This document shows, in pieces, positions 1 to 64,000 of a DNA stretch of 64,000 nucleotides. The translations under genes were made by a program, and so were the position numbers. The number at the start of each line of letters is the position of its first letter. Positions within the stretch are counted from its first letter, which is position 1. Source of the stretch: Sporomusa sphaeroides DSM 2875. Lineage in GTDB: Bacteria; Bacillota; Negativicutes; Sporomusales; Sporomusaceae. Below the pieces are notes generated by a model. The model was not told the origin of the DNA. It saw nothing but the letters and a program-made list of their open reading frames with translations, and did not search any database. The DNA lies in NCBI RefSeq assembly GCF_001941975.2, contig NZ_CP146991.1, positions 576,501 to 640,500 of the forward strand, read 5' to 3'.

Positions 1-1
1 C

Positions 2-778
2 TCGTTAGGCCAATTTATTTTTGCCCCTTTACTTCAGGCTGTTATTAGTGGATTTGGCTGGGTTACCGCCATGTTTACCATGGCGGCAACAACCTTGCTT
101 ACCATTCCTCTGGCCTCACTGCTATGCGGCAAGCGAGCACCTGCAATGGCAGTGGCAGCAGAGCAGCCAGCCGGGGGGTTGATACAGCAATTACGGCTGG
201 CGATGCAGGATCGAAGCTATCTGTGCCTGCATGCAGGGTTTTTTACCTGCGGTTTTCACATTGCCTTTCTGGTGACTCATTTGCCGGGAGAAGTTGCGTT
301 ATGCGGGCATTCTGCCAATGTATCGGCGGCCTCGTTAGCTATAATCGGCTTGTTTAATATAGCAGGCAGTTTATTTGCCGGCTCACTGGGCTCGCGCTAC
401 CGGATGAAGTATATACTTGCTGTTATGTACGGCAGTCGCGCTGTAATGATTGGACTATATCTTCTGGCTCCCAAAACGGCTTTGACATTTTATATCTTTG
501 CTGCATCGCTTGGGTTTACATGGCTGGCGACAGTACCTCCGACCGCCGGCCTTGTGGGAAAATTGTTCGGAACACGATATTTGGCTACCCTTTTCGGCTT
601 GACGCTCTTGACCCATCAGATTGGCGGTTTTTTAGGTGCCTGGCTGGGGGGCCTTGCCATGGCGCATGATGGTAATTTTCTCTGGATGTGGTATGCGGAC
701 ATTGTACTGGCAGCTTTAGCGGCACTGGTTAACCTGCCGATTCGGGAGGACGCTGTACTGCCCCCAAAAAGTGCTTGA
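2..778 (+). CDS. MFS transporter, C-terminal part (5' truncated by window edge)
   Basis: The reading frame is open from base 2, so the gene begins before the window; an internal ATG at 71 is not the true start. The visible part is about 258 residues of alternating hydrophobic helices with the charged loop pattern of the second half of a major facilitator superfamily carrier, including a SRYRMKY loop that matches the conserved MFS cytoplasmic loop between helices 8 and 9. The overall style (Gly-rich helices, LGFTWLATVPPTAGLVGKLF) resembles the oxalate/formate-antiporter-like or monocarboxylate group. It would sit in the inner membrane; the substrate cannot be told. Its stop codon overlaps the -35 element of the next gene's promoter. 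Confidence 0.85.
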   Translation, partial: SLGQFIFAPLLQAVISGFGWVTAMFTMAATTLLTIPLASLLCGKRAPAMAVAAEQPAGGLIQQLRLAMQDRSYLCLHAGFFTCGFHIAFLVTHLPGEVALCGHSANVSAASLAIIGLFNIAGSLFAGSLGSRYRMKYILAVMYGSRAVMIGLYLLAPKTALTFYIFAASLGFTWLATVPPTAGLVGKLFGTRYLATLFGLTLLTHQIGGFLGAWLGGLAMAHDGNFLWMWYADIVLAALAALVNLPIREDAVLPPKSA

Positions 779-805
779 CATGGACTGGACTCCAAGTGCT
801 AGATT
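775..805 (+). promoter_or_regulatory. MerR-type promoter with 19-bp spacer and operator dyad
   Basis: A perfect -35 box TTGACA (775-780) and a -10 box TAGATT (800-805) are separated by 19 bp instead of 17. The spacer contains the dyad TGGACT-GG-ACTCCA (781-794, five of six positions paired). Over-long spacers with a central TTGGAGT/ACTCCAA-like dyad are the signature of promoters activated by MerR-family regulators of the aldehyde/thiol-responsive kind. It points at the aldo/keto reductase at 854. No MerR gene lies in the window. Confidence 0.65.
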
Positions 806-853
806 AGGGTTAGGGAAATCCGGGGCTGATAATTTTGTGACAGGGAGGTTAGT

Positions 854-2008
854 ATGGAATATCGGGTTTTAGGGAGAACTGGGATTAAAGTAAGTACCAT
901 TGGCCTTGGCGGCGGCGGACTTGAGAATATAGACGCTGTGGCTTGTGAAGCAATTATTGATTGTTCCCTTGACGAAGGCGTTAATTTTCTTGATATATAC
1001 AATTCCAATCCGGAAGTCAGAAGTAATGTTGGCAAAGCGTTAAGCAAATATCCCCGGGACAGTTTTGTTATTCAGGGGCATCTGTGTTCTGTCTGGGATA
1101 ACGGGCAATACCGGCGCACCAGGGATTACAATGAAGTTGTCGGTGCATTTGAAGATTTTTTGCGCAGAATGCAGTTAGACTATGTTGATATTGGCATGTT
1201 GCATTATGTGGATGATCAAAAAGATTTTGATAACATCTTTACGGGAGAAATAATCACATATGCCAAAGAATTAAAGGCAAAAGGAATTATTAAATCGTTA
1301 GGAATATCAACCCATAATCCGGATATTGCTTTTAGCGCAGTGGAAACAGGACTAATTGATGTAATTTTGTTTAGCATCAATGCGGCTTATGATATGTTGC
1401 CAGCTAATGAGGATGTAAATATCCTGTTTGAAGAAAGTACTTTTAAAGACCGGATTTATGAAGGCATTGACCCCAAGCGTAATAGATTATACCAAACTTG
1501 CAGCAACGCGGGTGTCGCCTTAACTGTTATGAAGGGATATGCTGCCGGAGTGCTGTTCAGTGACCAGGCATCTCCCTTTGCCAAAGCACTGACCCCGGTA
1601 CAATGCTTACATTACTGTTTAACTAGACCGGCAGTGGCTTCCGTAATGGTTGGCGTGGCTAATCTGCAGGAAATATTGGCAGCGACCGCCTACAACACTG
1701 CAAGCAATAAAGAAAAGGATTATAGTGAAGTTCTTGTGAGTGCACCAAGAAGTAACTTACACGGACACTGTATGTATTGCGGACATTGCGCCCCCTGCCC
1801 GGAAAAAATTGATATTGCATTAGTAAATAAATATTTGGATTTAGCTTTAATTCAGGTCGATGTGCCGGAAACAGTGAAGAATCATTATGCCGTACTGGAT
1901 CATCATGCACATGAATGTATAGCATGCGGGTCATGTATGAAGAACTGTCCTTTTGCTGTAAATGTTATAGACAAAATGAAACAGGCGGTCAAACTTTTTG
2001 GTCATTAA
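854..2008 (+). CDS. Aldo/keto reductase with C-terminal 2x[4Fe-4S] ferredoxin domain
   Basis: 384 residues. Residues about 1-290 are an aldo/keto reductase TIM barrel starting with MEYRVLGRTGIKVSTIGLG, the usual opening of the Fe-S aldo/keto reductase group. The C-terminal part carries two ferredoxin-like clusters: CMYCGHCAPCP near residue 307 and CIACGSCMKNCP near residue 356. Such proteins are cytoplasmic oxidoreductases of anaerobes with mostly unknown substrates. Odd point: the strand where aldo/keto reductases carry their catalytic Lys reads VIQGHL, so the canonical Lys appears to be absent, as in part of this Fe-S subgroup. A Shine-Dalgarno sequence GGGAGG precedes the ATG. It is monocistronic: a MerR-type promoter lies upstream and a terminator follows at 2092. 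Confidence 0.93.
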   Translation: MEYRVLGRTGIKVSTIGLGGGGLENIDAVACEAIIDCSLDEGVNFLDIYNSNPEVRSNVGKALSKYPRDSFVIQGHLCSVWDNGQYRRTRDYNEVVGAFEDFLRRMQLDYVDIGMLHYVDDQKDFDNIFTGEIITYAKELKAKGIIKSLGISTHNPDIAFSAVETGLIDVILFSINAAYDMLPANEDVNILFEESTFKDRIYEGIDPKRNRLYQTCSNAGVALTVMKGYAAGVLFSDQASPFAKALTPVQCLHYCLTRPAVASVMVGVANLQEILAATAYNTASNKEKDYSEVLVSAPRSNLHGHCMYCGHCAPCPEKIDIALVNKYLDLALIQVDVPETVKNHYAVLDHHAHECIACGSCMKNCPFAVNVIDKMKQAVKLFGH

Positions 2009-2091
2009 ACATCAGGCAGGCTGCGGAATTATCAAGGGGGTGCGCTTGATGTGTACCATGTGTATCGGTGCAGTGAAAATGAAAGCGAAAG

Positions 2092-2131
2092 CCTCCCAGG
2101 GTAGGATGAAAAAAGACCCTGGGAGGTTTTT
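2092..2131 (+). terminator. Rho-independent terminator of the aldo/keto reductase
   Basis: CCTCCCAGGGT (2092-2102) pairs perfectly with ACCCTGGGAGG (2116-2126) and is followed by TTTTT. Confidence 0.85.
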
Positions 2132-2403
2132 ACATGTATAACAAAATAAGTTTTGTATGGCGGCCGGTATATCCATAAAAGCTCCTAATCAGGAGTTATT
2201 TTACTTATGGGGTATGTAAGTAATCCTTAGTCCGGCTTAGCGCTCATTTTCAGGCTATATGTTCCTTAATCCTCCTTGCAAGGACAATTTAATCGGAGTA
2301 GAATAAAGTCATCTTATATTATGTCAATTCAATATTTTCATTTTATTCACGCTTTCTTTGGTGCAGCAGTAACTAAAAATAGGGTAAGGAAAGGGATGAT
2401 ACT
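2132..2403. other. Intergenic region, AT-rich, no recognised gene
   Basis: About 270 bases with no convincing reading frame. A short hairpin CTCCT-AATC-AGGAG lies near 2182-2196. I do not recognise a riboswitch or small RNA here, but the stretch is long enough to hold a leader or sRNA for the small reading frame at 2404. Confidence 0.3.
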
Positions 2404-2493
2404 ATGGCATTTCAGCTTGGAGGGGCCGCTCTAGTCTTTATTGCAGTTTCTTTATTTGTACTAAACTTAGTTCACGTATCTGGCATAATTTAG
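2404..2493 (+). CDS. Putative 29-residue hydrophobic membrane peptide
   Basis: ATG at 2404 is preceded by AGGAAAGGGATG, a plausible ribosome-binding site, and the frame closes with TAG after 29 codons. The product is almost one transmembrane helix (AFQLGGAALVFIAVSLFVLN, then LVHVSGII) with no charged residue. It stands alone between two terminators (2092 and 2536), which favours its being a separate small transcription unit. Small hydrophobic peptides like this can be membrane-complex subunits or toxins; the sequence does not say which. It may also be chance. Confidence 0.4.
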   Translation: MAFQLGGAALVFIAVSLFVLNLVHVSGII

Positions 2494-2535
2494 TTGCTGG
2501 GAAACATAGTGAATTGACAAATATATATGGCGAAG

Positions 2536-2570
2536 AAAAACCATCATCCTTTGGATGGTGGTTTTTCTTT
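2536..2570. terminator. Bidirectional terminator between small ORF and thrC-like gene
   Basis: AAAAACCATCATCC pairs with GGATGGTGGTTTTT around a TTT loop. A-tract and T-tract flank both sides, so it can end transcription from the left and from the minus-strand gene on the right. Confidence 0.85.
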
Positions 2571-2583
2571 TCTTCGACTTCTC

Positions 2584-3573
2584 CTATTTCTTTAACCCTG
2601 TACCGGTTAAAGGGACGACAATAGTAATTTTGTTGTCAGATTGTCCCTGAAAATAGTGCAGCATGCCGGCGACGGCCACGCCGGCAGTGGCTTCGACATA
2701 AATGCCCATGTTACCAAGCATTTGCTGAGCTTGTATTACCCTTTCGTCATCGACGGTAATAACATCGCCATTGCTGTCTTTAACGGCGGCTATCATCTCA
2801 TCAATTCTCCTGGGTTTTCCAACAGCGATGCCTTCGGCGACAGTTGGTGTTATTTCCTTATTTGGCTGGTTTTTAAATTTACTGTACACAGGCGCACAGT
2901 TCTCACTTTGCACGGCAATGATACGGGGGAGTTTCCCCAGTTCTTTAAAACCGATATATACCCCCAGCAGCATAGTGCCGTTACCGGCAGGCACAACGAT
3001 ATAGTCGGGTATGCCGACTTGCTCATAGATTTCATAGGCAAGCGACTTAGTTCCTTCGAAAAACAATGGATTATAAACGTGGGAAGCATAATAGGTTTTC
3101 GCGGCTGCTTTCAGGGTTGCCGCCGCCACGTCATCACGTGTTCCCGGAATCTTAACGATATTGGCTTTATAGGCACTAATTTGTTTAATCTTGCCTGCCG
3201 ATGTATTTTCTGGCAAATAGATATTGCAGGTAATGCCGGCTGCCGCACAATAACCGGCGAAAGCTGCCCCGGCATTACCGGAAGAATCCTCAACCACTTC
3301 GGTGATACCTAACTCCTTGAGCATATTAATTGTAACCAAAGCCCCCCGGTCTTTAAAGGAACCGGTGGGATTCATATAATCAAGCTTTAAATTAACCTCT
3401 ATGTTCTCCAGCTTGCGTTTTACAACCGGAGTCACAACCTCTCCCAGGGACACCGTTTTGGGAATTGCTTCTTCTTTTGCTTTATAGAGCTTAAAAAGTC
3501 CCCCGCATTCACATTGATACGCAAGGCCACTAACGGGATATACCTTTTTACAATCAGAACAATAAAAATGCAT
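2584..3573 (-). CDS. Threonine synthase-like PLP enzyme
   Basis: 329 residues, fold-type II PLP enzyme. An N-terminal zinc-ribbon-like segment has CSDC (residues 5-8) and CEC (21-23). The PLP Lys is in NPTGSFKDRGA (about K74), the phosphate/substrate Asn loop is SSGNAG, and the PLP phosphate loop is the Gly-rich PAGNGT. This is the threonine synthase/ThrC-like group (O-phosphohomoserine to threonine), but at 329 residues it is a little shorter than usual and related enzymes act on other hydroxy-amino acids. It is transcribed alone, divergent from the UPF0261 gene, with a CodY-box-like site in the shared intergenic region. Function in threonine synthesis is likely but not proven. Confidence 0.8.
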   Translation of the reverse strand: MHFYCSDCKKVYPVSGLAYQCECGGLFKLYKAKEEAIPKTVSLGEVVTPVVKRKLENIEVNLKLDYMNPTGSFKDRGALVTINMLKELGITEVVEDSSGNAGAAFAGYCAAAGITCNIYLPENTSAGKIKQISAYKANIVKIPGTRDDVAAATLKAAAKTYYASHVYNPLFFEGTKSLAYEIYEQVGIPDYIVVPAGNGTMLLGVYIGFKELGKLPRIIAVQSENCAPVYSKFKNQPNKEITPTVAEGIAVGKPRRIDEMIAAVKDSNGDVITVDDERVIQAQQMLGNMGIYVEATAGVAVAGMLHYFQGQSDNKITIVVPLTGTGLKK

Positions 3574-3670
3574 GAACGCCCACCCCTTCTACATAAGTAT
3601 GTTGAACACTCCTGTATCTATCATAATATAATTGGGAAAAATAAAAACTATAAATGTAATAAATATATGA

Positions 3671-3685
3671 ATTTATCTGAAAATA
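3671..3685. promoter_or_regulatory. Candidate CodY box
   Basis: ATTTATCTGAAAATA differs at three positions from the CodY consensus AATTTTCWGAAAATT. It lies between the divergent ThrC-like and UPF0261 genes, and codY itself is encoded 2.3 kb downstream. Amino-acid genes are normal CodY targets. Confidence 0.45.
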
Positions 3686-3761
3686 CGGTATCATTTTGTT
3701 AACAGGAAAATTTAGCTGTGCAGTCATCCCGTTAACTCACGAATCGCGAGGAGGGGTTATC

Positions 3762-4979
3762 ATGAAAACAGTTGCTATTGCCGGAACGTTTGATTCCAAA
3801 AGTCTTGAGTTTGCTTATCTGCAAGAAATCATTCACAGCCTGGGTTTGAAGACCTTCATGATTCATACAGGGGTATTTGAGTCAAAACTGGCGGCAGATG
3901 TTTCGAATGAAGACATTGCCCGCGTCGTGGGAGCCGATATTAAAACCATCGCGGCTAACAAAGACCGCGCGCTGGCAACCGATGTACTCTCCCGGGGCTT
4001 GGAAAAATTGCTTCCCCAGCTGTATGCGGCAGGTAAGTTTGACGGCGTAATTTCCTGTGGCGGGAGCGGCGGGACCTCACTGGTCACTCCCGGCATGCGG
4101 GCTCTGCCGATCGGTGTGCCGAAAGTTATGGTTTCAACCGTAGCGGCAGGCGATGTATCCATGTATGTGGGAACCAGTGATATTTTTATGTATCCCTCCA
4201 TTGTGGATGTTGCCGGCTTAAATTCTATCTCAACGAAAATCTTTGCCAATGCGGCACTGGCTATCGCGGGAATGGTAAAATTTGAAGTAAATAAAGTGAT
4301 TGCAAAGAAACCTCTGATTGCCGCTTCTATGTTCGGGGTGACGACGCCTTGTGTAGATCAGGCCAGAGAATATCTCGAGCAGCAAGGTTATGAGGTTTTA
4401 ATCTTCCATGCGACAGGAACCGGCGGTAAAGCCATGGAAGGTTTGATTAAAGACGGTTATATTGAAGGCGTTTTTGACATTACCACAACAGAGTGGTGTG
4501 ATGAGCTTATGGGGGGCAACATGGCAGCCGGAGATAAAAGACTGGAAGCCGCCGCCCTAAATCAAATACCGCAAGTTGTTTCTGTTGGCGCTTTGGATAT
4601 GGTGAATTTCGGGCCCATTAGCACCGTTCCGGGCAAATATAACGGGCGTAATTTTTATAAACACAATCCTACGGTGACCTTGATGCGCACCACGGTTGAG
4701 GAAAATAGGCAGCTGGGACTGATGATTGCCGAAAAACTAAATATGTGTACAGCCAAAGCGGCGTTATTGCTGCCGTTGCAGGGAGTCTCCATGATTGATT
4801 CCCCCGGCCAGCCCTTCTATGGCCCGGAGGAGGATGCCATGTTATTTAAAACGCTCAAAGACAATATTACCAATCCGCTTGTTGAAATTATCGAAATCAA
4901 TGCGAATATCAATGATATTGAGTTTTCCACAGCGGCTGCGCAAAAATTAATTGAACTGGTAACAGAAAAACACAGGTAG
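3762..4979 (+). CDS. UPF0261 / Tm-1-like ATP-binding domain protein
   Basis: 405 residues. It begins [20 protein letters not shown], typical of the UPF0261 family, whose N-terminal half is the ATP-binding domain known from the tomato Tm-1 protein. Gly-rich loops CGGSGGTS and [10 protein letters not shown] are visible. I chose the ATG at 3762 because GGAGGGG lies 8 bp before it; an in-frame upstream start at 3696 has no such site. The next gene follows after 11 bp and encodes the PEP-hydrolase-like TIM barrel that commonly partners this family, so the two probably work on the same substrate. The biochemical role in bacteria is not established. Confidence 0.88.
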
Positions 4980-4990
4980 GAGGCGTTTTT

Positions 4991-5815
4991 ATGCCAACCA
5001 GAAGCGAAATACTAAAGAAGCTGAGAGCGGAAATCACTGCCGGCAGAATTATAGTGGGCGCCGGAGCCGGGGCCGGGATATCGGCCAAAAGCGGTGAGGC
5101 CGGTGGTGTCGATTTAATCATTATTTATAATTCCGGGAAATATAGAATGGCAGGCAGGGGGTCACTGGCAGGCTTGCTGCCCTATGGCGATGCCAATAAG
5201 ATTGTTGTCGAGATGGGGGCCGAAGTATTACCTGTTGTGAAGCATACCCCTGTTTTAGCCGGCGTATGCGGTACCGACCCGTTTCGGATTATGGAAGTGT
5301 TCTTAAAGCAGCTAAAGGAGCAAGGGTTTGCCGGTGTCCAGAACTTCCCTACCGTTGGGCTCATTGATGGCGTATTCCGGCAGAACCTGGAAGAAACCGG
5401 CATGGGATACGATTTGGAAGTCGAAATGATCAAAAAAGCGCATGAACTGGATCTGGTTACTTCCCCTTATGTATTTGATACCGAGCAAGCCGTGAAAATG
5501 GCTAAAGCCGGAGCCGATATCATTGTGGCTCATATGGGGTTGACAACCAAAGGCACAATCGGGGCTAAAACCGCATTAACGCTGGATGATTGTGTTGTCA
5601 AAGTCCAGACGATTTGTGATGCTGCCAAGGCGGTCAAGCCGGATATTCTTGTCTTATGTCATGGCGGTCCTATCGCAGAACCGGCAGATGCACAGTATAT
5701 CATTGCGAACACTCGTGATGTGGCAGGTTTCTTTGGTGCTTCCAGTATTGAAAGGTTTGCCACAGAAGTGGGAATAAAGCAGCAAACCGAGGCCTTCAAA
5801 GCAATAAAAAAATAG
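4991..5815 (+). CDS. Phosphoenolpyruvate hydrolase family TIM-barrel protein
   Basis: 274 residues of the PEP-hydrolase-like family (PF09370). Recognisable features are [17 protein letters not shown] at the N-terminus, [30 protein letters not shown] and the C-terminal [14 protein letters not shown] Shine-Dalgarno GTAGGAGG overlaps the stop of the upstream UPF0261 gene, so the pair is translationally coupled or nearly so. The family resembles the PEP mutase/isocitrate lyase-type barrels that make or break C-C or C-P bonds next to a 2-oxo acid; the actual reaction is unknown. Confidence 0.87.
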
Positions 5816-5845
5816 ACATATCACACCGTAATAGCGAAAAATAGT

Positions 5846-5885
5846 AGAATTCCTGCTAAATCCTGTCGGATGTGGCAGGAATTCT
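5846..5885. repeat. Intergenic palindrome
   Basis: AGAATTCCTGC (5846-5856) pairs with GCAGGAATTCT (5875-5885); the inner arms AAATCC and GGATGT extend the stem partly. There is no T-tract after it, so it is either a weak terminator for the 3762-5815 operon or a REP-like palindrome. Confidence 0.55.
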
Positions 5886-6005
5886 GTCCGTTTGTGAGAA
5901 ATAAATAATAACCTGCAATCAAAAATTGGAAAGGGGTACAAAAACCGAGTATTAGGGGTTTAGTTAGAAATAGAATATATTATATAGGAAAGGCGGGCTT
6001 GTGTC

Positions 6006-6782
6006 GTGACGGCATTAATAAAACAAACGCGGGAAATCAATCATTTGCTGCAAGAATCCGAAAAGGTGGATTATAATAAGGTTACCAAGCTTCTCAGTGA
6101 ATTTATGGCAGCCAATGTGTATCTGGTTGACAAAGAAGGGGTAATTCTCGGATATGCTTTGCAGCAGGAATTTGAATGTGGAGTTATATTGGAAGATGTA
6201 TTAGAACAGGGTCAGTTTCCGGAAGAATATGTGAAGATACTGCGGCGGGTGCGTGAAACCAGCAGCAATATACGTCTCCAAGACGGCAATTGTGTGCTTA
6301 GTGAGCAACTGCAATGCCCTATTGATGAAAAGTATTCCCTGGTAGTTCCGGTTGTTGGTATTGGCAAACGCCTGGGATCGTTAGTTATTGCCAAGTTTCA
6401 TGCTGAATTTACTGAACAGGATCTGGTGTTGGCCGAGTATGGTGCTACCATGCTTGGCATGGGTTTGCTCCGGGGCAGCGTGGATAAGCTGGAGGAAGAG
6501 ATGCGTAAGCGAACCATCGTCCAGGTAGCGTTAAATACGCTTTCTTATTCTGAACTGGAGGCAGCTATGATTATCATGGATGAACTCAATGGCAATGAGG
6601 ATTTAATTGTGGCCAGCAAAATTGCTGATCGTGAGAAAATCACCAGATCGGTCATTGTCAATGCCTTGAGAAAGCTTGAGAGTGCAGGTGTGATTGAGTC
6701 CAAGTCACTGGGAATGAAAGGCACAAATATAAGGATTCTCAATGAACAGCTTATTGGAGAATTAAATAAGAAAAAGCACTAA
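6006..6782 (+). CDS. codY: GTP- and branched-chain amino acid-sensing repressor CodY
   Basis: 258 residues, the standard CodY length. The N-terminal GAF domain (about 1-155) holds the sensor region; the C-terminal winged helix contains the family hallmark ASKIADREKITRSVIVNALR followed by KLESAGVIESKSLGMKG. CodY represses amino-acid synthesis, transport and post-exponential genes when GTP and branched-chain amino acids are plentiful. The start is GTG at 6006 behind GGAAAGGCGGG. It is transcribed alone here, ended by a strong terminator at 6843; in Bacillus it sits with clpY/clpQ and xerC, which are not seen here. Confidence 0.97.
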   Translation: MTALIKQTREINHLLQESEKVDYNKVTKLLSEFMAANVYLVDKEGVILGYALQQEFECGVILEDVLEQGQFPEEYVKILRRVRETSSNIRLQDGNCVLSEQLQCPIDEKYSLVVPVVGIGKRLGSLVIAKFHAEFTEQDLVLAEYGATMLGMGLLRGSVDKLEEEMRKRTIVQVALNTLSYSELEAAMIIMDELNGNEDLIVASKIADREKITRSVIVNALRKLESAGVIESKSLGMKGTNIRILNEQLIGELNKKKH

Positions 6783-6842
6783 GCCGCCCCAGGAAATTTA
6801 GGGCTCACGGGAATAAATATTTGCCTTAGCTATCATTAGGCG

Positions 6843-6889
6843 AACATAAAAGTCCTGCAATTAACAAATTGCAGGACTTTTATGTTTTT
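6843..6889 (+). terminator. Terminator of codY
   Basis: A 20-bp perfect stem, AACATAAAAGTCCTGCAATT and its complement, closes on an AACA loop and ends in TTTTT. Confidence 0.92.
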
Positions 6890-7127
6890 GAATATAGAGA
6901 GCGGTTTTTTATCGGTATGACAAAGACACAATCATGGATAGAGGATAATTATCCTAATTTACCGAATAGATACCATGAAATATCAGCCGTTTGGCTAAAG
7001 CTATGATTTTTGGCAATCATGCGGCTTGGCACAGATTCTGTTGCGTATGGCAGCAGCGGTGATAGGCTGCTTGATTGTCTGCTCAAAAAATAAACCGGAA
7101 GGGGATTCGGTAACATGAATCAGAAAA

Positions 7128-8255
7128 TTGACATTGCATAAGCAGGATTTACTGGTATTAAAGCAATTACAGACCGGCTTCGAACTGCTGATGCAGGGCA
7201 AATATCCGGAACAAATACCTGCCGAAGAATGCAGCAAGCCGCTGGCTCAAGTCGTTCTCTGCTTCAATCGCCTGGCCGGACAGATGAAGGAACTATACGA
7301 ATACACTGTGCCGCTAGCCAGAGGCAATCTGAATATAGAGCGTCCGGGGAAAATGAATTTTTTAGCCGCCGGCATAAAAGAACTCCATTCTAAACTGAAT
7401 CATTTAACCTGGCAGGCACAGCAAATTGCCAAAGGAGATTACGAGCAAAGAATTGATTTCATGGGGGAGTTTTCACTTGCGTTCAATTCTATGGTTATTA
7501 AACTCGACGAGCGGGAACGGCGTTTAAAAGAAGAAATTCTGATCAGGCAAAAAGCCGAGCAGGAAGTTCGCTTACAGAATAAATTGATGACTGACAACAT
7601 TCGCTATGCAGGCAGTATCCAACGCGGGTTCCTGCCGACAGACCTGGATAATGCGTTTTTGACGATCTGCAATATCTATCAGCCGCATGAACACGTTGGC
7701 GGTGATATCTTTGATTATTTATGGAACGAGCAGACCCAGACCCTTTCAGGTTATGTGGCTGATATCATGGGCCACGGAGTTGGGACGGCGCTGCAAGCAA
7801 TGGCCTTGCGAGTTTTATTTCGTCAAGCGAAAGAAAAGCGGCTATCCTCTGGCGATACTTTGCGGTGGATCAATTCGAAGGTGTCGCCATATGTTGCCGA
7901 GGATACGTTTGCCGCCGCCATTTATTTTCAAATAGATTTTAAACGACAGGTGCTGTCTTTTGCGGTTGCAGGTATTAATCATCTGTTTGCCTGGACGGCC
8001 CAGCAGACCGGCTTGATCTCTAAACCAGGCATATTTCTAGGTTTGCTGCCAGACCCTGAGTATGAGGAACATGAAATAGCTTTTCAAGCGGGTGATGTAT
8101 TTTTGTTTCTCACAGACGGGCTGTTTGACCTGATTGCAGACCGTAAGGCCTTTGCCGTCACTACGCCAGACAGTACTTGGTCGTTCTTACATGCACTGGT
8201 TGCAGAACATAAAGGAACCGATGATGCATCAGCTTTGAAGATTGTTATCAAGTGA
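7128..8255 (+). CDS. SpoIIE-type PP2C serine/threonine phosphatase
   Basis: About 375 residues. The N-terminal part (to about residue 140) is helical with a HAMP-like stretch and no clear membrane segment; a coiled coil follows, then a SpoIIE/RsbU-type PP2C domain with its metal-binding motifs HVGGDIFDY, ADIMGHGVG and LTDGLFD. Such phosphatases dephosphorylate anti-sigma-factor antagonists or related partners in partner-switching control. The partner is not nearby. Start problem: the good ribosome-binding site GGAAGGGG serves an ATG at 7115 that is in another frame and stops after 8 codons; the phosphatase frame itself can begin only at TTG 7128 (no earlier start before a stop). A frameshift near 7125 is possible. 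Confidence 0.85.
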   Translation: MTLHKQDLLVLKQLQTGFELLMQGKYPEQIPAEECSKPLAQVVLCFNRLAGQMKELYEYTVPLARGNLNIERPGKMNFLAAGIKELHSKLNHLTWQAQQIAKGDYEQRIDFMGEFSLAFNSMVIKLDERERRLKEEILIRQKAEQEVRLQNKLMTDNIRYAGSIQRGFLPTDLDNAFLTICNIYQPHEHVGGDIFDYLWNEQTQTLSGYVADIMGHGVGTALQAMALRVLFRQAKEKRLSSGDTLRWINSKVSPYVAEDTFAAAIYFQIDFKRQVLSFAVAGINHLFAWTAQQTGLISKPGIFLGLLPDPEYEEHEIAFQAGDVFLFLTDGLFDLIADRKAFAVTTPDSTWSFLHALVAEHKGTDDASALKIVIK

Positions 8256-8282
8256 AAATGAAACATCCCCCAGAGAATTTTC

Positions 8283-8325
8283 AATAGTGCATCCCCACAA
8301 AACTTTGTGAGGGATGCACTATTTT
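8283..8325 (+). terminator. Terminator of the PP2C phosphatase gene
   Basis: AATAGTGCATCCC and GGGATGCACTATT form a stem, extended by CACAAA/TTTGTG, with a T-rich end. Confidence 0.9.
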
Positions 8326-8395
8326 CATGTTTTGTCATACTTTTGTCATATTCCCATATTATGATTAGATTAGAAAATAAAGGGGGTAATGCGTT

Positions 8396-8848
8396 ATGAA
8401 CTGCATGCTTAAAAAGACGATTATTTATTCCATGCTTGGCTTAATGCAAGTTGGCATGTTTTCATCGGTTGCTGCGGCTGCACCTGTTTCTTTATATAAT
8501 GATAACTCACAACAAATATCATACCTTAGCCGCGGCCATGGACCTGACCGCGACCATCGCCGCGGACCCGGGCGTGATGACCGCCGTGACCATGACCGCC
8601 GTGACCATGACCGCCGTGAGCGTGAACGCCGTGAACAGGAGCGCCGCGAACAGGAACGCCGGCGTATCCATAATGAGCGTAAACGTATCGAAAATGAACG
8701 CCATGAGCGGGAAATGAGACGGCGGGCGCATGAAAGCCGCAAGGAATGGCGTGAACGTCAGGAACGGGAGAAACAGCGTCATGACAGGGAAATGCGCACC
8801 ATTGCCGCCCTGCTGATTGGTATTGCCATTGGCTCAGCAAATAATTAA
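8396..8848 (+). CDS. Secreted Arg/Glu/Asp/His-rich low-complexity protein
   Basis: 150 residues. There is a signal peptide (KKTIIYSMLGLMQVGMFSS, cleavage near AAAAP), then a highly charged stretch (about residues 47-130) built from repeats such as RRDHD and RREQE, and a short hydrophobic C-terminus (IAALLIGIAIGSANN) with a glycine-zipper look. The alternating basic/acidic repeats suggest a long single charged helix or a disordered polyelectrolyte in the periplasm or envelope. RBS AGGGGG lies 9 bp before the ATG. No family is recognised. The gene is convergent with the secreted-domain gene at 8867. Confidence 0.75.
   Translation: MNCMLKKTIIYSMLGLMQVGMFSSVAAAAPVSLYNDNSQQISYLSRGHGPDRDHRRGPGRDDRRDHDRRDHDRRERERREQERREQERRRIHNERKRIENERHEREMRRRAHESRKEWRERQEREKQRHDREMRTIAALLIGIAIGSANN
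8575..8660 (+). repeat. Tandem 15-bp repeats inside the charged protein gene
   Basis: GACCGCCGTGACCAT and degenerate forms repeat in frame (two near-perfect units, then GAGCGTGAACGCCGT, GAACAGGAGCGCCGC and GAACAGGAACGCCGG), encoding the (D/E)RR(D/E)x pentapeptides. Such arrays can change copy number by slippage without shifting the frame. Confidence 0.75.
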
Positions 8849-8866
8849 ATAATACGGGGAAATGGG

Positions 8867-9415
8867 TTATAAGGCGCGAATGCTGGTAATCTTCCATGCA
8901 TTATTGTAATCCCGCTCTAATAATACGTTATAGAGTTTTCCCGTGTCTTGCTTCCGGACTTCGATAAAGGCCCGCTGGTTGGTAACGCTCAGCAGCGAGA
9001 AGGAATCACGGTAGGCATCAAAGCCATAGGTAGCCGCCCGGTCTTTGAGGTATTGTACCGGATTATTGATAGTGTAGGCATAGTCGCTGCGGTAGTGGTA
9101 ATCGCGGGCCGAGTTGTTGGTACTGCGGTAATAAATTTTCCCGTCCTGATACCAGGCTTGACTCTCATCAGGACTTGGCCAGCTATGTTTGTGCTGATGC
9201 CAGCCACGGCCTGGCGGGCGGGAATCCTTAGAATGTTTGAATGTCTGTTCTTGTTTTTGCTGGGGCGTGTTGGATGGTGCTTCTGCAGCGAGAGCCTTAG
9301 TGGCTGGGATACCGGACAATGCTGCTCCTGTCAGAATTGCGGCACTCATTAAGGCTGCAGCCCGGCGTTTGTATTTGCGCCTCAGTTGTTTGCGTTTAGC
9401 GGAGTTAATTCCCAA
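8867..9415 (-). CDS. Secreted protein with one YGFD-type domain
   Basis: 182 residues. A positively charged n-region is followed by a signal sequence (AALMSAAILTGAALSG) with likely cleavage after ALA. After a His/Pro-rich linker, residues about 115-182 form a domain with the core YGFDAYRDSFSLL and the ending WKITSI. The same domain occurs twice in the protein at 11137-12465 on the other side of hcp, so the two are paralogues. Start is TTG with GGAGGG 6-7 bp upstream. Function unknown; location is periplasm or envelope. The domain's size and two-sided pattern resemble small beta-rich ligand-binding or inhibitor modules, but that is only an impression. Confidence 0.75.
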   Translation of the reverse strand: MGINSAKRKQLRRKYKRRAAALMSAAILTGAALSGIPATKALAAEAPSNTPQQKQEQTFKHSKDSRPPGRGWHQHKHSWPSPDESQAWYQDGKIYYRSTNNSARDYHYRSDYAYTINNPVQYLKDRAATYGFDAYRDSFSLLSVTNQRAFIEVRKQDTGKLYNVLLERDYNNAWKITSIRAL

Positions 9416-9503
9416 GGTTTTCCCTCCTTCAGCTTTATTTGTATCTAGTGTTTCAGATTTTTAAGAGCATAATTCTAGGTAAATATAGCAATATATAAAC
9501 AAA

Positions 9504-9538
9504 GCAAAGAGCCTGGCCGCAGGGGCCGGGCTCTTTGC
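9504..9538 (-). terminator. Terminator of hcp
   Basis: GCAAAGAGCCTGGCC pairs with GGGCCGGGCTCTTTGC around a short loop. It lies directly downstream of the minus-strand hcp gene. Confidence 0.8.
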
Positions 9539-9582
9539 TGTCAAAAGCGGATGAGGCAAAAACTGTTCAAGGCTGGCGCAGA

Positions 9583-10962
9583 TTACTTAAATCCCAGAAA
9601 AGCAGCGATACGTCCCCAGAAGGAGGGTTCTGCCACAGGCTCCGGATTAGCAGCATTAGCAGCAGCCGGGGTAGAGCCAAATATGGCTTGGAGATCTTGG
9701 TCAGGTGTGGTGATAAGTTGTAAATTGTAGTTATCTTGCAATACCTTTAGCACGTTAGGGGACATAAAAGCCGGAGGTGTAGGGCCCACACGGATGTTTT
9801 TGACCCCAAGACTTAGCAGTGTCAGCAGGATGGCTACCGCTTTTTGTTCATACCAGGATAGGATGAGTGTGAGCGGCAAGTCGTTAACACCGCAGTTAAA
9901 GGCTTTGGCTAAGGCTAACGCAATTTGGATGCCTGAATAGGAGTTGTTGCATTGTCCGAGGTCGAGCAGGCGCGGGATGCCGTCAATGTCGCCCAAATCG
10001 AGATGATTGAAACGGTATTTGCCGCAGGCTACGGTTAATACCACACAGTCTTGCGGAATTTGCTCCACCAGCTGGGTGTAATAATTGCGGCCCGGTTTGG
10101 CGCCGTCACAGCCGCCAACCAGGAAAAAGCGTTTAATTTTGCCGCTTTTTACAGCGTCCACGATTTTGTCGGCTAAGCCTAAAACGGCGGTGTGGTGGAA
10201 GCCGGTCATGAGGCTGGAACCGGCTTGTTCCGGCAGGGCGGGCAAGGCTTTGGCCTTGGCAATCAGCGCGCTGAAATCCCGGCCGGTAATATGCTCACAG
10301 CCCTCCATACCGGCTACGCCGCTGGTAAACAGGCGTTCCCGGTAAGACTCCTTGACAGGCATGATGCAGTTAGTTGTGACCAAAATAGCACCAGGGAAGG
10401 CGGCAAATTCGGTTTGCTGGTTTTGCCAGGCCGTACCATAGTTAGCTACCAGGTGCGGGAATTTTTGCAGTTCCGGGTAGGCATGGGCGGGGAGCATCTC
10501 ACCATGGGTGTAGATATTGATTCCCATACCTTCGGTTTGTTTAAGTAGTTCGTAGAGGTCGAGGATATCATGGCCGGTGATTAAAATACCGTGACCTGCC
10601 TTGGTGCCTGTTGATACCTTAGTGGGCACCGGGTTGCCAAAACGTTCGGTATGTGCTTTATCCAACAGTTCCATTACGCGGTAATTCATTTCGCCGCATT
10701 TCATTACCATATCAATATGGCGTTCCAGGCTAAAATCAACATTGGTTAGCGTAAAAAACATGGCATCATGGACAAATGCGTCAACTCGTTCATCACGGGC
10801 TCCAAGCTCGCGGGCATGGTAAGCGTAGGCGGCAATGCCTTTAAGACCAAAGGTCAGAATATCCTGCAAGCTTTGCAGGTCTTCATTTTTACCGCATACA
10901 CCCACTTTGGTGCAGCCGGTTCCATTGGCGGTCTGTTCACATTGATGACAAAACATACTCAT
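9583..10962 (-). CDS. hcp: Hybrid cluster protein (class III), hydroxylamine/NO-stress reductase
   Basis: 459 residues. The N-terminal cluster motif is CHQCEQTANGTGC...C (Cys3 spacing C-x2-C-x8-C-x5-C). All hybrid-cluster ligands can be found: His in GHDILDLYE, Glu in THGEMLP, Cys in TTNCIMP, GGCDG, VACGKYRFN and GQCNNSYSG, and Glu in WYEQKA. The helical insert of about 100 residues that class I/II proteins have after the first cluster is missing, which marks class III. Hcp detoxifies hydroxylamine or NO in anaerobes, in the cytoplasm. An unusual tail of about 30 residues follows the normal end: an Ala/Pro/Asn linker and then FWGRIAAFLGFK, an amphipathic helix. A Crp/Fnr-type promoter lies upstream. 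Confidence 0.95.
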   Translation of the reverse strand: MSMFCHQCEQTANGTGCTKVGVCGKNEDLQSLQDILTFGLKGIAAYAYHARELGARDERVDAFVHDAMFFTLTNVDFSLERHIDMVMKCGEMNYRVMELLDKAHTERFGNPVPTKVSTGTKAGHGILITGHDILDLYELLKQTEGMGINIYTHGEMLPAHAYPELQKFPHLVANYGTAWQNQQTEFAAFPGAILVTTNCIMPVKESYRERLFTSGVAGMEGCEHITGRDFSALIAKAKALPALPEQAGSSLMTGFHHTAVLGLADKIVDAVKSGKIKRFFLVGGCDGAKPGRNYYTQLVEQIPQDCVVLTVACGKYRFNHLDLGDIDGIPRLLDLGQCNNSYSGIQIALALAKAFNCGVNDLPLTLILSWYEQKAVAILLTLLSLGVKNIRVGPTPPAFMSPNVLKVLQDNYNLQLITTPDQDLQAIFGSTPAAANAANPEPVAEPSFWGRIAAFLGFK

Positions 10963-10993
10963 ATCGTTAAACCTCCGTATTTAGTAGTATTGA

Positions 10994-11043
10994 TAATTAC
11001 AGTATAAAGAAAAGAGGCGTGGCTGCCTGTGATATAAATCATA
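10994..11043 (-). promoter_or_regulatory. hcp promoter with Crp/Fnr-family operator
   Basis: TGTGATATAAATCATA at 11028-11043 matches the Crp/Fnr half-site layout TGTGA-N6-TCACA with nine of ten arm bases correct. On the minus strand a -10 box TATACT (11006-11001) lies so that a start site near 10994 puts the operator centre at about -41.5, the classic class II activator position. HcpR, a Crp/Fnr-family regulator, controls hcp in many anaerobes. The start site is inferred, not seen. Confidence 0.65.
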
Positions 11044-11106
11044 TAAACCTGTGATATTGCTGCTAAATTTATCCGATGACTTAGTCCCAGACGGACAAAT
11101 GATAAG

Positions 11107-11128
11107 AAGCCGCCTGGTTAGGCGGCTT
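11107..11128 (-). terminator. Hairpin after the PrcB-like secreted protein gene
   Basis: AAGCCGCC-TGGTTA-GGCGGCTT, just downstream of the minus-strand gene ending at 11137. Confidence 0.65.
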
Positions 11129-11136
11129 CCGGCTTG

Positions 11137-12465
11137 TTAGAGGGACAGGTTCATTTTTCCTAATACTTTTCCGGCTTGGTCGATAAAGGTTACATTAATA
11201 GCCTTGCCGGTCTCGAATATACTGCGGTCAACAAGTACATGGGCGGAAGGATTCACATAATCCATGGTCATCGGCGCACCAGGCTTGGGGCTTTTTGTTC
11301 TTACATTGACAGTCAACGTATTATCTTTCAATGTGACCTTTTCAATGCCGATCTCATTGGTGGAAGAAGTTCCGCCAAGGTAGGCCACTAAAGCCACTTT
11401 GTTGGTGAGATCCACTTTATTGAGTTTATCAAGAACTGCCTGGGGGACTTGCTGCTGAAAGCTTCTGGCCTGCAGTTCATAATTGTAGATAGCGGCTACG
11501 CCGGTACCCTGGGGATATTTAGGCAGGTTCCACTGCCAGTTCTTATATTTGCTGGTGGAATAGAGAACTTGTTCGCCGCTGGGGGTACCTGGTGTAACGG
11601 CAGTGCCTGCCACCTTGTACGTTGTCCAGATGGCATCACGTCCGCCGAAGGGTTTAACCAGAATCATGGTATATTTCTTGCCGTTGTGGATTACCTCAAC
11701 GTCGGTTTGTCCATGCCGTGACAGGGAGCTGCTGTTTACTTTGCGGATAACGGTAAATTTGTCTTTGTCTGAGAAACCATAGTTTTTGCCTTCATTTTTA
11801 GCAACTTTGATTGGGTCAAGCCGCCACAACTCGCGTCCGGCATCGACCGCCTGCTGCCATTTGATTACCTTGCTATAATCAAGGCCGGTGACGCCAGGAC
11901 CTACATCAGGTTTATTAGGCTTGTTCGGCTCGGTTACCTTGGCTTCTTTGATGGAGGTGATTTGCCAGATTTTGTTATTGCCATAGCCTGTCGGCTGGGA
12001 TAATTCCACTAAATAAAATGCCGGGCCGTGCCCTACCAGGACATAGGCTTTGCCGGTGCCGGCAGAGTTGTTGTAGTGTTTAAATATGAGGGTGAAGCTG
12101 TCTTGCTTGGCATCAAACCCGTATTTGGCAGCATTAGCCTTGACTACTTTTACCGGGTCCAGGAGCCATTGCTGCCTGCCTTTATTTGCCTCCTGCTGCA
12201 GTTGGTCTACGATGTTTTTTTCAAGTGCAACCGCAATGGTTTGTTTCCCGGTGTTGTTTACAACCACACGGCGCGTGGCTCCGTTGTTTTCTGTAATTAC
12301 AGCTTCTGTGGCAAATACTTCTGCCGCTGTCTGCTGCCCGTTTGCGGCCGGAGCCGATTGGCTTGCAGCCGCCAGGGCCAGCGGAGACAGCATTGGTACA
12401 AAACCGCCGGAGATAATTGCAGCTCCGGTTATTGCCGCGATTAATTTTTTATGCTTCAAGTTCAT
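11137..12465 (-). CDS. Secreted protein: two YGFD-type domains plus PrcB-like C-terminal domain
   Basis: 442 residues from the ATG at 12465, which has GGAGGAAC 8 bp upstream; longer in-frame starts have no site and would spoil the signal peptide. Order: signal peptide (LIAAITGAAIISGGFVPMLS, cleavage near ALAAA); domain 1 (about 110-185) with WLLDP and YGFDAKQDSFTLI, ending WQITSI; a Pro/Lys/Asn linker; domain 2 (about 210-285) with WRLDP and YGFSDKDKFTVI; then residues about 300-442 resembling the protease-complex subunit PrcB C-terminal domain (LVAYLGGTSSTNEIGIEKV...). PrcB-type domains are thought to act with secreted proteases. The first two domains are paralogous to the single one in the 8867-9415 protein. 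Confidence 0.75.
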   Translation of the reverse strand: MNLKHKKLIAAITGAAIISGGFVPMLSPLALAAASQSAPAANGQQTAAEVFATEAVITENNGATRRVVVNNTGKQTIAVALEKNIVDQLQQEANKGRQQWLLDPVKVVKANAAKYGFDAKQDSFTLIFKHYNNSAGTGKAYVLVGHGPAFYLVELSQPTGYGNNKIWQITSIKEAKVTEPNKPNKPDVGPGVTGLDYSKVIKWQQAVDAGRELWRLDPIKVAKNEGKNYGFSDKDKFTVIRKVNSSSLSRHGQTDVEVIHNGKKYTMILVKPFGGRDAIWTTYKVAGTAVTPGTPSGEQVLYSTSKYKNWQWNLPKYPQGTGVAAIYNYELQARSFQQQVPQAVLDKLNKVDLTNKVALVAYLGGTSSTNEIGIEKVTLKDNTLTVNVRTKSPKPGAPMTMDYVNPSAHVLVDRSIFETGKAINVTFIDQAGKVLGKMNLSL

Positions 12466-12699
12466 GAGTATTGTTCCTCCCGAAATTGTTTTTTGTATTG
12501 GCGCCTTCATAGTGTTAAACGCCGGAGGATCAATTGGGTAACGCAAATTTTTCTGGAAAAGATATCCTGGCAGCCGGATAATCTCACCAAAGTACGAAGA
12601 ATCCAAACTTTTTGGAGGTAAGAGCACAGTAGGTGTCGAAGAGGATATAGCTTGACGAAGGTTAGCTTTACAGTGCAATGGTATTTAAAATTTTGGACC

Positions 12700-12766
12700 A
12701 GTAGTCTGCCAGGGTATAAAGCCATAGGATGAAAGAACACTGTGGATATTGGCTTGGTGGACCCAG
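12700..12766. repeat. Dispersed palindromic repeat, short form (copy A)
   Basis: A 67-bp element starting AGTAGTCTGCC and ending GGCTTGGTGGACCCAG. It aligns over its whole length with the reverse complement of copy D at 48668-48733, including the inner AAAGCCATAGGATGAAAG. Its ends are more degenerate than in the other copies. It sits between the divergent PrcB-like and MFS genes. Confidence 0.7.
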
Positions 12767-12794
12767 GGAAGCAGAGGTAGTGAACATAGACAGA

Positions 12795-13982
12795 ATGAAT
12801 CCGGCAGTAGTAAAAGAACCGTTATGGACCAGGGCATTTATCTATCTGGCAGTTTCTAATGCGTTATTGGCTTCAGGCTTTCACATGCTGATACCGACCC
12901 TGCCGCTGTTTATCGCCGGTTTTGGGGGAACAGACGCGCAAATCGGGCTGATTATGGGGAGCTTCACTTTTTCCGCCGTATTGATTCGCTTTTATACAGT
13001 GCAGGGAATTAACAGGCTGGGAAAAACGAATTTTTTGCTATGGGGTATTGTTATTTGCATGATTGCGATAGCTGGTTATTATTGGGCGACAAATGTAGCC
13101 CTGTCATTATCAACACGGATACTTCACGGGGTAGGCTTCGGCATTGCGACGACGATGTACGCCACCATAGTATCTGATATTATTCCCGGCTCGCGCCGAG
13201 GGGAAGGGATGGGGTATTTCGGGCTTGGCAGTACCCTGCTCATGGCGTTGGCGCCGGCTATCGGCGTATGGGTGGTGGACAGTTACGGTTTCGCTGTTTT
13301 GTTTGCCGTTGCCGCGGCAAGCCAGGTGCTGGCGTTTGTGTGGACGCAGGCTTCACGTATGCCTGCCGCTCTGGTTAGCCATGCTGAGGCAGGCAGCCCG
13401 GGAATGGGCCGGCTTATTGAGCGGCAAGCGATTTTTCCTGCAGTTCTCAGCCTGCTGCTGGGCATTTGTATCGGCGGGGTGTTAAGTTTTGTGACATTAC
13501 TGGCAAGGGAGGTGCATGTTGCTAACGCCGGGTATTTCTTCCTGGTAGCTACCTCGAATGTATTTTTAGCGCGCCTGGTAACAGGCCGGATTTTTGATCA
13601 AAAAGGTCCTGCCTGGGTCATTATTCCCGGAGCGGTAGTTTTGTTTCTGGGTTTAATGATCTTGTCAAAGGTTTCGTCCCCGGACGCGTTTTTATGGGCG
13701 GCAGCCTGCTACGGTCTGGGTACCGGCTCAATGTTTCCGGCATTACAGACCTGGATGATCAACATGGTAACGCCGGAGAGGCGCAGTATTGCCAACGCCA
13801 CTTTTTTTAACGCGCTGGATACGGGTGTTGGCGGGGGGGCTATTGTGCTTGGCATTTTGGCCGGACAATCGGGTTATCAATCGATATATTTTTATTCTGC
13901 CAATGTTGTTGTCTGTTTTATTGTATTATATATACTATATTTAGTTAGACAAACTTATGGCCGGTCTACGCTAAAACCCTAA
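12795..13982 (+). CDS. MFS drug/metabolite efflux-type transporter
   Basis: 395 residues with 12 predicted membrane segments. The first helix region LLASGFHMLIPTLPLFIAGF and the following GTDAQIGLIMGSFTFSAVLIR are typical of the MFS multidrug/DHA1-like group. The frame is open further upstream (ATG 12729, GTG 12780), but 12729 lies inside repeat copy A, so ATG 12795 with AGAGGTAG upstream is preferred; GTG 12780 is possible. Substrate unknown. No regulator is adjacent. Confidence 0.87.
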   Translation: MNPAVVKEPLWTRAFIYLAVSNALLASGFHMLIPTLPLFIAGFGGTDAQIGLIMGSFTFSAVLIRFYTVQGINRLGKTNFLLWGIVICMIAIAGYYWATNVALSLSTRILHGVGFGIATTMYATIVSDIIPGSRRGEGMGYFGLGSTLLMALAPAIGVWVVDSYGFAVLFAVAAASQVLAFVWTQASRMPAALVSHAEAGSPGMGRLIERQAIFPAVLSLLLGICIGGVLSFVTLLAREVHVANAGYFFLVATSNVFLARLVTGRIFDQKGPAWVIIPGAVVLFLGLMILSKVSSPDAFLWAAACYGLGTGSMFPALQTWMINMVTPERRSIANATFFNALDTGVGGGAIVLGILAGQSGYQSIYFYSANVVVCFIVLYILYLVRQTYGRSTLKP

Positions 13983-14025
13983 TGATTTCCGCTGCGAAGA
14001 TAATTAACAGAAATGAGGTTTGTCC

Positions 14026-14979
14026 ATGAAAAAGGTTACAATTATCCTGCTTGTTGCCATGCTGGCGCTTGCCCTGACAGGCTGCACCGGCAACAAAACA
14101 GAAGATACTTCCCCCAAGCACTCTCAGTTGCAGGGCCTTACCATCGGGCTTATGCCTGATGTAGATTCCATTCCCTTTATCATTGCTCAGGAAAAAGGCT
14201 ATTTTAAGGAAGAAGGTTTAACAGTAACCCTTAAATCCTTTAAAAGTGCAATGGAACGGGACAGCGCCCTGCAGAGCGGCAACTTAGACGGGACTATCTC
14301 AGATATGCTGGCCGAGGCTTTTGCCAAAGCCGGGGGATTTGATACTGTAATTACTTCATTAACAACCGGCAGCTATAAAATGGTTGTTAACAAAAATGAA
14401 ACAGTTGCCTCCATTAAGGATTTGCAGGGCAAGGATGTGGCTGTTTCCAAAAACACCGTTATTGAATATGTAACAGACAAAATTGCCGATGAAAGTGGTT
14501 TGCCTGCTAATGGCATCAACAAAGTGGTTATTCCGCAGATTCCCGCACGCCTGGAAATGCTGCAAAATGGCAAGATTGCCGCCGCTACTTTGCCGGAGCC
14601 GCTGGCAAGTGTCGCCATAAAAAATGGCGGTAAGCTGGTAAACTCCTCCGACAGGCTGGGGATAAATCCCGGCGTATTACTCTTTACGGCTAAGGCTGTT
14701 AATGGCAAAGAGCAGGAAATTCATGCTATGTACCGGGCTTATAATAAAGCTGTCGACTACTTAGCCAAGGAACCGCTGGAGAATTATATCGATTTGGTTA
14801 TTGCCAAAGGCGGTTTCCCCCAGGATGTCAAAGGTGCGCTTGTTTTGCCTCAGTATAAAAAAGCTGTTGCTCCCGACCCCAAGGACATTGATGCTGTGAT
14901 GACCTGGCTGCAGGCCAGACAGCTTATTAAGAACAAGTATTCTTATTCCGAGTTGGTCGACACCCGTTTTGTCAGGTAG
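14026..14979 (+). CDS. ABC transporter substrate-binding lipoprotein (NitT/TauT type)
   Basis: 317 residues. The signal peptide ends in the lipobox LTGC, so the mature protein is lipid-anchored at Cys23 or so. The rest is a SsuA/ThiY-like periplasmic binding fold: IGLMPDVDSIPFIIAQEKGYF, FKSAMERDSALQSGNLDG and a middle hinge IKDLQGKDVAVSKNTVIEYV. It belongs to the family for aliphatic sulfonates, nitrate, taurine or thiamine precursors; the true ligand cannot be read off. GAGG lies 8 bp before the ATG. It starts a three-gene importer operon; the ATPase begins 6 bp after the stop. Confidence 0.92.
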   Translation: MKKVTIILLVAMLALALTGCTGNKTEDTSPKHSQLQGLTIGLMPDVDSIPFIIAQEKGYFKEEGLTVTLKSFKSAMERDSALQSGNLDGTISDMLAEAFAKAGGFDTVITSLTTGSYKMVVNKNETVASIKDLQGKDVAVSKNTVIEYVTDKIADESGLPANGINKVVIPQIPARLEMLQNGKIAAATLPEPLASVAIKNGGKLVNSSDRLGINPGVLLFTAKAVNGKEQEIHAMYRAYNKAVDYLAKEPLENYIDLVIAKGGFPQDVKGALVLPQYKKAVAPDPKDIDAVMTWLQARQLIKNKYSYSELVDTRFVR

Positions 14980-14985
14980 TTCATT

Positions 14986-15738
14986 ATGATCAGGATAAAA
15001 AACCTAAGTGTCGCCTATGAAGACCGCAACTCCAACAATATGGCGCTTAAAGACATTACACTGGAGCTTGCTGCCGGCGAAACCTGCGCAATCATTGGCC
15101 CTTCCGGCTGTGGCAAATCAACGTTGTTAAAGGTACTGGCCGGGATTATTAAAAAATTTGAGGGAACTGTCGAAATTAACGGGCAAGCCGTTAGACCGCA
15201 AAAGCAAAAGATTGGCTTCATTCCCCAAAATTACGGACTGCTGCCCTGGAAAACCATTTATGAGAATATACGCCTGGGCGTAAAAATAAAAAACAAACAA
15301 GCCAGTGATAACAGGCAAAACCAGGCAGCTATGGTTCAATTGCTGGGACTGGACGGCCTGGAGCATCGTTATCCCGGCGAATTGAGCGGCGGTCAGCAGC
15401 AGCGGGTTGCTTTGGCCCGTGCCTTTCTTTTGCAGCCCGATCTATTACTGATGGATGAACCCTTTTCGGCGTTGGACGCCATGACCAGGGAGGAAATCCA
15501 AAATGTGTTTTTGCAGGTCTGGCGTAAGCATTCTGTTTCCACTATTCTTGTCACCCATCATGTGGAAGAAGCGGTGTATTTGGGGCGGAAAATCGTTATT
15601 TTGTCAGCCACTCCCGGGAGGGTCAGTAAAATCATTGACAATCCGTTATTCGGAATAGAAGGGGTTCGCAACCAGCAGGATTTTTTCCGGCTTAGTATTG
15701 AATTACGCAAGATGATAAAAGAGGATTGGTCAAAGTGA
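14986..15738 (+). CDS. ABC transporter ATP-binding protein (NitT/TauT type)
   Basis: 250 residues. Walker A is GPSGCGKST (about residues 39-47), the signature is LSGGQQQRVALARA, Walker B is LLLMDEPFSALD, and the H-loop is VTHHVEEA. It powers the importer with the lipoprotein upstream and the permease downstream, whose GTG start overlaps this gene's TGA by 4 bp. Confidence 0.95.
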   Translation: MIRIKNLSVAYEDRNSNNMALKDITLELAAGETCAIIGPSGCGKSTLLKVLAGIIKKFEGTVEINGQAVRPQKQKIGFIPQNYGLLPWKTIYENIRLGVKIKNKQASDNRQNQAAMVQLLGLDGLEHRYPGELSGGQQQRVALARAFLLQPDLLLMDEPFSALDAMTREEIQNVFLQVWRKHSVSTILVTHHVEEAVYLGRKIVILSATPGRVSKIIDNPLFGIEGVRNQQDFFRLSIELRKMIKEDWSK

Positions 15739-16481
15739 GGAAAAAGGGACCGGGAGTTTGGTACCTGTACGGAACCGTGATTTTTTTTGTATTGTGGCAG
15801 GCGGCAGCCTACTGGGTAGCTTTGCCGATTATTCCGCCGCCGGCGGCGGTAATGGCTAATTTCATCGAAATTTTTGTATCGCAAATTGCTGTCCACGGTT
15901 TTTACAGTCTATGGCGTATTCTTGCCGGAGTTTTTTTTGCCGTACTTATTGGTATCCCGCTGGGACTCTGTATGGGGTATTTCTCCGGTTGGGACAAGCT
16001 ATTTTCGCCGTTAGTGTATTTAACCTATCCCATTCCGAAGATTGCGCTGCTGCCTGTTGTGATGCTGGTGTTTGGCCTGGGGGAAATGTCCAAGATACTG
16101 ATGATATTTCTGATTATCGTTTTCCAGGTCATTGTGGCGGTGAGGGATGGCGTTAAAAGCATTCCCAAGGAAACCTATTACCCCTTATATTCTTTGGGAG
16201 CCGGGTTCCCGGATATTGTCCGTGACATTCTCATTCCTGCTTCTATGCCCAAGTTTTTAACCGCGCTGCGGGTGGCTATGGCGACCGCTATATCGGTGTT
16301 ATTTTTTACAGAAACCTTTGGCACACAGTATGGAATGGGGTATTTTATCATGGACGCCTGGCTGCGGGTCAACTACCTGGAAATGTATTCAGGGATTGTT
16401 GCCTTAAGCAGCATTGGGCTGACCTTGTTTAGCACCATTGATTATCTGGAAAGAAAGCTGTGCAAATGGCAGTATCAATAG
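15735..16481 (+). CDS. ABC transporter permease (NitT/TauT type)
   Basis: 248 residues, about six membrane helices, with the BPD_transp_1 domain and the EAA-like loop YSLGAGFPDIVRDILIPA. The start is taken as GTG 15735 (GTGA overlap with the ATPase stop and AGAGGA 10 bp upstream); TTG 15726 is too close to that site. It forms the inner-membrane channel of the 14026-16481 importer. A terminator follows at 16494. Confidence 0.92.
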   Translation: MRKKGPGVWYLYGTVIFFVLWQAAAYWVALPIIPPPAAVMANFIEIFVSQIAVHGFYSLWRILAGVFFAVLIGIPLGLCMGYFSGWDKLFSPLVYLTYPIPKIALLPVVMLVFGLGEMSKILMIFLIIVFQVIVAVRDGVKSIPKETYYPLYSLGAGFPDIVRDILIPASMPKFLTALRVAMATAISVLFFTETFGTQYGMGYFIMDAWLRVNYLEMYSGIVALSSIGLTLFSTIDYLERKLCKWQYQ

Positions 16482-16493
16482 GCTGCCAGTAAG

Positions 16494-16540
16494 AAACCAG
16501 CTCTCTCCTTGTCACGAAGGGGAGACTGGTTTTATTTTTT
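16494..16540 (+). terminator. Terminator of the ABC importer operon
   Basis: AAACCAG...CCTT-gtcacg-AAGG...CTGGTTT, followed by TATTTTTT. Confidence 0.85.
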
Positions 16541-16637
16541 ATAGCTGGTATTTTAGGTAATGAATTATGAATACAACAAGAAGACATAAGATTGATTTAA
16601 ATGTAAACATGTAATATACTGTAACGGTATAAGTACG

Positions 16638-16869
16638 AGTAGTCCGTCAAGTCTAAAGCCATAGGATGAATTGCGCGAGATTTTTCGTCCAGCAAGGCGG
16701 AGGAGCCGCGCATATCGGACATATGTAAGGCGACGATAAAGTAAACACGGTTTGTGCCAAGCGATAGCGACAGCAGAAACCGATGTTGCCCTTATGCCTC
16801 GTGGGCCAACGAAGCTGGGCGGAAAATCTCGCGATAAGAACACTGTGGATTTGGGCTTGGCGGACTACT
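16638..16869. repeat. Dispersed palindromic repeat, long form (copy B)
   Basis: 232 bp bounded by AGTAGTCC and GGACTACT, with terminal inverted repeats of roughly 30 bp (…CAAGTCTAAAGCCATAG against CTGTGGATTTGGGCTTG…). Compared with the 66-67-bp short form, an extra block of about 165 bp sits in the middle, itself bounded by an inner inverted repeat (GCGAGATTTTTCGTCCAGC against GCTGGGCGGAAAATCTCGC). It nearly equals the reverse complement of copy C at 30363. It ends 5 bp before the ribosome-binding site of brnQ. The reading frames seen across it are by-products of the repeat. Confidence 0.85.
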
Positions 16870-16887
16870 CTAAAGGAGGACATATTG

Positions 16888-18237
16888 TTGGAAGTAAAGA
16901 AACTGTCGTTCCAAGATACATTGGCGATTGGCTTAATGTTATTTTCGCTTTTCTTTGGCGCCGGGAATCTGATTTTCCCGCCGGCTTTGGGACAAGCGGC
17001 AGGCGAGAATGTCTGGGTTGCTATTTTAGGCTTTTTGACTACCGGTGTCGGCCTTCCCTTATTAGGGGTTTTGGCCATCGGTTTGTCCGGCAGCAATGAT
17101 GCAGGGGATTTGGCCAAGAGGGTTCACCCGCTTTTTGCCACTGTTTTAATGGTGAGCACCTATCTGACCATTGGCCCTTTATTTGCTATTCCCCGTACAG
17201 GTGCGGTGTCATACGAAGTTGGCGTTAAGCCGTTTGTGGCAGGCGCCAGCGATGGCCTGGGCCTGCTTATCTATTCCGTTATTTTCTTTGCGGTTACCTG
17301 TTGGTTGGCGCTAAATCCCAGCAAAATTGTCGACAGGGTTGGCAAGATATTAACCCCGGCGCTGTTAGTTATGCTGGTTTTCCTGGTGGGGCAAGCCTTC
17401 ATCAGCCCTATGGGTGCCCCGTTGGCGCCTCAGGGAGAGTATCAAAGCCATGCTTTTGCCAAAGGCTTTCAGGAAGGCTATTTAACCATGGACACGCTGG
17501 CCTCGATTGTTTTCGCGATTATTGTTGTGAATGCCATTAAGAGCAAGGGTGTCAGGAACGCTAAAGAGATTGCCAAAGTATGCACCGGCTCCGGTTTAAT
17601 TGCTGCATTTTTCCTGGGGGCCATCTATGTGTCTTTGGCCTATCTTGGCGCCACCAGTGTGGGGACCATCGGGCAAGCCGAGAATGGCGGCATAATTTTG
17701 TCCAAGGCAGCTAATATCTATTATGGTTCAGCCGGTAATTTGATTTTAGGATTGGCGATCATCTTTGCCTGTTTAACAACCAGTATTGGTCTGGTATCTG
17801 CCTGTGCTACCTTTTTTACCAGATTTTTCCCGCGTCTTACGTATCAGAACCTGGTATATATACTGTCGATCTTTAGTCTGGTGATTTCTAATGTTGGCTT
17901 AACGCAGCTCATTGCGTTTTCTGTACCGGTATTGATTGGCATTTATCCTTTGGTAATTGTTTTGATTTTCCTGGTATTCCTGGACCCGCTGTTTGGCGGC
18001 CGGACAGAGGTTTATCGCTATAGCATGCTTTTGACTGCGATTGTTAGTCTTGTGGACGGATTAAAGGCGGCTAACATTTCGCTAGGTTTTGTTACCAAGT
18101 CTTTTAGCAGCTATCTGCCGCTGTTTGACATTAGTCTTGGCTGGCTGATACCGGCTGTCGCCGGCGCGGTATTGGGATATATTATCTCCCTGCTTTTTTC
18201 AGGCTCATCGGAAGTGAGTCCCGAACAGATCCGGTAA
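16888..18237 (+). CDS. brnQ: Branched-chain amino acid:cation symporter
   Basis: 449 residues with about 12 membrane segments. The N-terminal block LAIGLMLFSLFFGAGNLIFP is the hallmark of the LIVCS/BrnQ family, which takes up Leu, Ile and Val with Na+ or H+. The start is TTG 16888, 7-8 bp after GGAGGA; the longer frame upstream runs through repeat copy B and is not used. As a branched-chain amino acid carrier it is a natural CodY target, but I see no clear CodY box upstream because the repeat fills that space. Confidence 0.95.
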   Translation: MEVKKLSFQDTLAIGLMLFSLFFGAGNLIFPPALGQAAGENVWVAILGFLTTGVGLPLLGVLAIGLSGSNDAGDLAKRVHPLFATVLMVSTYLTIGPLFAIPRTGAVSYEVGVKPFVAGASDGLGLLIYSVIFFAVTCWLALNPSKIVDRVGKILTPALLVMLVFLVGQAFISPMGAPLAPQGEYQSHAFAKGFQEGYLTMDTLASIVFAIIVVNAIKSKGVRNAKEIAKVCTGSGLIAAFFLGAIYVSLAYLGATSVGTIGQAENGGIILSKAANIYYGSAGNLILGLAIIFACLTTSIGLVSACATFFTRFFPRLTYQNLVYILSIFSLVISNVGLTQLIAFSVPVLIGIYPLVIVLIFLVFLDPLFGGRTEVYRYSMLLTAIVSLVDGLKAANISLGFVTKSFSSYLPLFDISLGWLIPAVAGAVLGYIISLLFSGSSEVSPEQIR

Positions 18238-18274
18238 AGCCGGTATGATTGCAGACAACCATGGTTATCAATAG

Positions 18275-18315
18275 AAGAAGGACAGAGCTTAGTACAAGCT
18301 CTGTCCTTCTTATTT
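18275..18315 (+). terminator. Terminator of brnQ
   Basis: AAGAAGGACAGAGCTT and its exact complement close on AGTAC, followed by a T-rich run. Confidence 0.92.
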
Positions 18316-18323
18316 ATTCTAAC

Positions 18324-18363
18324 AAAAGGTGGGTATGAGGCCGCGCCTCGGTAAACACCTTTT
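18324..18363. terminator. Second hairpin, probable bidirectional terminator
   Basis: AAAAGGTG (18324-18331) pairs with CACCTTTT (18356-18363), with the inner stem GAGGC-CGC-GCCTC. It lies just left of the recombinase remnant and could end minus-strand transcription from it. Confidence 0.6.
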
Positions 18364-18495
18364 TCTTTACAGTTTTTCTAGATATGTTGTACAGTTACAG
18401 CAGTTTTAAGATTTTTCGCACGGTAAATTGAATTTTTCCGAAAAAAGCAAAAAAACAAATTGTTTTACAGGCTCATTGTTTTGAGTATAAAATTA

Positions 18496-18527
18496 GAAAT
18501 AATGTAACATAATTAGTTTATGTTACA
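18496..18527 (+). repeat. Palindromic recombination-like site, left copy
   Basis: A 32-bp sequence whose last 25 bp are TGTAACATAA-TTAGT-TTATGTTACA: two perfect 10-bp arms around an asymmetric 5-bp centre. An identical copy in inverted orientation lies at 19387-19418. Arms of 10-11 bp around a short spacer are the layout of tyrosine-recombinase core sites. The bases between here and the integrase remnant (18528-18620) hold nothing else recognisable. Confidence 0.8.
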
Positions 18528-18620
18528 CAATTGCATAAGGACTAATAATACTAGATTCAACCATTTATTGCAATTTCCTCCTCTTTCGACAAGATTGTTT
18601 CCCAGCAATAAAGTTTTGGG

Positions 18621-19177
18621 TTATAGATTTAAGTTTTTATAAATATTATCTAAACTATCTTTCGTAATTCCTATATAAGCTAATGTTATAGCAGGAGTGG
18701 AATGATTAAGCAGTTTTGAATTTGAGTTATGTCTGCGCCATTTTATAGGCCCAATAACCAAATGTTTTGCGCAAGGTATGTGAACCAATTGCCTCTGTAA
18801 TACCGGTCATACGTGCTGCTTTATTAATTACTCTGTAAGTTTGTATCCGAGTAATCGCCTGATTATTTTTTTTTTGCTTTTAAACAGCCAGTTACTATCA
18901 ATTTTAGTATTCGTAAAATATTCTTGAATAGCATCCTTACATGTATCTGAAAGGGAAATCTTTTTGGTTTACCGGTTTTCTTTTCACGCAGAATGATGCG
19001 ATCTACTTCTTTTACATCCTCGATGGTAAGCGATAATAAGTCTGAAATTCTCAAACCGCTGTTAATACCTAAAACAAACAGTAAATAATTACGCAAATTA
19101 TGGTTTCTCAGATAACATTTAATGGCATTAATTTGTTCTTTACTACGGATTGGTTCAACGCATTCCATACTAATCAC
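18621..19177 (-). pseudogene. Degenerate tyrosine recombinase/integrase
   Basis: The N-terminal 80 or so residues are intact (RSKEQINAIKCYLRNHNL, then GINSGLRISDLLSLTIEDV with the first catalytic Arg). After GKPKRFPF the frame is lost, but the rest can be followed in other frames: SLSDTCKDAIQEYF, NNQAITRIQTYRVINKAARM, IGSHTLRKTFGYWAYK (HxxR motif), NGADITQIQN and LLNHSTPAITLAYIGITK (catalytic Tyr) ending near 18621. At least four frameshifts are needed, several at A or T runs. The intact ancestor would be about 185 residues, a catalytic-domain-only recombinase like FimB-type invertases. Sequencing error in homopolymers could account for some of the breaks. Confidence 0.85.
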
Positions 19178-19386
19178 ATCCTGATTGTTAATATATGTAC
19201 CAATTTAATATGTTATGGCGAAAAGCTGGGAAATACCTTGTAACATTGCGTAAGAGTTTACCTAATCAGCTGCATAGCCTGCCGTAATATTGATGAATAC
19301 CTCATATCCCATCAGCTATGTCATCATAGGGCAATGGATATGAGGTATCTGTTTGTTTAATGCCATACTGGACAACCGGAAAAAGA

Positions 19387-19418
19387 TGTAACATAAACTA
19401 ATTATGTTACATTATTTC
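19387..19418 (-). repeat. Palindromic recombination-like site, right copy (inverted)
   Basis: Exact reverse complement of 18496-18527 over 32 bp; the central 5 bp read ACTAA on the plus strand instead of TTAGT, so the two sites are in opposite orientation. It ends about 65 bp before the start of the chemoreceptor gene and so could carry or position its promoter. Confidence 0.8.
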
Positions 19419-19483
19419 GCACATGGTTTGCGGCTGTTATCTGTATGGAGCAACTCAAGAAGAAGAAAAGGAGGCACATATTT

Positions 19484-21175
19484 TTGAAGATGAATTTGCT
19501 AAGTAAAATGATTGCTTACTTCATGCTGGTGGTAATCGTAGGAGCGATTGGTTTCGGTTTTGTAATGTACAATGTCAATATTGCCGGAGAGTTAATCACT
19601 AAAACCGGCGGGGAGGACATCCCGCGATTAATACAAACTGCGGAGATTGCCAGAGGTATAGAAAACAAGTTTGCTTCACTCCGTGGCTATCTTATATCCG
19701 GGGATTCGGTGTCGCTTAATAATTTTCGGCGAGTGACGGCAGAAAGCGAAAAGCTTGAAAAAGAGCTGTTGGCTACCGCACGTACGGCAGAAGGCAAAAA
19801 AATCGCAAGTGAATTATTGGCACTGGATGCCAAGTACACAGAGATAGCCGAAAAGGCAGTTATTACCTTAAAGCAGGCAGGCAAAGAGCAGGAAGCTCTG
19901 GCGGTAATGAACGGCGAGCTTACGGATCTTGGCCGGCAATTGCGGGATAAAGCCAAGGAATATGTGGATTGGCGGCAGGAGCAAATTAATGAGTCTATAA
20001 ATAAGTCAGTAACGGCCGCCGACAATAGCGGCAAGGCTGCTGTGACCGCCGGTTTGTTAAGTGCCCTTTTTGGTGTTGGCATCGGCATTTTTGCCGCCCG
20101 CAGCATCTCCCGTCCGGTCAACCAGCTGGCGGTAGTGGCCCAGCAGGTGGCAAGCGGAGATTTGACGCAGCAGGTAAGGGTGGTAAGTCAGGATGAGATT
20201 GGCCAACTGGCGTCAGCCTTTAATACGATGGTTATAGAGCTTAAAACACTTATCAAGCACATTAACGCCAATGTCGAGCAGGTAGCCGCCTCGTCGGAGG
20301 AACTAACCGCCAGCTCGGAGCAGTCTGCTCAGGCAGCTAATCAGATTGCTGTTTCCATCACCGAGGTGGCCGCCGGCGCCAATGAACAAATGGCTGCAAC
20401 TGACGAAACTTCTGCCGTGATTCAGCAAATGACGGCAGGTGTCCAGCAAATGGCCGCAAGTGCTAATCAGGTTGCCGCCCAATCGTCCCAAGCGGCGGAT
20501 AAAGCCAAAAACGGCGGCGAGGCTGTGGACAAAGCGGTCAGCCAGATGGCCCGGATTGAAGATACTGTCAACACCTCGGCAGCGGTAGTGGCTAAACTGG
20601 GTGAAAGGTCTAAGGAAATTGGCCAGATCGTGGATACCATCTCCGGCATTGCCGGTCAGACAAATTTACTGGCGCTGAACGCCGCCATCGAAGCAGCCCG
20701 TGCCGGCGAACAAGGTCGCGGCTTTGCTGTCGTGGCGGAGGAAGTACGAAAACTTGCCGAACAATCTCAGGAGGCAGCTAAAAAGATTGCCGCCTTAATC
20801 GGGGAAATCCAGGGAGATACCGCGAAGGCCGTGGTGGCCATGAATGACGGTACCCGGGAAGTCAAGACCGGGGCCGAAGTGGTCAATACCGCCGGCGGTG
20901 CTTTCAGTGAAATTGCTGATTTGGTGCTGCAAGTGTCTGCTCAGGTAAGAGATATCTCGGCAGCCATTCAGCAGATGGCAGCCGGCAGTCAGCATATCGT
21001 AGGAGCGGTCAAAAAGATTGATGAACTCAGCAGGAAATCAGCGGGTGAAGCCCAGGGCGTCTCGGCAGCTGCCGAAGAGCAGCTGGCTTCCATGGAAGAA
21101 ATCGCAACCTCCAGTGAAGCCTTAGCAAAACTTGCGCAGGAGCTCCAGACAGCGGTGGTCAAGTTTCGTGTGTGA
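19484..21175 (+). CDS. Methyl-accepting chemotaxis protein
   Basis: 563 residues from TTG 19484 (AAGGAGG 9 bp upstream); ATG 19490 and ATG 19445 are alternatives. First membrane helix about 8-30; an extracytoplasmic four-helix-bundle sensor (about 31-185); second membrane helix about 187-207 ([20 protein letters not shown]); HAMP about 208-262; then the signalling domain with the invariant hairpin tip [20 protein letters not shown] and [20 protein letters not shown]. It sits in the inner membrane and controls CheA. It immediately follows the recombinase remnant with its inverted sites. Confidence 0.95.
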
Positions 21176-21435
21176 GTCTCACCTGAACGGGCTGGGTGCC
21201 GCCTTCCACAATCGGCGGTATCGGCTGCTAACGGCAATACGGGAGTGCTATACCGGTTATAACCTGGAGAACACTGGTTAAGCCTCCGGCGGAACGGAGT
21301 TGGGATATCATAGAACAGATTCTTTTTAGCGTATCTGTCACGCTGGCAACTACCAGCGTTCTTTTAGCAGTCAACCTATACCTTTACCAACAATATCAGG
21401 AAAATTTTATCGGCCTTTGGTCAGCAGGCTGGGTC

Positions 21436-23265
21436 TTGTATGTTCTCCGGCTTATTTCTGAGCTGGGGCTGGTCTCTGCTCCGGCCACGCCGTATCTTTT
21501 TTCTGCGAACCAGTTTGTTTCCCTGCTTAGTGGTATTTTTCTAGCCTGGGGAACCGATGCTTTTGGGGGACATGAGCGCAAGCGGGTATGGATAGGGCTG
21601 TCCATAGTGGGGGGATTATGGATTGTTGCGGGCAATTACTTATCCCTGCCAGCCGCACTGCTATATATGCCTATTTTTATATTTCTTGGGTTGGTCAACC
21701 TCTGGGTTGGCGGAACCATGCTTACCTACCCTATTGCGGGCGCGGGGAAAATAATTGCCGGCTGCACCTTCATTGTCTGGGGGTTGCACAAAGTGAACTA
21801 TCCCTTTTTGCGCGATGTAGCCTGGTTTGCAACCTGGGGATATTTATTGGGGGCCATTCTGGCGCTGGCAGCGGCGCTGGGCATGCTGATTATGTATTTT
21901 GAAAAAGAAATTGCAGAACGAAAAGTGGCGGAAAGTCAGGTGCGCCAACTAATTTATTTCGATAGTTTGACAGGGCTGCCAAACCGGACAAGTCTTAAAG
22001 AACGGCTGACAGAGGAGCTCGAAAAGGTAAGCCGGGGGCAGGCCGGAGGCGCGGTGCTGTTCATTGACCTGGATGATTTTAAACTGATTAATGATACTTT
22101 CGGTTATACCTGCGGCGATGAGGTGATAATCAAAGCCGGCTCCTATATCTTTGGCGAAGCCGCAGCGACCGATATAGTGGCCCGGATTGGCGATGACGAG
22201 TTTATCGTATTGCTGCTTAACAGGACTGACCGGGAGGAAATTGCCGCCATTACTGAGCGCATTTCGCAGGCGCTCACGCGGGATTATACACTCTGCGGCA
22301 CAAGTATCCGCGTTTCGGCAAGTATTGGTGTGGCATTATACCCGGAGGACGGTGACAAGGCGGAAGACTTGTTTAAGAAGGCGGATCTCGCCCTGTATGC
22401 TGCCAAGGAAAGCGGCAAGAATTCCTGGCGGTTTTATAAAAAAAGTATGCAACAGGACGCTTGCGAAAACATGTCCATTCAGCATAATCTGCGCTACGCA
22501 ATAGAACGGGGAGAACTGGCTTTGCATTATCAGCCGATAGTGTCACTGCCGGACCGGGACATTATCAGTTTTGAGGCGTTATTGCGCTGGACAAGCCCGG
22601 AACATGGAGCAGTGCCGCCTGACCGGTTTATTAAGCTGGCCGAGCAAAGCGATCTGATTCATCTGCTCGGACGGTGGGTATTGCGTGAAGCCTGCAAGTT
22701 TGCCCGCACTATGACAGATTTGGGGCTGGGCCAAATAAGCGTGTCGGTTAACATTTCACCCTGCCAGCTGGAGGCAAGGGATTTTGTTTCACTTGTCCGC
22801 AGGAGCATTGAAACTGCGGCTATTCAACCCAGTCAGCTGGAACTGGAGGTAACGGAGAATGTCCTGATTCATTCGATGGAAGACAGTATTCGCAAATTGC
22901 AGGAATTAAAGGTTTACGGTGTGCGTCTTTCACTGGATGACTTTGGCGTAGGTTATTCGTCCTTGACCTATCTAAAAAACCTGCCAGTCAAAAAGCTTAA
23001 GATTGACAAGTCGTTCATCGACAAAATCCTCTCCGACGATGCACAGTTCGCCGGCGCGATTATCCATATGGCACATAGTCTGGGCCTGGTTGTTGTTGCC
23101 GAAGGGGTGGAAACAGAACAGCAGGCCGCAGAATTGTTTAAGTACCGTTGTGATTATATCCAGGGTTATTTATTGAGCCGGCCGGTGCCGTGGGAACAGG
23201 CTATTGACTTATTAATTGCGTTTCGTCGGGAAGCGCCGCTGCTAAAATTGCATTGCCGCCAATAA
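21436..23265 (+). CDS. Membrane GGDEF-EAL protein, probable c-di-GMP phosphodiesterase
   Basis: 609 residues from TTG 21436, the first conventional start in the frame. The frame, however, is open and protein-like upstream to about 21226 (a hydrophobic stretch ILFSVSVTLATTSVLLAVNL lies before 21436), so the true start is probably a rare codon such as ATC 21307 or CTG 21274. Domains: about six membrane helices, a short coiled coil, GGDEF (about 170-330) and EAL (about 355-600). The GGDEF motif is degenerate (GDDEF), so cyclase activity is doubtful. The EAL domain keeps EALLRW, NISPCQL, LEVTEN, LDDFGVGYSSL and VAEGVET and looks active. It likely degrades c-di-GMP at the membrane. Confidence 0.9.
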   Translation: MYVLRLISELGLVSAPATPYLFSANQFVSLLSGIFLAWGTDAFGGHERKRVWIGLSIVGGLWIVAGNYLSLPAALLYMPIFIFLGLVNLWVGGTMLTYPIAGAGKIIAGCTFIVWGLHKVNYPFLRDVAWFATWGYLLGAILALAAALGMLIMYFEKEIAERKVAESQVRQLIYFDSLTGLPNRTSLKERLTEELEKVSRGQAGGAVLFIDLDDFKLINDTFGYTCGDEVIIKAGSYIFGEAAATDIVARIGDDEFIVLLLNRTDREEIAAITERISQALTRDYTLCGTSIRVSASIGVALYPEDGDKAEDLFKKADLALYAAKESGKNSWRFYKKSMQQDACENMSIQHNLRYAIERGELALHYQPIVSLPDRDIISFEALLRWTSPEHGAVPPDRFIKLAEQSDLIHLLGRWVLREACKFARTMTDLGLGQISVSVNISPCQLEARDFVSLVRRSIETAAIQPSQLELEVTENVLIHSMEDSIRKLQELKVYGVRLSLDDFGVGYSSLTYLKNLPVKKLKIDKSFIDKILSDDAQFAGAIIHMAHSLGLVVVAEGVETEQQAAELFKYRCDYIQGYLLSRPVPWEQAIDLLIAFRREAPLLKLHCRQ

Positions 23266-23445
23266 CGGCTGCAATTTGCGATAATGGCAGCCACATTTCA
23301 AGAATGCCGGTCAATCTGTTTTCCTGGTTACTGACTCAAAAAGGGCGTGCCGCATTGCGTTTTGTTAAAACGTTTTGCGGTGCGCTCTTTGCCGTTGTCA
23401 GCGGCGGCTAAGCTGTGGGGTTATATTGTTTTCGCTTCCCCCGAA

Positions 23446-23530
23446 GATGACAAGATTCCTAATGGAAATGTCAAAAAATTCAGAAGGTAAAGCCGCTTTT
23501 TTCAGGAATAGATTATAAGCATAAGACATA
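23446..23530 (+). promoter_or_regulatory. Conserved 85-bp promoter region, copy 1
   Basis: About 90% identical to 38426-38510 upstream of the third dehydratase. It holds two direct repeats, GATGACAAGATTC (23446) and AATGTCAAAAAATTC (23467), 21 bp apart (two helical turns), and a -10-like TATAAG (23514-23519) 47 bp after the second repeat. No -35 box is seen, which suggests an activator; the AraC-type response regulator at 30632 is the obvious candidate. A partial third match (TAAAGCCGCTTTTTTC, 28627-28642) precedes the sensor kinase. Confidence 0.65.
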
Positions 23531-23660
23531 CTTGCAGGTTTACCGGCCCATGTGTGAACAGATGTATATAACGTGCCAACTATTTGCACCACCCGCCTGC
23601 GCCTGTCAGATTCTGTAACACGGAATATATAGAGGACTAATAAAAGGAGGAAACAATGAC

Positions 23661-25325
23661 ATGAGAAGTCATATTACCACAAGGGGCTTGGAACGGGCAA
23701 CACACCGGGCTTTGTACTATTCTATGGGATTTTTACCGGAAGACCTGGATAAACCGTTGATCGCTGTTGTTAATACTCAGAATGAGACCATGCCGGGACA
23801 TGTGCATCTGGATAGCATTGCTAAGGCTGTTAAGGAAGGAATTATTGCCGCAGGCGGGACACCGATAGAGTTTCCGACGATCGGCCTGTGCGACGGTATT
23901 GCCCAGGGCAACTATGGCATGCATTATCCGCTGGCCAGCCGGGAATTGATTTGTGATTCGGTGGAATGTATGGTCAACGGGCATCAATATGATGCGATGG
24001 TGCTGATTACTAATTGTGACAAGATAACTCCAGGCCTGCTGATGGCCGCTGTTCGCCTCAATATTCCTGCTATCATGATTAGCGGGGGTCCGATGGCTAC
24101 CGGCTGTGTTGACGGACAGGAAATAGGGTATACCGATTTGATGGCGGCGCAGGGCGATGTGGCCAGAGGCATCATTACCCGTGAGGAGTTGTCCAGACGG
24201 GAAAGAGATGCACTGCCGGGTTGTGGTGCTTGTAATTTGCTGGGAACTGCCAATACAATGAATTTCCTTACAGAGGCGCTGGGGATGTGTCTGCCTGGTT
24301 CCACCTGTCTGGCCGGTACCGGCAGACGGTTGGCATTGGCCAAACAAACAGGCATGAAAATTATGGAGTTATACCACAAATCCATTTTACCGCGTCAAAT
24401 TGTGACCAAAGAAGCCATTGAAAATACAATTACTGTGGATCTGGCCATCGGCGGCTCTACCAATACCATTCTGCATTTGACCGCACTGGCAAAAACGGCA
24501 GATATTGATTTTGATATCAATTGTTTTACCGAACTGGCGCAAAAGGTGCCGCACCTGGTGAAGATAAAGCCTGCCAATAATGGTCACTATCCCGCGGATG
24601 TCCATAATGCTGGCGGAATAACGGCATTAATGGGACAATTATGCAGAGACGGCCTGCTTCATAAAGAAGCTTTGACTGTAACCGGAAAAACAGTTGCCGA
24701 GAATGTAAGCGATGTTAAGGTAATTAACAGCAATGTCATTAGGACGCTGGACAATCCTTATTCAGCCAAAGGCGGGCTGCAATTGCTGTATGGCAATCTG
24801 GCTCCACAAGGGTCGGTATGTAAAAGTGCGGCTGTTGTGCCGGAAATGTATCACCACAAAGGACCGGCCAGGATCTTTAACCAGGAAGAGCCGGCAGTTG
24901 CCGCTATCTATGGCGGACAAATCAAACCAGGCGATGTGGTGGTCGTAAGATATGAAGGCCCGAAAGGCGGACCCGGTATGCGGGAGATGCTCACCGCTAC
25001 AGCAGCCATTGTGGGTATGGGCTTATCCAAGGAAGTGGCCCTGATTACGGACGGCCGTTTCTCCGGAGCGACTGCCGGGGCGGCTGTCGGGCATGTGTCG
25101 CCGGAAGCGGCGGAAGGCGGTCCGATAGCCTTGATCGAGGAAGGTGATATGATTGAAATTGATATCCCCCAAGGCAGTATTCACCTGCATGTCAGTGACG
25201 AAGAACTGGCCCGCCGCAAAGCAGCCTGGAGGCCGATGAAGCAAGACCATGTAATTAAGGGCAGTTATCTTGACCGTTATGCAAAGATGGTATCGTCAGC
25301 AATGGACGGTGCAATCTTTAAATAG
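23661..25325 (+). CDS. IlvD/Edd-family dehydratase 1 (dihydroxy-acid dehydratase-like)
   Basis: 554 residues. Fe-S and metal motifs of the family are present: GLCDGIAQGNYGMHY, ITNCDKITPG, GCGACNLLGTANTM, and the C-terminal VRYEGPKGGPGMREM and LITDGRFSGAT. IlvD makes 2-oxo acids from 2,3-dihydroxy acids in Ile/Val synthesis; close relatives dehydrate sugar acids. Here no ilv or leu genes are nearby; the gene leads an operon with two PanB-type enzymes and a LarA-type racemase, so a sugar-acid or hydroxy-acid substrate is more likely. GGAGG precedes a tiny frame ATGACATGA that overlaps the ATG at 23661. The conserved 85-bp promoter region lies upstream. Confidence 0.93.
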   Translation: MRSHITTRGLERATHRALYYSMGFLPEDLDKPLIAVVNTQNETMPGHVHLDSIAKAVKEGIIAAGGTPIEFPTIGLCDGIAQGNYGMHYPLASRELICDSVECMVNGHQYDAMVLITNCDKITPGLLMAAVRLNIPAIMISGGPMATGCVDGQEIGYTDLMAAQGDVARGIITREELSRRERDALPGCGACNLLGTANTMNFLTEALGMCLPGSTCLAGTGRRLALAKQTGMKIMELYHKSILPRQIVTKEAIENTITVDLAIGGSTNTILHLTALAKTADIDFDINCFTELAQKVPHLVKIKPANNGHYPADVHNAGGITALMGQLCRDGLLHKEALTVTGKTVAENVSDVKVINSNVIRTLDNPYSAKGGLQLLYGNLAPQGSVCKSAAVVPEMYHHKGPARIFNQEEPAVAAIYGGQIKPGDVVVVRYEGPKGGPGMREMLTATAAIVGMGLSKEVALITDGRFSGATAGAAVGHVSPEAAEGGPIALIEEGDMIEIDIPQGSIHLHVSDEELARRKAAWRPMKQDHVIKGSYLDRYAKMVSSAMDGAIFK

Positions 25326-25356
25326 TAAATAAAGAAAATTGTAGGAGGAAATAACA

Positions 25357-26190
25357 ATGGCTAAAACAAAAATTACAATTCCTGAGATTCTTGCGACAAA
25401 ACATAATGGCAAAAAGTTCAAAATGATTACAGTATATGATTATCCGATGGCAGGTATTGTTGACCGTTCGGCTGCCGAACTCATTCTGGTCGGCGATTCG
25501 CTGGGAATGGTTATTCAGGGACATGACGGCACAGTGCCGGTAAACATGGAAGATATGATCTATCATGTAAAGCTGGTTCGCCGGGGAGCTCCCAATACTT
25601 TTGTCGTAGGTGATATGCCCTTTTTGTCTTACCAGGTAAATAAAGATGAGGCCATCCGCAATGCCGGCACTCTCTTAAAAATTGGCGCCGATTGTGTAAA
25701 AATGGAAGGCGACTTTAAAATTGCCAATACCGTAAAAGCCGTTGTTGATGCAGGTATTCCGGTAATGGGTCATATCGGCTTAACGCCGCAGACTGCTGCC
25801 ATGATGGGCGGGTTTAAGGTTCAGGGTAAAAGCTCGGAAGCTGCGGAAAAACTGCTGCAGGATGCAATTGCCATTGACAACGCCGGTGTTTTTGCCATGG
25901 TGCTGGAGTGCATGCCTGCCGGGTTATGCAAACTCATTACCGAGCGGGTGAAATGCGCAACTATCAGCGTTGGCGGCGGCGGGGACTGCAATGGCCACAA
26001 CCTGAACGCCTATGATCTGGTAGGTATTTTTGATAAATTTGTGCCTAAGTTTGTTAAGCAATACGCGCAAATGGGACAGCAAATGGTGGATGTTTTCGAT
26101 ACCTGGTGCAAGGAAATTGATGACGGTACCTTCCCGGAAGAAAAACATTGCTTTACGATGAATGATGAAGATTTGAAACGCTTGTACTAA
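25357..26190 (+). CDS. Divergent PanB-type hydroxymethyltransferase/aldolase (PanB1)
   Basis: 277 residues, ketopantoate hydroxymethyltransferase fold (PEP mutase-like barrel). PanB residues for Mg2+ and catalysis are present: LVGDSLGM, VVGDMPF, VKMEGD and the Glu in VLECMP. The substrate loop is altered: where PanB has IGIGAG…DGQ this protein has VGGGGDCNGHN. It lies 31 bp after dehydratase 1 and 26 bp before a second PanB-type gene. PanB normally transfers a hydroxymethyl group between methylene-tetrahydrofolate and 2-ketoisovalerate; a changed loop plus the catabolic context suggests another 2-oxo acid. Pantothenate synthesis is not excluded, but panC and panD are absent. Confidence 0.88.
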   Translation: MAKTKITIPEILATKHNGKKFKMITVYDYPMAGIVDRSAAELILVGDSLGMVIQGHDGTVPVNMEDMIYHVKLVRRGAPNTFVVGDMPFLSYQVNKDEAIRNAGTLLKIGADCVKMEGDFKIANTVKAVVDAGIPVMGHIGLTPQTAAMMGGFKVQGKSSEAAEKLLQDAIAIDNAGVFAMVLECMPAGLCKLITERVKCATISVGGGGDCNGHNLNAYDLVGIFDKFVPKFVKQYAQMGQQMVDVFDTWCKEIDDGTFPEEKHCFTMNDEDLKRLY

Positions 26191-26216
26191 GTTCTTGATA
26201 AGGGGTGTTACTGCAA

Positions 26217-27068
26217 ATGGCAAAGAAGACAATTAATGATTTTGCCCAAATGGTGGAAAATGGAGAAAAGATTGTATATTTGACGGCATATGATTATCTT
26301 ACGGCTAAAATGCAGGAAAAAGCCGGAGTTGATATGATCCTGGTGGGTGATTCGCTGGGGATGGTGTGCCTGGGTTATGATACCACCTTCCCGGTAACTA
26401 TGGATGATATGGTCCGTCATTGTCAGGCAGTACGCCGTGGCGCACCCAATACTTTTATTGTCGGTGATATGCCGTATATGTCCTACCAGAAATCCGACGA
26501 AGACGCCGTAGCCAATGCCGGTCGTTTGGTGAAAGAAGCGCTGGTGGATTGCATCAAATTAGAGGGTGGCGGCCCGCTCATTGCCAGCCGGATTAGAGCT
26601 ATCCAGCAAGCCGGCATCCTGGTAATGGGTCATATTGGCCTGACCCCGCAACTCATGGGCCAAATCGGTGGTTATAAAGCCCAGGGCCGCAGTGCGTCGG
26701 CTGCGATGAAAATCGTAAATGAGGCCAAAGCCGTTGAAGCAGCCGGTGCCTTCAGCATTCTGGTGGAAGGTGTGCCGACGGCGGTAGGCAAAGCTATTGC
26801 CGGCAGGGCCGGTATTCCGATTCTGGGTATTGGCGCCGGTTCCGGCACCCATGGTCAGCTGCTGATCTATGCCGACATGGTTGGCATGTATGATAACTTT
26901 ACGCCGAAATTTGTTAAGAAATACGCCAATGTTGGCGAACACCTGACCAATGCTTTTAAAGCCTATACCGAGGAAGTCCGGCAGGGACAGTTCCCGGATG
27001 ATGCGGAACATACTTACAAAATGAGTGCTGAAGAAGAAAAGGAATTTCTCACGTTGCTGGCTAAATAA
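26217..27068 (+). CDS. PanB-type hydroxymethyltransferase/aldolase (PanB2)
   Basis: 283 residues with the full PanB signature: LTAYDYLTAKM, LVGDSLGM, IVGDMPYMSY, CIKLEGG, HIGLTPQ, GGYKAQG, Glu in LVEGVP and GIGAGSGTHGQ. It is nearly identical to the third PanB gene at 40393 (six residue differences, five of them in the last 14 residues), so one copy derives recently from the other. The start ATG 26217 matches the start of that copy; AAGGGG lies about 11 bp upstream. It forms a tandem pair with PanB1 in the dehydratase 1 operon. Likely reactions are reversible hydroxymethyl transfer between tetrahydrofolate and a 2-oxo acid. Confidence 0.93.
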   Translation: MAKKTINDFAQMVENGEKIVYLTAYDYLTAKMQEKAGVDMILVGDSLGMVCLGYDTTFPVTMDDMVRHCQAVRRGAPNTFIVGDMPYMSYQKSDEDAVANAGRLVKEALVDCIKLEGGGPLIASRIRAIQQAGILVMGHIGLTPQLMGQIGGYKAQGRSASAAMKIVNEAKAVEAAGAFSILVEGVPTAVGKAIAGRAGIPILGIGAGSGTHGQLLIYADMVGMYDNFTPKFVKKYANVGEHLTNAFKAYTEEVRQGQFPDDAEHTYKMSAEEEKEFLTLLAK

Positions 27069-27087
27069 TAAGTAGCGGCAAGGGTGG

Positions 27088-27123
27088 AAAAGAGGCTGTG
27101 AGGCGCAACCTCCAGCCTCTTTT
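27088..27123 (+). terminator. Hairpin between PanB2 and the LarA-type gene
   Basis: AAAAGAGGCTG pairs with CAGCCTCTTTT (27113-27123). It may end or attenuate the 23661-27068 transcript before larA. Confidence 0.75.
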
Positions 27124-27145
27124 AATAAAAGCTGCCGGTACAAAG

Positions 27146-27188
27146 CCCGGCGCGGACGGCCGTTAGCTACGCTGCGCCGCTGGCGCTT
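27146..27188. repeat. GC-rich palindromic repeat, related to 42891-42960
   Basis: CGCGGACGGCCGTTAGC, then GCTGCGCCGCTGGCGCTT; the same order of blocks (GCGGGCGGCCGT, AACGCTGGGCCGCTGGCGCTT) recurs at 42896-42932. Both lie in gene gaps of the same locus. Confidence 0.5.
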
Positions 27189-27220
27189 AATAAAAACTAT
27201 AAGTAAAGAGGTGTTGAAAC

Positions 27221-28510
27221 ATGAGGAATTTTACGGTAAAGTGCGGCAAAGAAGAGCTGAGCTTCTCTGTTCCTAAAGAACAAGTATTGCACGAAATTAT
27301 TGGCCGGGAGTATCCGCCGGTTGCTGATATCCCTCAGGCGGTGCGCGAAGCATTGCTCAGGCCGATTGATGCGCCGCCGCTGAAGGAGCTCGTAAGACCT
27401 GGTGAAACGGTTGCCATTGCTGTCAGTGATATTACGCGTGCCTGGCAGCGGATGCCGCTGGTGTTGCCGGAAATCCTTGCCACCCTTAACCAAGCCGGGG
27501 TTCCGGACAGTAATATTACGATTATTATTGCGGTAGGCGGACATCGCCAAAATACCGAAGCAGAGTTTGTCCAACTGTGCGGCAAGGAAATTTGCGAGCG
27601 GGTTAAAGTCGTCAACCATGATGCCTGGGATACGGAGAATATGGTCTATTATGGTACGACCAGCCGGGGGACGGAGGTTTCGATTAACAAGATAGCCGCC
27701 GAAGCTGACAGGCTGATCCTGACAGGCGGCATTATTTATCATTATATGGCAGGCTTTGGCGGCGGTCGTAAGAGTGTTGTTCCGGGGATCAGTTCCATTA
27801 AAACTATTCGCCAGAACCACCTGTGGGGGCTTGGCGCCGAGGTGGGGTCAGGCTCTAATCCTAATGCTGCCTCCCGGAAAACACTGGGCAACGACCTGCA
27901 TGAAGATATGATGGAGATTGCCGGTTTTGTTCAACCGGACTTTATCATTAATATGGTGCCGACACCTGACGGACAATATGCCGGGATTTTTGCCGGTAAT
28001 TGGGTTTCGGCCTGGCAGGAAGGCTGCAAACTGGTAGATCAGCTGTACGGTGTGGAAATTGAGGCTCTGGCCGATATTACGGTTGCCAGTGCCGGCGGTT
28101 ACCCTAAAGATATCAATCTTTATCAAACAGGTAAAACTATGGATAACGCTTATTATGCCGTTAAAAAGGGCGGTGTGGTAGTGCTGCTGAGTGAGTGCGA
28201 AGATATTTATGAGCCACAGGAATTTTCCCGCTGGTTTGGCTATGATGATACGCTGGCTATGGAAAAGGCACTGCGCGCAGATTTTGGCATACCCGGCTGG
28301 GTGGCGCTCAAAGAAGTCGAATGCAGCAACCACGCCACCTATGTCATGGTAACCCGTCCTGAAAATGCCGAGCTTGTGGCCAAGACAGGCATGATTCCCA
28401 CAACCACACTGGAGGAGGCACTCCGGATTGCCAGAGAAAAATGCGGTGTTGAAAAACCCATGTATACGGTAATGCCGCAGGGAGCAAACACACTGCCTAT
28501 TCTAAAGTAA
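27221..28510 (+). CDS. LarA-family nickel-pincer racemase/2-epimerase
   Basis: 429 residues. LarA hallmarks: the His in VGGHRQNTE, the His in GGIIYHYMAGF, and the Lys in GGGRKSVVPGI that carries the nickel-pincer nucleotide. LarA itself racemises lactate; characterised homologues act on malate, other 2-hydroxy acids and aldonates (C2 epimerisation). The gene follows PanB2 after 152 bp in the same direction. In this setting I infer C2 epimerisation of a hydroxy or sugar acid so that the stereospecific dehydratases can use it. The cofactor-making genes larB, larC and larE are not in the window. Confidence 0.9.
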   Translation: MRNFTVKCGKEELSFSVPKEQVLHEIIGREYPPVADIPQAVREALLRPIDAPPLKELVRPGETVAIAVSDITRAWQRMPLVLPEILATLNQAGVPDSNITIIIAVGGHRQNTEAEFVQLCGKEICERVKVVNHDAWDTENMVYYGTTSRGTEVSINKIAAEADRLILTGGIIYHYMAGFGGGRKSVVPGISSIKTIRQNHLWGLGAEVGSGSNPNAASRKTLGNDLHEDMMEIAGFVQPDFIINMVPTPDGQYAGIFAGNWVSAWQEGCKLVDQLYGVEIEALADITVASAGGYPKDINLYQTGKTMDNAYYAVKKGGVVVLLSECEDIYEPQEFSRWFGYDDTLAMEKALRADFGIPGWVALKEVECSNHATYVMVTRPENAELVAKTGMIPTTTLEEALRIAREKCGVEKPMYTVMPQGANTLPILK

Positions 28511-28795
28511 GACCACCTGGGGTTGTGCAATAAATTCATAGTGAATATCAATAAATTCAGGAGGTAATTACCTGCCGGTTAACCAATACTATAATTAATG
28601 AAAATTTGAAAAATTGCGATGAAGAATAAAGCCGCTTTTTTCCGGATGCGGCGGCAAAGTAGCTTAATTCCAAGCAGGGAGCCAGGGCTGAAGGGGGAAA
28701 CCTCACAGCCCTTTGTGCAATTCGGGAATGCAGGAGTTTAGCCATCAATGGATAAATTATTAGTGATACGATACTGATGTTATGAGGTATGCAGC
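28511..28795. other. Intergenic region before sensor kinase, with hairpin
   Basis: Contains a hairpin AGGGCTG (28684-28690)/CAGCCCT (28706-28712) followed by TTTG, a likely weak terminator of the upstream operon, and a partial match (TAAAGCCGCTTTTTTC) to the conserved promoter region of the dehydratase genes. No gene is seen. Confidence 0.5.
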
Positions 28796-30364
28796 ATGAC
28801 CATTGACATTATTAACAAAATAAAGGATTCTCTGCAATTAGAAATTGTCAGTGATCAGCATTTTGATTGGGGAGAACAGTACTGGCTGCAATTAGAACCG
28901 GACAGTTCGGGCATTCAGCCCACAGTGTCTGTAGCTATTGTATATCCCGGTGCCTGGCAGCAGTCGCATGTGCATACCGGTTTTATTGAAATTATCATTG
29001 GTCTTGATGGCGTAACCACGCATTATTGCAATGAACGGGAAATAAGACTGGGTGAAGGTAAAATCGGCTATATCAGTGAGGGTGGAAAACACTGGCTTGC
29101 CAATCGCTCCTCCAAACCGACGGCTTTTCTTAGCATTGTTCACTCGGTGATTCCCAAGCCGTTGAAAGAAGTCAGTATGTCCGGAGATATTGTTCTCACA
29201 GAAGTGGCTAAGGCCATTAATCTTGACAGTATTGTGGAAAAGCTGTCCCAATCGGTGCAGATGACGGTTACACTTATTGATGAGGCAGGCAATTTCCTGA
29301 CAGATAAAGACAACCTGCCGGAAATTTGCCAGAGCTGTCTGGATGAGAAAAGCGGCGATTGTGTCCTGCATGAGGCAACTGAGCGGCAGGCATATGCGGG
29401 ACAACGGATTTTTCATTGCAAATTTGGTGTTTCTGCCATTCAAAGCCCGTTTATTGTCAATGGCAAGGTATTGGGCTATCTTGGCTGTGGCTATGGAAGA
29501 ATGTCAACAAACTTAACCCAACTGGTTCCGGAAAATTTCGCCGTCAACAGTGCGCAGGAAGCTTATTTTAAACTGAACTTTATTCACCGGAACCATCTTA
29601 ATTCGGTGGCCGAAACCCTGTCATTGGTAAGTGCTTCACTGGTACAGCTGATGATTGACTCCATGAAAGAAAAAGAGTTGAGTTACTACCGGATCAATCT
29701 AGTCCAGGAGCGGGAAATGCAGGCACGGCTGCATCACTCCTTAAGCCAGGCGCGGCTAAAATTTCTGGAATCGCAGGTCAATCCGCATTTTCTCTTTAAT
29801 ACCCTAAATACTATTTCCCAACAGGCCGAAATGGATGGTGCCACCACCCTGGCGTCATTAACGTATTCACTCTCCAATCTGCTGAGATTAAGCCTGGGAA
29901 AAGCCGAGTCGTTAGTTACCATCGAAGAGGAATTAAGCTATGTCCGGGATTACTTGTTTATTCAGCAGACCCGGTTTCCCGACAAATTTGCTGTTGCCAT
30001 TGACATTGAGCCCGCTATGCTGGAAGTGAAAATTCCTTTCATGACAATCATGGTTTTAATTGAGAACTCCATCTTGCATGGGTTTAAGGATGTTGCCCAG
30101 CAGGGACAACTGCTGGTGCGGGCGTATAAAGAGGATAATTGCGGCATTATTGAGGTGCATGACAATGGCTGTGGTATAGCTAAACACATTGGGGCAGCGG
30201 TGCGTGAGCTGTCCGGCGATGATTATGACCCGCCAAGCCTGAAAGGTATCGGGATTAAGAATATCTTCCTGCGATTAAAGCATTATTATGGAGATATGTT
30301 TACATTTACTATTGAACGCTTGGAAGCGGGGGGGACTTTGGCCCGGATTGTCTTGCGGTTATAG
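28796..30364 (+). CDS. Soluble sensor histidine kinase: cupin - PocR - LytS-type kinase
   Basis: 522 residues without a membrane segment. Residues about 1-125 look like a cupin (AIVYPGAWQQSHVHTGFIEI with HxH and Glu, then GEGKIGYISEGGKHWL). Residues about 138-270 are a PocR sensory domain with its Cys-rich region (EICQSCLDEKSGDC, FHCKFG). From about 310 a LytS/YesM-type kinase follows: SQVNPHFLFNTLNTISQQAE with the phospho-acceptor His and an HATPase (ENSILHGF, DNGCGI, GIGIKNI). It should sense a cytoplasmic small molecule, perhaps a pathway intermediate. Its partner is the AraC-type regulator at 30632; repeat copy C separates them and supplies the last two bases of the stop codon. Confidence 0.9.
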   Translation: MTIDIINKIKDSLQLEIVSDQHFDWGEQYWLQLEPDSSGIQPTVSVAIVYPGAWQQSHVHTGFIEIIIGLDGVTTHYCNEREIRLGEGKIGYISEGGKHWLANRSSKPTAFLSIVHSVIPKPLKEVSMSGDIVLTEVAKAINLDSIVEKLSQSVQMTVTLIDEAGNFLTDKDNLPEICQSCLDEKSGDCVLHEATERQAYAGQRIFHCKFGVSAIQSPFIVNGKVLGYLGCGYGRMSTNLTQLVPENFAVNSAQEAYFKLNFIHRNHLNSVAETLSLVSASLVQLMIDSMKEKELSYYRINLVQEREMQARLHHSLSQARLKFLESQVNPHFLFNTLNTISQQAEMDGATTLASLTYSLSNLLRLSLGKAESLVTIEEELSYVRDYLFIQQTRFPDKFAVAIDIEPAMLEVKIPFMTIMVLIENSILHGFKDVAQQGQLLVRAYKEDNCGIIEVHDNGCGIAKHIGAAVRELSGDDYDPPSLKGIGIKNIFLRLKHYYGDMFTFTIERLEAGGTLARIVLRL

Positions 30365-30595
30365 TAGTCCACCAAGCCCAAAGCCATAGTGTTCTTATCG
30401 CGAGATTTCCCGCCCAGCTTCGTTGGCCCACGGGGGCATAAGGGCAACATCGGTTTCTGCTGTCGCTGTCGCTCAGCACAAACCGTGTTTACTTTATCGT
30501 CACCTTACATATGTCCGATATGCGCGGCTCCTCCGCCTTGCTGGACGAAAAATCTCGCGCAATTCATCCTATAGCTTTAGACTTGGCGGACTACT
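30363..30595. repeat. Dispersed palindromic repeat, long form (copy C)
   Basis: 233 bp from AGTAGTCC to GGACTACT, in inverse orientation to copy B and almost identical to it over the full length. The first two bases are also the last two bases of the kinase stop codon TAG, and the element ends 37 bp before the response regulator start, so it lies within a two-component gene pair. The short frames across it are not genes. Confidence 0.88.
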
Positions 30596-30631
30596 GGCTT
30601 GTTTTCACACTAAACGAGTGGAGGAGAACAA

Positions 30632-32200
30632 ATGTACAAGATGATTATCGCCGACGATGAACCTGCTGTACGCCGTTACCTGCGTTATATTGTAAATCAG
30701 CATAACCTGCCTTTCGAAATTTGCGGGGAGGCGGCAGATGGTGAGCAGGCCGTGCAGCTGGTGGACCGGTATCAACCGGAGTTTGTTATCCTGGACATTA
30801 ATATGCCGGTTATGAATGGGCTTGAGGCGGCTGAGATTATCCGGGAGAAGCACCGGGATACCATCATTTATATCTTAACGGCTTATGGTCAGTTTGAGTA
30901 TGCTCAACAAGCGCTTCGAACCCAGGTTGCCGACTATCTTCTGAAACCCATTAAACCGGATCAATTGGCCGATACCCTCCGGAAAGGCATCTCCAGCGCG
31001 CTGAGTCAACGCATAGCCTGTCAGCGGCTTCAGCGTATGGAGCGGCAAATTGCCAAGGACAAGCCTGTTGTCAACCGGCAGAAATTATTTGAACTTTTGA
31101 AAAATGACGGTGATAATCCACAGACACTGCCTTTGCTGCAGCGTATTTCGGCAAAAGAGGACTTTTTTCCGGCAGCCGTACTGTCTGCTTCGTACTGGCC
31201 CGGTTCCGGCAGCTCTCACATGGAGGGGCTGGGGAAACGGCTGCTGCAGGAAGGGGTGGAACTTTTTGGCGGGCATGCCATTGTGACTTCCTTTAGCGAA
31301 GAATTGGTTATGATTTTTAACCGCTGGGATTATGATGTGCGCTGTATGCTGCAGCACCAGTTAGAAGAGTGGGAGCAAAAATACGGCATTACTTTTTGTG
31401 CTGCGGTAAGCCTGGTTGTCAGGCCGTCACAGCTTGGCGCAGATTACAAAAAGGCTAAGAAAAAACGGGCAACCGGTTTATTTTGGCGCCAGCAGGGGCT
31501 TTTGGTTATCGACAGTGCTGTGGATGGGTCAGCGGAAATGGATTGTGAAGCTGTGCAAAAGCAAATCCGGGAGTGTCTGCTGGAAAGGAAACCGGACGGA
31601 GCCAAAAAAGCGTTTTATCAGTTTTTAAGTGAAGCGAAAGAGCGGGCGTGTCAGCCGGAAGCCGTGCACGCGGCAGTTATAAAAATAGTCAATAAGCTTA
31701 TTGAAAAGTATGCTGAGTATATTATTTCCGACAAGGATGCCAGTCTGCTGCGTAAAAAAATTATCAGTGAAGTCAATCAGGCTTCTTCGGTAGCTGAGTT
31801 AGAACAATGCTTGTACAGCTTGATTGACAGCCTGGAAAGCAAGCTTGGCTCTGCTGATCAAAACAGCGCCGGGCAGGCGGTGAAATGGGCGGTTGAATAT
31901 ATCAATAACAATTATCATAAAGACCTTACGCTGGAACAATTTGCTGAAAAGCTATTTATGAGCACAGGCTATTTTTGCCGTATTTTCAAGAAACATGCCG
32001 GCGAAGGATATGCGGCCTACCTGACCTCTGTGCGCCTGGAGAAAGCCAGGGAAATATTGTTAAGCGGCAAATATACCGTTGCCGAGGTTGCCCATATGGT
32101 TGGCTTCCGTGATGCCAGTTATTTTAGCAGTGTGTTTAAAAAACACTACCGGCAATCACCGAGTATGCTGGTTGCTTCTATAACCAAATCAGGCTCCTGA
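30632..32200 (+). CDS. AraC-type response regulator (YesN family)
   Basis: 522 residues. Receiver domain about 1-120 (IIADDEPAVRR, phospho-Asp in FVILDINMPVMNG, Thr/Lys in YILTAYG and LLKPIKP), a poorly conserved middle, and a C-terminal AraC double helix-turn-helix (YINNNYHKDLTLEQFAEKLF … AEVAHMVGFRDASYFSSVFK). GGAGGAG lies 9 bp before the ATG. It is the partner of the cupin-PocR kinase and presumably activates promoters in this locus; the paired direct repeats at 23446 and 38426 with no -35 box fit AraC-type binding. Confidence 0.95.
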   Translation: MYKMIIADDEPAVRRYLRYIVNQHNLPFEICGEAADGEQAVQLVDRYQPEFVILDINMPVMNGLEAAEIIREKHRDTIIYILTAYGQFEYAQQALRTQVADYLLKPIKPDQLADTLRKGISSALSQRIACQRLQRMERQIAKDKPVVNRQKLFELLKNDGDNPQTLPLLQRISAKEDFFPAAVLSASYWPGSGSSHMEGLGKRLLQEGVELFGGHAIVTSFSEELVMIFNRWDYDVRCMLQHQLEEWEQKYGITFCAAVSLVVRPSQLGADYKKAKKKRATGLFWRQQGLLVIDSAVDGSAEMDCEAVQKQIRECLLERKPDGAKKAFYQFLSEAKERACQPEAVHAAVIKIVNKLIEKYAEYIISDKDASLLRKKIISEVNQASSVAELEQCLYSLIDSLESKLGSADQNSAGQAVKWAVEYINNNYHKDLTLEQFAEKLFMSTGYFCRIFKKHAGEGYAAYLTSVRLEKAREILLSGKYTVAEVAHMVGFRDASYFSSVFKKHYRQSPSMLVASITKSGS

Positions 32201-32235
32201 GGTTGCTCACCAAAACTAGGAAGGGGAGGATTTAT

Positions 32236-33135
32236 ATGTTTAGAGGGATATTATCGCCAAGCATTACGGTGCTTGATGCCCAGGGTAACATTGATTTTCC
32301 GGGAAACGAGCTTCATATTAACCGTTTAATTGACAAGGGGATTAACGGGATTCTGTTTCTAGGAAGTATTGGTGAATTTTTTGCCCTTTCACTGGAAGAA
32401 AAGAAAGAATTTATTACCTTTGTTACCAAAACAGTCAACAAACGGGTGCCTGTGCTTATCGGTACCGGCGGCACGGTGCAGGCGGAGGTTATTGAACTTA
32501 CCCGGTTTGCGGAACAGGCAGGCGCCGATGGCGCGGTAGTCATTGCTCCCTATTATTTCAGGCTGGACCCGGACAGTATCTACCGCTATTATGCCAATCT
32601 GGCCCGGAGCACCGCTTTGCCCATCATGCTGTATAATTTTCCTGACAGAACTGCCTTTGACCTTGGACCGGAGCTTGTCCTGCGCCTGGTCAGAGAGTTT
32701 AAGCATATTGTAGCCATTAAAGATACGGTGGATAATATTAGCCATACGCGCAAACTGATTCAGGTGGTTAAGTCCGAGTTTCCGGATTTTAGCGTTCTTT
32801 CCGGCTATGACGAATATCTGCTGCCTAATTTAATGGCAGGCGGTGACGGGACTCTCAGTGGCCTGACAAATGTAATTCCGGAGGTCTTTGCCGATTTTAT
32901 GAAGGCCTATGCCGCACGGGATTTCGGCAAGCTTGCCATAGCCCAGGCGCAAATTTCAATTTTGATGAATCTGTATGAGGTAACGTCGCCCTTTGTTGCC
33001 GGCATTAAAGGTGCTGTTGCCGCCGTGGGGGTCCCCATTGTTCCGGCAGTAAAAGAACCGGCAGTTGAGCTGACAGCTCTGCAGTCGCAAACAATTCGAA
33101 TTTTATTGGATAAAGCGGGGATAACTTCCCGGTGA
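32236..33135 (+). CDS. DapA-family aldolase (2-keto-3-deoxy acid aldolase-like)
   Basis: 299 residues, dihydrodipicolinate synthase/N-acetylneuraminate lyase superfamily. Schiff-base Lys in VAIKDTVDN (about K164), Tyr in LYNFPDRT, and a pyruvate-binding loop GSIGEFFALS in place of the usual GTTGE. Such enzymes split or form a C-C bond next to pyruvate. Lysine genes are not nearby, whereas IlvD/Edd dehydratase 2 follows at 33256; a dehydratase next to a DapA-type aldolase is the E. coli yjhG-yjhH (yagF-yagE) arrangement for pentonic acids. I therefore favour a 2-keto-3-deoxy-sugar-acid aldolase giving pyruvate and an aldehyde. ATG 32236 has AGGGGAGG upstream. Confidence 0.9.
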   Translation: MFRGILSPSITVLDAQGNIDFPGNELHINRLIDKGINGILFLGSIGEFFALSLEEKKEFITFVTKTVNKRVPVLIGTGGTVQAEVIELTRFAEQAGADGAVVIAPYYFRLDPDSIYRYYANLARSTALPIMLYNFPDRTAFDLGPELVLRLVREFKHIVAIKDTVDNISHTRKLIQVVKSEFPDFSVLSGYDEYLLPNLMAGGDGTLSGLTNVIPEVFADFMKAYAARDFGKLAIAQAQISILMNLYEVTSPFVAGIKGAVAAVGVPIVPAVKEPAVELTALQSQTIRILLDKAGITSR

Positions 33136-33255
33136 GGTTGACGAAAATCCGGGATAAAAATTTTTCTGTACAAACATGAACGATGTTTGATAATAATGAA
33201 CAATATCCTAAAACGCTGTTTTTATAGGTCAAAATCGAGTAGGAGGGGAAGGTTT

Positions 33256-34935
33256 ATGGGCAATAGGAGTCATGATATTCTAAAAAAACCCGACTGGTGC
33301 TTCAATCGGAGCGTATTTAAATCTGTGGGCTTTTCTGACGACGATTTAAACCGGCCTGTCATTGGGATCGCCAACTCCTGGAACGAGCTGGTTCCAGGTC
33401 ATGCTAACCTGCGCCAGGTTGCCGACCATGTGCGCAAAGGTATCTATCGGGCCGGCGGAGCCGTTGCCGAATTCGGAGTTATTGGGGCATGTGACGGTAC
33501 CGCCCAGGGGCATGCGGGCATGCACTATATTTTGCCTTCCAGGGATTTAATTGCCAATGATATTGAGGTAATGGTCGAGGCGCACCGGTTAGACGGCATT
33601 GTGCTGCTTGGTTCGTGTGATAAAATTGTTCCCGGTATGCTGATGGCCGCGGCCAGGCTTACCATTCCGGCTATTTTCCTAAACGGCGGGCCGATGCTGG
33701 GCGGCGTAACGTTTGACGGGCGGAAATCCGACTTAACCACTATGTCTGAAGCCTTGGGAATGCTGAAAAGCGATAAAATAGATGGCGAGACCTATGAGCA
33801 ATTAGAGGAGCTTTGCGGTCCGACCTGCGGCTCTTGCGCCTTCTATGGCACCGCTAATACCATGTGCTGTATGGCGGAAGCTATGGGAATGTCCCTGCCG
33901 GGAGCGGCGCTGGTACCGGCGGTGTATGCCGACAGGCTGAGACTGGCGGAAAGTACGGGCAAAGCTATTGTCTCGCTGGTACAGTGCCAAATAACGGCAG
34001 ATAAGGTTATCACCTATCAGTCGCTGGAAAATGCCATCAGGGTCTTAATGGCAACCGGCGGTTCAACCAACGCCGTGCTGCACCTGTCGGCGGTTGCGGC
34101 AGAACTTGGCATCGATGCCGGTGCCATGATGGCTGCCTATGACCGGCTCAGCCGGACGACGCCGCAGATTGCCAAGGTAAATCCGGCTTCGCAGTATGAT
34201 ATGGAAGATTTTCATCAGGCAGGTGGAATACCGAAAGTAATGGAGGAAATAAAACAGCTGCTGCATGGTGACAGCATTACGGTAACAGGCAAGACGGTGG
34301 CGGAAAACCTTGCCGCCTATAAATATAAATATCCCTTTAATCCCAATGTCATCAGTACCTTGGACCAACCCTTCAGCCAACAAAAAGGTCTGGCTATCTT
34401 AAAAGGAAATCTTGCGCCCGGTACTGCTGTAACCAAGCCGGCGGCCATCGATCCGGCCATGCATGTATTTACAGGCAGTGCCAAGGTATTTGACTGTGAA
34501 GAAGCCGCTGAAGCGGCCATCTTAAACGGCGGTATTGCCGCAGGCGATGTTGTTGTTATCCGCTATGAAGGTCCGAAAGGCGGACCCGGTATGCGGGAGA
34601 TGTATAAAGCTATGAAATATATTTACGGCATGGGTTTGGCCAAGAAAACGGCACTAATTACCGATGGGCGTTTTTCCGGCACAAATAATGGCTGCTTTGT
34701 CGGACATATCTCGCCGGAAGCGGCTGAGGGCGGGCCACTAGCCGCAGTGGAAAATGGTGATAAAATCACCATTGATATTCCTAACGGCAGCCTGCATTTG
34801 CATCTGTCGGAGGAGGAAATACAAGCAAGGCTGACAAAATGGCAGAGACCGCAGCCTAAGTTTACCCGCGGCTATTTGGGCGTTTACTCTAAGCTGGCAA
34901 GTTCGGCGGCGAAGGGTGCTGTAATCGAGCTGTAA
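33256..34935 (+). CDS. IlvD/Edd-family dehydratase 2
   Basis: 559 residues from ATG 33256 (AGGAGGGG upstream); an in-frame extension to 33187 has no ribosome-binding site. Motifs: GACDGTAQGHAGMHY, GSCDKIVPG, CGPTCGSCAFYGTANTM, RYEGPKGGPGMREM and LITDGRFSG. Closer in style to bacterial IlvD than dehydratase 3. It follows the DapA-type aldolase gene and probably makes its 2-keto-3-deoxy substrate from an aldonic acid; true dihydroxy-acid dehydratase activity is the alternative. Confidence 0.93.
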   Translation: MGNRSHDILKKPDWCFNRSVFKSVGFSDDDLNRPVIGIANSWNELVPGHANLRQVADHVRKGIYRAGGAVAEFGVIGACDGTAQGHAGMHYILPSRDLIANDIEVMVEAHRLDGIVLLGSCDKIVPGMLMAAARLTIPAIFLNGGPMLGGVTFDGRKSDLTTMSEALGMLKSDKIDGETYEQLEELCGPTCGSCAFYGTANTMCCMAEAMGMSLPGAALVPAVYADRLRLAESTGKAIVSLVQCQITADKVITYQSLENAIRVLMATGGSTNAVLHLSAVAAELGIDAGAMMAAYDRLSRTTPQIAKVNPASQYDMEDFHQAGGIPKVMEEIKQLLHGDSITVTGKTVAENLAAYKYKYPFNPNVISTLDQPFSQQKGLAILKGNLAPGTAVTKPAAIDPAMHVFTGSAKVFDCEEAAEAAILNGGIAAGDVVVIRYEGPKGGPGMREMYKAMKYIYGMGLAKKTALITDGRFSGTNNGCFVGHISPEAAEGGPLAAVENGDKITIDIPNGSLHLHLSEEEIQARLTKWQRPQPKFTRGYLGVYSKLASSAAKGAVIEL

Positions 34936-35011
34936 AGGGCATAATTCTTTTTCTCCCTTTTTGACAACACATCACCTGCCTGCAACAATATTTAATATAG
35001 GAGGGCTAAGC

Positions 35012-36934
35012 TTGCTGATAAATAAAATTGCTCTTATTGCTCCTAACAGGGACTTTGCTTTGCAGGCCTCGGATCTCTTCAACGAGTGGGGGGAGAAGAT
35101 TCATGTGGCGGTGGCTTCCGGGGAAGATGTTATTGCCATCGCGCAGCAACTCAGCGAAAGAGGGATAGACGCCCTTATTTGTTATGCGGCTTTTGCGGAA
35201 ACTATAAAAACAACAGTTAATATTCCCACAGTCTGTCTTTGTCCTGATATTTTTGATATTTTGCAGAGTTTGCAGAACATAACGGTATGGCTGGCAAAAA
35301 CAGGCCGTCTGGCCGATGCGGTGCTGGGATTAACCGGCGAAGCCATTCACGGAGATATTGCTGCGGTTGCCGATATCCTGGGCTGCAAGACTAAAATCTT
35401 GTCCGGCAGCAGGGAGACGGCTCCGGCTGAGGTGACGGCTGTTGTTATCGCAACTGCCAGGATAGCGGACAACCGGGAGGTTGAGCCGGAGTATACGGCA
35501 GCAGGTATTCCTTGTTTTTCTGTAACCATTGGTCATGAAACGGTATCCAAGTCAGTGCGGCAGGCGCAGGAACTGCTCCGGGCAGGTCATGTCGACCGGG
35601 TAAGACTGGAACAGTTTAAAGCCATCATGGAGTTTACGGGAGAGGGAATTGTTGCCGTTGACAGCCAGCGGCAGATTGTCTACCTAAATCACACGGCAGA
35701 AAAGTTGTTGAAAAAGAGTAAAGATCAGATGGTAGGCTGCCTTGCCGTTACTGTTTTTCCGGATATAAATCTTGATGATACGCTGCGATACGGACAGACA
35801 AGAACCGTATCGCTTACCGATGGCGGCGAACAGGGTTTCACTTGCCGGATTGTTCCCATGCTTATAAGCGGACAAGCGGTGGGTGCTGTAATAACTATTG
35901 TTGAAGTGTCGCTGCTTAAGGAACGGGACAAAGCAGGCAAGGCGCTGGTGGAAAGTGGTTATACGGCAAACTATACTTTCGATGATTATATTACAGTCAA
36001 TGCGTTCATGCAGGAAATGCTGGAGGCAGCTAAAAGCTATGCTTGTGTGGATTCGACAATTCTCATACATGGTGATACCGGGACAGGCAAAGAAATTATT
36101 GCACAAAGTATTCATAATTATAGTCAACGCAGCCGGAGTCCTTTTGTTGCCGTGAACTGTGCCGCTTTGCCGGAAAGTCTGTTGGAAAGCGAGCTGTTTG
36201 GCTATGAATGCGGGGCTTTCACCGGTGCCCGTAAGAATGGCAAAAAAGGCCTGTTTGAACAGGCCGATAAAGGAACCATTTTCCTTGATGAAATCGGGGA
36301 AATTTCTCCGGGAACGCAGTCCCGGTTGCTGCGGGTGCTGCAGCAGCGTGAGATTATGCGGATTGGCGGGGACCGGGTCATCGCTGTTGATGTCAGTATT
36401 ATTGCGGCAACCCATAGAGATCTGACAGAACTCATGGAAAAGGGGTTATTCCGGCGGGATCTTTATCACCGGTTAAATATTTTGCAGCTAAGATTGCTGC
36501 CGCTTGCCGACAGGCCGGAAGATATACCGCTTTTATCCCATAGTATCAGTAAAAAATATGCTGCTAAACTGCTTAAGCAGCCATTGCATTTTAATGCCGG
36601 GGCCATGGGCGTTCTGACCCGGTATCCCTGGCCGGGAAATGTCAGAGAGTTAGAGGGCGTGATCGAACGGCTGATGATTCTTAAAAAAGATGCGGTGGTT
36701 ACTGCCGAGGATGTAAAAAAGGTTTTGGACAGAAGCTGTGATTGCCGGGGAAATGGCGTTAGAGTGGTGCCGCAGGGAACCTTGGCAGAAATTGAGCATG
36801 CCGTAATTATGCAGGTTTTAAAAGAAACCGGCAGCCATGAGCAAACGGCAAAAATTCTCGGGATTAGTACCACAACCATTTGGCGGAAACTAAGATCATT
36901 TCAAAATGAAATAATTGATTTCAAAATGCAATAA
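35012..36934 (+). CDS. Sigma-54-dependent activator with PrpR-N and PAS domains
   Basis: 640 residues from TTG 35012 behind AGGAGGG. Order: PrpR N-terminal ligand-binding domain (about 1-190), a PAS domain (about 200-310), sigma-54 AAA+ domain with Walker A GDTGTGKE, the sigma-54 contact loop GAFTGA and Walker B TIFLDEIGE, then a Fis-type helix-turn-helix (AEIEHAVIMQVLKETGSHEQ…). It activates sigma-54 promoters when its N-domain binds a small molecule. A well-formed -24/-12 promoter lies 175 bp after its stop, before the acid-sugar kinase, which is the likely target. Confidence 0.93.
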   Translation: MLINKIALIAPNRDFALQASDLFNEWGEKIHVAVASGEDVIAIAQQLSERGIDALICYAAFAETIKTTVNIPTVCLCPDIFDILQSLQNITVWLAKTGRLADAVLGLTGEAIHGDIAAVADILGCKTKILSGSRETAPAEVTAVVIATARIADNREVEPEYTAAGIPCFSVTIGHETVSKSVRQAQELLRAGHVDRVRLEQFKAIMEFTGEGIVAVDSQRQIVYLNHTAEKLLKKSKDQMVGCLAVTVFPDINLDDTLRYGQTRTVSLTDGGEQGFTCRIVPMLISGQAVGAVITIVEVSLLKERDKAGKALVESGYTANYTFDDYITVNAFMQEMLEAAKSYACVDSTILIHGDTGTGKEIIAQSIHNYSQRSRSPFVAVNCAALPESLLESELFGYECGAFTGARKNGKKGLFEQADKGTIFLDEIGEISPGTQSRLLRVLQQREIMRIGGDRVIAVDVSIIAATHRDLTELMEKGLFRRDLYHRLNILQLRLLPLADRPEDIPLLSHSISKKYAAKLLKQPLHFNAGAMGVLTRYPWPGNVRELEGVIERLMILKKDAVVTAEDVKKVLDRSCDCRGNGVRVVPQGTLAEIEHAVIMQVLKETGSHEQTAKILGISTTTIWRKLRSFQNEIIDFKMQ

Positions 36935-36964
36935 ATCTAAAAAGCCATTGGAGCTATAAAATTA

Positions 36965-37005
36965 GCCATGCGTGTAGCTGAGACTGCGCACATGGCTTTC
37001 GTTTT
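36965..37005 (+). terminator. Hairpin after the sigma-54 activator gene
   Basis: GCCATG-CGTGTAG pairs with CTGCGCA-CATGGC (one mismatch, two G-T pairs), followed by TTTCGTTTT. Likely terminator; as an upstream dyad it might also be an activator site for the sigma-54 promoter about 115 bp downstream. Confidence 0.65.
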
Positions 37006-37108
37006 GCAATAATCCATACCTGACTAAGAAATTAGCCTAGTGGAACTATTTCGACAACAGTCCCTAAAATACTGGGTTTTACGATATAATGAGCATATGG
37101 TTTGGTAT

Positions 37109-37124
37109 TGGCATGAAACATGCA
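37109..37124 (+). promoter_or_regulatory. Sigma-54 (-24/-12) promoter
   Basis: TTGGCATGAAACATGCA contains TGGCA at -24 and TGC at -12 with the invariant GG and GC exactly 12 bp apart (consensus TGGCAY-N5-TTGCW). The transcript would start near 37135, just before the kinase ATG at 37158. Confidence 0.75.
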
Positions 37125-37157
37125 ATATATAAGATCAGAAATGGAGCTGGAGCTATA

Positions 37158-38405
37158 ATGAAGCGGTTAGCGATTATTGCAGATAACCTAATCGGTGCAA
37201 ATGACGCAGGCGTGCAATTCCGGAAGTTTGGATTCAGTACGCAAGTGGTGCTTGACTACGCAAGACTACTGGACCACAGTGCCGGGGTTGATGTGCTTGC
37301 CGTTAACACCAATTCCCGGAAAATGTCGGCCCAGGCAGCCTATGAGCGTGTCTGTCAAATTGGGTCAACTCTCAGCAAGCTTGGTTTCCGGCGCTTTTAT
37401 AAGAAGATTGATTCTACCTTACGCGGTAATATTGCGGAAGAAATACAAGCCATGCTGGAATCGCTGTCACTCTCCCTGGCGGTCATCGTGCCATCCTATC
37501 CTGCCCATGGCAGAATTGTAGAGAATGGTTATTTGCAGATTCTCCAGGCTTGGGGTGATGACAGCAGGCCGCTGCCTGTCTGTTATGTCCCGTCAATCGT
37601 AAAGCCTGCCGCTGAGACTCCGGTGGCTGTTTTAACCCTAAGAGATGTACGGCAGGGTGAGAAAAAACTTATTCAAAAAATTACCAAGCTGCACGCTGCA
37701 GGCATTCACCTTATTGCCGTTGATGCTGTGGCAGATGAAGACTTGCGGACAATTGCCATTGCCGTCAGCAACATTGATATTCCCTGCCTTGCCGTCGGCT
37801 CTGCCGGTCTGGCGGGAAATTTGCCGATTGCCTGGAAGATCGCTGACCAAGGGCCCGCAAACTTACGGCAAGGAACGATGATTGTTGCCGGAACGCTAAA
37901 TCATGTTACGGCCGAACAAATCGTAAGCGTGCTGGATTATCCCAATACCGAGTTAATTGCTATTCATGCTGCTGAAGTGTATGAAGGCCATACAACCACA
38001 GTGCGGCAGCAGATAATCGCCAGAGTGGAAACGGCGCTGGCAGGCGGCAGGATTCCGGTTCTTGTAACAGATATGCTGCTTATGAACCGCAATGATGCCG
38101 GAGCGTTAAGTTTATCGGTACAAGTGCAAAAATACGGTCAGATCATAACCAATTTACTGGGAGACATTACCCGCGAAATTGTAAAAGGGCAGGGGCTGCG
38201 TAATCTTGTTATTTCCGGAGGTGGTACAACAACAAGTATTTGCAATACATTAGGGATAACGCTGATTGATCTTGAGCGGGAATTGCTCCCAGGCATCCCG
38301 GTTGGTAAAGCGGTGGGCAATAGCTGTGACGGATTGCGCCTGATTACTAAGGCCGGCGGCTTTGGCAAGCGGAACTCTCTTCGCAAAGTGCTGGAATTGC
38401 TATAA
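37158..38405 (+). CDS. Four-carbon acid sugar kinase family protein (DUF1537)
   Basis: 415 residues. The N-terminal motif IADNLIGANDAG corresponds to the family's IADDLTGA-D-xG, here with Asp to Asn and Thr to Ile; YKKIDSTLRGN and the C-terminal nucleotide-binding ISGGGTTTSICNTLGI are also typical. Members phosphorylate threonate, erythronate and related four-carbon acids at O4 or other acids. The start is ATG 37158 with GGAG upstream; a longer frame from 37089 would run through the sigma-54 promoter. It leads a unit with dehydratase 3, PanB3, an ACS-family importer and an SDR. The usual partner PdxA2 is absent, so the product's fate is unclear. Confidence 0.87.
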   Translation: MKRLAIIADNLIGANDAGVQFRKFGFSTQVVLDYARLLDHSAGVDVLAVNTNSRKMSAQAAYERVCQIGSTLSKLGFRRFYKKIDSTLRGNIAEEIQAMLESLSLSLAVIVPSYPAHGRIVENGYLQILQAWGDDSRPLPVCYVPSIVKPAAETPVAVLTLRDVRQGEKKLIQKITKLHAAGIHLIAVDAVADEDLRTIAIAVSNIDIPCLAVGSAGLAGNLPIAWKIADQGPANLRQGTMIVAGTLNHVTAEQIVSVLDYPNTELIAIHAAEVYEGHTTTVRQQIIARVETALAGGRIPVLVTDMLLMNRNDAGALSLSVQVQKYGQIITNLLGDITREIVKGQGLRNLVISGGGTTTSICNTLGITLIDLERELLPGIPVGKAVGNSCDGLRLITKAGGFGKRNSLRKVLELL

Positions 38406-38425
38406 GGTACGATTGTTTGACACAA

Positions 38426-38510
38426 GATGACAAGATTCCTAATGGAGATGTCAAAAAATTCAGAAGGTAAAGATGCCTTTTTTCAGGAATAGTTATAATC
38501 ATAAGGCATA
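38426..38510 (+). promoter_or_regulatory. Conserved 85-bp promoter region, copy 2
   Basis: Same layout as copy 1: direct repeats GATGACAAGATTC (38426) and GATGTCAAAAAATTC (38447) 21 bp apart, then a perfect -10 TATAAT (38494-38499), 47 bp after the second repeat. One base inserted and one lost around the T-run keep the spacing equal in both copies, which suggests selection on geometry. A CodY-box-like CTGAAAATT follows at 38512. Confidence 0.68.
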
Positions 38511-38598
38511 TCTGAAAATTAGCTTATTTACCGGAGCAAGATTCACGGAATAAGAGCAATCATAAAGACCGCATTATTTTTAAAGGAGGTCGATTTTT

Positions 38599-40329
38599 AT
38601 GAGTTGTGGTTGCAGCCGCAGCCAGCAATTACGCAAAGTCAATTATCAGGGAGACGGCTTACGGGCCGGAATGCAGTGGGACGAGCCGGATTTGGGAAAA
38701 CTCCAGATTTTAATTGATACAGTCCATGGCGACAGCCATCCTGGCAGCAGCCATTTGGGAGGACTGGCCGACGAAGCAAAAATCGGTGTTTATGAATCAC
38801 AAGGCAAGCCGGCGGTTTATGCGGTTACCGATATCTGTGACGGTATCGCCATGGCGCATGACGGGATGAATTACTCCTTGGCAAGCCGGGAAATCATGTC
38901 CTTTATGTTTGAAATCCACGCCCTGGCATCACCCTTTGACGGCGCTGTGTTTATGGCTTCCTGTGACAAGTCGGTTCCCGCGCAGTTAATGACCATGCTG
39001 AGGCTTGATATGGCCACTCTCCATGTGACCGGCGGTTCCATGCTCAGCGGTCCCAATTATATGTCCTCCGAAATTCTCTACGGAGCCGGTGACAAGTATG
39101 TCAAAGGTGAGATGACCGAACAGGAACTCATGTATTATTCGCGTAACTGCTGTCCCAGCGCCGGTGCTTGCCAGTTTATCGGCACAGCAAGCACGATGCA
39201 GTGCATGTCGGAGGCCCTTGGCCTGGCTTTGCCGGGGAATGCTCTGGCCGCCGCCTACACCACCCATTTGACCCGCTATGCCCGGCGAGCCGGACGGCAA
39301 ATTATTGATAATGTAAAGAAGTCCCTGATTCCCCGTAAGTTTATCAGCCGGAAAAATTTCATGAACGCCCTGATGGTTCATGCCGCGCTGGGAGGCTCAA
39401 CCAACGCCCTGCTGCATCTGCCGGCTATTGCCCGTGAAGTGGGGATTGCGATAGACCAGCAGGAGTTTGATGCCATCAACCGGGAAGTTCCTGTGCTTGT
39501 CAGCCTGAAAACAGGCGGTCAATGGCCCACAGACCTGTTCTGGTATGCCGGCGGGGTACCGGCGCTGATGCGGGAATTGAAGGATATGCTGTATCTTGAC
39601 GCGATGACGGTTACCGGCAAGACGGTGGGTGAAAACCTGGATGAGCTGGAAGCGACAGGCTGGTTTGCCGAAGTGAACAGCTACCTGAGCAACTATAAGC
39701 TGCAGGCGGGCGATATTGTTAAAACCCGGAAAAATCCGGTGAAACCCCAGGGGAATATCAAAATTCTCAAAGGCAATCTGGCACCGGAAGGAGCTGTCAT
39801 TAAGTTATCCGGTGTGGATGAAGCTATCCATAATTTTACCGGAACCGCGCGGGTATTTGATTCAGAGGAAGAAGCGGTGGCAGAGCTTCTGGCAGGAAAG
39901 ATCGGTCCCAATACCGCTATCTTTATCCGCTTTGAAGGTCCGAAAGGCTCAGGCATGCCTGAAATGCTGCGGACGACAGAAGCCCTCTGGAATATGCCGG
40001 AGCTGTCAAGCAGTGTGGCTCTGTTTACCGACGGGCGCTTCTCCGGTGCGACCCGGGGACCGGCTGTCGGCCACATAGCCCCGGAAGCCATAGAAGGCGG
40101 GCCGATTGCTTATCTTGAGGACGGCGACATGATTCATATGGATGTTGCTGCCCGCACACTGGATATTGTCGGGATTAATGGCAGGGAAGCCGCACCGCAG
40201 GAAGTGGCGGCCGTGCTGGCGGAACGCAAAAAGACGAAGGTATTTCCGGTAAAAGATACGACACCGCTGCTAAGAATGTACAAAAAACTGGCCCGTACCT
40301 GTACCGAGGGCGCAGGCTTGGATATCTAA
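38599..40329 (+). CDS. IlvD/Edd-family dehydratase 3 (YjhG/YagF-like)
   Basis: 576 residues. It differs from dehydratases 1 and 2 and resembles the E. coli xylonate dehydratases YjhG/YagF: TDICDGIAMAHDGMNY, MASCDKSVPAQLM, CPSAGACQFIGTASTMQC, VHAALGGSTNALLHLPAIA and RFEGPKGSGMPEM. YjhG/YagF dehydrate pentonic acids to 2-keto-3-deoxy acids. Here the next gene is not a DapA-type aldolase but a PanB-type enzyme, 63 bp on. It has its own activator-type promoter region (38426). A Cys-containing N-terminus MSCGCSR is unusual and could bind metal. Confidence 0.92.
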   Translation: MSCGCSRSQQLRKVNYQGDGLRAGMQWDEPDLGKLQILIDTVHGDSHPGSSHLGGLADEAKIGVYESQGKPAVYAVTDICDGIAMAHDGMNYSLASREIMSFMFEIHALASPFDGAVFMASCDKSVPAQLMTMLRLDMATLHVTGGSMLSGPNYMSSEILYGAGDKYVKGEMTEQELMYYSRNCCPSAGACQFIGTASTMQCMSEALGLALPGNALAAAYTTHLTRYARRAGRQIIDNVKKSLIPRKFISRKNFMNALMVHAALGGSTNALLHLPAIAREVGIAIDQQEFDAINREVPVLVSLKTGGQWPTDLFWYAGGVPALMRELKDMLYLDAMTVTGKTVGENLDELEATGWFAEVNSYLSNYKLQAGDIVKTRKNPVKPQGNIKILKGNLAPEGAVIKLSGVDEAIHNFTGTARVFDSEEEAVAELLAGKIGPNTAIFIRFEGPKGSGMPEMLRTTEALWNMPELSSSVALFTDGRFSGATRGPAVGHIAPEAIEGGPIAYLEDGDMIHMDVAARTLDIVGINGREAAPQEVAAVLAERKKTKVFPVKDTTPLLRMYKKLARTCTEGAGLDI

Positions 40330-40392
40330 GCAGTCACCTACGCAGCCGGTAGTTATAGTTAGATAAAAATAAAGAGGAAAGCAGGCGATAGC

Positions 40393-41244
40393 ATGGCAAA
40401 GAAGACAATTAATGATTTTGCGCAAATGGTGGAAAATGGAGAGAAGATTGTATATTTGACGGCATATGATTATCTTACGGCTAAAATGCAGGAAAAAGCC
40501 GGGGTTGATATGATCCTGGTGGGTGATTCGCTGGGGATGGTGTGCCTGGGTTATGATACCACCTTCCCGGTAACAATGGATGATATGGTCCGTCATTGCC
40601 AGGCAGTACGCCGTGGCGCACCCAATACCTTTATTGTCGGCGATATGCCGTATATGTCCTACCAGAAATCCGACGAAGACGCCGTAGCCAATGCCGGTCG
40701 TTTGGTGAAAGAAGCGCTGGTGGATTGCATCAAATTAGAGGGCGGCGGCCCGCTCATTGCCAGCCGGATTAGAGCTATCCAGCAAGCCGGTATCCTGGTT
40801 ATGGGTCATATTGGCCTGACCCCGCAGCTCATGGGCCAAATCGGTGGTTACAAAGCCCAGGGCCGCAGTGCGTCGGCTGCGATGAAAATTGTAAATGAGG
40901 CCAAAGCCGTTGAAGCAGCCGGTGCCTTCAGTATTCTGGTGGAAGGTGTGCCGACGGCGGTAGGCAAAGCCATTGCCGACAGGGCCGGTATTCCGATTCT
41001 GGGTATTGGCGCCGGTTCCGGCACCCACGGTCAGCTGCTGATCTATGCCGACATGGTTGGCATGTATGATAACTTTACGCCGAAATTTGTGAAGAAATAC
41101 GCCAATGTTGGCGAACACCTGACCAACGCTTTTAAAGCATATACCGAGGAAGTCCGGCAGGGACAATTCCCGGATGATGCGGAGCATACTTACAAAATGA
41201 GCGCTGCCGAAGAAGCAGAATTCTTAGCAGCGTTGGAAAAGTAA
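40393..41244 (+). CDS. PanB-type hydroxymethyltransferase/aldolase (PanB3)
   Basis: 283 residues, almost identical to PanB2 at 26217 at both DNA and protein level (differences scattered at third codon positions; protein differs at one internal residue, G to D, and five near the C-terminus). All PanB catalytic motifs are kept (LVGDSLGM, VGDMPYM, KLEGG, VEGVP, GIGAGSGTHGQ). It lies right after the YjhG-like dehydratase and before an organic-anion importer. The recent duplication beside a second, different dehydratase argues that the PanB reaction is a shared step of the catabolic modules. Confidence 0.93.
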   Translation: MAKKTINDFAQMVENGEKIVYLTAYDYLTAKMQEKAGVDMILVGDSLGMVCLGYDTTFPVTMDDMVRHCQAVRRGAPNTFIVGDMPYMSYQKSDEDAVANAGRLVKEALVDCIKLEGGGPLIASRIRAIQQAGILVMGHIGLTPQLMGQIGGYKAQGRSASAAMKIVNEAKAVEAAGAFSILVEGVPTAVGKAIADRAGIPILGIGAGSGTHGQLLIYADMVGMYDNFTPKFVKKYANVGEHLTNAFKAYTEEVRQGQFPDDAEHTYKMSAAEEAEFLAALEK

Positions 41245-41258
41245 GCTGCCGGCAGGGG

Positions 41259-41286
41259 AGTCCATCACCGGTCAAGGTGATGGACT
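41259..41286 (+). terminator. Hairpin after PanB3
   Basis: AGTCCATCACC and GGTGATGGACT form a perfect 11-bp stem with a GGTCAA loop; no T-tract, so termination may be partial. Confidence 0.55.
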
Positions 41287-41476
41287 GGCCCTCATAAATT
41301 TGTAGCTTAGCTAGAGTAACATACAGTATCATGGCTGGCTAAATTTTAAAAAATGCAATAAGGGAGGCTGATATATACAAGCTAAATACCGCTTTAAAAG
41401 ACAGAATGTTCAAAAACGTACAAAGTGGTACTGGTCACACGAAAAAATTATGCAATTATATTTGGAGGTGTGTTGA

Positions 41477-42805
41477 TTGGCAAATGTAGTCTTTACCGAA
41501 GAACGCGAAAACCAGCTTATGAGTAAAATACGCTGGAAGATTGTGCCGTATGTTATGCTGTTGTATATTGTGGCTATGCTGGACCGGGTAAATATCGGTT
41601 TTGCTGCGCTGCAGATGAACAAGGATTTGGGAATCAGTGCGAGCATGTTTGGTATGCTGGCCGGTGTCTTCTTCATAACTTATTTCTTTTTTGAGGTTCC
41701 CAGTAATGTTATCATGCATAAAGTGGGCGCCCGCAAGTGGATTGCCAGGATTCTTGTCAGCTGGGGCTTGGTAACGGTTTTCCTGGCTTTTGCCCAAAAC
41801 GTTACTCATGTTGCCATCCTGCGGGGTCTGCTTGGTGCTGCTGAAGCCGGTTTTTATCCCTGCATCGTTCTGTACTTTACTTTCTGGTTCCCGACAAAGC
41901 ATTTTGCGAAAACCATGTCACTGTTTATGTGCGGCATGGCGCTGGCTAATATCATCGTCGGCCCGATATCGTCCTGGATCATGGAGAATGTGACCTGGAT
42001 GGGAATGGCCGGCTGGCGCTGGATGTTCATTTTGGAAGGACTGCCTGCTGTCATCCTGGGTTTTGTTACTTTGTTTATTCTGGTTGACAGACCTGATCAG
42101 GCTAAGTTTCTTACCGATGAAGAGAAGCAATGGCTGATGGCCGAATTAGAGCGCGAGCATGTGGCCAAACAATTAAAGGTTAAAGTTGCCAGCAAATGGG
42201 AAGTGTTTAAAAACTCCCGCGTGTGGCATCTGTCGTTCTGCTATCTTTGCTATGTTCTTGCTCTCTATGGCCTTGGCATGTGGATGCCGCAGATATTGAA
42301 AAATCTGGCAAAGGCTATGAGTTTATCTAACATCGGACTGATCTCCACAATTCCTTATATGTGCGCTATTATTGCTATGGTTTATGTTGCCAGACGTTCT
42401 GACGCCATGCAGGAACGCCGGTATCATACAGCCTTGCCGATCGGGATAGCCTTCTTTGGCTTGATTGGTTTAACTATGACCGATAATCTCATGACCTCTA
42501 TGCTGCTGCTTTGTGTAAGCCAAATGGGTATTTATGCGTTTGTCGGTACATTCTGGTCCTTGCCGAATATGTACCTGTCGGAAGCTACCGCTGCCGTCGG
42601 CATTGCCATCATTAACTCGGTTGGCAACTTAGGCGGGTTCTTCGGACCTTATATGGTCGGCTTCCTGAAAGATGCAACAGGCTCGACCAACGCAGGTATG
42701 TATTTCTTGGCGACCTTCGCTATTCTCGGCACAATTTCAGTACTTGCCATCCCCAAAAAGGAAGCGGCTGCTGAATCATTAAAGCAACCCGGAATAAAGG
42801 CATAA
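41477..42805 (+). CDS. MFS anion:cation symporter (ACS family), sugar-acid importer
   Basis: 442 residues, 12 membrane helices. The opening KIRWKIVPYVMLLYIVAMLD-RVNIGFA and the loop MHKVGARKWIARI with RGLLGAAEAGFYPC are typical of the ACS family, whose members import hexuronates, galactonate, tartrate, glucarate or phthalate with protons. The start is TTG 41477, 8 bp after GGAGG. In this locus it is the likely uptake system for the acid that the three dehydratases handle. A terminator follows at 42811. Confidence 0.93.
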   Translation: MANVVFTEERENQLMSKIRWKIVPYVMLLYIVAMLDRVNIGFAALQMNKDLGISASMFGMLAGVFFITYFFFEVPSNVIMHKVGARKWIARILVSWGLVTVFLAFAQNVTHVAILRGLLGAAEAGFYPCIVLYFTFWFPTKHFAKTMSLFMCGMALANIIVGPISSWIMENVTWMGMAGWRWMFILEGLPAVILGFVTLFILVDRPDQAKFLTDEEKQWLMAELEREHVAKQLKVKVASKWEVFKNSRVWHLSFCYLCYVLALYGLGMWMPQILKNLAKAMSLSNIGLISTIPYMCAIIAMVYVARRSDAMQERRYHTALPIGIAFFGLIGLTMTDNLMTSMLLLCVSQMGIYAFVGTFWSLPNMYLSEATAAVGIAIINSVGNLGGFFGPYMVGFLKDATGSTNAGMYFLATFAILGTISVLAIPKKEAAAESLKQPGIKA

Positions 42806-42810
42806 CTGGC

Positions 42811-42844
42811 AGAAGGCTGTGAGAAAAACATCTCATAGCCTTCT
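42811..42844 (+). terminator. Terminator of the MFS importer gene
   Basis: AGAAGGCTGTGAGA-AAAACA-TCTCATAGCCTTCT followed by a short T-rich segment. Confidence 0.75.
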
Positions 42845-42890
42845 GTTGTCCTAACGGCAAGCATATGTTTTGCATGCTACTACAAGACCC

Positions 42891-42960
42891 TGGTGCGGGC
42901 GGCCGTCATCCAACGCTGGGCCGCTGGCGCTTCTTAGGCATAGCGGCCACCTGCACCGCC
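42891..42960. repeat. GC-rich palindromic repeat
   Basis: About 70 bp: GGTGCGGGCGGCCG near the left end pairs loosely with AGCGGCCACCTGCACC at the right. Its left 40 bases match the element at 27146-27188. Probably a REP/MITE-like sequence. Confidence 0.55.
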
Positions 42961-42994
42961 CAAGTGGTTTTTCTTATCTAAGGAGGTATTGAGC

Positions 42995-43771
42995 ATGGAT
43001 GTAAACTTAGCGGGAAAAGTAGCGGTGATTACCGGCGGTACGGCAGGCATCGGTGAAGCCTGCGTACAGGCTTTCCTTCAGGAAGGCTGCAAGGTGGCGG
43101 TATGCGGCCGCAGCCAGGAAAAGCTTGAACGCCTTAAAGCTGCGATGAAAGCGCAAGGCTGGGAAATTCTAACCTGTCAGGCTGACGCTGCCAATCGGCA
43201 GGAAATCAGTGCATTTGCCCAAACGGTTTTTGACAGCTATGGAAAACTGGACATATGGGTAAATAACGCGGGAATTTCTCTTAAGGCAAAGTTAATGGAT
43301 ATGACTGAAGCCGATTGGGATACTATCCTGGCTGTTAATCTCAAGTCGGTGTTCCTGGGGGCGCAGGTAGCAGCCCGGTATATGCGGCAAGGCAAGGGTG
43401 GTGTTATTTTAAATGCCTCTTCGTATGCTGCCGTTATTCCCTCGGCAGGCGGCGGAGCTTATGCTGCCTCCAAGGCGGCTATTTCCAGTTTGACGCGGAC
43501 GCTGGCTGCCGAACTGGCTCCTTATAATATTCGCGTAAACGGCTATATCCCCGGTGTTATTGATACACAGATGAATAGCCGGCGCCTTGCTGAACAGCCG
43601 GCAGAAACACTGGGGCAGATTGCGCTCAACCGGGCCGGTGCCGCTAATGAAGTGGCGGCAGGGATTGTCTTTCTTGCCTCCGATGCCGCCAGTTATATTA
43701 CCGGCACCGATTTAGAAATAAGCGGCGGTAAGTTCGCCGTGCAAATCCCCGGTGACCCTTGGCAGTGGTGA
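42995..43771 (+). CDS. Short-chain dehydrogenase/reductase (SDR)
   Basis: 258 residues, classical SDR. NAD(P)-binding TGGTAGIGEA, the NNAG motif, catalytic Ser in LNASSYAAV and YAASK. AGGAGG lies 8 bp before ATG 42995. Typical members of such catabolic clusters oxidise a secondary alcohol of a sugar acid or reduce the corresponding oxo acid; the Ser-Ser-Tyr region does not define the substrate. It is the last gene of the catabolic locus and is separated from the importer by a terminator and a GC-rich repeat. Confidence 0.9.
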   Translation: MDVNLAGKVAVITGGTAGIGEACVQAFLQEGCKVAVCGRSQEKLERLKAAMKAQGWEILTCQADAANRQEISAFAQTVFDSYGKLDIWVNNAGISLKAKLMDMTEADWDTILAVNLKSVFLGAQVAARYMRQGKGGVILNASSYAAVIPSAGGGAYAASKAAISSLTRTLAAELAPYNIRVNGYIPGVIDTQMNSRRLAEQPAETLGQIALNRAGAANEVAAGIVFLASDAASYITGTDLEISGGKFAVQIPGDPWQW

Positions 43772-43925
43772 AGGGCTGAGACAAGTTGACGATATCATCG
43801 GATAAAATCTCCATTACCAGCCAAAATTTGCAAATTAGCTGTCGATTGTATATAATATAAGCACTAGTTAGTGATCGGCGTTAATTTTAATCATATTGTG
43901 CGGATGATAATGTAACGTTGAGTAA

Positions 43926-43960
43926 AAACTAGGACCTGCCGGGGGTCCTAGTTTCTCATT
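43926..43960 (+). terminator. Terminator closing the catabolic locus
   Basis: AAACTAGGACC-TGCCGGG-GGTCCTAGTTT with a T-rich tail. Confidence 0.85.
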
Positions 43961-43995
43961 TTATCCTAACAGAAAAAATACTTTCTTAAACACAG

Positions 43996-44058
43996 GATAA
44001 GGACAACACCGGTTTCCACCGTCGCCGCCAAAGGCTGGCGCAAGCCGTGTTTTCTTTC
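43996..44058. repeat. Fragment related to the inside of the long palindromic repeat
   Basis: AAGGACAACACCGGTTTCC…GCAAGCCGTGTTTTCTTT parallels AAGGGCAACATCGGTTTCT…GCACAAACCGTGTTTACTTT of copy C (30449-30501). It ends about 20 bp before the RNase J ribosome-binding site. Confidence 0.55.
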
Positions 44059-44086
44059 CTAGAATAAAAAATTACAGGAGGTTCTC

Positions 44087-45748
44087 TTGAACAAGAACGA
44101 AAAACTTTTAATTATTCCGCTCGGGGGTCTTGGCGAAATTGGCAAGAATATGACAGTATTCCGCTACGGTGATGATATTATTATCGTTGACTCAGGTTTG
44201 GCATTCCCCGAAGAAGACATGCTGGGCATTGATTTGGTGATACCGGATATGAGTTATCTTTTTGATAACAAGGATAAGATTAAGGCAGTCGTCTTAACCC
44301 ACGGGCATGAAGACCATATTGGCTCCCTGTTTTATCTGCTGCGTCAGGTCGATGTGCCTGTATATGGCTCCAGGCTTACCTTAGGCTTAGTGGAAGGCCG
44401 GCTAAAGGAGTATGCTGTATCTGACCGTAATCTGATTCCGGTGGGCCCTGGCGATGCTATTACTCTTGGCCAATTCGAGGTTGGCTTTATCCGGGTCAAT
44501 CATTCCATTGCCGATGCGCTGGCGGTTTACCTAAAGACTCCGCTGGGAACGGTTGTTCATACCGGGGACTTTAAGCTTGATCAGACTCCGGTTGACGGCC
44601 AGATTATCGACATTCACAAATTTGCCGAACTGGGCAATCAGGGAGTACTGGTGCTGCTGTCTGACAGCACCAATGCCGAGCGTGAAGGCTACACCAAATC
44701 AGAGCGCACTGTCAGCGAAGCGCTGGATGAACATTTCAGTTCAGCCAAGGGACGCATTATTCTGACTACCTTTGCTTCCAATGTATCCCGGTTGCAGCAA
44801 GCCATTAATTCGGCGTGTGAGTATGGACGCAAAGTAGCTCTGCTGGGCCGGAGCATGGTAACTGTCATAACCAAGGCTACTGAGCTGGGGTATATGACCA
44901 TACCGGAAGGGGTGCTGATTGGTGTCGATGAAATCGGCCGCTATCCGGAAAACCAAATTTTGATTTTAACTACCGGCAGCCAGGGAGAACCTATGGCGGC
45001 ACTTAGCCGTTTGGCTTCCAGGAGCCATCGCAGCTTGGAATTGGCGCCAGGCGATACGGTGCTGATTGCTGCTAATCCCATACCCGGCAATGAGCGGTCT
45101 GTGGGCAGGACTATTGATGCGCTGTTGCGCCTGGGTATCCATGTGGTATATGAAAGATCGTCAGGCATCCACGTTTCCGGCCATGGCAGTCAGGAGGAGC
45201 TCAAGCTTATCCTGAATTTGGTGCGGCCGAAGTTCCTCATTCCTGTTCACGGTGAACACCGGATGCTCAAACAACATGGAAAACTGGCAACTGAAATAGG
45301 AATACCCAAGGAAAATGTATTTATTGGCGAGAACGGCCATGTTTTTGAGTTTACTGCCGAGACAGGACGCTTTGCCGGTAAAGTGACAGCCGGGAAAATT
45401 TTCGTAGACGGGTTAGGTGTTGGCGATGTCGGCAATATTGTCATCCGGGACCGGCGGCAATTATCCAAAGACGGCGTATTGATTGTCGTTGTTACCCTGG
45501 ACAAAGCCAGAGGTTGTATTTTAGACGGTCCGGATATTGTTTCCCGCGGCTTTGTCTATGTTCGTGATTCCGATGCTTTGATTGACGAATCGCGCAAAAT
45601 CGTAAAAAGTGTTTTAGAACGTTTTGAAAACCAGCCGATAACCGAATGGGCACCTCTTAAGGCCGGTATTCGGGAAGCTTTGGGCAAATATTTGTTTGCA
45701 AAAACAGGACGCAGGCCCATGATACTACCGATTATCATGGATTTGTAG
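44087..45748 (+). CDS. Ribonuclease J
   Basis: 553 residues, the normal length. Beta-lactamase fold with the metal motif HGHEDH (about residues 72-77), a beta-CASP domain (LSDSTNAEREGYTKSERTVS; GSQGEPMAALSRLA; HVSGHGSQEE) and the C-terminal domain. RNase J acts as endonuclease and 5'-3' exonuclease in mRNA decay and rRNA maturation. The start is TTG 44087 behind AGGAGG. It stands alone between two terminators. Whether it is the J1 or J2 type cannot be decided from this window. Confidence 0.96.
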   Translation: MNKNEKLLIIPLGGLGEIGKNMTVFRYGDDIIIVDSGLAFPEEDMLGIDLVIPDMSYLFDNKDKIKAVVLTHGHEDHIGSLFYLLRQVDVPVYGSRLTLGLVEGRLKEYAVSDRNLIPVGPGDAITLGQFEVGFIRVNHSIADALAVYLKTPLGTVVHTGDFKLDQTPVDGQIIDIHKFAELGNQGVLVLLSDSTNAEREGYTKSERTVSEALDEHFSSAKGRIILTTFASNVSRLQQAINSACEYGRKVALLGRSMVTVITKATELGYMTIPEGVLIGVDEIGRYPENQILILTTGSQGEPMAALSRLASRSHRSLELAPGDTVLIAANPIPGNERSVGRTIDALLRLGIHVVYERSSGIHVSGHGSQEELKLILNLVRPKFLIPVHGEHRMLKQHGKLATEIGIPKENVFIGENGHVFEFTAETGRFAGKVTAGKIFVDGLGVGDVGNIVIRDRRQLSKDGVLIVVVTLDKARGCILDGPDIVSRGFVYVRDSDALIDESRKIVKSVLERFENQPITEWAPLKAGIREALGKYLFAKTGRRPMILPIIMDL

Positions 45749-45781
45749 GCTGTTGCGGCATTAACGGCCGGAAATGAGTTA

Positions 45782-45822
45782 AAGGGAGCACCTGCCTAGC
45801 GGCAGGTGCTCCCTTGGTTTTA
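45782..45822 (+). terminator. Terminator of the RNase J gene
   Basis: AAGGGAGCACCTGCC-TAGC-GGCAGGTGCTCCCTT, then GGTTTT. Confidence 0.92.
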
Positions 45823-45997
45823 CCTGACAGCATCCGCGCCTCAGTAGCTCTTCTTAACCGAATAGCCAGCTTGAGCTTCCAGCTTTTTCAAACGAAAAAA
45901 TACAGGCAATTAGGCGTACAGGTTGTTTTTCAAAAAGAATACAAAAAAATTTACGCTATACTACAAACATCGAAGTAAACCGTTGGGGGTGGGGAAG

Positions 45998-46258
45998 ATG
46001 GAAAAAATGCTAAAACGCTTATTCAGCAATGCGCTGAGTCTGGTTTCCACCTGTTTAATCATGGCTATGCCGGTAGCCGCCATGATTTATGCATCAGAGC
46101 CTGCGGCAGCTATAGAAGAGGTCTTCAGCATCCAGGAAACAACTTCGCCAGCCGTTGCAGCCAAACAACAAGCCGAGGCGGAGCCGCCTGTTATTTTGCT
46201 GGAACCGTGGCCGCTTGACAGTACCGGAGAGCTTTCCGACTTGACAGGGAAAGAATAA
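45998..46258 (+). CDS. Small exported or membrane-anchored protein, unknown
   Basis: 86 residues from ATG 45998 (GGGGTGGGGAAG upstream). An N-terminal hydrophobic segment LVSTCLIMAMPVAAMIYA works as a signal peptide or anchor; the rest (AIEEVFSIQETTSPAVAAKQ… to LSDLTGKE) is acidic and Ala/Pro-rich, probably disordered in the periplasm. No family is recognised. It lies 260 bp before an OmpR-type two-component pair and could belong to its regulon, though nothing shows that directly. Confidence 0.65.
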   Translation: MEKMLKRLFSNALSLVSTCLIMAMPVAAMIYASEPAAAIEEVFSIQETTSPAVAAKQQAEAEPPVILLEPWPLDSTGELSDLTGKE

Positions 46259-46328
46259 TGCCCTACGCTTTCAGTAGGTGCAGACTAATACCTTGCGCCA
46301 CTTAAAATTTGAGATTAGACAGCAAGAA

Positions 46329-46386
46329 TTTTTCTCCCTGTCAGGCGGAGGAGCTGCGCATACCGGACATATGTAAGGAGATGGCA
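46329..46386. repeat. Fragment related to the inside of the long palindromic repeat
   Basis: GGCGGAGGAGCTGCGCATAC and then CGGACATATGTAAGG match copy B (GGCGGAGGAGCCGCGCATAT, CGGACATATGTAAGG; 16698-16733). No terminal AGTAGTCC ends are seen here, so the inner block also occurs on its own. Confidence 0.65.
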
Positions 46387-46518
46387 ATGATGCAGGACGG
46401 AAAAAGACTGCTATATAATCCAAATAGTTAGGTGACGTAAGGTATATTACATACATACAGTAAAGTTTTTTGCTTTACGCCGGCATATTGGGGAAATACT
46501 ACAGGCAGGAGTGGTTTG

Positions 46519-47193
46519 ATGAGAATTTTGGTTGTCGAAGATGATCATGCCTTACGGGAAGCGATAATTTCTCTTCTGGCCGAGGAAAATTACGTTACCG
46601 ATGAGGCGGCTGCCGGGGATGAGGGGTTATATTTAGCCCAGCAGGCAATTTATGATTTATTGATACTGGATATTATGCTGCCTGAGATTAGCGGTCTGGA
46701 AATTGTTAAGGCGGTTCGGGCTGTTGACAATACAGTTCCTATTTTGCTGCTGACAGCACGCGACAGTGTGGCAGACAAGGTGTATGGCCTGGAAGCCGGG
46801 GCCGATGATTATTTGGTTAAGCCTTTTGCTATTCAGGAGCTGCTGGCCAGAATAAAAGCCTTGCTCAGGCGCGGAGGTGCGCTGGCCAGTGATGGAACTA
46901 TCAGCTATGGCGGAGTTACGATCGACAGTAAGATGCGTGACGGGTTTATCGAGGGGCAGGCCTTGGGGTTAACTACCAAAGAGTATGATTTGCTGGAATT
47001 TCTGGTATTAAATAAAGAACAGATTTTAACCAGAGAGCAAATATTTGACCGTGTCTGGGGTTTTGAGTCGGAAACTACCATTAGTGTTGTCGACTTATAT
47101 ATTCACTATCTTCGTAAAAAGCTGGCTCAATCCGGACATGATAACCTGCTGCGTACCGTACGCGGCGCCGGTTTTATGTTTAAGGAGAAGTAG
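46519..47193 (+). CDS. OmpR/PhoB-family response regulator
   Basis: 224 residues. Receiver domain with EDDHALRE, phospho-Asp in LLILDIMLPEISG (about D51), Thr in LLLTARDS and Lys in YLVKPF; then a winged-helix DNA-binding domain (LTTKEYDLLEFLVLNKEQIL, VDLYIHYLRKKL). ATG 46519 has AGGAG 7 bp upstream. The partner kinase starts 3 bp after the stop. Confidence 0.95.
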   Translation: MRILVVEDDHALREAIISLLAEENYVTDEAAAGDEGLYLAQQAIYDLLILDIMLPEISGLEIVKAVRAVDNTVPILLLTARDSVADKVYGLEAGADDYLVKPFAIQELLARIKALLRRGGALASDGTISYGGVTIDSKMRDGFIEGQALGLTTKEYDLLEFLVLNKEQILTREQIFDRVWGFESETTISVVDLYIHYLRKKLAQSGHDNLLRTVRGAGFMFKEK

Positions 47194-47195
47194 TC

Positions 47196-48467
47196 ATGTT
47201 TAATCGCACGCTGCGCCGGCTATCGGCCATGAATTCTATAGTGTTTTTGCTGATTTTCGTGATTTTCGGGACAGTCATTTATGGCTATGTTTCCTATCGT
47301 CTGTTTGACAAAGTGGATGAAGCCATGCGGTTCAGGGCCTATAATTTTAAAATAGCCGGCGGCAGACTGGCGCCTCCGGTCCGGAATCGCGCTTTATTTG
47401 ATCCGCGTATCTTTACCCTGCTGCAGGATGACCAGGGAAGGCTGGTCAGAGTATTCCGCAACGAGGAGGTAGATGTCGAGCACCTGGCAGAACTGGTCGC
47501 CCATTTACCGCCAGGGCAAATTCAGACCCGGGAACTGGAAAATCATGCTTACCGGGTGATTAGTATTCCGTACCGGTATGATGAGACTGTCCTTGAGACC
47601 GAGCAAGGTTCCATTGATGTACGGAATGTCATTGCCGTAAGCGTCGTGGATTCCGAATATGATTCTCTGCGGAACTTGCTTATTATTATTGTCGGCGGAC
47701 TGGTAATCGGGATGCTGAGTATCATTCTTGCCGGATATTCGCTGGCAAGGCGGGCTATGGTTCCCATCCAGGAATCCTGGGAAAGGCAGCAGCAGTTTGT
47801 TGCCGACGCTTCGCACGAATTGCGTACACCGCTGGCTGTAATTAATAGCAATGCCGAGCTTATGCTGCGCCATCCAAGCCATACGGTGGAAGAAGAAAGT
47901 ATCCGGGTAACCAACATTGTCCGGGAAGTCAGACGTATGACCAAATTGGTTGCCGATTTGTTAACCCTGGCAAGATCGGATGCCAATCAGTCTGAAATCA
48001 AATTAGGCCTGGTAAATTTGAATGAATTAATTGAGATGATTGCCGGACAGTTTATGCCGTTGGCAGAGATGGAGGGACTTACCCTGCGGGCAGCAACCGG
48101 TGACCGGCTGGAATTGACGGCAGACCGGGAGCGATTGCACCAATTGCTGGTCATCCTGCTGGATAATGCGATAAAGTATACGCCGCCGCCTGGCGAGATT
48201 GTAATTACCGGCAATAAACAGGGGAATAGTCTGATCGTGACTGTGGAAGATTCCGGACAGGGAATAGCGGCCGAGGATTTACCCCGCGTATTTGACCGGT
48301 TTTACCGGGGAGATAAAGTTCGTTCACGGGAAAAAGGCGGCAGCGGTCTGGGGCTTTCGATTGCCAAATGGATTGTAGAGCAGCATGACGGGAAAATCGG
48401 AGTAGAGAGCAGGCCTGGTGGTGGTACCAAGTTCAGTATTGTCTTGCCGGTTAAAAAGCTGCCTTAA
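47196..48467 (+). CDS. Membrane sensor histidine kinase
   Basis: 423 residues. Membrane helix 1 about 15-37, an extracytoplasmic loop of about 120 residues, helix 2 about 163-185, then HisKA with the phospho-acceptor in FVADASHELRTPLAVI (about H209) and an HATPase domain (LLDNAIKYTPP, VEDSGQGI, GGSGLGLSIAKWIV). It phosphorylates the OmpR-type regulator encoded just upstream. Signal unknown; the general layout is that of BaeS/CusS-like envelope or metal sensors. Confidence 0.95.
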   Translation: MFNRTLRRLSAMNSIVFLLIFVIFGTVIYGYVSYRLFDKVDEAMRFRAYNFKIAGGRLAPPVRNRALFDPRIFTLLQDDQGRLVRVFRNEEVDVEHLAELVAHLPPGQIQTRELENHAYRVISIPYRYDETVLETEQGSIDVRNVIAVSVVDSEYDSLRNLLIIIVGGLVIGMLSIILAGYSLARRAMVPIQESWERQQQFVADASHELRTPLAVINSNAELMLRHPSHTVEEESIRVTNIVREVRRMTKLVADLLTLARSDANQSEIKLGLVNLNELIEMIAGQFMPLAEMEGLTLRAATGDRLELTADRERLHQLLVILLDNAIKYTPPPGEIVITGNKQGNSLIVTVEDSGQGIAAEDLPRVFDRFYRGDKVRSREKGGSGLGLSIAKWIVEQHDGKIGVESRPGGGTKFSIVLPVKKLP

Positions 48468-48499
48468 GGCTGTAACCGTTTCAGTGGACCCATATTTGC

Positions 48500-48550
48500 A
48501 ATCGCGCTGACTGCCGCTTAGGGAAAGGGGAGTCAGTGCGATTTATTTTT
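48500..48550 (+). terminator. Terminator of the two-component operon
   Basis: AATCGCGCTGACT pairs with AGTCAGTGCGATT, followed by TATTTTT. Confidence 0.85.
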
Positions 48551-48667
48551 ATGAAGAGAAGTCACTCTCCCTTAGATTTGAATGAAATTTTTTTAAAAGA
48601 CGCTTTTTGCAAGGAATTGTCGAAAAAACAGAGAAAGGTACATATAATTTAATTGATACGAAAATAT

Positions 48668-48733
48668 AGTAGTCCGCTAAGCCCAAATCCATAGTGTGCT
48701 TTCATCCTCTGGCTTTAGACTTGGCGGACTACT
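48668..48733. repeat. Dispersed palindromic repeat, short form (copy D)
   Basis: 66 bp from AGTAGTCC to GGACTACT with nearly complete self-complementarity (CGCTAAGCCCAAATCCATAG against CTGGCTTTAGACTTGGCG). In reverse complement it aligns with copy A. It ends 22 bp before the GGDEF-EAL gene, so a transcript would carry a long hairpin in its 5' leader. Confidence 0.85.
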
Positions 48734-48754
48734 GGTACGGAAGAGTGATTCTGT

Positions 48755-51700
48755 ATGTTTTTCTCAATTCGCTGGCAATTGACATTAATTATATGTTCGT
48801 TGATTTTGTTAGCCATGGTTTCCACTCTGGCGATTAGTTACTCTTTAGTCTCAGAAGATTATGAAAGGAAAATGCATCATAATAACTCGGTTATGGCGGA
48901 AAGTCTGGCAGCCAACATTGCTCAGTTTATGCAAAATGCTTACAATGTTAATCAGATGCTGGCCGAATATTCCGGGTTGGAAAAATTAGATATTGCCAAA
49001 CAACGGGAATTATTAGTGGATATTACCTGGGAGCAGCCATTTTTTCAAGTTTTGGCTGTGACGCAACTGAATGGAGATCAGTTAGCCCGCTCAAAGGGGC
49101 CGCCAACCAACCGGTTTGAACGCTGGTGGTTTAAAAAATTTATGGCCGAGAGAAAGCCATACATCTCCCAAACCTATTATTCCATATCCTCCGAGTCTCC
49201 TATCACCACCATTGTGCATGGCATATATAATGAAGGTAAATTAGCCGGCCTGCTTATGGCCGATATTGAAGTCAGGAAAATCCAGCAGATGGTTGAGAAC
49301 TACAATTCCGGGGAAGGCAGCTACGCCTATCTGTTAGATGGCGACGGGGCGGTGATTGCCCATCCTGACCGGAGACAGGTTGCTGAACTGTATAATTACA
49401 GAACCATGAAGAAAAAGGTATTATTGCGGGATGCCGACGGTAAAGTGCTAAGAGATGACAAGAATAATGAAATCACCGAAGAGATTAGTTTTGAAGGCAC
49501 AGCTTCTTTGCAGGCGATTGTTGCCGAAGTTATGGCAGGTAAGGTGGGAGTGGGGGAATACACTGCGCTTGACGGTAAAGAGTATATATGTGCTTACAGA
49601 ACCATTTCCCTGCCGGGAGCATCTGACCCCTGGAGTCTGATTGTTGTACAAAAGAAAAGCGCCGTTATGGCTTTTATGAGTTATGTGACCGTAAAGACTA
49701 CCCTTGTCGGCATCCTGGTCATTGCTCTTTCAGCATTGTTGACCATCTGGTTTTCGCGGAAAATAACCGATCCTTTGCTGGATATTGTAAATGCCACTAA
49801 CCGAATCAAGGAGGGTGATTTAGCAGTACGGCTTACAACCAATTCGTCCAATGAAATTGCTATATTGGCGGCAAACTTTAATCAGATGGTAGCTGAACTG
49901 CGTCAGCATCGTGAGCGTTTGGAAGAATTGGTTGAGGCGCGAACGGCACAGCTGGGGGCTGCTAACCAGGAAATGACAGCCATGAATGAGGAATTGACAG
50001 CTGTGAATGAAACGCTCGAAGATACCAATTACCGCTTACTTGATGAAAACGAAGCCAGGCGTAAGACCGAAAACAAGCTGTTATTGCGGGAACGGCAATA
50101 CCAGGCGATCACTGGTCTCTTAACACAGCCTGTTGAGGAAGATGAAACAGAAGATATTCTTCGGGTTATTTTACATAATGCCGTTCAGTTGCTTGGCGGG
50201 ATGGTCGGTTATATCGGTTTGTTCGATGCTGAGGGCAAGCATTTTTATATTCATCATATCATTGGGATTGATACCCCCCTTATCCGTGAGCCCCAGCCGG
50301 CGCAAACCGGAATGAAAGGGCATGTTTACAATACCGGTGAAATTTTCTATATTGAGGATTACCGTAAATATCCTGAACGGGTTGAACACTGCTGCTTGAG
50401 TGATTTGATAAGCAGTGTGATTATGGTTCCTCTGAAGCAGGCCGGTAAAGTGAAAGGCGTCCTGACAATAAGCTGGCAGCAGGTAATACAGCCTATCAGT
50501 GAGGAGGATTTAGCAGGGCTGCGTCAGTTTGGCGACCTGGCCTCGATAGCACTGGAACGATACCTTGTCCAGAAGGATATCAGGCAGCTTGCCTATCACG
50601 ATATATTGACAGGGCTGCCGAACCGTGCCAGTTTAACCCATTACCTTGAAGCAGAGCTGGAGAAGGCTCGTGCCGGTGAATCGGCCGGTGTCATTTTGTT
50701 TATTGATATTGATGATCTTAAATCAGTCAATGATAATTTTGGCCATTCCTTTGGTGATACTGTCATTGTTTCCGCCAGCCGGCATATTGTTGCCGCTGTT
50801 GGCGAAAAGGCTTTTGTATCCCGCATTAGCGGTGACGAGTTTTTTGTTGTTGTACCGGGAATAAACAGCCGGGACAGAGCGGCGCAAATTGCCGACAAGA
50901 CGGTTGGCGAACTTTGCAAGGAGTATGAGGTAGCACTTGAGAAGCTGCACCTGTCGGCAAGTGTGGGGCTGGTTGTATATCCGGAGGATGGTGTTATGGC
51001 CGAGGAATTGATGAAAAAGGCTGACAGTGCCATGTATGCCGCCAAGCAGGCAGGAAGGAACTGCTGGCGTTTTTATAAGTCCAGTATGCTGAAAGCGGCC
51101 TATGAAAAAATGATGTTAACCAATAGACTCCGCCGGGGCTTGGAGCGGGGGGAGTTTTATCTGTATTATCAGCCGCAGTTTGCGGCAGCAGACCGACGTA
51201 TTGTCGGCTTTGAGGCCCTGCTGCGGTGGAATAGTTCTGACTACGGTTTCGTTTCGCCGGCCCGCTTTATTCCCCTTGCTGAGCAAAGCGGACTGATTCT
51301 GCCTATCGGTCAATGGGTATTGCAGGAAGCCTGCCGCTTTGCCCGGCGACTGGCCGACAGCGGCCAGGAGCATATTCAGGTGGCGATGAACATATCACCA
51401 CGGCAGCTTATGTCTGAGGACTTTGTTGCTTGTGTCCGCACCAGTATTGAGGCTGCCGGCATCAAGCCGGGACAAATCGAAATTGAGATTACGGAAAGTG
51501 TTTTCATTGAATCCATGGAAGACAGTGTTCACAAGCTTTGTCAATTGCGGGATATTGGCGTGAACCTGGCGCTGGATGATTTTGGCATAGGATACTCTTC
51601 GTTAACCTATTTAAGAAGTTTGCCTGTAGGGATATTAAAGATAGATAAATCCTTTATTGACAAGATTAGCAGTGATGAAGTACAGTTGCAGGTAGTAGGT

Positions 51701-51868
51701 TCAATTATTGATTTAGGGCATACTTTGGGGATGAGTGTAGTGGCTGAAGGCGTGGAAACAGAAGAACAGCTGGCAATACTGACAAAGGCCGGCTGTGACC
51801 ATATTCAAGGTTATGTTTTCAGTAAACCGCTTGCAGAAGAAGCGGCCATGTCTTTGCTTAAACAGTAA
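48755..51868 (+). CDS. Multidomain sensor GGDEF-EAL protein (dCache-HAMP-GAF)
   Basis: 1037 residues. Membrane helix about 8-28; a large extracytoplasmic dCache-type sensor (to about 305); membrane helix about 312-335; HAMP about 336-388; a coiled coil; GAF about 450-595; GGDEF about 605-770 with SGDEF near 691, a variant found in active cyclases; and EAL about 790-1037 with EALLRW, NISPRQL, IEITES, LDDFGIGYSSL and VAEGVET. Both catalytic halves look intact, so it may make and break c-di-GMP in response to an external ligand and a cytoplasmic GAF signal. It is monocistronic; repeat copy D lies in its leader. Confidence 0.95.
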   Translation: MFFSIRWQLTLIICSLILLAMVSTLAISYSLVSEDYERKMHHNNSVMAESLAANIAQFMQNAYNVNQMLAEYSGLEKLDIAKQRELLVDITWEQPFFQVLAVTQLNGDQLARSKGPPTNRFERWWFKKFMAERKPYISQTYYSISSESPITTIVHGIYNEGKLAGLLMADIEVRKIQQMVENYNSGEGSYAYLLDGDGAVIAHPDRRQVAELYNYRTMKKKVLLRDADGKVLRDDKNNEITEEISFEGTASLQAIVAEVMAGKVGVGEYTALDGKEYICAYRTISLPGASDPWSLIVVQKKSAVMAFMSYVTVKTTLVGILVIALSALLTIWFSRKITDPLLDIVNATNRIKEGDLAVRLTTNSSNEIAILAANFNQMVAELRQHRERLEELVEARTAQLGAANQEMTAMNEELTAVNETLEDTNYRLLDENEARRKTENKLLLRERQYQAITGLLTQPVEEDETEDILRVILHNAVQLLGGMVGYIGLFDAEGKHFYIHHIIGIDTPLIREPQPAQTGMKGHVYNTGEIFYIEDYRKYPERVEHCCLSDLISSVIMVPLKQAGKVKGVLTISWQQVIQPISEEDLAGLRQFGDLASIALERYLVQKDIRQLAYHDILTGLPNRASLTHYLEAELEKARAGESAGVILFIDIDDLKSVNDNFGHSFGDTVIVSASRHIVAAVGEKAFVSRISGDEFFVVVPGINSRDRAAQIADKTVGELCKEYEVALEKLHLSASVGLVVYPEDGVMAEELMKKADSAMYAAKQAGRNCWRFYKSSMLKAAYEKMMLTNRLRRGLERGEFYLYYQPQFAAADRRIVGFEALLRWNSSDYGFVSPARFIPLAEQSGLILPIGQWVLQEACRFARRLADSGQEHIQVAMNISPRQLMSEDFVACVRTSIEAAGIKPGQIEIEITESVFIESMEDSVHKLCQLRDIGVNLALDDFGIGYSSLTYLRSLPVGILKIDKSFIDKISSDEVQLQVVGSIIDLGHTLGMSVVAEGVETEEQLAILTKAGCDHIQGYVFSKPLAEEAAMSLLKQ

Positions 51869-51875
51869 AATATGT

Positions 51876-51926
51876 GCGAAACAGGCTCAAGCGGCAAGCG
51901 GATGATTGCTGCTTGAGCCTGTTCGC
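51876..51926. terminator. Palindrome after the GGDEF-EAL gene
   Basis: ACAGGCTCAAGC and GCTTGAGCCTGT form a 12-bp stem, extended by GCGA/TCGC with one bulge. No T-tract; probable terminator. Confidence 0.65.
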
Positions 51927-52011
51927 ATAAATCTAAGGAAATTCAAAGAAAGCTTTACTACAATAACACTAATGAGTAAGCTAGAATTTTAAGGTAGGAG
52001 GCTGCTAGCCC

Positions 52012-53283
52012 ATGTTTAAATTAAAGAATAAGGCTGCGTACATTACTGCGGGTCTGATTTTCTTACAACATACTCTGTCCTTTGCCGCACCTGTTGAACT
52101 GTCGTTGCAAGACAGTATTACTTATGCGCTGAAGAATAACCCGTCTATTCATATTGCCGGTGAGGATAAAAAGAGATCAGAGTTTAGTGTCGATGAAACC
52201 AAAGCCGGCAAAAAGCCGACTGTTTCTCTTGGCAGCAGTTATGATTACCAGGGCAGTTCGGACAAGGATAAAGACAGTTTTAATAACAGTTTGCGAATGA
52301 ACTGGCAGCTGTACAGCGGTGGAAAAACCGAAGCCAGGATTGAACAGGCTCAAATCGGTGTGCGCAGTGCCGATTTGCAGGTGGAGAAAACCAGGCAGCA
52401 GCTCATTTTAGACGCTACGACAAATTACTATAGCGTGCTTGAGGCTAAAAATATGCAGGCCGTGAATGAGGAGAGTGTCGCCAATCTTAAGGCCCATCTG
52501 GACATAGTGCAGGCAAAATACCAGGAAGGTGTCGCCGCTAAAGCCGAGGTTCTGCGTTCTGAGGTAGAAGTCGCCAATGCGGAGCAGAACCTGATTAAGG
52601 CGCAAAACCAGTATGAACTGGCGGTAGCTGACCTGCTTACTACCATGAACATGGACGCAGGCACTGAGGTTCAATTACAGGGCGAACTTAACTATCAGGC
52701 CGATACCCGCAGTCTGCAGGAAGCCATGGCCTTTGCCCGGCAAAACCGTCCGGAAGCCGTTCAGGCCCAGCTAAGCATTGATAGTGCCGAGAAAGATATC
52801 AAGATTGCGGAAAGCAATAAACGTCCGTCGGTGTCGCTGTCGGCTTCCACCGGCTGGGATGACCGGCTGCTGCCTGACAATGACGCCAACTGGTCGGTGG
52901 GCGCTTCGGCAAGCTGGAATATTTTCGATGCCGGTGTAACCAAGTCCCAAATCAATCAGGCCGAGTCTTCGTTCAACAAAGCCCGGCTGGAGGCTGAGCA
53001 GACGGCCAATACCATTGAACAGGAAGTACGCCAAAGCTACCTTAACATGAAAGAAGCGGAAAAACGTCTGCAAACCACCGAAGTGACGGTAAACAAAGCC
53101 AACGAAGACCTGTATATTGCGCAGGAAACCTATAAAGCCGGTGCTGCAACCAATCTTGACGTTTTTGACGCGCAGCTGGCGCTGACGCAGGCCAAGACCA
53201 ACCATGTGCAGGCGCTTTATGATTATAATGTCAATAAAGCCAAACTGGATAAAGCGATGGGCGCGGGAGCGGATACTCTATGA
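52012..53283 (+). CDS. TolC-family outer-membrane efflux protein
   Basis: 423 residues with a signal peptide (cleavage near SFAAP) and two OEP domains, rich in long amphipathic helices (VEKTRQQLILDATTNYYSVL, EQEVRQSYLNMKEAEKRLQT; AGAATNLDVFDAQLALTQAK). It forms the outer-membrane duct of a tripartite exporter, direct evidence that this Firmicute has an outer membrane. It starts the operon with a MacA-like adaptor (17 bp on), an ATPase and a MacB-like permease. Confidence 0.95.
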   Translation: MFKLKNKAAYITAGLIFLQHTLSFAAPVELSLQDSITYALKNNPSIHIAGEDKKRSEFSVDETKAGKKPTVSLGSSYDYQGSSDKDKDSFNNSLRMNWQLYSGGKTEARIEQAQIGVRSADLQVEKTRQQLILDATTNYYSVLEAKNMQAVNEESVANLKAHLDIVQAKYQEGVAAKAEVLRSEVEVANAEQNLIKAQNQYELAVADLLTTMNMDAGTEVQLQGELNYQADTRSLQEAMAFARQNRPEAVQAQLSIDSAEKDIKIAESNKRPSVSLSASTGWDDRLLPDNDANWSVGASASWNIFDAGVTKSQINQAESSFNKARLEAEQTANTIEQEVRQSYLNMKEAEKRLQTTEVTVNKANEDLYIAQETYKAGAATNLDVFDAQLALTQAKTNHVQALYDYNVNKAKLDKAMGAGADTL

Positions 53284-53300
53284 TGGCGGAGGTAACAACA

Positions 53301-54383
53301 ATGTGGCAAAAAATCGCAAACCATAAAAAAACAATCAGCATGGTGGTCATCGCTGTGGCTGCTATGGCCGGCGGCGGGTACTATTATCAAAGCAAGAGCC
53401 AGCCTGTCGCCGCACCGCAGCAGACTATACAGGTCGAGCGCCGGGATCTTACCTCAGAGGTGGAAGCAACAGGCACCATCAAGGCGGTTGACAGTGTTGA
53501 CATCAGTTCCAAGATAACGGCACATATCAAAGAGGTTAAGGTCAAAGAGAATGAAGTGGTAGAGGCCGGGCAGGTGCTTGTTATTCTGGAAGATACCCAG
53601 ATGCAGGCCCAGGTAACCCAGGCCAAAGAACGGCTGGACAACGCTGCGCTGAAATATCAGCGGACCTCCAGGCTGACCCGCATTGGCGGTGCTTCGCAAG
53701 AGACGCTGGATAATGCCAGCATGGAATATAATATTGCCCAGGCCAACTATGACGAGGTTATGTCTAAGCTGGATGATACCGTGATTGTCTCACCCATGAC
53801 AGGCAGCGTCATCGGCCAACCGTTGTCAGCCGGCGAACTGGTAGCCCAGGGGGTTAACAATCCAACCGTCATCCTGACAGTGGCCGATATGTCAAAAATG
53901 CAGATTGAAGCCAACGTAGACCAGACCGATATTGGCAAAATCGAGCTGGGGCAAAAAGTCAGCTTTACGGTGGATGCTTATCCTGACAAAGAATTTAAAG
54001 GTATAGTCACTACTATTTCCCGTAAAGCCACGGTTTCCCAGAATGTTACTTATTATCCGGTAACCATTGATGTAGCCGACGCCGAAAATCTCTTAAATCC
54101 CGGCATGGTTGCCAGAGTGTCGGTTACTGTCAGTGAAAATAAAGGCGTGCTGACTCTGCCGCTGGCGGCAATACGCTCAGATAAAACAGGAAAATACGTT
54201 ATTGTTGCCGGACCGGACGGCAAGACGCAGAATGTTCCGGTCAAGACCGGCAATACCGGGGATGACCGGGTGGAAATTATCAGCGGCGTAAATGAAGGCG
54301 ATAAAGTGGTTTTATCGCAAGTCAGCACAAAGGCACAGACCGCTGGTCAGCAGGGAGGACGCGGCGGACGCCCGATGTTCTAG
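53301..54383 (+). CDS. MacA-like periplasmic adaptor (membrane fusion protein)
   Basis: 360 residues from ATG 53301, chosen because GGAGG lies 8 bp upstream; ATG 53280 overlaps the tolC stop but lacks a site. N-terminal membrane anchor (ISMVVIAVAAMAGGGYYY), a lipoyl/barrel-sandwich hybrid (VEATGTIKAVDSVDISSKI; DTVIVSPMTGSVIG), a short helical hairpin, and a beta-barrel with a Gly-rich C-terminus (QQGGRGGRPMF). It bridges the MacB-like transporter to the TolC-like channel. Confidence 0.93.
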   Translation: MWQKIANHKKTISMVVIAVAAMAGGGYYYQSKSQPVAAPQQTIQVERRDLTSEVEATGTIKAVDSVDISSKITAHIKEVKVKENEVVEAGQVLVILEDTQMQAQVTQAKERLDNAALKYQRTSRLTRIGGASQETLDNASMEYNIAQANYDEVMSKLDDTVIVSPMTGSVIGQPLSAGELVAQGVNNPTVILTVADMSKMQIEANVDQTDIGKIELGQKVSFTVDAYPDKEFKGIVTTISRKATVSQNVTYYPVTIDVADAENLLNPGMVARVSVTVSENKGVLTLPLAAIRSDKTGKYVIVAGPDGKTQNVPVKTGNTGDDRVEIISGVNEGDKVVLSQVSTKAQTAGQQGGRGGRPMF

Positions 54384-54415
54384 TACCGGGCCACTGTGTA
54401 TAAGGGGGTCATAGC

Positions 54416-55099
54416 ATGACAATTGCATTAACCGAGATTATCAAAACCTATCAAATGGGCGACACCGTGGTGGCGGCCCTGGCCGGTGTCAGCCTGGATA
54501 TCCGTGCAGGCGAATTTACCGCCATCATGGGACCGTCAGGCTCCGGCAAATCCACTTTGATGAATATACTGGGCTGCCTGGACCGCCCGACCAGCGGGTC
54601 ATATTTGCTGGACGGGCAGGAAGTATCATCACTCAATGACGATCAGCTGGCGTTGACCCGGAATAAAAAAATCGGTTTTGTTTTCCAAAACTTTAATTTA
54701 CTGCCCCGGATTTCGGCGCTGGATAATGTTGCTTTACCGCTGGTGTATGCCGGGGTGAATGCCAAAGCACGGAAGGAACGGGCAGCCGCTGCTCTGGCGT
54801 CTGTCGGCTTGGAAAACAGGATGGATCATCTGCCTAACGAACTGTCAGGCGGTCAGCGCCAGCGGGTGGCCATTGCCCGGGCGCTGGTCAATGAACCCTC
54901 CATTCTGATGGCCGACGAACCTACCGGCGCGCTGGATACTAAATCCGGTGATGAGGTTATGGGTATTTTTAAGAGCCTTCATGCCGCCGGCCGTACCATT
55001 ATCCTGGTAACCCATGAGCCTGATATTGCCGCCCATGCCAAACGGGTAATTCATGTCCGGGACGGGCTTATTGTCCGGGATACAGAAAGGGAGGAGTAA
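54416..55099 (+). CDS. MacB/LolD-type ABC transporter ATP-binding protein
   Basis: 227 residues. Walker [10 protein letters not shown] (about 39-47), signature [14 protein letters not shown], Walker [13 protein letters not shown], and the LolD/MacB-type family mark [19 protein letters not shown]. In E. coli MacB the ATPase and permease are fused; here they are separate genes. It energises the exporter with the permease 2 bp downstream. Confidence 0.95.
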
Positions 55100-55100
55100 T

Positions 55101-56315
55101 GTGTTTTGGGAAAGTGTAAAAATAGCCTTGGATGCACTGGTCTCCAATAAGCTGCGCTCCATCCTTACCATGCTTGGCATTATCATTGGAGTTGGCGCGG
55201 TTATTGCCATGGTGTCCATTGGCATGGGAGTAAGAGATAAAATTTCAACTTCGATTGCCAGCTTAGGCAGCAATCTTATCATCGTTATGCCTGGCGCTTC
55301 TTCTTCCTCCGGCGTACGGGGGGCAGCCGGCACCAAGACAACCTTGACACTCAAGGACGCGCAGGCAATAGCCCGTGATGTAGACGGCATTGCCGCCATT
55401 GCCCCCGCTGTCAGCAGCCAGTATCAAATGGTTGCCGGTAATATGAACTGGACAACCAGCGTCCAGGGGACCACGCCGGAATATATGGAAGTGCGCAATG
55501 TAAGTGTTGAAGCCGGCAGTTTTATTACCAACGACGATTTAAATGCCCGCAACCGGGTGGCGGTAATTGGTGCTACTGTTGCCGCCAACCTGTTTGAAAA
55601 TGTAAATCCGGTAGGGAAAAGCATCCGGATTAATAATGCACCGTTTACGATTATTGGCGTACTGGCAAGCAAAGGCCAGTCAGCCGGGGGGCAGGATCAG
55701 GACGATACGGTTATTATTCCGCTGACTACCGCCCAGGAGCGGATGATGGGCATTACCCATGTCCAGTCCATTAGCGTGCAGGCCGCCGACTCTGAGGCTG
55801 TAGATCAGGTGCAGGAGGGTATTACCAGCCTGCTGCGAGCCCGGCACGGTATTACCGGTGACCAGGAGAACGACTTTACCGTACGTAATCTGGCCAGTGT
55901 CATGGAAACAGCCCAGGAAACCACAGCCACCATTACTATGCTGCTGGGCAGCATTGCCGGCATTTCCCTGCTGGTAGGCGGCATCGGCATTATGAACATT
56001 ATGCTGGTATCTGTTACCGAACGGACAAGGGAAATTGGTATTCGCAAAGCCCTGGGAGCCAGATATTCCAATATCCTCATGCAGTTTCTGATTGAGGCTG
56101 TGGTAATCGGCGTTGTTGGCGGCGCTATCGGTATCGCCGTCGGTATCGGCGCTTCCTATGGCATTTCCTCTGTCGCCGGCTGGAATACCGTCATCACCCC
56201 ACTGCCGATTATCATTTCCTTTGCTTTCTCTGTAGGCATCGGGCTCTTCTTCGGCCTGTACCCTGCGCGGAAAGCAGCTCTCCTAAACCCCATTGACGCC
56301 TTACGCTACGAATAA
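55101..56315 (+). CDS. MacB-type ABC transporter permease
   Basis: 404 residues from GTG 55101 behind GGGAGGAG. One N-terminal membrane helix (about 20-42: ILTMLGIIIGVGAVIAMVSI), a large periplasmic MacB core domain (about 45-275), then three C-terminal helices of the FtsX fold (LLGSIAGISLLVGGIGIMNI; VTERTREIGIRKALGA). The operon tolC-macA-ATPase-permease exports macrolides, peptides or siderophores in relatives; the substrate here is unknown. A terminator follows at 56319. Confidence 0.95.
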   Translation: MFWESVKIALDALVSNKLRSILTMLGIIIGVGAVIAMVSIGMGVRDKISTSIASLGSNLIIVMPGASSSSGVRGAAGTKTTLTLKDAQAIARDVDGIAAIAPAVSSQYQMVAGNMNWTTSVQGTTPEYMEVRNVSVEAGSFITNDDLNARNRVAVIGATVAANLFENVNPVGKSIRINNAPFTIIGVLASKGQSAGGQDQDDTVIIPLTTAQERMMGITHVQSISVQAADSEAVDQVQEGITSLLRARHGITGDQENDFTVRNLASVMETAQETTATITMLLGSIAGISLLVGGIGIMNIMLVSVTERTREIGIRKALGARYSNILMQFLIEAVVIGVVGGAIGIAVGIGASYGISSVAGWNTVITPLPIIISFAFSVGIGLFFGLYPARKAALLNPIDALRYE

Positions 56316-56318
56316 TTT

Positions 56319-56345
56319 AAAGCCGTCCGGTTACCGGACGGCTTT
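56319..56345. terminator. Terminator between the export operon and DUF1540 gene
   Basis: AAAGCCGTCCGG-TTA-CCGGACGGCTTT; it can serve both convergent transcripts. Confidence 0.88.
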
Positions 56346-56366
56346 GCCATACTTGGCTGCAAAGGT

Positions 56367-56528
56367 TTAATTTTTCATCTGGAAGGTACGACAGTTGGTT
56401 TGCTCACTTTGCCGAGCGTTTGAACCGCCGCCATCAACATTCACTTCAATGGCGGAAGCATCACATTGCTCTCCTGATTTCCAGTGTTTACAGCTGGAAA
56501 CTTTACATTTTACACCAGATAAAGCCAT
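56367..56528 (-). CDS. DUF1540 domain small Cys-rich protein
   Basis: 53 residues, found by reading the minus strand. It has the pattern VKCKVSSCKHWKSGEQCDAS then TNCRTFQ: four Cys spaced as in DUF1540 proteins, which probably bind a metal ion. GGAGGTG lies 7 bp before the ATG, and it is convergent with the export operon. DUF1540 proteins are common in spore-forming Firmicutes; their function is unknown. Confidence 0.85.
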   Translation of the reverse strand: MALSGVKCKVSSCKHWKSGEQCDASAIEVNVDGGGSNARQSEQTNCRTFQMKN

Positions 56529-56626
56529 ATATATTCACCTCCATTTCTTTTGACAGTCCAAAATTAGTATGGCATGAATATAAAAAAATATGTGAGCAAG
56601 CTTTGTCCAGTTTCATCAGGTATCCT

Positions 56627-57310
56627 TTACTTTCGCTTCATCCGGCGTATCAGATCCTTGGTTTCCTGGTTTACACGATAGGATTCCAGAATTTTCTGCA
56701 GGGCTTTATTGTAAGTAAAATTGTCCAGCGTACTCTGCTGTAAATAGGCCATGGTTTTCTCCTGATATTTGACAAAGCAAACAGACAGGGCCCAGGCTAC
56801 TGCCATTTTGACGTAATACCCCTCATGCCTGGCATTGTCTAAATGGGCTATAACCTGATCAATGTACTTGTCTTCGATATAATAATTCAGCAGCATTACA
56901 ACGCCAAACCGTAATTCAAACTCTTTGGGCGACACCAGATAGGGTTGTAGAAATTCCCAGACCTGTTCCTGATACTTTTTTGTGATTTTCAAGCTGCTGC
57001 AAAAGCTGTCACACACCGCCCAATTGTTGATCTTGGGCACAAAGGCTGCGATATAGCGCAGTGTTGCCGCAATATCTGTTCTGATGTGACCGATTACCAG
57101 TGCCTGGAGCATGGTTTCTTCGTAATAGTCATCTTTGGCTGTCAATAAATAGTCCTGCCAATCGCCTTTGGCCTGTTCTTTGGCCAGTTCGCGCAAGCGC
57201 GGCAGACGCACACCCAGCACATTATCCGTACCGGGAATCAATTTGCTGTGAAACTGCCGGTATTCCTCATCGGCCAACTCAGTGAGGCGTTCTTTTATCG
57301 TTTTTTTCAT
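56627..57310 (-). CDS. DNA alkylation repair protein (AlkD-like, HEAT-repeat)
   Basis: 227 residues of alternating helices typical of the AlkD/YhaZ group: PGTDNVLGVRLPRLRELAKE, DDYYEETMLQALVIGH, NNWAVCDSFCSSLK (with the conserved Trp and Asp), MAVAWALSVCFVKY. AlkD-type glycosylases remove alkylated purines from DNA using a HEAT-like fold. Start ATG at 57310. The gene stands alone, divergent from the DUF1848 gene. Confidence 0.9.
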   Translation of the reverse strand: MKKTIKERLTELADEEYRQFHSKLIPGTDNVLGVRLPRLRELAKEQAKGDWQDYLLTAKDDYYEETMLQALVIGHIRTDIAATLRYIAAFVPKINNWAVCDSFCSSLKITKKYQEQVWEFLQPYLVSPKEFELRFGVVMLLNYYIEDKYIDQVIAHLDNARHEGYYVKMAVAWALSVCFVKYQEKTMAYLQQSTLDNFTYNKALQKILESYRVNQETKDLIRRMKRK

Positions 57311-57491
57311 TACATACTCCTCATAGTTTGATTAAGCTTGCTTTGCTTTATTATAGCTGGTAAGTTAATAGTATTTCTGGCATGACCAGGTGAAATACTG
57401 AAAGACATAGGCGAAAGTCTCTGTTACAATAGGAATAATAAGCTATCCATCCTGAACAAATATACAAACTAAAGATGAATGGTGATGAGAA

Positions 57492-58427
57492 TTGATTATA
57501 AGTGCCAGCAGGCGCACAGATATTCCGGCCTTTTATGCCGATTGGTTCATTAACCGGCTGCACCAGGGGTTCGTCTATGTTAAAAATCCAAGAAATCCCA
57601 GGCGCATCGCCAAGGTTGTCCTGAACCCGGAGGTTGTTGACTGCATTGTGTTCTGGACAAAAAATCCCCGGCCAATGCTGGACCGGCTGAATATCATTGA
57701 TGCGCTGGGCTACCGGTATTATTTTCAGTTTACCCTGACGCCCTATGACCGGCAGGTAGAAACAGGGCTGCCGGCCAAAGCGGAAATCATGGAAACCTTC
57801 CGGCACATAAGCGATAAGATTGGCAGCCACCGCGTAGTCTGGCGCTATGATCCGGTAATAATCAGCAGCGATTTTTCCGTGCAGTATCATTTGGCAGAAT
57901 TTGACCGGCTGTGCGGTAAGCTGGCCGCTTATACCCAAAAATGCGTTTTCAGCTTTATCGATCTGTACGCGAAAATCCGGGAGCGGCTGAAGCCGTTTGC
58001 CGTCTGCGAGATAAACACCCTGCACATGAACCAGCTGGCGCAGGGCTTCGCCCAAATTGCCAAACGGCACAAGCTGACGCTGGCGACCTGTTCTGAGACC
58101 ATCGACTTTGCCTCCTATGGCATTGCTCATGCTGCCTGTATTGACCAGGGCTTGCTTGAGCATATTCTCGGCTGCTCCTTATGCGCGAAAAAAGACCCCA
58201 ACCAGCGTCCGGCTTGTCAATGTATTGAAAGCATTGATATTGGCGCTTATAACTGCTGCTCTCACGGCTGCGTTTATTGCTATGCTACGACAAGTGAAAA
58301 CATGGTATGTCAGGCTATGCGGGGGCATGATCCTCACTCGCCGCTGCTGGACCAGCTTCGCGGAGACGAAATTATAACAGACAGAAGGGCCAACTCGCTT
58401 AAAGTCCCGCACATTTCATTGTTTTAG
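57492..58427 (+). CDS. DUF1848 family protein with C-terminal CxxxCxxC motif
   Basis: 311 residues from TTG 57492. The opening IISASRRTDIPAFYADWF and VFWTKNPRPML are hallmarks of DUF1848. Near the C-terminus two Cys groups appear: CSLC…CQC (about residues 229-245) and C256-SHG-C-VY-C263, the latter with exactly the CxxxCxxC spacing that binds the [4Fe-4S] cluster of radical SAM enzymes, but placed at the end of the chain rather than the start. The N-terminal 200 residues look like an alpha/beta barrel. Function unknown; an Fe-S enzyme, perhaps a rearranged radical SAM protein, is an inference. Confidence 0.85.
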   Translation: MIISASRRTDIPAFYADWFINRLHQGFVYVKNPRNPRRIAKVVLNPEVVDCIVFWTKNPRPMLDRLNIIDALGYRYYFQFTLTPYDRQVETGLPAKAEIMETFRHISDKIGSHRVVWRYDPVIISSDFSVQYHLAEFDRLCGKLAAYTQKCVFSFIDLYAKIRERLKPFAVCEINTLHMNQLAQGFAQIAKRHKLTLATCSETIDFASYGIAHAACIDQGLLEHILGCSLCAKKDPNQRPACQCIESIDIGAYNCCSHGCVYCYATTSENMVCQAMRGHDPHSPLLDQLRGDEIITDRRANSLKVPHISLF

Positions 58428-58458
58428 CAGCAGCGGCCAGCGTAAATGACAACAATAA

Positions 58459-58503
58459 CAGGGCTGGGTAGAAACGGGATGTTTCTGCTCAGCCCTGCTA
58501 TTT
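58459..58503. terminator. Bidirectional terminator between DUF1848 and menaquinone operon
   Basis: ACAGGGCTG…GTAGAAAC and GTTTCTGC…CAGCCCTG pair around GGGAT; A- and T-rich flanks on both sides. The genes on either side are convergent. Confidence 0.75.
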
Positions 58504-58514
58504 TGCCATTTGTG

Positions 58515-59363
58515 CTAACTTGACGGGCCATATACTTTTTTTAATAATGTCGGTTTGCGCAAATCGGCACAGCCGCAGGTTTGCTTATCGTCCAGCCGGC
58601 TGATGACATCCAATAAAACCTGCCCGATCTTATCGGCATCATCATAGAAGATTTGACTTAATTCACTATGGTCCCAATCTTTTACCACACCTTCGCCGTA
58701 ATTGACAATCGTATACAACCCGGCATAACAAGCGCCGATTTCCCGGGCCAGGTACACTTCCGGGCAGAGACTTTGACCGATAATATCGGCGTGTCCTTTT
58801 AACATAGCCACTTCGGCAGGGCTTTCAAAATGCCGCCCATCGGTTACGGCATACACTCCCCGGCGAAAAACCCGGTGCAGGGGCCTGGCTTCGGCGGCTG
58901 TAATTAATTCCTGCCGCAGGTGCGGACAAAGGGCCTGCCGCATAATGAGCAGATAATGTCCCTCCAGACCTACATCCTTGCGCATGGATTGATCAATATA
59001 ATCGGAGGCAATCACCATATCCCGGGGGTCAAGCAAATGATTGACCGTGCCCACGCCGCCTTCTGCCAGTATTTTTTTCACGCCGGCTTCACGAAACAGC
59101 CAAAAAATCTGCCGGGAAGCGTCAGCCCGGTTAATTCCCGAGCGCCAGCCGTGCATCCGGCAGGTCAGCACCTGTTTATCACCCTGGCGGAATAAGAGCA
59201 AGGGCGGTGTTGGCCCATAGGGGGTGTCAAACACCATTTCCCGTCCCAGTATTTCTACCTCCGGGCGGTTTAGCGCTGCCGGGAAATCCATGGATAAGGT
59301 GCCGGAACCGCCGATAATGGCAATACTTGCCCGGGGAATCCTATTTCTGGTATCTTCTTGCAA
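58515..59363 (-). CDS. MTAP/PNP-family nucleoside phosphorylase
   Basis: 282 residues of the MTAP branch of purine nucleoside phosphorylases: AIIGGSGTLSMDF (phosphate loop), FDTPYGPTPPLLLF, the His in RMHGWRSGINR, ILAEGGVGTVN and GHADIIGQSLCPEVYLAREI. MTAP cleaves methylthioadenosine with phosphate. It is the last gene of the operon mqnE-mqnA-mqnC, 15 bp behind mqnC. The futalosine route needs an enzyme that removes adenine or hypoxanthine from (aminodeoxy)futalosine; this phosphorylase is a candidate, although simple purine salvage of the 5'-deoxyadenosine made by the radical SAM steps is an equally good explanation. Confidence 0.85.
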   Translation of the reverse strand: MQEDTRNRIPRASIAIIGGSGTLSMDFPAALNRPEVEILGREMVFDTPYGPTPPLLLFRQGDKQVLTCRMHGWRSGINRADASRQIFWLFREAGVKKILAEGGVGTVNHLLDPRDMVIASDYIDQSMRKDVGLEGHYLLIMRQALCPHLRQELITAAEARPLHRVFRRGVYAVTDGRHFESPAEVAMLKGHADIIGQSLCPEVYLAREIGACYAGLYTIVNYGEGVVKDWDHSELSQIFYDDADKIGQVLLDVISRLDDKQTCGCADLRKPTLLKKVYGPSS

Positions 59364-59378
59364 TCCTTTATCCTCACT

Positions 59379-60449
59379 TTAAAAAGTTTTCAAAATTTCA
59401 TATTCCGTATTCCGCTGGGCTGGAATTTTACCGGTGGCGCGGATGAGCGCCACCATTTTGTCCACCGACATTTGATAGGCGGTGCCGGCTGCCCGGACGA
59501 CATTCTCTTCCAGCATAATACTGCCTAAGTCGTCGGCGCCAAAGGCCAGGGTTAACTGGCCGATAGATTGTCCCTGGGTTACCCAGGAGCCTTGCAAATG
59601 GGGGATATTGTCAAGGTACAGCCGGGCTACCGCCAATGTCCGCAGGTAATCCCAGGCACTGGCCTTGGTGCCGCCCAGTTCAGTATTGCCTGGTTGAAAG
59701 GTCCACATGATAAAGGCCCGGAAACCGCCGGTACGGTCTTGCAGCTCACGAATGACCCGGAAGTGATTGATGCGCTGCCGGTAAGTTTCCTGCATACCTA
59801 TCACCATGGTGGCCGTTGTGCCCATTCCCAGCTGTTGGGCTGTTTCCATGACCGCCAGCCATTGCTTGACAGAAATTTTTAGGGGACTGACCCGTTGCCG
59901 TACAGTGTCATCCAATATTTCCGCGCCGCCGCCAGGCAGGGAATCCAGGCCGGCGGCACGCAGGCGGCTCAGTGTCTCACGGATGGTGATGCCGGCTTGA
60001 CCGGCCAGATGAACAATTTCCGCCGGGGAAAAGGAATGAATGGTAATGGCAAACTTTGCTTTAATGCCGCGCAGCATATTCTCAAAATAGTCAAGCCGCA
60101 GTTCCGGGTGCAATCCGCCTTGCAGCATGATCTGAGTGCCGCCGGCAGCAATAGTGTCGGCAATTTTTTGATGAAGTTCTGCTGTGTCCAATACATACGC
60201 GTCAGCGGCGCTGGCCAGCCGGTAGAAGGCGCAGAACTTGCATTGGCTTTTGCAAACATTGGTATAATTAATATTCCGGTCTACAATAAACGTGGTATAG
60301 GGCTGGGGATGCTTTCGCTGTCTGATGGTATCGGCGGCCTGTCCCAAGGCCGGCAAATCACCCCGGGTTAACAGTTCCAAGGCTTCTTCATCCTGTAACC
60401 GGTGGCCTTGCAGTGTCTGTTCGATAATTGTCTGCCAGCTGTTTACCAC
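59379..60449 (-). CDS. mqnC: Cyclic dehypoxanthinyl futalosine synthase
   Basis: 356 residues. Radical SAM motif CKSQCKFC (about residues 67-74) in the context INYTNVCKSQCKFCAFYR, then MLQGGLHPEL, ITIHSFSPAEI and GLDSLPGGGAEIL, all typical of MqnC. It closes the ring of dehypoxanthine futalosine in menaquinone synthesis. GTG start with GGAGG upstream, 2 bp after the mqnA stop. Confidence 0.95.
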   Translation of the reverse strand: MVNSWQTIIEQTLQGHRLQDEEALELLTRGDLPALGQAADTIRQRKHPQPYTTFIVDRNINYTNVCKSQCKFCAFYRLASAADAYVLDTAELHQKIADTIAAGGTQIMLQGGLHPELRLDYFENMLRGIKAKFAITIHSFSPAEIVHLAGQAGITIRETLSRLRAAGLDSLPGGGAEILDDTVRQRVSPLKISVKQWLAVMETAQQLGMGTTATMVIGMQETYRQRINHFRVIRELQDRTGGFRAFIMWTFQPGNTELGGTKASAWDYLRTLAVARLYLDNIPHLQGSWVTQGQSIGQLTLAFGADDLGSIMLEENVVRAAGTAYQMSVDKMVALIRATGKIPAQRNTEYEILKTF

Positions 60450-60451
60450 AA

Positions 60452-61279
60452 CTATACCTCCAGAAACGTCAGCTGCGGCATTTCGGCAATATGGCCTAAT
60501 GCTTGCGCCCGACGGTAATATTCCAGCAGTCCCTGCTGATGGTCTGTATCGAAGGAGAATTGCAGTGTGGTGAAATAGGATTGCAGAAAAGCGGCATCAA
60601 AGGCTTCCCAGCGGGCGGCATCTCTGGCCACTTGCTCAACATGGGTCAGGCTGTAGGACATGGAATGGGCGAAAGAGCGCTGTACTTCCCGGACAAGCTC
60701 CGGATTTTCCTCAGCAAACCCCCGGCGGGCTGCCCAGACGGCGAACACCATCCGGCAGCCGGTCAGTTCCTTCCACTCGCTGCCTAAATCATAGGCATAT
60801 AACCCCTGCGGCACCTGACAGTGAATTTGGAGTGCTTCATCGCCGATTAACAGGGCGGCATCGGCTTCCAGCAGCATGGAGCCCAAATTAGGCGGACACT
60901 CAAAATAAGCAGGTTTCACCCGGTATTTATCTTCAAGAATAATTTTTAACAGTACCTGTGATGTGCGGGACGTATTGGTCAGCGCGATTTTCCGGTTATG
61001 CAGTTCCTGGATGGGAAGCTTGCTGACTAAATATATGCTTGTTACCGGACCGTCGCAGCTTACCGACAGATTGGGCAATAAAGTAAGCTCACGCCAGTTC
61101 CGGGAATATTCAATGGAGGGAACAGGGGAAATATCCAGCCTGCCTTCCAGCAAATGGCGGCTTAGCTCTCGGGCGGTGTCTTTGGTTAATTCCACATCCC
61201 ACAGCACGCCGTTTTTTACTAACCCGTAATACAGCGGTAAGCAATTAATAAACTGAATGTGTCCAACCCGGGGGCGCAT
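60452..61279 (-). CDS. mqnA: Chorismate dehydratase
   Basis: 275 residues of the periplasmic-binding-like MqnA/MqnD fold: VGHIQFINCLPLYYGL, LDISPVPSIEYSRN, LLIGDEALQ and AVWAARRGFAEENPEL. MqnA turns chorismate into 3-enolpyruvylbenzoate, the first step of the futalosine pathway. Its ATG overlaps the mqnE stop by one base (TGATG), a translational coupling. Confidence 0.94.
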   Translation of the reverse strand: MRPRVGHIQFINCLPLYYGLVKNGVLWDVELTKDTARELSRHLLEGRLDISPVPSIEYSRNWRELTLLPNLSVSCDGPVTSIYLVSKLPIQELHNRKIALTNTSRTSQVLLKIILEDKYRVKPAYFECPPNLGSMLLEADAALLIGDEALQIHCQVPQGLYAYDLGSEWKELTGCRMVFAVWAARRGFAEENPELVREVQRSFAHSMSYSLTHVEQVARDAARWEAFDAAFLQSYFTTLQFSFDTDHQQGLLEYYRRAQALGHIAEMPQLTFLEV

Positions 61280-62412
61280 CAGGCTTCGCTCCCCTCATAT
61301 ACCCGCACTTCGCGATATAAAGTATCCCGTTCAACTGGAATATTGCCTGTTTCGCGAATAAAAGCGATAATCTCCTGCTTGCTGATGCCTATCGCCGTTT
61401 TGGCGCCTGCTGCATGCAGAATTTTTTCCTCCACTACCGTTCCGTCTAAATCATCAATGCCAAAGCCCATGGAAATCTGGGCAATGGGGACTGTCAGCAT
61501 AATCCAAAAGGCTTTGACATGATCAAAATTGTCCAGCATCAGGCGGCTGACAGCCAGCATCTTCAAATCCTCCCAGGCTGTTGTCCGCTTAAGGTCACTA
61601 AGCCCGGTGTTTTCCGGATGGAAGGGGAAGGGAATAAAAGCCTGGAAGCCGCCGGTTTCATCCTGCAACTGACGCAAGGTGAGTAAATGGTCAATTCGTT
61701 CTTCCGGGGTTTCCACATGCCCGTATAACATGGTAGCATTGCTGCGGATACCCAGCTGATGCGCCGTACGTGCCACTTCCAGCCATTCGGCGGCAGTAGC
61801 CTTATCCGGGCAGAGGATGTGCCGCACCCGGTCATTTAATATTTCCGCACCGCCCCCCGGCATGGAGTTTAAGCCGGCTTCCTTGAGAACGGTAAGCACT
61901 TCCCGGACAGACAGTTTGGCAATTTTGGCAAAATGGGCAATTTCCACCGCGGTAAAGGCTTTTATATGCAAAGCGGGAAACTCCCGGTGAATAACGCGGA
62001 TAATATCGGCGTAATAGGCAAACGGCTTGTCCGGATGCAACCCGCTGACAATATGCAGTTCGGTCATTTCCGGAGCATCGGCGACTGCCTGGCGGGCAAT
62101 GGCCAGAGCCTGTTCCGGCTCCATTACATAGGCCTGTGACGCATCGGCATCACAGCCAAAGGCGCATAGCTTGCAGCGGGCCTTGCAGACATTGGTGAGA
62201 TTAATGTGCCTGTTGACATTAAAATATACCTTATTGCCGGATTTGCGCTGTTTTACCAAACGAGCCAGCGCGCCGATCCGCAGTAACTCATTGCTGTTTA
62301 ACAGCAATAAGCCGTCGTCGCGCGTCAGCCGTTCTCCACCGGCCAGCTTCTGTTCAATGGATAGCAATTGATCTTCCAAGTAGCTCATCTCCTGATTCTG
62401 CTTCAGGTACAA
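61279..62412 (-). CDS. mqnE: Aminodeoxyfutalosine synthase
   Basis: 377 residues. Radical SAM motif CKARCKLC in NLTNVCKARCKLCAFGCD (about residue 80), then HIVSGLHPDKPFAYY, IKAFTAVEIAHFAK and LNSMPGGGAEIL. MqnE joins 3-enolpyruvylbenzoate with SAM to give aminodeoxyfutalosine. The first gene of the mqnE-mqnA-mqnC-MTAP operon. Start uncertain: TTG 62412 has AGGA only 2-3 bp upstream, and ATG 62388 directly abuts a GGAG; both are poor. mqnB and mqnD are not in the window. Confidence 0.94.
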   Translation of the reverse strand: MYLKQNQEMSYLEDQLLSIEQKLAGGERLTRDDGLLLLNSNELLRIGALARLVKQRKSGNKVYFNVNRHINLTNVCKARCKLCAFGCDADASQAYVMEPEQALAIARQAVADAPEMTELHIVSGLHPDKPFAYYADIIRVIHREFPALHIKAFTAVEIAHFAKIAKLSVREVLTVLKEAGLNSMPGGGAEILNDRVRHILCPDKATAAEWLEVARTAHQLGIRSNATMLYGHVETPEERIDHLLTLRQLQDETGGFQAFIPFPFHPENTGLSDLKRTTAWEDLKMLAVSRLMLDNFDHVKAFWIMLTVPIAQISMGFGIDDLDGTVVEEKILHAAGAKTAIGISKQEIIAFIRETGNIPVERDTLYREVRVYEGSEA

Positions 62413-62562
62413 TATCCTGACAAATTTCCGAATTTTGAAAAATACCTATACCTCTTCTGTGATGGAGTGGCGGATTCCTGCCATTACAGAATTTTTTCTA
62501 AGTTGCAGCAAACTGCAGGTGCCGGCTGGCAAGGCGGCGCTTACTTATTTTTCTGCTGGCGG

Positions 62563-62596
62563 CAAAATCCCACAGTTCCCGACTGTTGGGATTTTG
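62563..62596. terminator. Hairpin between mqn operon start and flagellar genes
   Basis: CAAAATCCCACAGT pairs with ACTGTTGGGATTTTG (one bulge). It lies in the 300-bp gap between the divergent mqnE and flgD; probably ends a transcript or insulates the flgD promoter. Nothing else is seen in the gap. Confidence 0.5.
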
Positions 62597-62709
62597 TCGT
62601 TATTTGGGGCAACTAATATTTTCTTAATAGATTATCAAACAAATAGTAAACACGCGAATGCGAAACTATTCATGGAGTATATCTCTCTACAATAAGGAGG
62701 AATAGCAAC

Positions 62710-63153
62710 ATGAGTATTAATTCTGTTTCCGGTTCAACAGCCTATTGGGCAGCCCCTACCTCAACTTCCACCAGCTCAACCGATAATTCCACCTTTGGCG
62801 ATTTCCAGTCATTCCTGCAGCTGCTGGCAACCGAATTGCAGTACCAGGACCCGGAAGACCCTGTTGACAGCACGGAATATGTGTCACAAATGGCTCAGTT
62901 TACTTCATTAAATCAATTGCAGACCATTTCTAACAGTGTGGACGCCGCTCAGGCATATGATCTGATTGGCAAAACCGTCACTTATACGGCGCTCAATGCT
63001 TCCGGCAATACTGTCAGCACTACCGGCAAGGTGGACTCGGTAACTATCAGCGGCGGGACGCCGTATTTGAATATCGGCGGCACGAAGGTTGCGATTAGCG
63101 CGGTTACCGAAGTCGCAGCCGGCGGCAGCACCGACAGCACGGCCGAGGTGTAA
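62710..63153 (+). CDS. flgD: Flagellar hook assembly protein FlgD
   Basis: 147 residues. The N-terminal signature FLQLLATELQYQDPEDPVDS with STEYVSQMAQFTSLNQLQTI is diagnostic of FlgD, the scaffold that lets hook subunits polymerise. The C-terminus is short (no full FlgD Ig/tudor region), as in many Firmicutes. RBS AAGGAGG is 8 bp before the ATG. flgE follows. Confidence 0.95.
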   Translation: MSINSVSGSTAYWAAPTSTSTSSTDNSTFGDFQSFLQLLATELQYQDPEDPVDSTEYVSQMAQFTSLNQLQTISNSVDAAQAYDLIGKTVTYTALNASGNTVSTTGKVDSVTISGGTPYLNIGGTKVAISAVTEVAAGGSTDSTAEV

Positions 63154-63258
63154 GACCTGTTTTCACAGGTATGAAAAAGTCAGCTGGACTCTGGGAAGAG
63201 GGGCTGGCGCCTATTTCTGAACGACTGAGGAAATAGCAATTTAGGAGGAAAACCTGCA

Positions 63259-64000
63259 ATGATGACTTCTATTTATTCCGGTGTCTCCGGCCTTAAAGCC
63301 CAACAAACCAAGCTAAATGTAATCGGTAATAATATTGCCAATGTCAATACCGCCGGCTACAAAGCGCAAACCGTGAGTTTTGCCGATCTGTTAAGTCAGA
63401 CACTCAGTGGCGCCACAGCGGCTAATACGACAACCAGCCAAGGCGGTACCAATGCCAAACAGGTTGGTACCGGGGTGGGTGTGGCGGCTACCACCACGAT
63501 CACTACTGTCGGCAGCACCCAGTCCACAGGTAATGCCAATGATGTATCCATCAGTGGTAACGGTTACTTTATTGTGCAGGGGGGCGGCAGCAGCAACTAT
63601 CAGTTTACCAGGGCGGGCAACTTTGGCGTGGATGCTGCCGGCAACTTAACGGTAAACGGTTATAATATCTGCGGCTGGTCGGATTTTACCATCGCGGCCG
63701 ACGGCTCCTATGTGTTTAATACCGACAAAGCGGTATCACCTTTGAATCTATTTTCTAACGGCAAGCAGGTACTGGCCGCCTCGGCCACGACAAAATCGAC
63801 CTTAACCGGTGCTATCGATGCCTCGGCCGAAGCCCAGGGAGTGACTCCTGCGACGGCGGCAACACTGGGCAGTGCGGACAATGCGACGGCTAACGCCACC
63901 GGTTTTACCTCAGTCAGTGATGATTTGAGTTCCCTGGCAGGAACGACAATTACCGTTAACGGTACTGCCGTTACGATTAATAGTGGTGATACCATTCAGA
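63259..64000 (+). CDS. flgE: Flagellar hook protein FlgE (3' truncated by window edge)
   Basis: At least 247 residues; open to the end of the window. The opening MMTSIYSGVSGLKAQQTKLN and VIGNNIANVNTAGYKAQ is the conserved flagellar rod/hook N-terminus, followed by GNGYFIVQGGG and FTRAGNFGVDAAGNL. From about residue 150 the sequence is Ala/Thr/Ser-rich, the variable hook surface region. ATG 63259 has TTAGGAGG about 9-10 bp upstream (ATG 63262 is also possible). Adjacent flgD supports FlgE rather than FlgF/FlgG. Confidence 0.93.
   Translation, partial: MMTSIYSGVSGLKAQQTKLNVIGNNIANVNTAGYKAQTVSFADLLSQTLSGATAANTTTSQGGTNAKQVGTGVGVAATTTITTVGSTQSTGNANDVSISGNGYFIVQGGGSSNYQFTRAGNFGVDAAGNLTVNGYNICGWSDFTIAADGSYVFNTDKAVSPLNLFSNGKQVLAASATTKSTLTGAIDASAEAQGVTPATAATLGSADNATANATGFTSVSDDLSSLAGTTITVNGTAVTINSGDTIQ

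Follow-up and report, generated by a model that had tools for sequence, protein, structure and literature searches.

Within the 64,000-nucleotide stretch of the Sporomusa sphaeroides DSM 2875 genome analysed here (the window), two sites in opposite orientations flank a broken tyrosine recombinase gene, with a gene for a methyl-accepting chemotaxis protein (MCP) reading away on one side and a gene reading toward the segment on the other (Table 1). A pattern scan of the window recovered the two sites as 25-bp elements (TGTAACATAA-N5-TTATGTTACA), a pattern that, with up to three mismatches, gave 0 matches in 100 shuffles, and their inverted identity spans 32 bp (18496-18527 versus 19387-19418, converted from locus coordinates). 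Both results confirm the identical inverted 32-bp pair around a recombinase remnant that a first-pass annotation of this DNA had described. That annotation was right about palindromic arms and an asymmetric centre, but relatives favour 8-bp arms and a 7-bp spacer over its 10-bp arms and 5-bp centre; likewise, the right site does lie close upstream of the chemoreceptor gene, but at 78 bp from the ATG rather than about 65 bp.

Table 1 Features of the locus (window coordinates) and contig ends at sites in related draft genomes.
Feature	Position	Strand	Remarks
Other-side gene, reading toward the cassette	16783..18237	+	Presumably branched-chain amino acid carrier-like; followed by a terminator-like hairpin, 18275-18311
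Left recombination site	18503..18527	+	8-bp arms GTAACATA/TATGTTAC, spacer ATTAGTT; inside the 32-bp inverted identity
Inner left cassette end	18528..18620	-	Carries an outward promoter-like motif in many relatives; would point away from the MCP gene in the window
Broken tyrosine recombinase gene	about 18621..19168	-	Four frame-changing indels versus an intact relative; falls within the bracketed clade on its first 70 residues
Extra segment, about 128 bp versus L093	19259..19386		Placed by alignment, approximate; between the right site and the recombinase promoter region
Right recombination site	19387..19411	-	Same spacer, opposite orientation; target-side (MCP-side) site
Target gene, methyl-accepting chemotaxis protein	19490..21175	+	HAMP 71 bits, MCPsignal 173 bits; ATG 78 bp from the right site
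Contig ends at sites	G001:C63, G085:C117, G085:C43, G089:C359, G091:C4, G103:C29, G103:C68, G158:C6

The remnant matched Pfam Phage_integrase at 33.5 bits (109.6 bits for the recombinase of an intact relative) and differs from the intact copy L093 by four frame-changing indels within its coding part, in line with the at least four frameshifts claimed earlier; the window copy, being broken, encodes no intact recombinase. Its earlier description as FimB-like holds for size only: intact relatives reached 55-59 bits on NF007370 and NF007371, two models for tyrosine-type DNA invertases that we take to be of the FimB/FimE type, below the curated cutoffs of 221-222, and two proteins run against the XerA/XerC/XerD models (NF040815, TIGR02225 and TIGR02224) reached 72-108 bits, below cutoffs of 220-335. 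Compared with L093, the window cassette is longer by about 128 bp in the part that separates the gene from its right site, and these extra bases contain a 24-bp imperfect hairpin (19297-19320/19325-19348); the idea that they are a repeat was rejected, with no convincing second copy in the genome. The inner left end contains TGTCGAAAGAGGAGGA (18576-18591) and, across 18528-18620, no match to the strict promoter-like motif described below. A sigma-70 scan of the region was uninformative (7 matches versus 5.5 expected), and TGTCGAAA-AGGA, which we took as a candidate box of the Spo0A type, had 9 matches in the window (3.9 expected) and was rejected as a genome-wide promoter or Spo0A-type box, its 7 loose genome matches comparing with 12 for a reversed control.

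A recombinase search of 380 genomes of the class Negativicutes returned 47 matches in 31 genomes, which, together with the window copy and four weaker or broken Sporomusa copies, made up 52 fetched loci. An inverted pair brackets the recombinase gene in 26 of these, window included; one site is cut by a contig end in two of them (L108 and L112), leaving 24 complete pairs, and another cassette cut by a contig end (L110) was treated as unbracketed in the locus and neighbour counts and as bracketed in both trees. In a preliminary test on a smaller, overlapping set, full pairs scored 20-33 and shuffles at most 16. The family site is 23 bp long (GTAACAYA-N7-TRTGTTAC with variants; 8-bp arms and a 7-bp asymmetric spacer). 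Because arms are identical in 14 of the 24 complete pairs, the window's included, the perfect identity of its two sites is no special hint of trans action or recent decay, as had been proposed. Mismatches within the complete pairs fell on 11 of 384 arm positions and on 0 of 168 spacer positions; 14 distinct spacers occur among the loci, matched in 24 of 24 pairs, and none of 20,000 permutations matched all pairs. Tyrosine recombinases require a matching overlap region for strand exchange, and the within-pair spacer match is what such a requirement would predict.

Several site features were observed besides. Upstream of the recombinase start codon in bracketed loci (for example, L135 and L113), a conserved TATA-like stretch has a GTAACATA half-site next to it, which suggests that the recombinase might control its own promoter. 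Some sites (in L108, L097, L102, L115 and L151) extend into long locus-specific palindromes, which in cassettes continue past the arms for up to 19 bp. A second Sporomusa cassette (L135; G005:C1:1059255) also has an interrupted recombinase, and its two sites are identical.

The bracketed recombinases also group by descent. In a first tree of 46 rows, which left out 6 of the 52 loci as broken or partial, the 25 bracketed recombinases lay on one side of one branch (support 96/68, the SH-aLRT of the clade being 68), and bracketing required 1 change versus 15.5 in shuffles. In a second tree, from which 8 of the 52 loci were left out (two for long branches) and to which the window's first 70 residues were added, the bracketed group of 26 rows again lay on one side of a branch (97/95), with the window fragment next to L093 (87% identical). 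A search of 398 genomes of the phylum, aimed at cassettes outside the class, gave matches in 11 (E ≤ 1e-55, a threshold that misses weaker relatives), one of them the window's own genome; the flanks read at the 10 loci from the remaining genomes contained no bracketed cassette with an MCP or HD-GYP neighbour. One of the phylum loci (L187) has a single cognate-like site, and in another (L185, from G588) an unrelated 53-bp inverted repeat brackets a related recombinase, perhaps a different self-enclosed element.

Scripts identified MCP and HD-GYP genes by their sequence motifs, and Pfam was run on five neighbours (MCPsignal in the window MCP and L096, HD domains in L113 and L123, and sigma-70 regions in L097). 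By script, the nearest gene reading away from the cassette was an MCP or HD-GYP gene in 20 of the 26 bracketed loci, a count raised to 22 by L100, where a spurious open reading frame (ORF) masks the MCP gene, and by L123 (Pfam). Contig ends interrupt L112 and L114, whose scaffolds carry an HD-GYP or MCP gene farther on, beside another copy of the site; in L099, another ORF, presumably transposase-like, stands between cassette and MCP gene; and the L097 cassette (G103:C12) faces a gene for a sigma-70-type factor, so that a single switch may govern several genes. Among unbracketed loci (L110 set aside), 0 of 25 had an MCP or HD-GYP neighbour reading away, and the background among other ORFs of 150 aa or more was 6 of 158; the Fisher test of bracketed versus unbracketed neighbours (p = 1e-10) ignores shared ancestry, and such p-values overstate the evidence because many loci are orthologues that were counted separately. 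HD-GYP genes start 11-46 bp from the site in eight loci (L092, L102, L105, L111, L113, L151, L169 and L174), which therefore have little room for a promoter outside the segment. The HD-GYP genes of L095, L104 and L123 and most MCP genes lie farther from the site; the MCP genes mostly start about 80-420 bp away and may have their own promoter.

The same sites also occur without the enzyme. Among the matches listed, 13 inverted pairs, 172-239 bp apart, have no recombinase between them; their spacers are identical in 12 of the 13 (L175 differs at one edge position). All 12 readable pairs have one neighbour, an MCP or HD-GYP gene, that points outward and another that points inward to the pair; the remaining pair (L176) is cut by a contig end. 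If these pairs flip, a recombinase must therefore act on them in trans.

Both orientations were found in relatives only. Between two genomes of one genus (G082 and G083, genus g39), the flanks are 92.4% and 95.5% identical, and the cassette is 95.6% identical only when inverted (49% otherwise). A recombinase-free segment behaves similarly, L152 being inverted relative to L167 and L170 (80% and 77% identity inverted and 49% as is, with flanks at 67-74%). Hence, the suggestion in the first-pass annotation of a fossil inversion switch beside a chemoreceptor gene is borne out by relatives, in which the cassette is conserved, lies beside MCP and HD-GYP genes and is seen in both orientations, and the caveat attached to it, that no strain might show inversion, does not apply to them.

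What the segment would bring to its neighbour is suggested by its ends. A motif, [AG][AG]GGA followed after 14-19 bases by CG[TA]A[AT], is frequent at the inner end that follows the recombinase stop codon and occurs in 15 of 27 inner segments versus 0.24 expected from other fetched DNA; this enrichment shows conservation rather than providing an independent test, because the motif was defined on the same loci. The strict motif is absent from 12 of the 27 inner segments, the window's included, and also from the window's nearest relatives (L092-L094). In the recombinase-free pairs, a slightly looser motif is directed toward the target in only one of 12 (L152) and away from it in the other 11. 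Orientation and hairpins were analysed for 22 of the 26 cassettes (without L099, L108, L112 and L114) and 12 of the 13 recombinase-free pairs (without L176), and the orientation was assigned as OFF in 30 of these 34 loci and as ON in four. In the 30 OFF loci, the target-side stem was longer as found than flipped in 27, equal in 3 and shorter in none, with mean folding energies of -22.9 as found versus -14.2 kcal/mol flipped, although energy slightly or clearly favoured the flipped form in four (L098, L105, L115 and L123). In the four ON loci, flipping lengthened the stem in three and shortened it in none (-14.2 versus -27.3 kcal/mol flipped). Stem extensions of at least 6 bp occurred in 13 of the 30 OFF loci as found and in 0 of 30 flipped, and stems that were terminator-like by a simple rule in 11 of 30 and 0 of 30, respectively. 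A terminator scanner made calls toward the target in the OFF loci L151, L169 and L170 and none in the ON locus L152, which is the L167/L170 locus inverted; in L167, its terminator call was confined to the strand that reads away from the target, and in L169, the far-side site can be terminator-like too. Because motif direction and stem or terminator predictions differ between orientations, we infer an OFF state with the motif directed away and, in part of the loci, a predicted terminator, and an ON state with the motif directed toward the target and no terminator. The window's target-side stem extension is only 2 bp and its copy is not terminator-like; with the strict motif also lacking, its regulatory parts may have decayed too, or may belong to a variant, given that its nearest relatives lack the strict motif as well.

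These observations are consistent with the following mechanism. Two inverted 23-bp sites enclose a segment that, in living relatives, carries the recombinase gene, and the recombinase would exchange strands within the spacer so that the segment inverts (the change of orientation comes from comparison, the catalysis is presumed). In the putative OFF orientation, the motif would be aimed in the direction opposite to the neighbouring MCP or HD-GYP target, and the other end of the segment would pair with the target leader across the site, forming a longer hairpin predicted to be terminator-like in part of the loci; inversion to the putative ON orientation would aim the motif at the target and break the hairpin. 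The additional recombinase-free pairs before other MCP and HD-GYP genes would presumably be flipped in trans. By such flipping, the cassette in relatives probably switches chemoreceptor and signalling genes on and off, and we conclude with considerable confidence that the window contains a defunct, self-contained DNA inversion switch of this kind, in which an internal recombinase would have inverted the segment and so put an MCP or HD-GYP neighbour into putative OFF and ON states. The switch is now most likely locked, in the orientation taken to be OFF, because the window recombinase has decayed and the two close relatives encoded in the same genome (the intact paralogue L119 and the second-contig copy L138) fall outside the bracketed clade.

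Continued flipping of the window switch by the intact paralogue (C1:4647291-4647836), acting in trans, is possible, not indicated, and on balance unlikely. A search of the genome for further palindromes and an intact paralogue, proposed in the first-pass annotation, gave one additional place beyond the window pair (C1:4647977; 25-bp pattern, up to three mismatches), and it lies beside that paralogue; the reversed control pattern also yielded one place in the same genome, so the third site is notable only for its location. This cognate-arm site lies about 142 bp upstream of the intact gene, and trans action is plausible in a family whose other genomes have pairs without a recombinase of their own, but the paralogue lies outside the bracketed clade and its single site carries another spacer (AGTTAGT versus ATTAGTT in the window). 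The paralogue's site was also considered as one end of an integrated element and rejected, with no second copy in the genome at up to three mismatches. Elsewhere in this genome, on the 59-kb second contig (G000:C2), a different inverted pair, TATGTATAGTACGATACA (L006:617-638 / 1291-1312; 1 base different over 22), lies beside a related recombinase and brackets a gene, presumably metalloprotease-like, whose start codon falls inside the site; this pair is a second candidate switch in the same genome.

A further alternative is that the inversions are rare evolutionary rearrangements rather than ongoing phase variation. Most assemblies do show one orientation, assigned as OFF in the large majority of analysed loci, but one assembly (G085) has the same 79-bp stretch from a cassette end joined to each of the two flanks, one of the junctions lying beside a gap, and eight contig ends in six draft genomes fall inside a site or within 3 bp of one (Table 1). 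These ends were noted as they were met, with no estimate of chance; they would be expected if both orientations were present in the sequenced DNA, with sequencing loss at hairpins as the other explanation. In Sporomusa acidovorans, a 23-bp match beside a gap forms a similar junction, which suggests both orientations in one assembly, with only about four bases that discriminate. Propionispira raffinosivorans was rejected as proof of both junctions, the 11 bp visible beside a gap being ambiguous through a local palindrome. We regard purely rare rearrangement as improbable.

An insertion sequence-like mobile element, with terminal inverted repeats and the tyrosine recombinase as transposase, would share the small unit, the single gene and the inverted ends, and a single genome can carry two cassettes (G310). 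Recombinase-free pairs of the same sites, however, precede the same kinds of gene, which argues against the ordinary insertion with terminal repeats that the first-pass annotation had itself raised; inversion is observed in relatives, MCP and HD-GYP leaders are preferred, spacers within pairs are conserved at least as well as arms, and no direct repeat was seen by eye at the ends of the window cassette, all of which makes such an element very improbable. That the palindromes are operators of a transcription regulator, with the recombinase incidental, is scarcely credible: near-perfect palindromes do stand upstream of a gene and the GTAACATA half-site recurs in the recombinase promoter region, but the window's genome has only its two sites and the paralogue's, too few for the widespread operator once envisaged, the sites are paired, spacer-matched, oppositely oriented and orientation-variable in relatives, and, among the matches listed, many unpaired sites upstream of unrelated genes were not seen, so that the operator was rejected because sites are few and mostly paired. 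With the inversion switch as the preferred reading, we lean slightly toward a two-tier inversion regulon in Negativicutes, in which the self-flipping cassette, itself a switch, would also flip small promoter/terminator segments in trans before several chemoreceptor and HD-GYP genes.

Parts of this arrangement have known counterparts. In the Hin switch of Salmonella, as here, the recombinase gene lies inside its own invertible segment; Hin is a serine recombinase with a flagellin target, whereas the cassette enzyme belongs to the Phage_integrase tyrosine family. FimB and FimE of Escherichia coli are tyrosine recombinases of catalytic-domain size that act on inverted repeats to invert the fimS promoter from outside the segment; the cassette relatives fall well below the invertase model cutoffs. 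In Clostridia, the available text of PMC5903667 reports read-pair inversion signals beside an MCP gene (Anaerotignum propionicum), an HD-type phosphodiesterase gene (Desulfitobacterium dehalogenans) and chemotaxis genes (Clostridium thermocellum), signatures that, like the window family, lie near MCP or HD-type genes; that text describes no recombinase family or site like those of the Negativicutes cassette, and the main text makes no mention of Sporomusa, Pelosinus, Veillonella, Megamonas, Selenomonas or Negativicutes. The same source gives an 844-bp putative invertible segment of Providencia stuartii that encloses a recombinase ORF, as here, but lies near a fimbriae locus and has 14-bp imperfect repeats (PMC5903667). 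A median of 11 invertons per genome is reported for Firmicutes_C, 'primarily Negativicutes-like' gut bacteria, with tyrosine recombinase genes near inverton groups, in the available text of PMC11892184, the main text of which contains neither 'Chemotaxis' nor 'Megamonas'.

Two further counterparts are switches of Clostridioides difficile. For cwpV and RecV, the available text of PMC2784873 gives a 195-bp segment, an OFF state modelled as an intrinsic terminator at the repeat junction and expression in about 5% of cells; unlike in the cassette, the promoter lies outside the segment, the recombinase is encoded elsewhere and the target is a cell-wall protein. In the family, terminator-like hairpins are predicted for 11 of 30 OFF loci as found (0 of 30 flipped), the window copy being without one. 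The 174-bp invertible promoter upstream of the c-di-GMP phosphodiesterase gene pdcB, OFF in the published R20291 orientation, differs from the family in its EAL-type enzyme, in lying 840 bp from the gene and in a recombinase left unidentified there, according to the available text of PMC9286219. Inversion signals near MCP and HD genes in Clostridia and invertons in Negativicutes-like gut bacteria were thus known already, as far as the available parts of these sources go, whereas the open-licence literature searched held no description of the cassette's recombinase clade or of its site.

Phase variation is known mainly for surface structures, and the recombinase clade described here appears, across a bacterial class, to be tied instead to sensing, namely to chemoreceptors and enzymes of the HD-GYP type. 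Searches with the 23-bp site discriminate well enough (90 matches in 25 of the 30 genomes with such recombinases, versus 1 for a reversed control) for candidate targets to be predicted from sequence, so that the regulon of a genome can be read off and tested. The turning of a promoter and the breaking of a terminator would, if the proposed mechanism holds, be coupled in one inversion, and, if the two-tier regulon is real, each cell would draw its own combination of receptors and c-di-GMP enzymes.
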